A stretch of DNA of 13,279 nucleotides, from the NCBI GenBank assembly GCA_002784365.1, contig PFKY01000059.1, forward strand, positions 1 to 13,279. The letters are read 5' to 3'. How positions within the stretch are numbered: position 1 is the stretch's first letter; every line of letters starts with the position of its first letter. This document shows positions 1 through 13,279 of the stretch, piece by piece. The DNA comes from Candidatus Wolfebacteria bacterium CG_4_10_14_0_8_um_filter_39_64. Lineage in GTDB: Bacteria; Patescibacteriota; Minisyncoccia; UBA6257; UBA9933. Both the position numbers and the translations under genes were made by a program. The notes under the pieces are model-generated. The model was not told the origin of the DNA. It did no database searches and saw only the letters and a list, made by a program, of their open reading frames with translations.

Positions 1-8
1 ATAGATTT

Positions 9-503
9 TTACCACTTTTCTCTGTGTATCTTTTTATCGTTGAAATCAGCGTTTGTGTGAGGCTCGATTTTATTTTTAGGATAACCAACTGGGATAATAT
101 TAACTGCCCGAAATTGTTCCGGAACGGCCAATAATTTTTTAACCCCTTTTTCCCATTCCGGCCGAAGGTTTTTCCAAACCGTTCCGAGTCCCAGAGCCGC
201 GGCTTGTAAAAACATATTTTCAGATGCAACTGACAAGTCCTGAACCGGCAGAATGGATTTGGTTTCATCAATAACGGGGATTATCAAAACCGGCGCTTGT
301 TTCACATATTCCTGACCCACGATTTCAAAAATTTTCTCTTTTGTTTCCTGCTTTCTGACGACCACAAACTCAACCGCTTGATTATTTTTCGCGGAGGGCG
401 CAAATTGACCGGCTTTTATAATTTCAATTATTAATTCATCGGTCACATCGTCAGGCTTATATTCCCTGACGCTTCTTCTGTTTGATATTTCTTTAATAAT
501 CAT
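9..503 (-). CDS. Nitroreductase family protein (FMN-dependent oxidoreductase)
   Basis: A 164-residue protein of the nitroreductase fold, which uses bound FMN to pass electrons from NAD(P)H to nitro compounds, quinones or flavins. The N-terminal NRRSVREY is the usual FMN-phosphate-binding start. APSAKNNQ near residue 36 is the family's APSxxNxQ motif. The stretch around residues 90-112 (DLSVASENMFLQAAALGLG) is the long helix that packs on the flavin, and IPVGYPKNK near residue 137 is the typical C-terminal motif. The length is at the short end of the family, as in one-domain members. The start at 503 is the ATG immediately before the conserved motif, and no Shine-Dalgarno site is seen. The natural substrate cannot be told from sequence. 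It lies downstream of a decayed VOC gene on the same strand, so the two may once have been co-transcribed. Confidence 0.9.
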   Translation of the reverse strand: MIIKEISNRRSVREYKPDDVTDELIIEIIKAGQFAPSAKNNQAVEFVVVRKQETKEKIFEIVGQEYVKQAPVLIIPVIDETKSILPVQDLSVASENMFLQAAALGLGTVWKNLRPEWEKGVKKLLAVPEQFRAVNIIPVGYPKNKIEPHTNADFNDKKIHREKW

Positions 504-572
504 AAAATTTTAATTTATTTGCTAAAATCTTTTTATTTTGGCTGCCGGGGCTGCCGGGCTTGGATTACCCAG

Positions 573-595
573 CCCTTCGACAGGCTCAGGGCAAG
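573..595 (+). repeat. 23-bp dispersed repeat, intergenic copy
   Basis: CCCTTCGACAGGCTCAGGGC followed by AAG occurs here between genes and again, base for base, at 3974-3996 inside the M23 peptidase gene. The ends CCCT and AGGG are complementary, so the unit can fold as an imperfect hairpin. Two exact 23-base copies in 13 kb are far beyond chance. I recall sequences of this kind as common dispersed repeats in Patescibacteria genomes, but cannot check that here. Just upstream (541-560) CTGCCGGGG/CTGCCGGGC is a short tandem repeat. Confidence 0.85.
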
Positions 596-626
596 CGGGC
601 AGGCGGAATAATACGACTTAAATATT

Positions 627-670
627 GGTGCTATGACATGTCATAGCACCATGCTATAGCATAGTGCCGG
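627..670. repeat. Two adjacent palindromes
   Basis: A perfect 24-bp palindrome fills 627-650 (half-site GGTGCTATGACA, then its reverse complement). A perfect 12-bp palindrome, ATGCTATAGCAT, follows at 651-662. The outer bases GGTGC and AGTGCC allow a second, longer hairpin that shares the GCACC arm. There is no T-tract on either side, so it is not an obvious terminator. It lies just downstream of the VOC pseudogene. It could be an operator-like site or one of the palindromic repeats found elsewhere in this window. Confidence 0.75.
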
Positions 671-684
671 TTCTGGTCTATTTT

Positions 685-1029
685 TTAATCATTTTTACTA
701 ACCACTGAAACTGAATAAAAAACCAATTTATATCCATCCGGGTCTTTGACGACGAATTCGCGTTTGCCCCACGGCCAGGTTTTTGGCTCGGTTGAGTGAA
801 TATTTTTAATTTTGACAAATTGATAGTAATTATCAACTGGATTTTGAGCCGGATTCATCTTGAATGGGGGTTTTGTTCTCGTCTATAAACGCGAGCGTAA
901 AATCGCCTAATTTTATTTTAGCTTGATCCTCCGATTTTTGAACGTTAAAACCACAAGTCCCTCATAAAACTGGATAGTTTTTTCTATATCGCTTGTGAAA
1001 AACAATGTGAAATGAACTCTTTTAAGCAT
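685..1029 (-). pseudogene. VOC superfamily (glyoxalase/bleomycin-resistance fold) gene broken by two frameshifts
   Basis: Three pieces of one roughly 115-residue VOC protein lie in three different frames on the minus strand. The first, from ATG at 1029, reads MLKRVHFTLFFTSDIEKTIQ then FYEGL, the usual betaalpha-beta start of the family. After a shift near 952-955 the next frame reads GFNVQKSEDQAKIKLGDFTL then AFIDENK. After a second shift near 845-870 the third frame reads KTWPWGKREFVVKDPDGYKL then VFYS, which is the strongly conserved C-terminal VOC motif, with stop at 685-687. Total length matches an intact family member. The cause is either real decay or two assembly or read errors in a draft genome. 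The intact product would be a small metal-dependent glyoxalase-like or resistance-like enzyme of unknown substrate. Confidence 0.85.
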
Positions 1030-1163
1030 ATTTTTACTGGCCTTTAATTTTCTGTTTTTTTAATTTTGTAGACCCTCAACGAAGTACGTCGAGAGAAATC
1101 AGAGCTCATTTTTTATAGACAATAAATAAATTTCCGTATAAAATTATATCATCTTAATATTAT

Positions 1164-1237
1164 TGCCGGGTCGTCTAATGGTAGGACAGCGGCCTTTGAA
1201 GCCGTTTATCGGGGTCCGAATCCCTGCCCGGCAGCCA
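1164..1237 (+). tRNA. tRNA-Gln, anticodon TTG, with encoded CCA
   Basis: All cloverleaf parts are present. The acceptor stem is TGCCGGG (1164-1170) with CCCGGCA (1227-1233), followed by discriminator G and an encoded CCA (1235-1237). The D-arm carries TAATGGTAGGAC. The anticodon stem CGGC/GCCG closes the seven-base loop CTTTGAA, which gives T33 and anticodon TTG, reading CAA as glutamine. The T-arm is CGGGG-TCCGAAT-CCCTG, with C in place of the usual T at position 55. The 3' end is one base from the stop codon of the convergent dnaX, so there is no room for an intergenic terminator. Upstream (1131-1160) is A/T rich and can hold a promoter, but I cannot pick one with confidence. Confidence 0.96.
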
Positions 1238-1238
1238 A

Positions 1239-2363
1239 TTATTTCAAATTTTCAATAATCGCCACCTCCAACGGTACTATCGCAAACGGACTATATCTCA
1301 TTTCCGTATATGCCTCAATCAAAGATTTAATTAATTTTATGGTTTTTTCCGGCACAATCATCTGGCTGTGTTTTTTTACCAAAGCCAATTTCTGGTCAGT
1401 CAGTTCCCGGCTAAAATGATTTTCCAATTCCGGAGCAAATTTTAAAGCCAAAACCCGGCGGAAATAATGAATCAAATCCTTATTAAATTGCACCAGATTA
1501 TAACCCTCCTCATTGATTTTAGAAAGATAATCTAAACTCGCTGATAGGTCGTTTTTTACCAATAATTCCGCCAATTCCGCAGTCCGCTTAAAAGCCACCT
1601 GACCTAAAATTCTTTCCACATCCTCCACGTCAATTTTTGTCTCTTGTCTCTTGTTTCTTGTCTCTAATGAAACTAGCTGGTCCAGCAATGATTCGGCATC
1701 TCGGAAACTGCCGCCGGCTACTGAAGCAACCAATTCTATGGCTGAATCGCTGATTTTTATTTTTTCAGTTTTGGCAATGCTCTTTAGTTTCTCAACAATT
1801 TTTTCCAATGGCAATCTTCGGAACTGAAATCGCTGGGTGCGGGAAACAATGGTGGCTGGCATTTTTTCAAACTCACTGGTCACCAAAATTAAAATCGCAT
1901 GCGCTGGCGGCTCTTCCAGAGTTTTCAGTAAAGCATTAAAAGCGTCTTTGGTTAATTGATGCGCCTCGTCAATAATATAAACCTTGTGAGAATAGGAAGC
2001 AGGGGAGACGCGGATGCTTTCTTTTAAGTTTCTGATTTCATCAATGCCGCGATTGGAAGCCGCGTCAATTTCTATCACGTCCATTGCCGTGCCTTTGTCA
2101 ATTTCCAGACAGGGTCGGCACTGATTACAGGGTTCGCCCTGTTTTTTGAATTCTTTGTCGCTCTGCCTTTTTTCGCAATTGGCGATTTTGGCAATAATCC
2201 TGGCGGTCGTGGTTTTGCCCGAACCCTTTGGTCCGTAAAACAAATAAGCGTGAGCCAATCTGTCCAAGCGAGCTGCGTTTTTCAAAATTTCCGCCACTGC
2301 TTCCTGGCCTAAGACATCGGACAAAGTTCTGGGGCGGTATTTACGATAAATTGCTAAAGCCAT
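1239..2363 (-). CDS. dnaX: DNA polymerase III subunit gamma/tau (clamp loader ATPase)
   Basis: The ATPase subunit of the clamp loader, which opens the beta clamp and loads it on primed DNA. MALAIYRKYRPRTLSDVLGQ is the classical DnaX start. Walker A GPKGSGKT lies at 44-51. Four zinc-binding cysteines are at 63, 79, 82 and 85. Walker B IIDEAH is at 130-135. The sensor/arginine-finger segment SRTQRF at 174-179 differs from the usual SRCQRF by Thr for Cys. At 374 residues it is gamma-like: domains I-III are present, but the long tau-specific tail that binds helicase and the alpha subunit is missing. Residues about 233-241 (TRNKRQETK) come from a heptanucleotide repeat at 1637-1664. The start is the ATG at 2363, behind a possible TATAAG box with a very short leader. 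It is divergent from the 3D-domain gene. Confidence 0.97.
   Translation of the reverse strand: MALAIYRKYRPRTLSDVLGQEAVAEILKNAARLDRLAHAYLFYGPKGSGKTTTARIIAKIANCEKRQSDKEFKKQGEPCNQCRPCLEIDKGTAMDVIEIDAASNRGIDEIRNLKESIRVSPASYSHKVYIIDEAHQLTKDAFNALLKTLEEPPAHAILILVTSEFEKMPATIVSRTQRFQFRRLPLEKIVEKLKSIAKTEKIKISDSAIELVASVAGGSFRDAESLLDQLVSLETRNKRQETKIDVEDVERILGQVAFKRTAELAELLVKNDLSASLDYLSKINEEGYNLVQFNKDLIHYFRRVLALKFAPELENHFSRELTDQKLALVKKHSQMIVPEKTIKLIKSLIEAYTEMRYSPFAIVPLEVAIIENLK
1637..1664 (-). repeat. Four-copy heptanucleotide repeat inside dnaX
   Basis: On the plus strand the units are TTGTCTC, TTGTCTC, TTGTTTC and TTGTCTC, in perfect 7-base register. On the coding strand they read GAGACAA-type units and encode TRNKRQETK in a surface-linker region after the second ATPase subdomain. 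The same unit type (AAGAAAC twice) occurs at 13018-13031. Confidence 0.85.
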
Positions 2364-2425
2364 ATGCCTTACATCTTATATTTTTTGGCTTTTGTTTTCA
2401 AGTTTTTGGCCCTTTGATCGAGATA

Positions 2426-2453
2426 TTGACAAATCCCCCCAGCCGAGTATACT
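2426..2453 (+). promoter_or_regulatory. Strong sigma70-type promoter for the 3D-domain gene
   Basis: A consensus -35 box TTGACA (2426-2431) is separated by 16 bases from TATACT (2448-2453). Transcription would start near 2460, at or just before the ATG at 2462-2464, so the first reading frame would be leaderless. The spacer contains six consecutive C residues. A second TATACT at 2506-2511, created by the tandem duplication, has no good -35 box. Promoter strength is inferred from match to consensus only. Confidence 0.75.
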
Positions 2454-2552
2454 TAAAGCATATGAGTAAATGCGCAGTATTATTACTGCCTTTTCCCCAG
2501 TCGAGTATACTTAAGGCATATGAGTAAATGCGCAGTATTATTACTGCCTTTT
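2437..2552 (+). repeat. 58-bp tandem duplication covering the gene start
   Basis: Two head-to-tail 58-base units, 2437-2494 and 2495-2552, differ at only two positions (C/T after CCCCAG, and A/G in TTAAAGCAT/TTAAGGCAT). Each unit carries a TATACT box, an ATG and the first 11 codons of the 3D-domain gene, ending in a GCAGTA-TTAT-TACTGC hairpin. The high identity points to a recent event or one kept by selection. The A/G difference gives unit 2, but not unit 1, an AAGG Shine-Dalgarno-like core before its ATG. Confidence 0.92.
2462..2527 (+). CDS. 21-codon upstream reading frame made by the duplication
   Basis: Starting at the first ATG, the frame encodes MSKCAVLLLPFPQSSILKAY plus E, then stops. 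Its first 11 residues are identical to the signal-peptide start of the real gene downstream. Its stop codon overlaps the real start as ATGAGTAA (2520-2527), an arrangement that permits translational coupling. It sits directly behind the consensus promoter. It may be a translated leader peptide, or merely a by-product of the duplication. The peptide itself is unlikely to have a function of its own. Confidence 0.4.
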   Translation: MSKCAVLLLPFPQSSILKAYE

Positions 2553-3020
2553 TTTATTGGCAGTTTAATAACGGTTGAACCGCTGATTAGCCAAAGTTTC
2601 ACGGATTACACCTTGGTGAATTCCGGCTTGAATATCGTAAATGACCGGTTTCAGAACCAAGGCGTAGAGCTTTTGGCTAAAAATTGTCCCAGAACGACAA
2701 TTGCTTCAGGATACGCTTCTGAAGAAAAAGAACCAAAAGTCATGAAAGTATTGATTACGGCTTATTCAAGTTCCATTGACGAGACGGACAACACGCCTTT
2801 AATTACCGCTTCCGGAAATTACGTCAGGCCCGGAGTGGCAGCAGCCAACTTTTTAGCCTTCGGCACTAAAGTCCGACTGCCTAAAATTTTTGGTAACCAG
2901 ATTTTTATTGTTGAAGACCGGTTGCACGAAAAAAACAACGACCGGGTAGATATTTGGTTTCCAAGTAAAGAAGAGGCCTTGAGGTTTGGTTCTCAAATAA
3001 GCGAGATGGAGATATTATAA
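2520..3020 (+). CDS. Secreted 3D-domain protein (MltA/Sps-type wall-remodelling fold)
   Basis: A 166-residue protein with an N-terminal hydrophobic signal segment (residues 3-19), a spacer, and a C-terminal 3D domain (about 75-158). The 3D fold is a small double-psi beta barrel named for three conserved aspartates. It is found in MltA lytic transglycosylases and in resuscitation/stationary-phase survival muralytic enzymes. Visible marks are ITAYSSSIDETDNTP, GVAAANFLAFGTKVRLP, VEDR (Asp133) and DRVDIWFPSKEEALRFG (Asp144). The position normally Asp in a GxxAxDP motif looks to be Asn110. The product is probably exported and acts on glycan strands; the exact cut is unproven. The start at 2520 is chosen because the signal peptide begins there, and an upstream copy overlaps it. 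The transpeptidase/M23 gene follows after 39 bases. Confidence 0.8.
   Translation: MSKCAVLLLPFFIGSLITVEPLISQSFTDYTLVNSGLNIVNDRFQNQGVELLAKNCPRTTIASGYASEEKEPKVMKVLITAYSSSIDETDNTPLITASGNYVRPGVAAANFLAFGTKVRLPKIFGNQIFIVEDRLHEKNNDRVDIWFPSKEEALRFGSQISEMEIL
2532..2555 (+). terminator. Possible attenuator hairpin inside codons 5-12 of the 3D gene
   Basis: GCAGTA (2532-2537), loop TTAT, TACTGC (2542-2547), then C and seven T residues (2549-2555). This has the form of a weak intrinsic terminator just downstream of a strong promoter, within the coding start. The equivalent hairpin in the upstream duplicate is followed by only four T. A translating ribosome would cover it, so it could couple transcription to translation. 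The six-pair stem is short, so the call is tentative. Confidence 0.35.
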
Positions 3021-3026
3021 ACAATT

Positions 3027-3052
3027 ATGACTATTGACGATGACTATTGACA
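3027..3052. repeat. 13-bp tandem repeat between the 3D and transpeptidase genes
   Basis: ATGACTATTGACG and ATGACTATTGACA stand head to tail in the 39-base gap between the two genes. On the other strand the unit reads GTCAATAGTCAT, close to the GTCAATGGTCAA repeat at 9735-9762 before ftsW. The second copy contains TTGACA, though no matching -10 box follows before the ATG at 3060. Confidence 0.7.
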
Positions 3053-3059
3053 GCGCTAT

Positions 3060-4340
3060 ATGCGGCAGCGAGCAATTCTTTTTGGGATAATTATTTTTAT
3101 CTCAATAACTTTTTTTTTCGCGGGCTATAAGCTCGGTCTTTTTTTATTTTCTCCAGACGCGGAACTACGCGGACAACAAGCAACGCAGAACTACGCGGAA
3201 AAAAATACGGAACTAGGCGGGTTGACTGAGAATTCAGAAGTAAATGTTGAAGAAAATTTCTGCAGCGATGAAATTAAATTTATCAATGAGGACGATAAAA
3301 AATTTTGTTTTCAAAAGTCAAAACTGACTGAGCCCCGGGGCATTGAAGTGAATTTAACCAATAATAAAGCCCTGCTTTACGATAACGGAAAATTAATCAA
3401 GATTTTCCCTCTTTCTTATCAATCACCGGAGAATAGATGGTATGAAGCACCCACCGGATATTATCGGGTCGGCGTTAAGCACGAAAAGCATCTTTCTTCG
3501 CTTTTTCCGGTGATTATGCCTTATGCCGTTCAGTTTTATGAAGACTTTTTTATTCACGGCATCCCTTATTACAGGGACGGAAAAGACGTTTCTTCGGAAT
3601 TTACCGGCGGCTGTCTTCGATTTAATAACGACATTGCCAAAGAAATTTATGATTTCGCCAAAACCGGAGACCAAGTTGTAGCTTACAAAACTTTTGATGA
3701 TTTAAAAATAAAGGAGGAGTTTTATCCACCAGTTGACTTAGAAAATTTTTGGATTAAACAGCGCTTTTTAAATCCTTATCGGCAATTCAGGTTTTTTGGC
3801 GGAACAAGTGTTCTTGAGAAAGATTATTATCAGCATACTGGAGTTGACTTACGACCAACGACCAACAACTTACAACAATCTGTCTACGCGATTGATAACG
3901 GTAAAATCGCTAAAATTCAAATTAATGATGGCAATGATCATGGTCTGGGCAATACCGTGATTATTGAACACCACCCTTCGACAGGCTCAGGGCAAGTTTA
4001 TTCTTTATATGCTCACTTGGCTTCTATTAGGTCTGGATTAAAAGAAGGTGATATAATAAAGAAAGGAGAAATAATCGGTGAGGCGGGCAATAGCGGCTAC
4101 GGTTGTCAGAATTATTGGCGGATCGGTCCTGACGGCTGCGAAAGTCAATCTCCTTATGATATCCATCTTCATTTTGAAATTAAAAAAGCGCCGGTCTTGG
4201 AAAACTCTGAAGCCGGTCAAGTTTGCCAAGATAAAATAGATTGGCCCAAAAGATTTTGTTATGGTTATGTGCCGGACTATCCGCAGAAATACGGATATTT
4301 GGACCCAATGGAATTTTTATTTGAGAAAAAGGCTAATTAA
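3060..4340 (+). CDS. Membrane-anchored L,D-transpeptidase (YkuD) fused to M23 endopeptidase
   Basis: A 426-residue two-enzyme wall protein. Residues 5-30 are a membrane anchor or uncleaved signal. Residues about 93-210 are a YkuD domain: FIHGIPYYRDGKDVSSEFTG then GCLRF supplies His166 and catalytic Cys185 in a TGGCLR version of the SxGCxR motif. Residues about 255-420 are an M23/LytM domain with zinc ligands His259 and Asp263 (HTGVDLR) and His371, and catalytic histidines His319 (YAHL) and His369 (HLHFEI). YkuD enzymes form 3-3 cross-links or attach proteins through meso-diaminopimelate; M23 enzymes cut peptide bridges. Both sets of active residues look intact. Two repeats lie in loops of the M23 half: a heptamer array encoding RPTTNNLQQS, and the 23-bp repeat encoding PSTGSGQ. 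Residues 33-54 come from ACGCGGA-type repeats. There is no Shine-Dalgarno site; an in-frame stop just upstream (3048-3050) fixes the start. Confidence 0.92.
   Translation: MRQRAILFGIIIFISITFFFAGYKLGLFLFSPDAELRGQQATQNYAEKNTELGGLTENSEVNVEENFCSDEIKFINEDDKKFCFQKSKLTEPRGIEVNLTNNKALLYDNGKLIKIFPLSYQSPENRWYEAPTGYYRVGVKHEKHLSSLFPVIMPYAVQFYEDFFIHGIPYYRDGKDVSSEFTGGCLRFNNDIAKEIYDFAKTGDQVVAYKTFDDLKIKEEFYPPVDLENFWIKQRFLNPYRQFRFFGGTSVLEKDYYQHTGVDLRPTTNNLQQSVYAIDNGKIAKIQINDGNDHGLGNTVIIEHHPSTGSGQVYSLYAHLASIRSGLKEGDIIKKGEIIGEAGNSGYGCQNYWRIGPDGCESQSPYDIHLHFEIKKAPVLENSEAGQVCQDKIDWPKRFCYGYVPDYPQKYGYLDPMEFLFEKKAN
3157..3199 (+). repeat. ACGCRGA repeat in the linker of the transpeptidase/M23 gene
   Basis: Two near-identical 17-base units, ACGCGGAACTACGCGGA (3157-3173) and ACGCAGAACTACGCGGA (3183-3199), fill the region between membrane anchor and YkuD domain and encode DAELRG and TQNYAEK. 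The same motif and reading frame occur in scpA at 4552-4580 (DADGTQTNAEK). Confidence 0.75.
3851..3878 (+). repeat. Four-unit heptanucleotide repeat inside the M23 domain
   Basis: Units ACGACCA, ACGACCA, ACAACTT, ACAACAA in 7-base register. They encode RPTTNNLQQ in a loop right after the zinc motif HTGVD, where M23 proteins usually have only a short loop. Confidence 0.7.
3974..3996 (+). repeat. 23-bp dispersed repeat, in-frame copy inside the M23 domain
   Basis: Identical to 573-595. It is read in frame as PSTGSGQ between VIIEHH and VYSLYAHL. M23 proteins usually have a short turn such as GNG here, so the repeat appears to have lengthened a surface loop without breaking the gene. Confidence 0.88.
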
Positions 4341-4409
4341 TGTTGAACCCGTCAAATATTTATACCAAAGGAGCATTGGAAATCAGCCAATAGTGAATTT
4401 TTTCGAGTT

Positions 4410-5162
4410 ATGTACGAATTGAAACTTGAACAATTTACCGGACCGATAGAAAAGCTTTTGGACCTGATTGAGGAAAGAAAACTGGAAATCACCGAATTAA
4501 ATCTGGCAGAGGTGACGGCCGATTTTTTAACTTACCTTGATATGCTGACAGACGCAGACGGTACGCAGACAAATGCAGAAAAAAGTCCGCGCTTGTTGGC
4601 TGATTTTATCGTAGTGGCTTCGCAACTGCTTCTTATCAAATCCAAAGCGCTTTTGCCTAATTTTCAATTAACCGGCGAGGAAGAAAAAGACGTTAAAGAT
4701 TTACAAAACCGCCTTCATTTTTATCGGCAATTTAAGCCGGCCATGGGTCATTTGAAAAAACTTTGGGAACAGAATAATATTTCAATTTCGCGGCCGCTTT
4801 TCAGCGGCCGGCCGGCGTTTTTCTATCCGGCCGATAATATTAAAATCAATGACTTATACAAGCTCGTCAAAGGAATTTTTGAAACCATCCAGCAATTATC
4901 GGAAAAGAGTCAGACCATTAAATCTTCACTCATCACCTTAGAAGAAAAAATTGAAGAAATTATGAATCGTTTGGGGCCCGCCCGACTGAATGACGTCAGT
5001 CATTCGGGCAGGCCCGATTTAAATTTCGGCAAATTGGCGAAAGAGAAACCTCGTTCGGAAATTATCGTCTTATTTTTAGCCCTGCTTCATTTATTGGCAA
5101 AACAATTAATTAAAGTTGAACAAAAAAAGCAATTTTCAGATATAATGATAGAAAAGAGATAA
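4410..5162 (+). CDS. scpA: Segregation and condensation protein A (kleisin)
   Basis: The kleisin subunit that bridges the SMC heads and carries ScpB in the bacterial condensin. The N-terminal SMC-neck-binding part FTGPIEKLLDLIEERKLEIT (residues 9-28) and LAEVTADFL are typical. The helical segment DFIVVASQLLLIKSKALLP (65-83) is the family's hallmark. The C-terminal winged helix ends in RSEIIVLFLALLHLLA (215-230), which binds the other SMC head. Three segments look inserted: residues 47-60 (TDADGTQTNAEKSP), around 128-140 (hairpin at 4791-4810), and 190-204 (PARLNDVSHSGRPDL, hairpin at 4974-5015). All lie in linkers. The start is the ATG at 4410, with only a weak GAG before it; an AAAGGAG at 4367-4373 leads to no useful start. 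scpB follows after 10 bases. Confidence 0.93.
   Translation: MYELKLEQFTGPIEKLLDLIEERKLEITELNLAEVTADFLTYLDMLTDADGTQTNAEKSPRLLADFIVVASQLLLIKSKALLPNFQLTGEEEKDVKDLQNRLHFYRQFKPAMGHLKKLWEQNNISISRPLFSGRPAFFYPADNIKINDLYKLVKGIFETIQQLSEKSQTIKSSLITLEEKIEEIMNRLGPARLNDVSHSGRPDLNFGKLAKEKPRSEIIVLFLALLHLLAKQLIKVEQKKQFSDIMIEKR
4552..4580 (+). repeat. ACGCAGA repeat insertion in scpA
   Basis: ACGCAGA, ACGCAGA and ATGCAGA stand 10-11 bases apart and encode DADGTQTNAEK between two conserved helices. The same DNA motif and nearly the same peptide (TQNYAEK) occur in the neighbouring transpeptidase gene at 3157-3199. Confidence 0.75.
4791..4810. repeat. Perfect 8-bp hairpin inside scpA
   Basis: CGGCCGCT-TTTC-AGCGGCCG, all G/C-rich in an A/T-leaning gene, encoding part of SRPLFSGRPAF in the linker before the C-terminal domain. 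A further GGCCGGCCGG run follows directly. Confidence 0.7.
4974..5015. repeat. 42-bp palindromic insertion inside scpA
   Basis: Outer arms GGGCCCGCCCGA (4974-4985) and TCGGGCAGGCCC (5004-5015) pair with a single mismatch. An inner stem ATGAC/GTCAT (4990-4994 with 4999-5003) closes on a GTCA loop. It is read in frame as GPARLNDVSHSGRP, just before the winged-helix domain, where other ScpA proteins have a short variable linker. Confidence 0.8.
5116..5146 (+). promoter_or_regulatory. Candidate promoter for scpB within the end of scpA
   Basis: TTGAAC (5116-5121) and a perfect TATAAT (5141-5146) with a long 19-base spacer. It would give a start near 5153 and a leader of about 20 bases before the scpB ATG. 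The -10 box is convincing; the spacing is suboptimal. Confidence 0.45.
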
Positions 5163-5172
5163 AAGAATTGTT

Positions 5173-5718
5173 ATGGAAAACGCAAATAAAATATCAGCCG
5201 CCATTGAAGCCATTCTTTTTGTTTACGGCGAGCCGATGGAGATAAAGAAAATTACCAAACTATTCAAAACCGATGAGACTACAGTAAAGGAAGCGCTTAA
5301 AAACCTTGAACAAGAATTTTCGGCTGAAAATAGGGGATTGAAATTAATTTTTAAGGATTCGCCGGCTGGCGGTTCTGTCCAATTGGCAACCAAGCCGGAC
5401 TTTGCCTCTTTCTTTGAAAATTTCATTAAAGAAGAATTTAAGGAGAATTTGACGCCTGCCTCTTTGGAGACGCTCTCCCTGATTGCTTATTTGGGACCGG
5501 TATCGCGTGCTCAAATTGATTATTACCGGGGCGTCAATTCCACCTTTATTTTGAGGAGTTTATTAATTCGCGGATTAATTGAGCGCTATCCCGACCCGAA
5601 AAGAACCAATATTTATCTTTACGAAGCAAGCTTTAATTTGTTAAAATATTTAGGAATATCCAAGGTTGAAGAGCTGCCGGAATATGAAAAATTTAAAGGG
5701 CTTTCTCAGAATTTTTGA
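5173..5718 (+). CDS. scpB: Segregation and condensation protein B
   Basis: A 181-residue tandem winged-helix protein that forms a dimer on ScpA and helps the SMC-ScpAB complex act on DNA. The N-terminal wing begins KISAAIEAILFVYGEPMEIK. The second wing holds the hallmark LTPASLETLSLIAYLGPVSR then AQIDYYRGVNS (about residues 94-123), followed by LLIRGLIERYPDPKRTNIYL, and ends KYLGISKVEELPEYEKF, the usual C-terminus. Length is normal. Start ATG 5173 lies 10 bases after scpA with no clear Shine-Dalgarno site. It is translated together with, or from a promoter inside, scpA. Confidence 0.95.
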   Translation: MENANKISAAIEAILFVYGEPMEIKKITKLFKTDETTVKEALKNLEQEFSAENRGLKLIFKDSPAGGSVQLATKPDFASFFENFIKEEFKENLTPASLETLSLIAYLGPVSRAQIDYYRGVNSTFILRSLLIRGLIERYPDPKRTNIYLYEASFNLLKYLGISKVEELPEYEKFKGLSQNF

Positions 5719-5758
5719 GCTGATAGACAAGCGATAAAAATTCTGCAACAAAACCTTT

Positions 5759-5864
5759 ACCCCGCCCATACTTTGCTGGCGATAATGGCTTAAAGATAAA
5801 TAGTTTGTTCTGAACAATCTTTCTTATTCTGGAACCAACATCATTAGCAAAGTATGGGCGGGGT
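5759..5864. repeat. 106-bp element with perfect 19-bp inverted ends
   Basis: Arms ACCCCGCCCATACTTTGCT (5759-5777) and its exact reverse complement (5846-5864) enclose 68 bases. A central TTGTTC-T-GAACAA (5805-5817) gives a second symmetrical core. No reading frame, T-tract or target-site duplication is visible. The G/C-rich arms contrast with the A/T-rich centre. It could be a MITE-like element, a structured RNA, or a REP-like repeat. It fills most of the gap between scpB and the carboxypeptidase gene. Confidence 0.88.
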
Positions 5865-5875
5865 GCTCAATTTTA

Positions 5876-5884
5876 TGGTAAAAT
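5876..5884 (+). promoter_or_regulatory. Candidate extended -10 promoter for the carboxypeptidase
   Basis: TGG-TAAAAT matches the extended -10 form TGnTATAAT with one change. It would start transcription near 5891, about 30 bases before the ATG at 5924. No -35 box is seen; the upstream position falls in the inverted-repeat arm. Confidence 0.35.
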
Positions 5885-5923
5885 TTACTTCACCAAAGGT
5901 TCATAAATTTTAATAAAATTGGC

Positions 5924-7093
5924 ATGCGTTTCCAAGCAATATTACTTTCTTTGATCATTTTAGTTTCGCTTTTGATAAGCGGAGCTAAATTTCCGTCAAC
6001 CCCGTCTTCTAAGGAGAATGTTTCTCAGACTGCTCCGGCTGAAACGTCTGTTTTTGTGAAGGATTTATATTCAGCCCTGTCAGGGAGGGTTGCTTTGGTT
6101 GGTCAGAATTTAACCGTAGCTAACCGGAACTTAAACCAAAACTTAAATCAGAATTTAAATGCACTCAGCCGGAATTTAACCGTTACCGCCGATAAGCTTG
6201 ATCAAAACTTAGCCGCTCTGAAACAAATTGCATCCGCCAATGTCCATGATTTTCTCGCAAAGGCTTCGGACTCCAATCCAGAAAATCCTCCTTCCGTTAT
6301 TTCGTATCCGGCTCTAATTTCAAAGGCAGAAATCAATGCTGAACAGATTTTTCCCTGCAATGCGAACCAATCCGCTTTTGTCAGCAAAGCCATATTAATA
6401 AAATATCTGGATTACAATTTTAACGTTTTTGAATTAAATCCGGAAAAACGCTGGCCCATAGCTTCTTTGAGCAAATTAATGACCGTTCTCGTGGCTATTG
6501 AAAAAATTGACTTGGACAAAGAAATAATAATGACCGAGAAAGCCGTCTCCAGCGACGGAACCGTCGGCGACTTTAGAGCCGGAGAAATTTTTAAAATACG
6601 TGATTTAATTAAAGCAATGCTAATCGTCTCAAGCAATGATGCGGCTGTAGCCGTCGCCGAAGATTTTGGTGAAAAAGAATTTATCAACGAAATGCAGAAA
6701 AAAGCGGCTGAACTTAAAATGTTTAAAACAACGTATTTGGAGCCAACCGGTCTTTCCTTTATTAATCAATCAACCGTTGATGATTTGGCCAAATTGGCAA
6801 CTTACATTTATTTTAATCATCCGGAAATTTTGGAGATTTCCCGCCAGAAAGAAACGGAATTAACGGAATTAAAATCAAATACGTCAAGAAAATTACTCAG
6901 CATTAATAAGTTTGCCGGAGAACCGGATTTTATCGGCGGGAAAACCGGCTACATTGAAGAAGCTTTGGGCCGTAATTTAATAGCCCTTTTTGAAATTAAC
7001 GACAAAACGGTTTTGACCATTACGCTCGGCGCCGATGATTCTTTTAAAGAGACGGCAAGATTGAAAGAATTTGTTCAAAATTGCCAAAAATGA
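5924..7093 (+). CDS. Serine-type D-alanyl-D-alanine carboxypeptidase (S11, PBP5-like)
   Basis: A 389-residue penicillin-binding protein that removes the terminal D-Ala from pentapeptides and so limits 4-3 cross-linking. Residues 5-20 are a signal/anchor. The catalytic triad motifs are complete: SxxK at Ser181-Lys184 (ASLSKLM), SxN at 236-238 (SSND) and KTG at 340-342 (GGKTGY). Residues about 56-105 form an unusual Asn/Leu-rich stalk of seven-residue-like repeats (NRNLNQNLNQNLNALSRNLT), probably a coiled coil holding the domain away from the membrane. The C-terminal amphipathic anchor domain of E. coli PBP5 is absent, so attachment would be N-terminal. Start ATG 5924; the next start would cut the signal. 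mraY begins one base after its stop, so the two are co-transcribed. Confidence 0.93.
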   Translation: MRFQAILLSLIILVSLLISGAKFPSTPSSKENVSQTAPAETSVFVKDLYSALSGRVALVGQNLTVANRNLNQNLNQNLNALSRNLTVTADKLDQNLAALKQIASANVHDFLAKASDSNPENPPSVISYPALISKAEINAEQIFPCNANQSAFVSKAILIKYLDYNFNVFELNPEKRWPIASLSKLMTVLVAIEKIDLDKEIIMTEKAVSSDGTVGDFRAGEIFKIRDLIKAMLIVSSNDAAVAVAEDFGEKEFINEMQKKAAELKMFKTTYLEPTGLSFINQSTVDDLAKLATYIYFNHPEILEISRQKETELTELKSNTSRKLLSINKFAGEPDFIGGKTGYIEEALGRNLIALFEINDKTVLTITLGADDSFKETARLKEFVQNCQK

Positions 7094-7094
7094 C

Positions 7095-8168
7095 ATGTAT
7101 TTTACCCACGTCTTTTTAATCGTAAAAATCATAAGTTTTTTTATTTTATCTTTTGCGTTAGCCATTATTTTGGCACCGATTTTAATCCGCTTTTTATATA
7201 AATACAAGGCCTGGAAGAAGAAGCCCCGCGAGGAAACTTTTGGCGGCGAAAAAACGCCGATTTTCACAAAACTTCACGCGGCGAAAGAAGTAAGCACTCC
7301 GCGAATGGGCGGCATTCTCATTTGGGGGACCGTGGTCATTGTTGCTTTAGGCACTTTTTTGATTTCTCAATTTCTTCCCGATTCCTTAGCCGCCAAGATA
7401 AATTTTCTTTCCCGTTCGCAGACCTGGCTGCCGCTTTTTACTCTGGTTTCCGCCTCAATTTTAGGTTTGGTTGACGATATTTTAGTTGTCAAAAACAAAG
7501 GGAAATACATTGCCGGCGGCATGAGATTAAAGGTGAGATTGGCTTTAATCTCGCTGATTGCCATTATCGGCGCCTGGTGGTTTTATTTTAAACTTGATTG
7601 GTCAAGTATCTACATTCCTTTTTATGGTAATTTGGAAATTAACGGTCTCTATCTTTTAATTTTTGTCATTGTGGTTCTGGCAACTTTTTCCGGCGGCGTG
7701 GTTGACGGACTTGACGGGTTGTCAGCCGGGGTGATGATGCCGATTTTCGGCGCTTTCGGAGTAATTGCCTACAGCAAGGGGCTGTACGACTTAACGGTTT
7801 TAATTACCATTATCATCGGCGCTTTGTTTACTTATCTTTGGTTTAACATTCATCCGGCCAAGTTCTATATGGGCGAGACCGGAATGATGGGCTTGACCGT
7901 AACTTTGGCGGTTATCGCTTTTTTGACCAATTCCGTTTTATTTCTGCCCGTCATTGCTTTTGTTTTGGTGATGGAATCGGGTTCGGTTATTTTACAATTG
8001 CTTTCTAAAAAACTGAGAGGCAAAAAAATATTTTTATCCGCTCCAATTCATCATCACTTTGAAGCTTTGGGCTGGCCCGAGACCCAAGTAACAATGCGTT
8101 TCTGGATTATTTCCGCGGTTTGTTCCGGTTTAGGATTGATATTATTTTTCTTAAGTAAATTTTTATAA
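7095..8168 (+). CDS. mraY: Phospho-N-acetylmuramoyl-pentapeptide transferase
   Basis: Transfers phospho-MurNAc-pentapeptide from UDP to undecaprenyl phosphate, making lipid I on the inner membrane face. The 357-residue form has about ten membrane helices. Family marks are TPRMGGI (68-74), the double aspartate GLVDD (Asp127/128), VDGLDGLSAG (203-212), FNIHPAKFYMGETG (250-263) and the APIHHHFE signature (317-323). The usual MGDTG motif reads MGETG, so the position of the Mg-binding aspartate holds Glu261; GVVDGLDG also replaces NLTDGLDG. I chose ATG 7095, one base after the carboxypeptidase stop, over an in-frame TTG at 7071 that would overlap it. ATG 7095 puts the first membrane helix at the usual place. 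Confidence 0.95.
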   Translation: MYFTHVFLIVKIISFFILSFALAIILAPILIRFLYKYKAWKKKPREETFGGEKTPIFTKLHAAKEVSTPRMGGILIWGTVVIVALGTFLISQFLPDSLAAKINFLSRSQTWLPLFTLVSASILGLVDDILVVKNKGKYIAGGMRLKVRLALISLIAIIGAWWFYFKLDWSSIYIPFYGNLEINGLYLLIFVIVVLATFSGGVVDGLDGLSAGVMMPIFGAFGVIAYSKGLYDLTVLITIIIGALFTYLWFNIHPAKFYMGETGMMGLTVTLAVIAFLTNSVLFLPVIAFVLVMESGSVILQLLSKKLRGKKIFLSAPIHHHFEALGWPETQVTMRFWIISAVCSGLGLILFFLSKFL

Positions 8169-8197
8169 AATCTTCTCCTTTCCAGAACGGATCTTTT

Positions 8198-8206
8198 TGA
8201 TATAAT
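8198..8206 (+). promoter_or_regulatory. Extended -10 promoter directly before the amidohydrolase start
   Basis: TGA-TATAAT is a perfect extended -10 box. The GTG start (8213) lies six bases behind it, so the transcript would be leaderless or nearly so. No -35 box is needed for this class. It suggests the amidohydrolase-ftsW-murG set can be transcribed apart from mraY. Confidence 0.65.
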
Positions 8207-8212
8207 AGTAGT

Positions 8213-9730
8213 GTGACCATCCTTATCAAAAACATCCAGCTTCTTGACGGTTCGGGTAGGCCACCGGTCAAGGCCGATGTTTTGGTAAAAAACGACAAAA
8301 TTTCCGCCATCGGCAATTTTCCTAAATACCGGGCTGATGAAATTATTGACGGTTTGGGCGCTTATCTGGCACCGGGATTTGTTGACATTAACACCGATTC
8401 TGACCATTATTTGACTCTTTTTTCCAATCCCAGCCAGAAAGATTTTTTGCTTCAGGGCGTGACCACGATTATCGGCGGCCAATGCGGGGCATCGCTCGCG
8501 CCCTTGATTTACGGCTCCTTAGAATCAATCCGCGAATGGGCTGACATCAGTAAAATAAACGTCAACTGGCATACTTTGGCGGAATTTTTGAAGGCGATGG
8601 AGTGCCGGCCTTTGGGCGTTAATTTCGGCACTCTTGTCGGACACAAAACCATCAGGCAGGCCTTGGCAGGCGAGACCACCAGAGATTTATCACGCAACGA
8701 GCTGCGCGTTTTCAATTTAATTTTGGAGAAGTCCTTAAAAGAGGGTGCTTTTGGATTTTCCACCGGCTTGGGCTACCGACACAGCCGTAAAACTTCTTAC
8801 AGCGAAATTAAAGCCCTGGTGGAAACCGTGGCCAAGCTCAAGGGTCTTTACGCCACCCATCTCCGCGATGAAAAGAGAAATTTACTTTCCTCGGTCAGCG
8901 AAACAATTAACATTGCCAAAGAAACCGGCGCCAAAGTTTTAATCAGCCATTTCCGACCTCTGATTGGTTCGGGAGAAGATTACGAAGAGGCCTTAGATTT
9001 AATTGATAAAAATACCGATAAGGCCGACGTTTATTTTGACATATATCCTTTTAACGCCAGCACGGTTTTGGTTTCTACTTTTTTGCCGGATTGGGCTCAG
9101 GAACAAGACAAAGAAGTGATGCTGAAAGATATTCAAACTCCCGGCTTTAAAGAAAAAATTCTCAGAGGATTGCCCCGATTTAAAGGAGAAAAATTTATCA
9201 TTGTTAACGCACCCGGCAACGAATATCTGGTCGGAAAATCATTAAAAGAATTTTCTCAAAATAGAGATTTGACCGTTTACGAAGGATTATTGGCTTTAAT
9301 GAAACTGACCAATTTCCGGGCCGTGGCTTCTTATGAAAATATCAGCCTTAAAAAAGTTGTTAAAGCCATAACCCATAATCGGGCCATTGTCGCTTCCAAC
9401 GGCGTCAGACCCGAGCGTTCTTATCGCACTTTTATAAGATTTTTGGAATTGGCGGAAAAAGCCCCGACGCCCGAAGTGGGTCGGGGTCCCGACCGAAGCG
9501 TCGGGAAAAAAATTATGCCCATCGAAACAGCTATTCATAAAATCACCGGTTTGCCGGCCCAAAAACTGGGCCTGGGTGAAAGGGGATTAATTAGAGACGG
9601 CTGGTTTGCCGATTTGGTGCTCTTCAAAGACGCGGAAATTCGGGAGGTGATTTTAAACGGAAAAAGAGTGGTTAAAGACGGGAAGTTTCAGGATGTTTTG
9701 GCGGGAAAAATTTTAAGACACAGTACATAA
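8213..9730 (+). CDS. Divergent D-aminoacylase/N-acyl-D-amino-acid deacylase-like amidohydrolase
   Basis: A 505-residue amidohydrolase-superfamily protein close to D-aminoacylases, which remove acyl groups from D-amino acids. Family marks: GVTTIIGGQCGASLAPL (Cys91, metal ligand position), GFSTGLGYRHSRKTSYSEIK, KGLYATHLRDE (His216), ISHFRPL (His246) and the C-terminal FADLVLFKDAEIREVILNGK. Key residues differ from the family: the usual GFIDxHTH reads GFVDINTD, so HxH is Asn60/Asp62, and the usual SDG reads SNG (Asn396), replacing the catalytic Asp. It may use another metal set, have a changed reaction, or be a binding protein. Residues about 417-433 (PTPEVGRGPDRSVG) come from a palindromic insertion. 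It sits where murD usually lies, between mraY and ftsW, suggesting a role with D-amino acids or wall peptides. GTG start at 8213, with a -10 box just upstream. Confidence 0.8.
   Translation: MTILIKNIQLLDGSGRPPVKADVLVKNDKISAIGNFPKYRADEIIDGLGAYLAPGFVDINTDSDHYLTLFSNPSQKDFLLQGVTTIIGGQCGASLAPLIYGSLESIREWADISKINVNWHTLAEFLKAMECRPLGVNFGTLVGHKTIRQALAGETTRDLSRNELRVFNLILEKSLKEGAFGFSTGLGYRHSRKTSYSEIKALVETVAKLKGLYATHLRDEKRNLLSSVSETINIAKETGAKVLISHFRPLIGSGEDYEEALDLIDKNTDKADVYFDIYPFNASTVLVSTFLPDWAQEQDKEVMLKDIQTPGFKEKILRGLPRFKGEKFIIVNAPGNEYLVGKSLKEFSQNRDLTVYEGLLALMKLTNFRAVASYENISLKKVVKAITHNRAIVASNGVRPERSYRTFIRFLELAEKAPTPEVGRGPDRSVGKKIMPIETAIHKITGLPAQKLGLGERGLIRDGWFADLVLFKDAEIREVILNGKRVVKDGKFQDVLAGKILRHST
9463..9505. 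repeat. 43-bp two-stem palindromic insertion inside the amidohydrolase
   Basis: Outer stem CCCGACGC (9463-9470) with GCGTCGGG (9498-9505), inner stem GGTCGGG (9479-9485) with CCCGACC (9488-9494) and a two-base loop. It is read in frame as PTPEVGRGPDRSVG, in a region where D-aminoacylases have a variable loop after the RxYxTF motif. The base composition is far more G/C-rich than the flanks. Confidence 0.82.
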
Positions 9731-9734
9731 CAAC

Positions 9735-9762
9735 AAAAGTCAATGGTCAAAAGTCAATGGTC
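9735..9762 (+). repeat. Four-unit heptanucleotide repeat over the ftsW start codon
   Basis: AAAAGTC, AATGGTC, AAAAGTC, AATGGTC, in 7-base register and followed by a partial AAAAC. It holds two ATG codons 14 bases apart, in different frames; only the first (9743) opens ftsW. The first residues of FtsW (MVKSQWSK) are therefore repeat-derived. Confidence 0.85.
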
Positions 9763-10879
9763 AAAACAGGGTCATCATCCAGATTATGTCTTTATTTCCT
9801 GTATTGTCATACTGGTGGTTTTCGGCTTGGTTATGCTTTCCAGCGCTTCTTCGGATTTGGGCAAAATTAAATTTAACGATACCTATTTTTATTTGAAGCA
9901 CCAGTTGCTTTACGGATTAAGTTTGGGAATATTGGGATTTCTAGCCGGCAGCCTGATTTATTATCGCTGGTGGCAAAAATTAGCCGTTCCTTTATTGCTT
10001 CTCAGCTTGTTGGCTTTAATTTTAGTCTTTACTCCTTTGGGTTTTTCCCATGGCGGATCCAACCGCTGGCTCAATCTTGGATTTTTATCGGTTCAGCCTG
10101 CAGAAATTTTGAAATTTTCTTTTATTGTTTATTTAGCCGCCTGGTTAAGTTCCAAAAAAGGAAAAAGTTCTTATCGCCAAACAAATATTTTATCGGGATA
10201 TTTGCCTTTTCTGATTATTTCCGGTCTGGTGGCTTTTCTTATTTATAGACAACCCTCAACCACTACGATTATTATTATTATGAGTAGCGGTCTTTTGGTT
10301 TATTTTACAAGCGGTGCCCGGCTGTCCTTTGTCCTTGGCACAATATTTTTAGGATTAATAGCTTTGACTTTGGCTATTTCTTTTAGTCAGTATCGTTTGG
10401 AGCGAATAGAAACCTACGTCAAAACATTTTTTGGCCCCGAGGCCGTTGATTCCCAGGTTAAAGGCTATCATATTAGCCAGGCTAAAATGGCGATCGGTTC
10501 TGGCGGTCTTTGGGGCGTGGGATTCGGCAAATCAACCACCAAGTTTAAATATCTGCCTGAGCCAATCAGCGATTCAATATTCGCCGTGATTGCCGAAGAA
10601 CTGGGTTTTGTCGGCGCTATTCTTTTAATTGGAGTTTTTATTTTGCTCTTCATCAGAGGAATTATGATAGCGAAAAATTCCCGTAACCAGTTTGCCAAAT
10701 TAACGGTCATCGGTTTTATTTTAATAATTACCATTCAGGCCTTTATTAATGTTGCGGCCATTTCAGGGTTGCTTCCCTTGACCGGCGTCCCCCTGCCATT
10801 CATCAGTTATGGCGGCACTTCTTTGGCTATTTTTTTGACTATGGCCGGAGTTATTGCTAACATTTCTAAGTACACTTAA
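9743..10879 (+). CDS. ftsW: Peptidoglycan glycosyltransferase FtsW (SEDS family)
   Basis: A 378-residue, ten-helix SEDS polymerase that joins lipid II into glycan strands at the septum, working with a class B penicillin-binding protein. Marks are VMLSSASS near residue 30, GGSNRWLNLGFLSVQPAEIL (104-123), the large outer loop GSGGLWGVGFGKSTTKFKYL then PEPISDSIFAVIAEELGF with the essential Asp277, and GLLPLTGVPLPFISYGGTS (342-360). FtsW is preferred over RodA because of the murG neighbour and the LPLTGVPLPFISYGG form, but the paralogs are close. The start ATG lies in a heptanucleotide repeat; the conserved protein begins at about HHPDYVF (11-17). The gene begins 12 bases after the amidohydrolase and ends 5 before murG. 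Confidence 0.92.
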   Translation: MVKSQWSKQGHHPDYVFISCIVILVVFGLVMLSSASSDLGKIKFNDTYFYLKHQLLYGLSLGILGFLAGSLIYYRWWQKLAVPLLLLSLLALILVFTPLGFSHGGSNRWLNLGFLSVQPAEILKFSFIVYLAAWLSSKKGKSSYRQTNILSGYLPFLIISGLVAFLIYRQPSTTTIIIIMSSGLLVYFTSGARLSFVLGTIFLGLIALTLAISFSQYRLERIETYVKTFFGPEAVDSQVKGYHISQAKMAIGSGGLWGVGFGKSTTKFKYLPEPISDSIFAVIAEELGFVGAILLIGVFILLFIRGIMIAKNSRNQFAKLTVIGFILIITIQAFINVAAISGLLPLTGVPLPFISYGGTSLAIFLTMAGVIANISKYT

Positions 10880-10884
10880 CTACA

Positions 10885-12039
10885 ATGAGAATCTTATTTA
10901 CCGGCGGAGGCACCGGCGGACATATTTATCCGATTATAGCCGTGGCCGAGGAACTCCAAAAATTATCCGTTGAAAAAAAGATTGAAATGGATTTGCGTTA
11001 TTTCGGCTCTCCGGAAATGTTCCGTTCGGTTTTGGAGCAAAACGGCATCGGGGTTTCAAAAATCTTTTCCGCTAAGCTGCGCAGATATTTTGATTTAAGA
11101 AATTTCCTTGACATTCCGATTCTGCTTCCTTTAAGCGTTATTCAGGCGTTCTGGAAAGTTTTCTGGTTTATGCCCGATGTTTTGTTTTCTAAAGGCGGAC
11201 CAGGTTCTTTGCCGGTTGTTTTGGCCTGCAGATTTTATTGCGTCCCGATCATTATTCACGATTCTGACACTATAATAGGATTAGCCAATCGATTGGCGAT
11301 TTATTGGGCTAAACGAATTGCCGTTTCTTTTGATTCAACTGCCAAAACACTTCTTGAGAATGAAAAATTATCCGGAAAAGTGGCTTTGGTCGGCAATCCG
11401 ATTCGGCGGTCATTAATCAGTGGTGATATTTTAGATTCGGCAACCGCTAAAAAAATTTTTGGCTTTAACCCGGAAAAACCGGTAATTTTAGTTATTGGTG
11501 GTTCACAAGGCGCGGTAAAAATAAACGACCTTATGCTGGAGATAGTCGGAGAAATAATTAGAGATTTTCAAATTCTTCATCAAACTGGAATTAAAAATTT
11601 TGAAGATTTCAAAAAGGAATTAGACATTATCTTAAGAAATTACCCGGAAGAACAGCGCAGCCGATACAAAACAGTTCCCTATTTTGAAAAGGACTTGAAA
11701 GACGCTTATACGGCAGCTGACGTCGTGGTTTCCCGGGCTTCCAGCGGCTCAATTTTTGAAGCCGCGGCTTTCGCTAAACCATCAATTTTAATTCCTTTGC
11801 CAGAAGAAGTGGTCGGCGACCATCAAACCACTAATGCCTATGAATATGCCAGGACTGGCGCCGCCGTCGTCATTGAACAAGCCAATCTGGAACCAAATAT
11901 TTTCTTAGGTCAGCTTAAAAAAATATTTTCCGAACCGGAAAAATTGAATCAAATGTCTCAAGCTGCCAAAAATTTCGCCAAACCAAAAGCAGCCAGAGCA
12001 ATTGCCGAGGAAATAATAAAATTAGGAAGTAGGGGATAA
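10885..12039 (+). CDS. murG: UDP-GlcNAc:lipid I N-acetylglucosaminyltransferase
   Basis: A GT-B (family GT28) enzyme on the inner membrane face that adds GlcNAc to lipid I, giving lipid II for FtsW. It is 384 residues, normal to slightly long. The N-domain opens with MRILFTGGGTGGHIYPIIAV; the glycine loop at 7-13 ends in the conserved His13. HDSD (125-128) replaces the usual HExN, followed by the expected GLANR. The C-domain has VIGGSQGA (203-210), SRASSGSIFE (283-292; SRAGA in most homologs) and LPEEVVGDHQTTNA (305-318), which bind UDP-GlcNAc. The start at 10885 is 5 bases after ftsW, with no Shine-Dalgarno site, suggesting coupled translation. A terminator hairpin follows at 12077-12120. 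Confidence 0.95.
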   Translation: MRILFTGGGTGGHIYPIIAVAEELQKLSVEKKIEMDLRYFGSPEMFRSVLEQNGIGVSKIFSAKLRRYFDLRNFLDIPILLPLSVIQAFWKVFWFMPDVLFSKGGPGSLPVVLACRFYCVPIIIHDSDTIIGLANRLAIYWAKRIAVSFDSTAKTLLENEKLSGKVALVGNPIRRSLISGDILDSATAKKIFGFNPEKPVILVIGGSQGAVKINDLMLEIVGEIIRDFQILHQTGIKNFEDFKKELDIILRNYPEEQRSRYKTVPYFEKDLKDAYTAADVVVSRASSGSIFEAAAFAKPSILIPLPEEVVGDHQTTNAYEYARTGAAVVIEQANLEPNIFLGQLKKIFSEPEKLNQMSQAAKNFAKPKAARAIAEEIIKLGSRG

Positions 12040-12076
12040 GCGTGACTTTTAGAGGATTAATTAAAAGAAAAATTTT

Positions 12077-12120
12077 ATAACATTTATTCACGATCGTGAG
12101 TATTTGTTATATTTTATTTT
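12077..12120 (+). terminator. Terminator behind murG
   Basis: ATAACA (12077-12082) pairs with TGTTAT (12105-12110) around a perfect TCACGATCGTGA core, followed by ATTTTATTTT. The stem has internal mismatches and the tail is T-rich rather than a pure T-run. Position at the end of the wall-gene cluster supports it. Confidence 0.65.
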
Positions 12121-12134
12121 GCGACAGGTTGGGG

Positions 12135-12163
12135 TTGACAAATTAATAAAACTATGCTATCTT
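12135..12163 (+). promoter_or_regulatory. Strong promoter of the two-gene cassette
   Basis: Consensus TTGACA (12135-12140), an ideal 17-base spacer and TATCTT (12158-12163) preceded by TGC, so the extended -10 element is present too. Transcription would begin near 12170. It is the best-looking promoter in the window, and it leaves a leader of about 90 bases before the first small gene. Confidence 0.8.
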
Positions 12164-12181
12164 TTTAGCAACATTTCAAGG

Positions 12182-12235
12182 TGAGATGTCTGGTCAAAAA
12201 AAGAGCAGGCATCTCAAATGAGGTGTTTGCTCTTT
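12182..12235 (+). promoter_or_regulatory. Leader with two mutually exclusive hairpins (attenuator or riboswitch-like)
   Basis: Hairpin 1 pairs TGAGATGTCTG (12182-12192) with CAGGCATCTCA (12206-12216). Hairpin 2 pairs AAAGAGCAGGCATCTC (12200-12215) with GAGGTGTTTGCTCTTT (12220-12235), 16 pairs including G-U, on an AAAT loop. Both need the same bases 12206-12215, so only one can form. The competing strands TGAGATGTCTGGTC and TGAGGTGTTTGCTC look like diverged copies of each other. The tail after hairpin 2 (TTTAAATT) is a poor T-run, so it may act on translation, RNA stability or protein binding rather than termination. No known riboswitch class is recognised. Confidence 0.55.
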
Positions 12236-12261
12236 AAATTAAAAAGAAGGGGGGGTGAAAA

Positions 12262-12453
12262 ATGCAAAAATTTTGTTACAGGGATAAGCAGCGTCCATGT
12301 GATGAAAGTTGTGAGGCTTTTCATTCGAGTGTACTTTATGGACTTGATTCTCGTCAAAAGGTCTTGAGCGGAGAATGTATTGAACTCGGTATTCAATCTA
12401 TGATTGTTAGCGAATTACGCTCCATAAAAGACGCGATAAAAAAAAGGAGGTGA
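12262..12453 (+). CDS. Small four-cysteine protein, function unknown
   Basis: A 63-residue protein with cysteines at 5, 13, 17 and 39 (C-x7-C-x3-C-x21-C), in CYRDKQRPCDESCEAF and GEC, then a helix-forming, basic C-terminus ending KDAIKKRR. The spacing could bind zinc or an Fe-S cluster; similar short CxnC-x3-C proteins are known from phages and small-genome bacteria, but I cannot name a family. A strong purine-rich site, AAGAAGGGGGGGTGA, precedes the ATG, unlike nearly all other genes in the window. It has its own promoter and leader. Its stop TGA is part of the Shine-Dalgarno site of the next gene, so the two are translated as a pair. Coding status is supported by the two ribosome sites and the clean layout; function is open. 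Confidence 0.75.
   Translation: MQKFCYRDKQRPCDESCEAFHSSVLYGLDSRQKVLSGECIELGIQSMIVSELRSIKDAIKKRR
12443..12453 (+). promoter_or_regulatory. Full-consensus Shine-Dalgarno site of the second small gene
   Basis: AAAGGAGGTGA matches the complement of the 16S rRNA tail over eleven bases, six bases before ATG 12460, and it overlaps the stop of the first small gene. The core genes in this window lack such sites, so this is a marked contrast. Confidence 0.85.
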
Positions 12454-12459
12454 AGAAAA

Positions 12460-12657
12460 ATGGGAGAAGGAATAAAAATTATAGTTATAGTTGTTGATAC
12501 TGATGGCGCAATAAAGAAAGGTGTTACCTACATTCTTCCACGCGTATCAGATAATGGGTTTTGGTTCACTCCTGATGAGTCTGACCCCGACAAGAAGGGG
12601 GGCCGGAGATTTATTCCCCTCTATGCTATTAAAGAATTAATAGTGGTGGAGGGGTAG
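12460..12657 (+). CDS. Small beta-rich protein, function unknown
   Basis: A 65-residue acidic protein. IKIIVIVVDTDG (5-16), VTYILPRVSDNGFWFTP (22-38) and FIPLYAIKELIVVE (51-64) look like beta strands separated by turns, suggesting a small barrel (SH3-like) fold. The loop between them (ESDPDKKGGRR) is highly charged. No signal peptide, membrane segment or cysteine. I do not recognise the family. It begins six bases after the first small gene and has a perfect Shine-Dalgarno site, so it is probably made in high amount and together with the four-cysteine protein. A large terminator follows. It may be a partner or target-binding component, but nothing in the sequence proves that. Confidence 0.75.
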   Translation: MGEGIKIIVIVVDTDGAIKKGVTYILPRVSDNGFWFTPDESDPDKKGGRRFIPLYAIKELIVVEG

Positions 12658-12665
12658 ACAAGTTT

Positions 12666-12739
12666 AAGCCCGTTCAAGGATAAATCCCACGACATAAAAA
12701 TTTATGTGTGGGATAAACCTTGCGGGCTTCTTTTATTTT
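12666..12739 (+). terminator. Large intrinsic terminator closing the two-gene cassette
   Basis: Successive arms pair in order: AAGCCCG with CGGGCTT, CAAGG with CCTTG, ATCCCAC with GTGGGAT and ACATAA with TTATGT, separated by small internal loops. The tail is CTTTTATTTT. It is about 64 bases of near-continuous stem, longer than a usual terminator, so the 3' end could also serve as a stability element or a released small RNA. Confidence 0.85.
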
Positions 12740-12834
12740 CAATTTTTTAACTGGCTTCCATTTTAACCGGTCCCAAAATGTTTCCATTTTCAGACAAAAT
12801 TCCCAACCTTAATTTCAAAATCTTAAAATACTTC

Positions 12835-12994
12835 ACACTTCAGTTAACTGAAGTGTGGTCTAATGATAGACATGATAGATCAGTCAACCATTGGACGATC
12901 GGAATTTAGTTGACTAAATTAGCTTTATAAATCTCATTGGTCTTACATGATAGATTGGTCTAACGCGATAGACTGGTCTAATACATTAGACCAG
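12835..12994. repeat. Cluster of GTCTA/TAGAC hairpins
   Basis: A perfect 22-bp palindrome (half-site ACACTTCAGTT) at 12835-12856 is followed by GTCTA-ATGA-TAGAC (12858-12871), AATTTAGT-TG-ACTAAATT (12903-12920), GTCTA-ACGCGA-TAGAC (12958-12973) and CTGGTCTAAT-AC-ATTAGACCAG (12973-12994). GATAGATTGGTCTAA and GATAGACTGGTCTAA (12949-12963, 12967-12981) are direct repeats 18 bases apart. The GGTCTA/TAGACC half-sites resemble TetR-type operators in form. Confidence 0.75.
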
Positions 12995-13070
12995 CCAATA
13001 AAAAACTTTTCTAAATCAAGAAACAAGAAACAGGTTCAACATCTAAAAGAAGAGTTTGAGATTTTTATAA

Positions 13071-13110
13071 CCGCTCTAATTGGTTAGAGCGCTCTAATGT
13101 GTTAGAGCGG
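13071..13110. repeat. Double hairpin with CGCTCTAA/TTAGAGCG arms
   Basis: CGCTCTAA-TTGG-TTAGAGCG and CGCTCTAA-TGTG-TTAGAGCG overlap by two bases (CG), and the whole 40 bases can also fold as one cruciform. The TCTAA...TTAGA core is shared with the 12973-12994 hairpin, while the outer bases change on both arms together (GGT/ACC to CGC/GCG). Confidence 0.8.
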
Positions 13111-13173
13111 TAAGTAGTTAGAGAAGATTTAAGGGAGGATAAGGCCAGGATATATGTAAAAATCTTAAAAATA

Positions 13174-13182
13174 TGCTAAAAT
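13174..13182 (+). promoter_or_regulatory. Extended -10 promoter directly before gltX
   Basis: TGC-TAAAAT, with the ATG only eight bases behind the box, so the gltX message would be almost leaderless. A purine-rich AAGGGAGGAT at 13131-13140 lies too far upstream to serve this start. Confidence 0.5.
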
Positions 13183-13190
13183 AAAAGTTA

Positions 13191-13279
13191 ATGACAGATA
13201 ATCCTAAGAAGCATATCGGGCCGGTGAGGGTGCGTTTTGCGCCTTCGCCAACAGGATTTTTCCACATTGGTTCAGCCAG
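13191..13279 (+). CDS. gltX: Glutamyl-tRNA synthetase, N-terminal fragment cut by the window end
   Basis: The 29 visible codons read MTDNPKKHIGPVRVRFAPSP then TGFFHIGSA. VRVRFAPSPTG and the HIGS form of the class I HIGH motif are the ATP-binding start of glutamyl-tRNA synthetase. GlnRS shares the fold, but VRxRFAPSPTG is typical of GluRS. The enzyme charges tRNA-Glu; in bacteria without GlnRS it also mischarges tRNA-Gln, the tRNA found at 1164, but specificity cannot be told here. The gene continues beyond the window. The start follows a -10 box by eight bases. Confidence 0.93.
   Translation, partial: MTDNPKKHIGPVRVRFAPSPTGFFHIGSA

What the first reader, a model, noticed from the sequence alone, without database searches (positions are those of the whole stretch)
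12135..12739. Self-contained two-small-gene cassette with its own promoter, leader, perfect ribosome sites and terminator
Between murG and gltX lies a complete transcription unit whose signals are far stronger than those of the core genes. It has TTGACA-17-TATCTT with an extended -10, two textbook Shine-Dalgarno sites, two unknown proteins (63 residues with four Cys; 65 residues, beta-rich) joined by an overlapping stop and ribosome site, and a very long terminator. Core genes here mostly lack Shine-Dalgarno sites. This suggests high expression, a foreign or phage origin, or a regulated stress or symbiosis function. Both proteins are unassigned.
Basis: partly seen in the sequence, partly recalled or inferred. 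Interest (0 to 1): 0.75.

Follow-up and report, generated by a model that had tools for sequence, protein, structure and literature searches.

The report
Orphan gene pair behind switch-like leader
Between two core genes of a tiny, poorly known bacterium sits an inserted unit that makes two small proteins without known relatives, while its promoter and folded RNA leader recur in related genomes in front of quite different genes, suggesting a reusable expression frame for accessory genes.

Summary
Window 12135-12745 is a complete transcription unit: promoter, strongly folded leader, two small ORFs with very strong Shine-Dalgarno (SD) sites, and a long terminator. The core genes beside it have almost no SD. 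The unit is an insertion: gltX directly follows murG in 12 of 27 relatives' murG loci, against about 1.2 kb here. Both proteins matched only themselves in 5.8 billion sequences.

The non-coding frame does have relatives. Its leader was found in three other genomes of the order (G045, a Jorgensenbacteria; G025; G137) before unrelated proteins. Promoter and upstream DNA recur in G129, the terminator stem in G137 and G129.

The four leaders have four self-complementary segments with two alternative folds, 2 kcal/mol apart in the window. In three of four, one fold makes the SD less open, partly through a pyrimidine tract (GYTCTTTAAA) that also fits the BoxA site of NusB/S10 (10 of 11 here). I propose a portable accessory-gene cassette with a translational switch. 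Insertion and frame reuse are well supported; the switch is inferred and weaker; trigger and protein functions are unknown. Phage origin is not supported. With four sequences the leader helix tested shows no covariation beyond chance.

The parts
12076..12111 (.). 36-bp imperfect palindrome TATAACA..CGATCG..TGTTATA, 23 bp upstream of the promoter; one of a dispersed family
   Evidence: a similar palindrome lies 24 bp upstream of the G129 cassette promoter
12135..12163 (+). promoter TTGACA-17-TATCTT, TG before -10
   Evidence: 27 of 29 bases of 12131-12159 shared with G061, similar in G129, G137, G078
12164..12261 (+). 5' leader with two alternative folds
12170..12178 (+). leader segment 0 AACATTTCA
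12182..12191 (+). leader segment 1 TGAGATGTCT
12207..12216 (+). leader segment 2 AGGCATCTCA
12219..12227 (+). leader segment 3 TGAGGTGTT
12229..12239 (+). pyrimidine tract GCTCTTTAAAT, BoxA-like (10 of 11 to GYTCTTTAANA) and partly complementary to the SD region
12249..12256 (+). Shine-Dalgarno of ORF1
   Evidence: -13.5 kcal/mol
12262..12453 (+). ORF1, 63 aa, four Cys, predicted C-terminal helix (low confidence)
12446..12453 (+). Shine-Dalgarno of ORF2 overlapping the ORF1 stop
   Evidence: -14.3 kcal/mol
12460..12657 (+). ORF2, 65 aa, predicted mostly beta (low confidence)
12666..12745 (+). intrinsic terminator, hairpin 12666-12729; outer stem GCCCGTTCAAGG/CCTTGCGGGC shared with G137 and G129, with an extra hairpin CCCACGACATAA..TTATGTGTGGG in its loop

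Best explanation
The unit is an accessory-gene cassette that was inserted at an ancestral murG-gltX junction of a Patescibacteria-type genome. (1) Shown by comparison: the insertion, and the reuse of its non-coding frame (promoter, leader, terminator outer stem) with other cargo elsewhere in the order. (2) Inferred: the leader is a cis-acting translational switch. It has four segments. In fold B (0 with 3, 1 with 2) the tract GCUCUUUAAA is outside the main stems and pairs in and just before the SD, lowering translation. In fold A (0 with 1, 2 with 3) the tract is buried in the extended 2:3 stem and the SD is free. (3) Guessed: what tips the balance. Candidates are NusB/S10 on the tract, temperature, or co-transcriptional folding speed. 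ORF1 and ORF2 would be translated together through the stop-SD overlap. The cargo looks like lineage-specific small proteins (a Cys-rich one and a small beta protein), possibly an interacting pair; their activity is not known.
For: Insertion: 12 of 27 relatives' murG loci have gltX directly next (11 at 30-119 nt from the murG stop to the gltX motif RxRxAPSPTG, one overlapping murG as read); the window has 1187 nt; 3 others have 632-1304 nt at the same junction. Frame reuse: covariance model R1 finds the leader in G000, G045 and G025 at E 1.3e-6 or better among 244 genomes, and a weak match in G137 (E 0.013) has the same layout; R1 was built from window plus G045, so only G025 and G137 are independent finds. 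Cargo differs: in an all-against-all of 14 proteins (two of them, G078 and G007, not full members; G075 left out) no pair was better than E 0.14; both window proteins match only themselves, and so does the G045 cargo. Terminator outer stem: a strict script pattern found it only in window and G137 loci among those then held; in G129 it was read by eye. Two folds, A and B: window -29.9, -31.9; G025 -18.7, -23.6; G137 -19.4, -22.3; G045 -29.2, -19.9 kcal/mol. Mean unpaired probability of the SD in A and B: window 0.96, 0.62; G025 0.53, 0.22; G137 0.26, 0.11. Leaders fold better than shuffles: z -5.5 (window), -5.8 (G045), -3.1 (G025), -4.0 (G137). Segments 1:2 pair in 38 of 40 positions against 11 of 36, 19 of 32 and 6 of 28 when slid.
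Against: With four sequences the 2:3 helix shows no covariation above shuffles: 377 of 500 shuffles reach the observed value. In G045 fold A is preferred by 9 kcal/mol and the SD is equally covered in both folds (0.23 and 0.23), through the 5' end in fold A. In the window the SD stays 0.62 unpaired even in fold B, and the minimum-energy fold pairs the tract with AAAGA just before the SD rather than with its G run. In G137 the tract pairs with the SD region in both folds. Segment 0 pairs poorly in G025 as aligned (4 of 8 and 3 of 8). G129's short leader is not better folded than shuffles (z -1.05). The full leader was found in only 4 of 244 genomes. ORF1 has no codon-usage support. No transcript, trigger or protein relatives are known.
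Confidence: 0.45

Rival explanations
1. A plain strong expression unit: the 5' hairpins only protect the mRNA from decay and there is no switch.
For: Very strong SDs and a good promoter; the short leaders of G129, G137-2, G163, G238 and G047 have one or no hairpin yet keep promoter and SD; the switch effect on the SD is partial in the window and absent in G045.
Against: Four complementary segments and near equal alternative folds in the window, with the 1:2 pairing kept in four leaders.
Confidence: 0.3
2. The tract is a true BoxA: NusB/S10 bind it, as on E. coli suhB and the Citrobacter koseri ParE-like gene, and repress or retime the mRNA.
For: Consensus GYTCTTTAANA from PMC5725501 (passages read). 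Match 11 of 11 in G045, G025, G129, G238; 10 of 11 in window, G137-1, G163, G047, G075; 9 of 11 in G137-2 and G000:C1; 7 of 11 in G078 (12 leaders). Leaders found without using the tract: G129 p 0.004, G047 p 0.0055, G163 p 0.008, G137-2 p 0.14, G078 p 0.97. NusB is encoded in 29 of 31 genomes, own genome included.
Against: Of 12 16S loci handed out, 10 show the leader, and only 2 of these hold a TGYTCTTT-type site; G129, whose cassette matches 11 of 11, lacks it in its own 16S leader. The local BoxA may therefore differ. Among 62 SD genes in 78 other loci only 3 have a match of 10 or more, 0.70 expected, and one of the 3 was fetched for its leader.
Confidence: 0.25
3. The palindromes ACATCTCA-N-TGAGATGT just after the start point are DNA operators of a repressor.
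For: Near-perfect palindromes at the expected place in G137 and G129, as read.
Against: Window, G045 and G025 keep pairing through G-T (G-U) matches and unlike half-sites, which suits RNA rather than a DNA site.
Confidence: 0.12
4. A toxin-antitoxin or similar two-protein system whose families are too divergent to recognise.
For: Two small, closely coupled ORFs; BoxA control of a ParE-like toxin gene is known (PMC5725501).
Against: No match in Pfam, PHROGs or NCBIfam; only a weak PADLOC match for ORF1 to a type I specificity subunit, E 0.017; other cassettes carry one gene or unrelated genes such as NUDIX.
Confidence: 0.1
5. One or both ORFs are not genes and the unit makes a non-coding RNA.
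For: ORF1 codon score equals shuffled DNA; no homologues found.
Against: Two SDs of about -14 kcal/mol placed before ATGs, stop-SD overlap, ORF2 codon z 2.65.
Confidence: 0.06

Closest known systems
BoxA-controlled mRNAs outside rRNA (E. coli suhB, C. koseri ParE-like gene; PMC5725501, passages read)
   Same: GYTCTTTAANA-like site shortly before the SD of a protein gene; NusB present in the genome
   Different: Here it sits after alternative hairpins, in front of unrelated orphan genes, and may simply be an anti-SD; no binding shown; mostly absent from relatives' 16S leaders
Translational RNA switches / attenuator-type leaders (general knowledge)
   Same: Mutually exclusive pairings of consecutive segments and an SD that is more open in one of them
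   Different: No Rfam family reaches its gathering score in the unit and the matches at E up to 10 look like chance; no ligand or trigger known
Integron gene cassettes (general knowledge)
   Same: Conserved surroundings with changing small ORFs of unknown function
   Different: Each unit has its own promoter and terminator and stands alone; integrase and attC were not searched for
Hfq/Sm-like small beta barrels (for ORF2)
   Same: Predicted mostly-beta 65-residue protein; Foldseek lists Hfq chains with probability up to 0.72
   Different: Model pLDDT 62, no match at E 0.001 or better; a lead only

Membership tests
BoxA (NusB/S10) regulated 5' UTR | Perfect match to GYTCTTTAANA within 50 bp of the start codon (the paper's own criterion, gamma-proteobacteria) | tested here: not met
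   10 of 11 at 12229-12239, last base differs; start codon 12262. Perfect in G045, G025, G129, G238
BoxA (NusB/S10) regulated 5' UTR | NusB encoded in the genome | tested here: met
   G000:C20:1152-1538, E 1.9e-34
BoxA (NusB/S10) regulated 5' UTR | Same site in the rRNA leader of the lineage | tested here: inconclusive
   own 16S gave no match in the assembly; 2 of 10 readable relatives' leaders, G129 not among them
BoxA (NusB/S10) regulated 5' UTR | NusB/S10 bind and change expression | not testable with these tools
   needs an experiment
RNA switch leader | Two mutually exclusive folds of similar energy | tested here: met
   window -29.9 against -31.9 kcal/mol; gaps of 5, 3 and 9 kcal/mol in G025, G137 and G045
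RNA switch leader | The folds differ in SD exposure | tested here: inconclusive
   0.96 against 0.62 in the window, same direction in G025 and G137, no difference in G045
RNA switch leader | Covariation supporting the helices | tested here: not met
   helix 2:3, no excess over shuffles with four sequences; one double change per helix by hand alignment
RNA switch leader | Membership of a described regulatory RNA family | tested here: not met
   no Rfam match at gathering score in the unit
Integron cassette | attC site and a tyrosine recombinase IntI | not tested
   upstream palindrome noted, its role unknown; no integrase search made
Phage accessory gene | Relatives in phage protein families or viral contigs | tested here: not met
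Toxin-antitoxin pair | Recognisable toxin or antitoxin family | tested here: not met

The most novel reading that the evidence does not exclude
A frame-and-cargo system in Patescibacteria: a portable promoter, two-state leader and terminator into which unrelated orphan genes are exchanged, moved by an unknown mechanism (perhaps using the dispersed CGATCG-centred palindromes), so that new genes arrive already under a common translational control.
Probability: 0.12. Interest if true: 0.82.

Novelty: new variant of a known kind. Interest (0 to 1): 0.5.

Why it matters
Patescibacteria genomes are small yet hold many unassigned small genes (general knowledge), and how these are controlled or acquired is little known. 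A leader that is better conserved than the proteins behind it gives a handle to find such genes, group them as one regulon, and test whether they share a trigger. It would also be an unusual case in which the expression frame, not the gene, is the unit that persists.

Tried and rejected
Protein searches: no relatives of either ORF except themselves. Weak hits in 200 order genomes (G035 E 0.003 inside a 674-aa open frame, G178 E 0.006 with an inner TGA) and in 101 relatives (best other hit E 0.007) are not convincing. rRNA-like leader: rejected as a general statement because 8 of 10 readable 16S leaders of relatives lack the tract. Rfam with E up to 10 gave only chance-like matches. Model R2 matched 170 of 244 genomes at E 1, and what I examined suggests that most of this is chance: of 90 loci looked at (30 handed out, 60 fetched, one of these not an R2 match), a promoter-tract-SD-ORF filter kept 9 rows, 8 distinct places, one of them (L121) doubtful. 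That filter also dropped the true G045, G025 and G129 rows, so it is not complete; the remaining listed and unlisted R2 matches were not examined. The 19-letter leader pattern in the genome collection gave 10 matches, of which, by reading about 100 bases on each side, only the Jorgensenbacteria one (L111, identical to G045) has promoter, hairpin and SD. Promoter-only matches G061 (no cargo ORF recognised) and G078 (leader without the tract) were not counted as full members. General enrichment of the tract before SD genes: weak. Structure predictions of both proteins were of low confidence (pLDDT 63 and 62) and support no function. Literature: among the 10-15 papers listed by each of five searches (23 to 356 papers held the terms) I saw none on such leaders or cassettes in Patescibacteria. 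Passages only were read of PMC5725501, PMC11665869 and PMC6851277; the library lacks most subscription journals.

Full report
What is there. Window 12135-12745 holds a promoter (12135-12163), a folded leader (12164-12261; 12169-12264 z -7.4; 12164-12264 z -5.5), ORF1 (12262-12453, 63 aa) and ORF2 (12460-12657, 65 aa), and a terminator (12666-12745; z -6.1). The SDs of both ORFs bind CACCUCCU at -13.5 and -14.3 kcal/mol. The 11 core gene starts of the window give +1.3 to -2.9. The promoter alone is not unusual for this AT-rich window (47 sites found, 28.6 expected).

Where it sits. The genome is 373 kb in 68 contigs, 85% complete. A relative in the same order (G045) is identical at its cassette to a contig labelled Candidatus Jorgensenbacteria, so the window belongs with the Patescibacteria (that placement of Jorgensenbacteria is recalled). 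In 27 relatives' murG loci, gltX follows directly in 12: 11 lie 30-119 nt from the murG stop to the conserved gltX motif, and one overlaps murG as read. In 3 it follows after 632-1304 nt, in 11 it is not in the held flank, and in 1 the flank is too short. The window has 1187 nt. The simplest reading is an insertion at this junction. In G047 a different gene (isochorismatase domain) with a similar promoter follows murG.

The proteins have no known relatives. ORF1 and ORF2 match only themselves among 5.8 billion proteins. The ORF1 entry stands for 61 contigs, so the locus is unlikely to be an assembly accident. There is nothing in Pfam, PHROGs or NCBIfam, one weak PADLOC match for ORF1 (E 0.017), nothing useful among PDB sequences, and no relative in the viral contigs. 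Single-sequence models are poor: ORF1 pLDDT 63 with a C-terminal helix, ORF2 pLDDT 62, mostly beta. Foldseek of ORF2 gives no match at E 0.001 or better, with Hfq chains among the top rows.

The non-coding frame has relatives. A DNA search of 101 genomes found the upstream palindrome plus promoter in G129 and the leader in G045. There the next ORFs are 153 and 150 aa and unlike ORF1 and ORF2. Model R1, built from window and G045, found G025 at E 1.3e-6 among 244 genomes of the order, before a 144-aa membrane-type ORF, and a weak match in G137 (E 0.013). G137 proved to have two such units on one contig: one with a 77-aa ORF and a second with a 30-aa ORF followed by a NUDIX gene. The outer terminator stem GCCCGGTTCAAGG/CCTTGCCGGGC is shared by window, G137 and G129; a strict script pattern found it in no other locus then held. 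Among 14 proteins compared no pair was better than E 0.14, and the G045 cargo also matches only itself. Of nine cargo-type proteins from other loci, three have a Pfam domain (NUDIX, isochorismatase, response regulator) and six have none. Shorter members with promoter, a tract of 9 to 11 of 11 and an SD, but one or no hairpin, are G129, G137-2, G163, G238, G075, G047 and C1 of the own genome. Broad model R2 gave mostly chance matches as far as examined.

How the leader could work. In window, G045, G025 and G137 four segments follow one another. Segments 1 and 2 pair in 38 of 40 positions, against 11 of 36, 19 of 32 and 6 of 28 when slid. Segments 2 and 3 pair in 33 of 40, 0 and 1 in 27 of 32, 0 and 3 in 23 of 32 (hand alignment). 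Thus fold A (0:1, 2:3) and fold B (0:3, 1:2) exclude each other. Their energies are -29.9 and -31.9 (window), -29.2 and -19.9 (G045), -18.7 and -23.6 (G025), -19.4 and -22.3 (G137) kcal/mol. The mean unpaired probability of the SD in A and B is 0.96 and 0.62 (window), 0.53 and 0.22 (G025), 0.26 and 0.11 (G137), 0.23 and 0.23 (G045). In fold A of window, G045 and G025 the tract lies in the extended 2:3 stem; in fold B of window, G025 and G137 it pairs in or just before the SD. In the window this cover is partial, in G137 the tract meets the SD region in both folds, and in G045 the 5' end covers the SD in fold A. The set is too small for covariation: none above shuffles for helix 2:3.

BoxA. The same tract fits the BoxA consensus GYTCTTTAANA given in PMC5725501 (passages read), where BoxA before the SD represses suhB and a ParE-like gene. 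Matches are 9 to 11 of 11 in 11 of 12 leaders, but several of these leaders were found through the tract. NusB is present in 29 of 31 genomes. Against it, 16S leaders of relatives show such a site in 2 of 10 readable cases, and G129 is not one of the two; SD genes in general are hardly enriched (3 of 62, 0.70 expected). An anti-SD role and a BoxA role do not exclude each other.

Verdict. The unit is an inserted accessory cassette whose expression frame is shared in the order while its proteins are, so far, unique. Phage origin has no support. A two-state translational leader is my best mechanism; a simple stabilising leader and BoxA control are the main rivals.

Noticed in passing
window 12076-12111; L005 553 and 1419; L023 1509; L025 1511; L029 1510; L085 1588: Dispersed 36-38 bp palindromes with conserved ends TATARCA/TGYTATA and centre CGATCG but varying arms, in five genomes of the family (G000, G129, G137, G064, G198), one of them between divergent frames; some are followed by TTTTATTTTGCGAYAGG. 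Function unknown.
   Followed up: partly
window 12834-13111: Cluster of palindromes (CACACTTCAGTTAACTGAAGTGTG, GGTCTAATACATTAGACC, GCTCTAATTGGTTAGAGC, GCTCTAATGTGTTAGAGC) between the cassette and gltX; elsewhere in the own genome only short partial matches.
   Followed up: partly
window 12685-12713; L030, L031, L034, L035, L036: Hairpin CCCACACATAA..TTATGTGTGGG, here inside the terminator loop, recurs in five relatives (G176, G198, G121, G023, G091).
   Followed up: partly
L216, L218, L221: The murG-gltX junction is 632-1304 nt long in three relatives of different families (G176, G009, G005), so it may be a permissive site.
   Followed up: partly
L182 (G000:C1:5587-6165): A response-regulator receiver gene of the own genome with a TTGACA promoter, a tract-like GCTATTTTAAA and a strong SD.
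   Followed up: partly
L064 (G007:C48): A 90-aa Cys-rich protein behind a hairpin and a GGAGGG site; reminiscent in kind of ORF1, but no sequence match.
   Followed up: no
16S loci of relatives, e.g. G006:C1:40473-43462, G194:C13:1676-4670: Several 16S matches span 1.7-3.0 kb, which suggests insertions in the rRNA gene.
   Followed up: no
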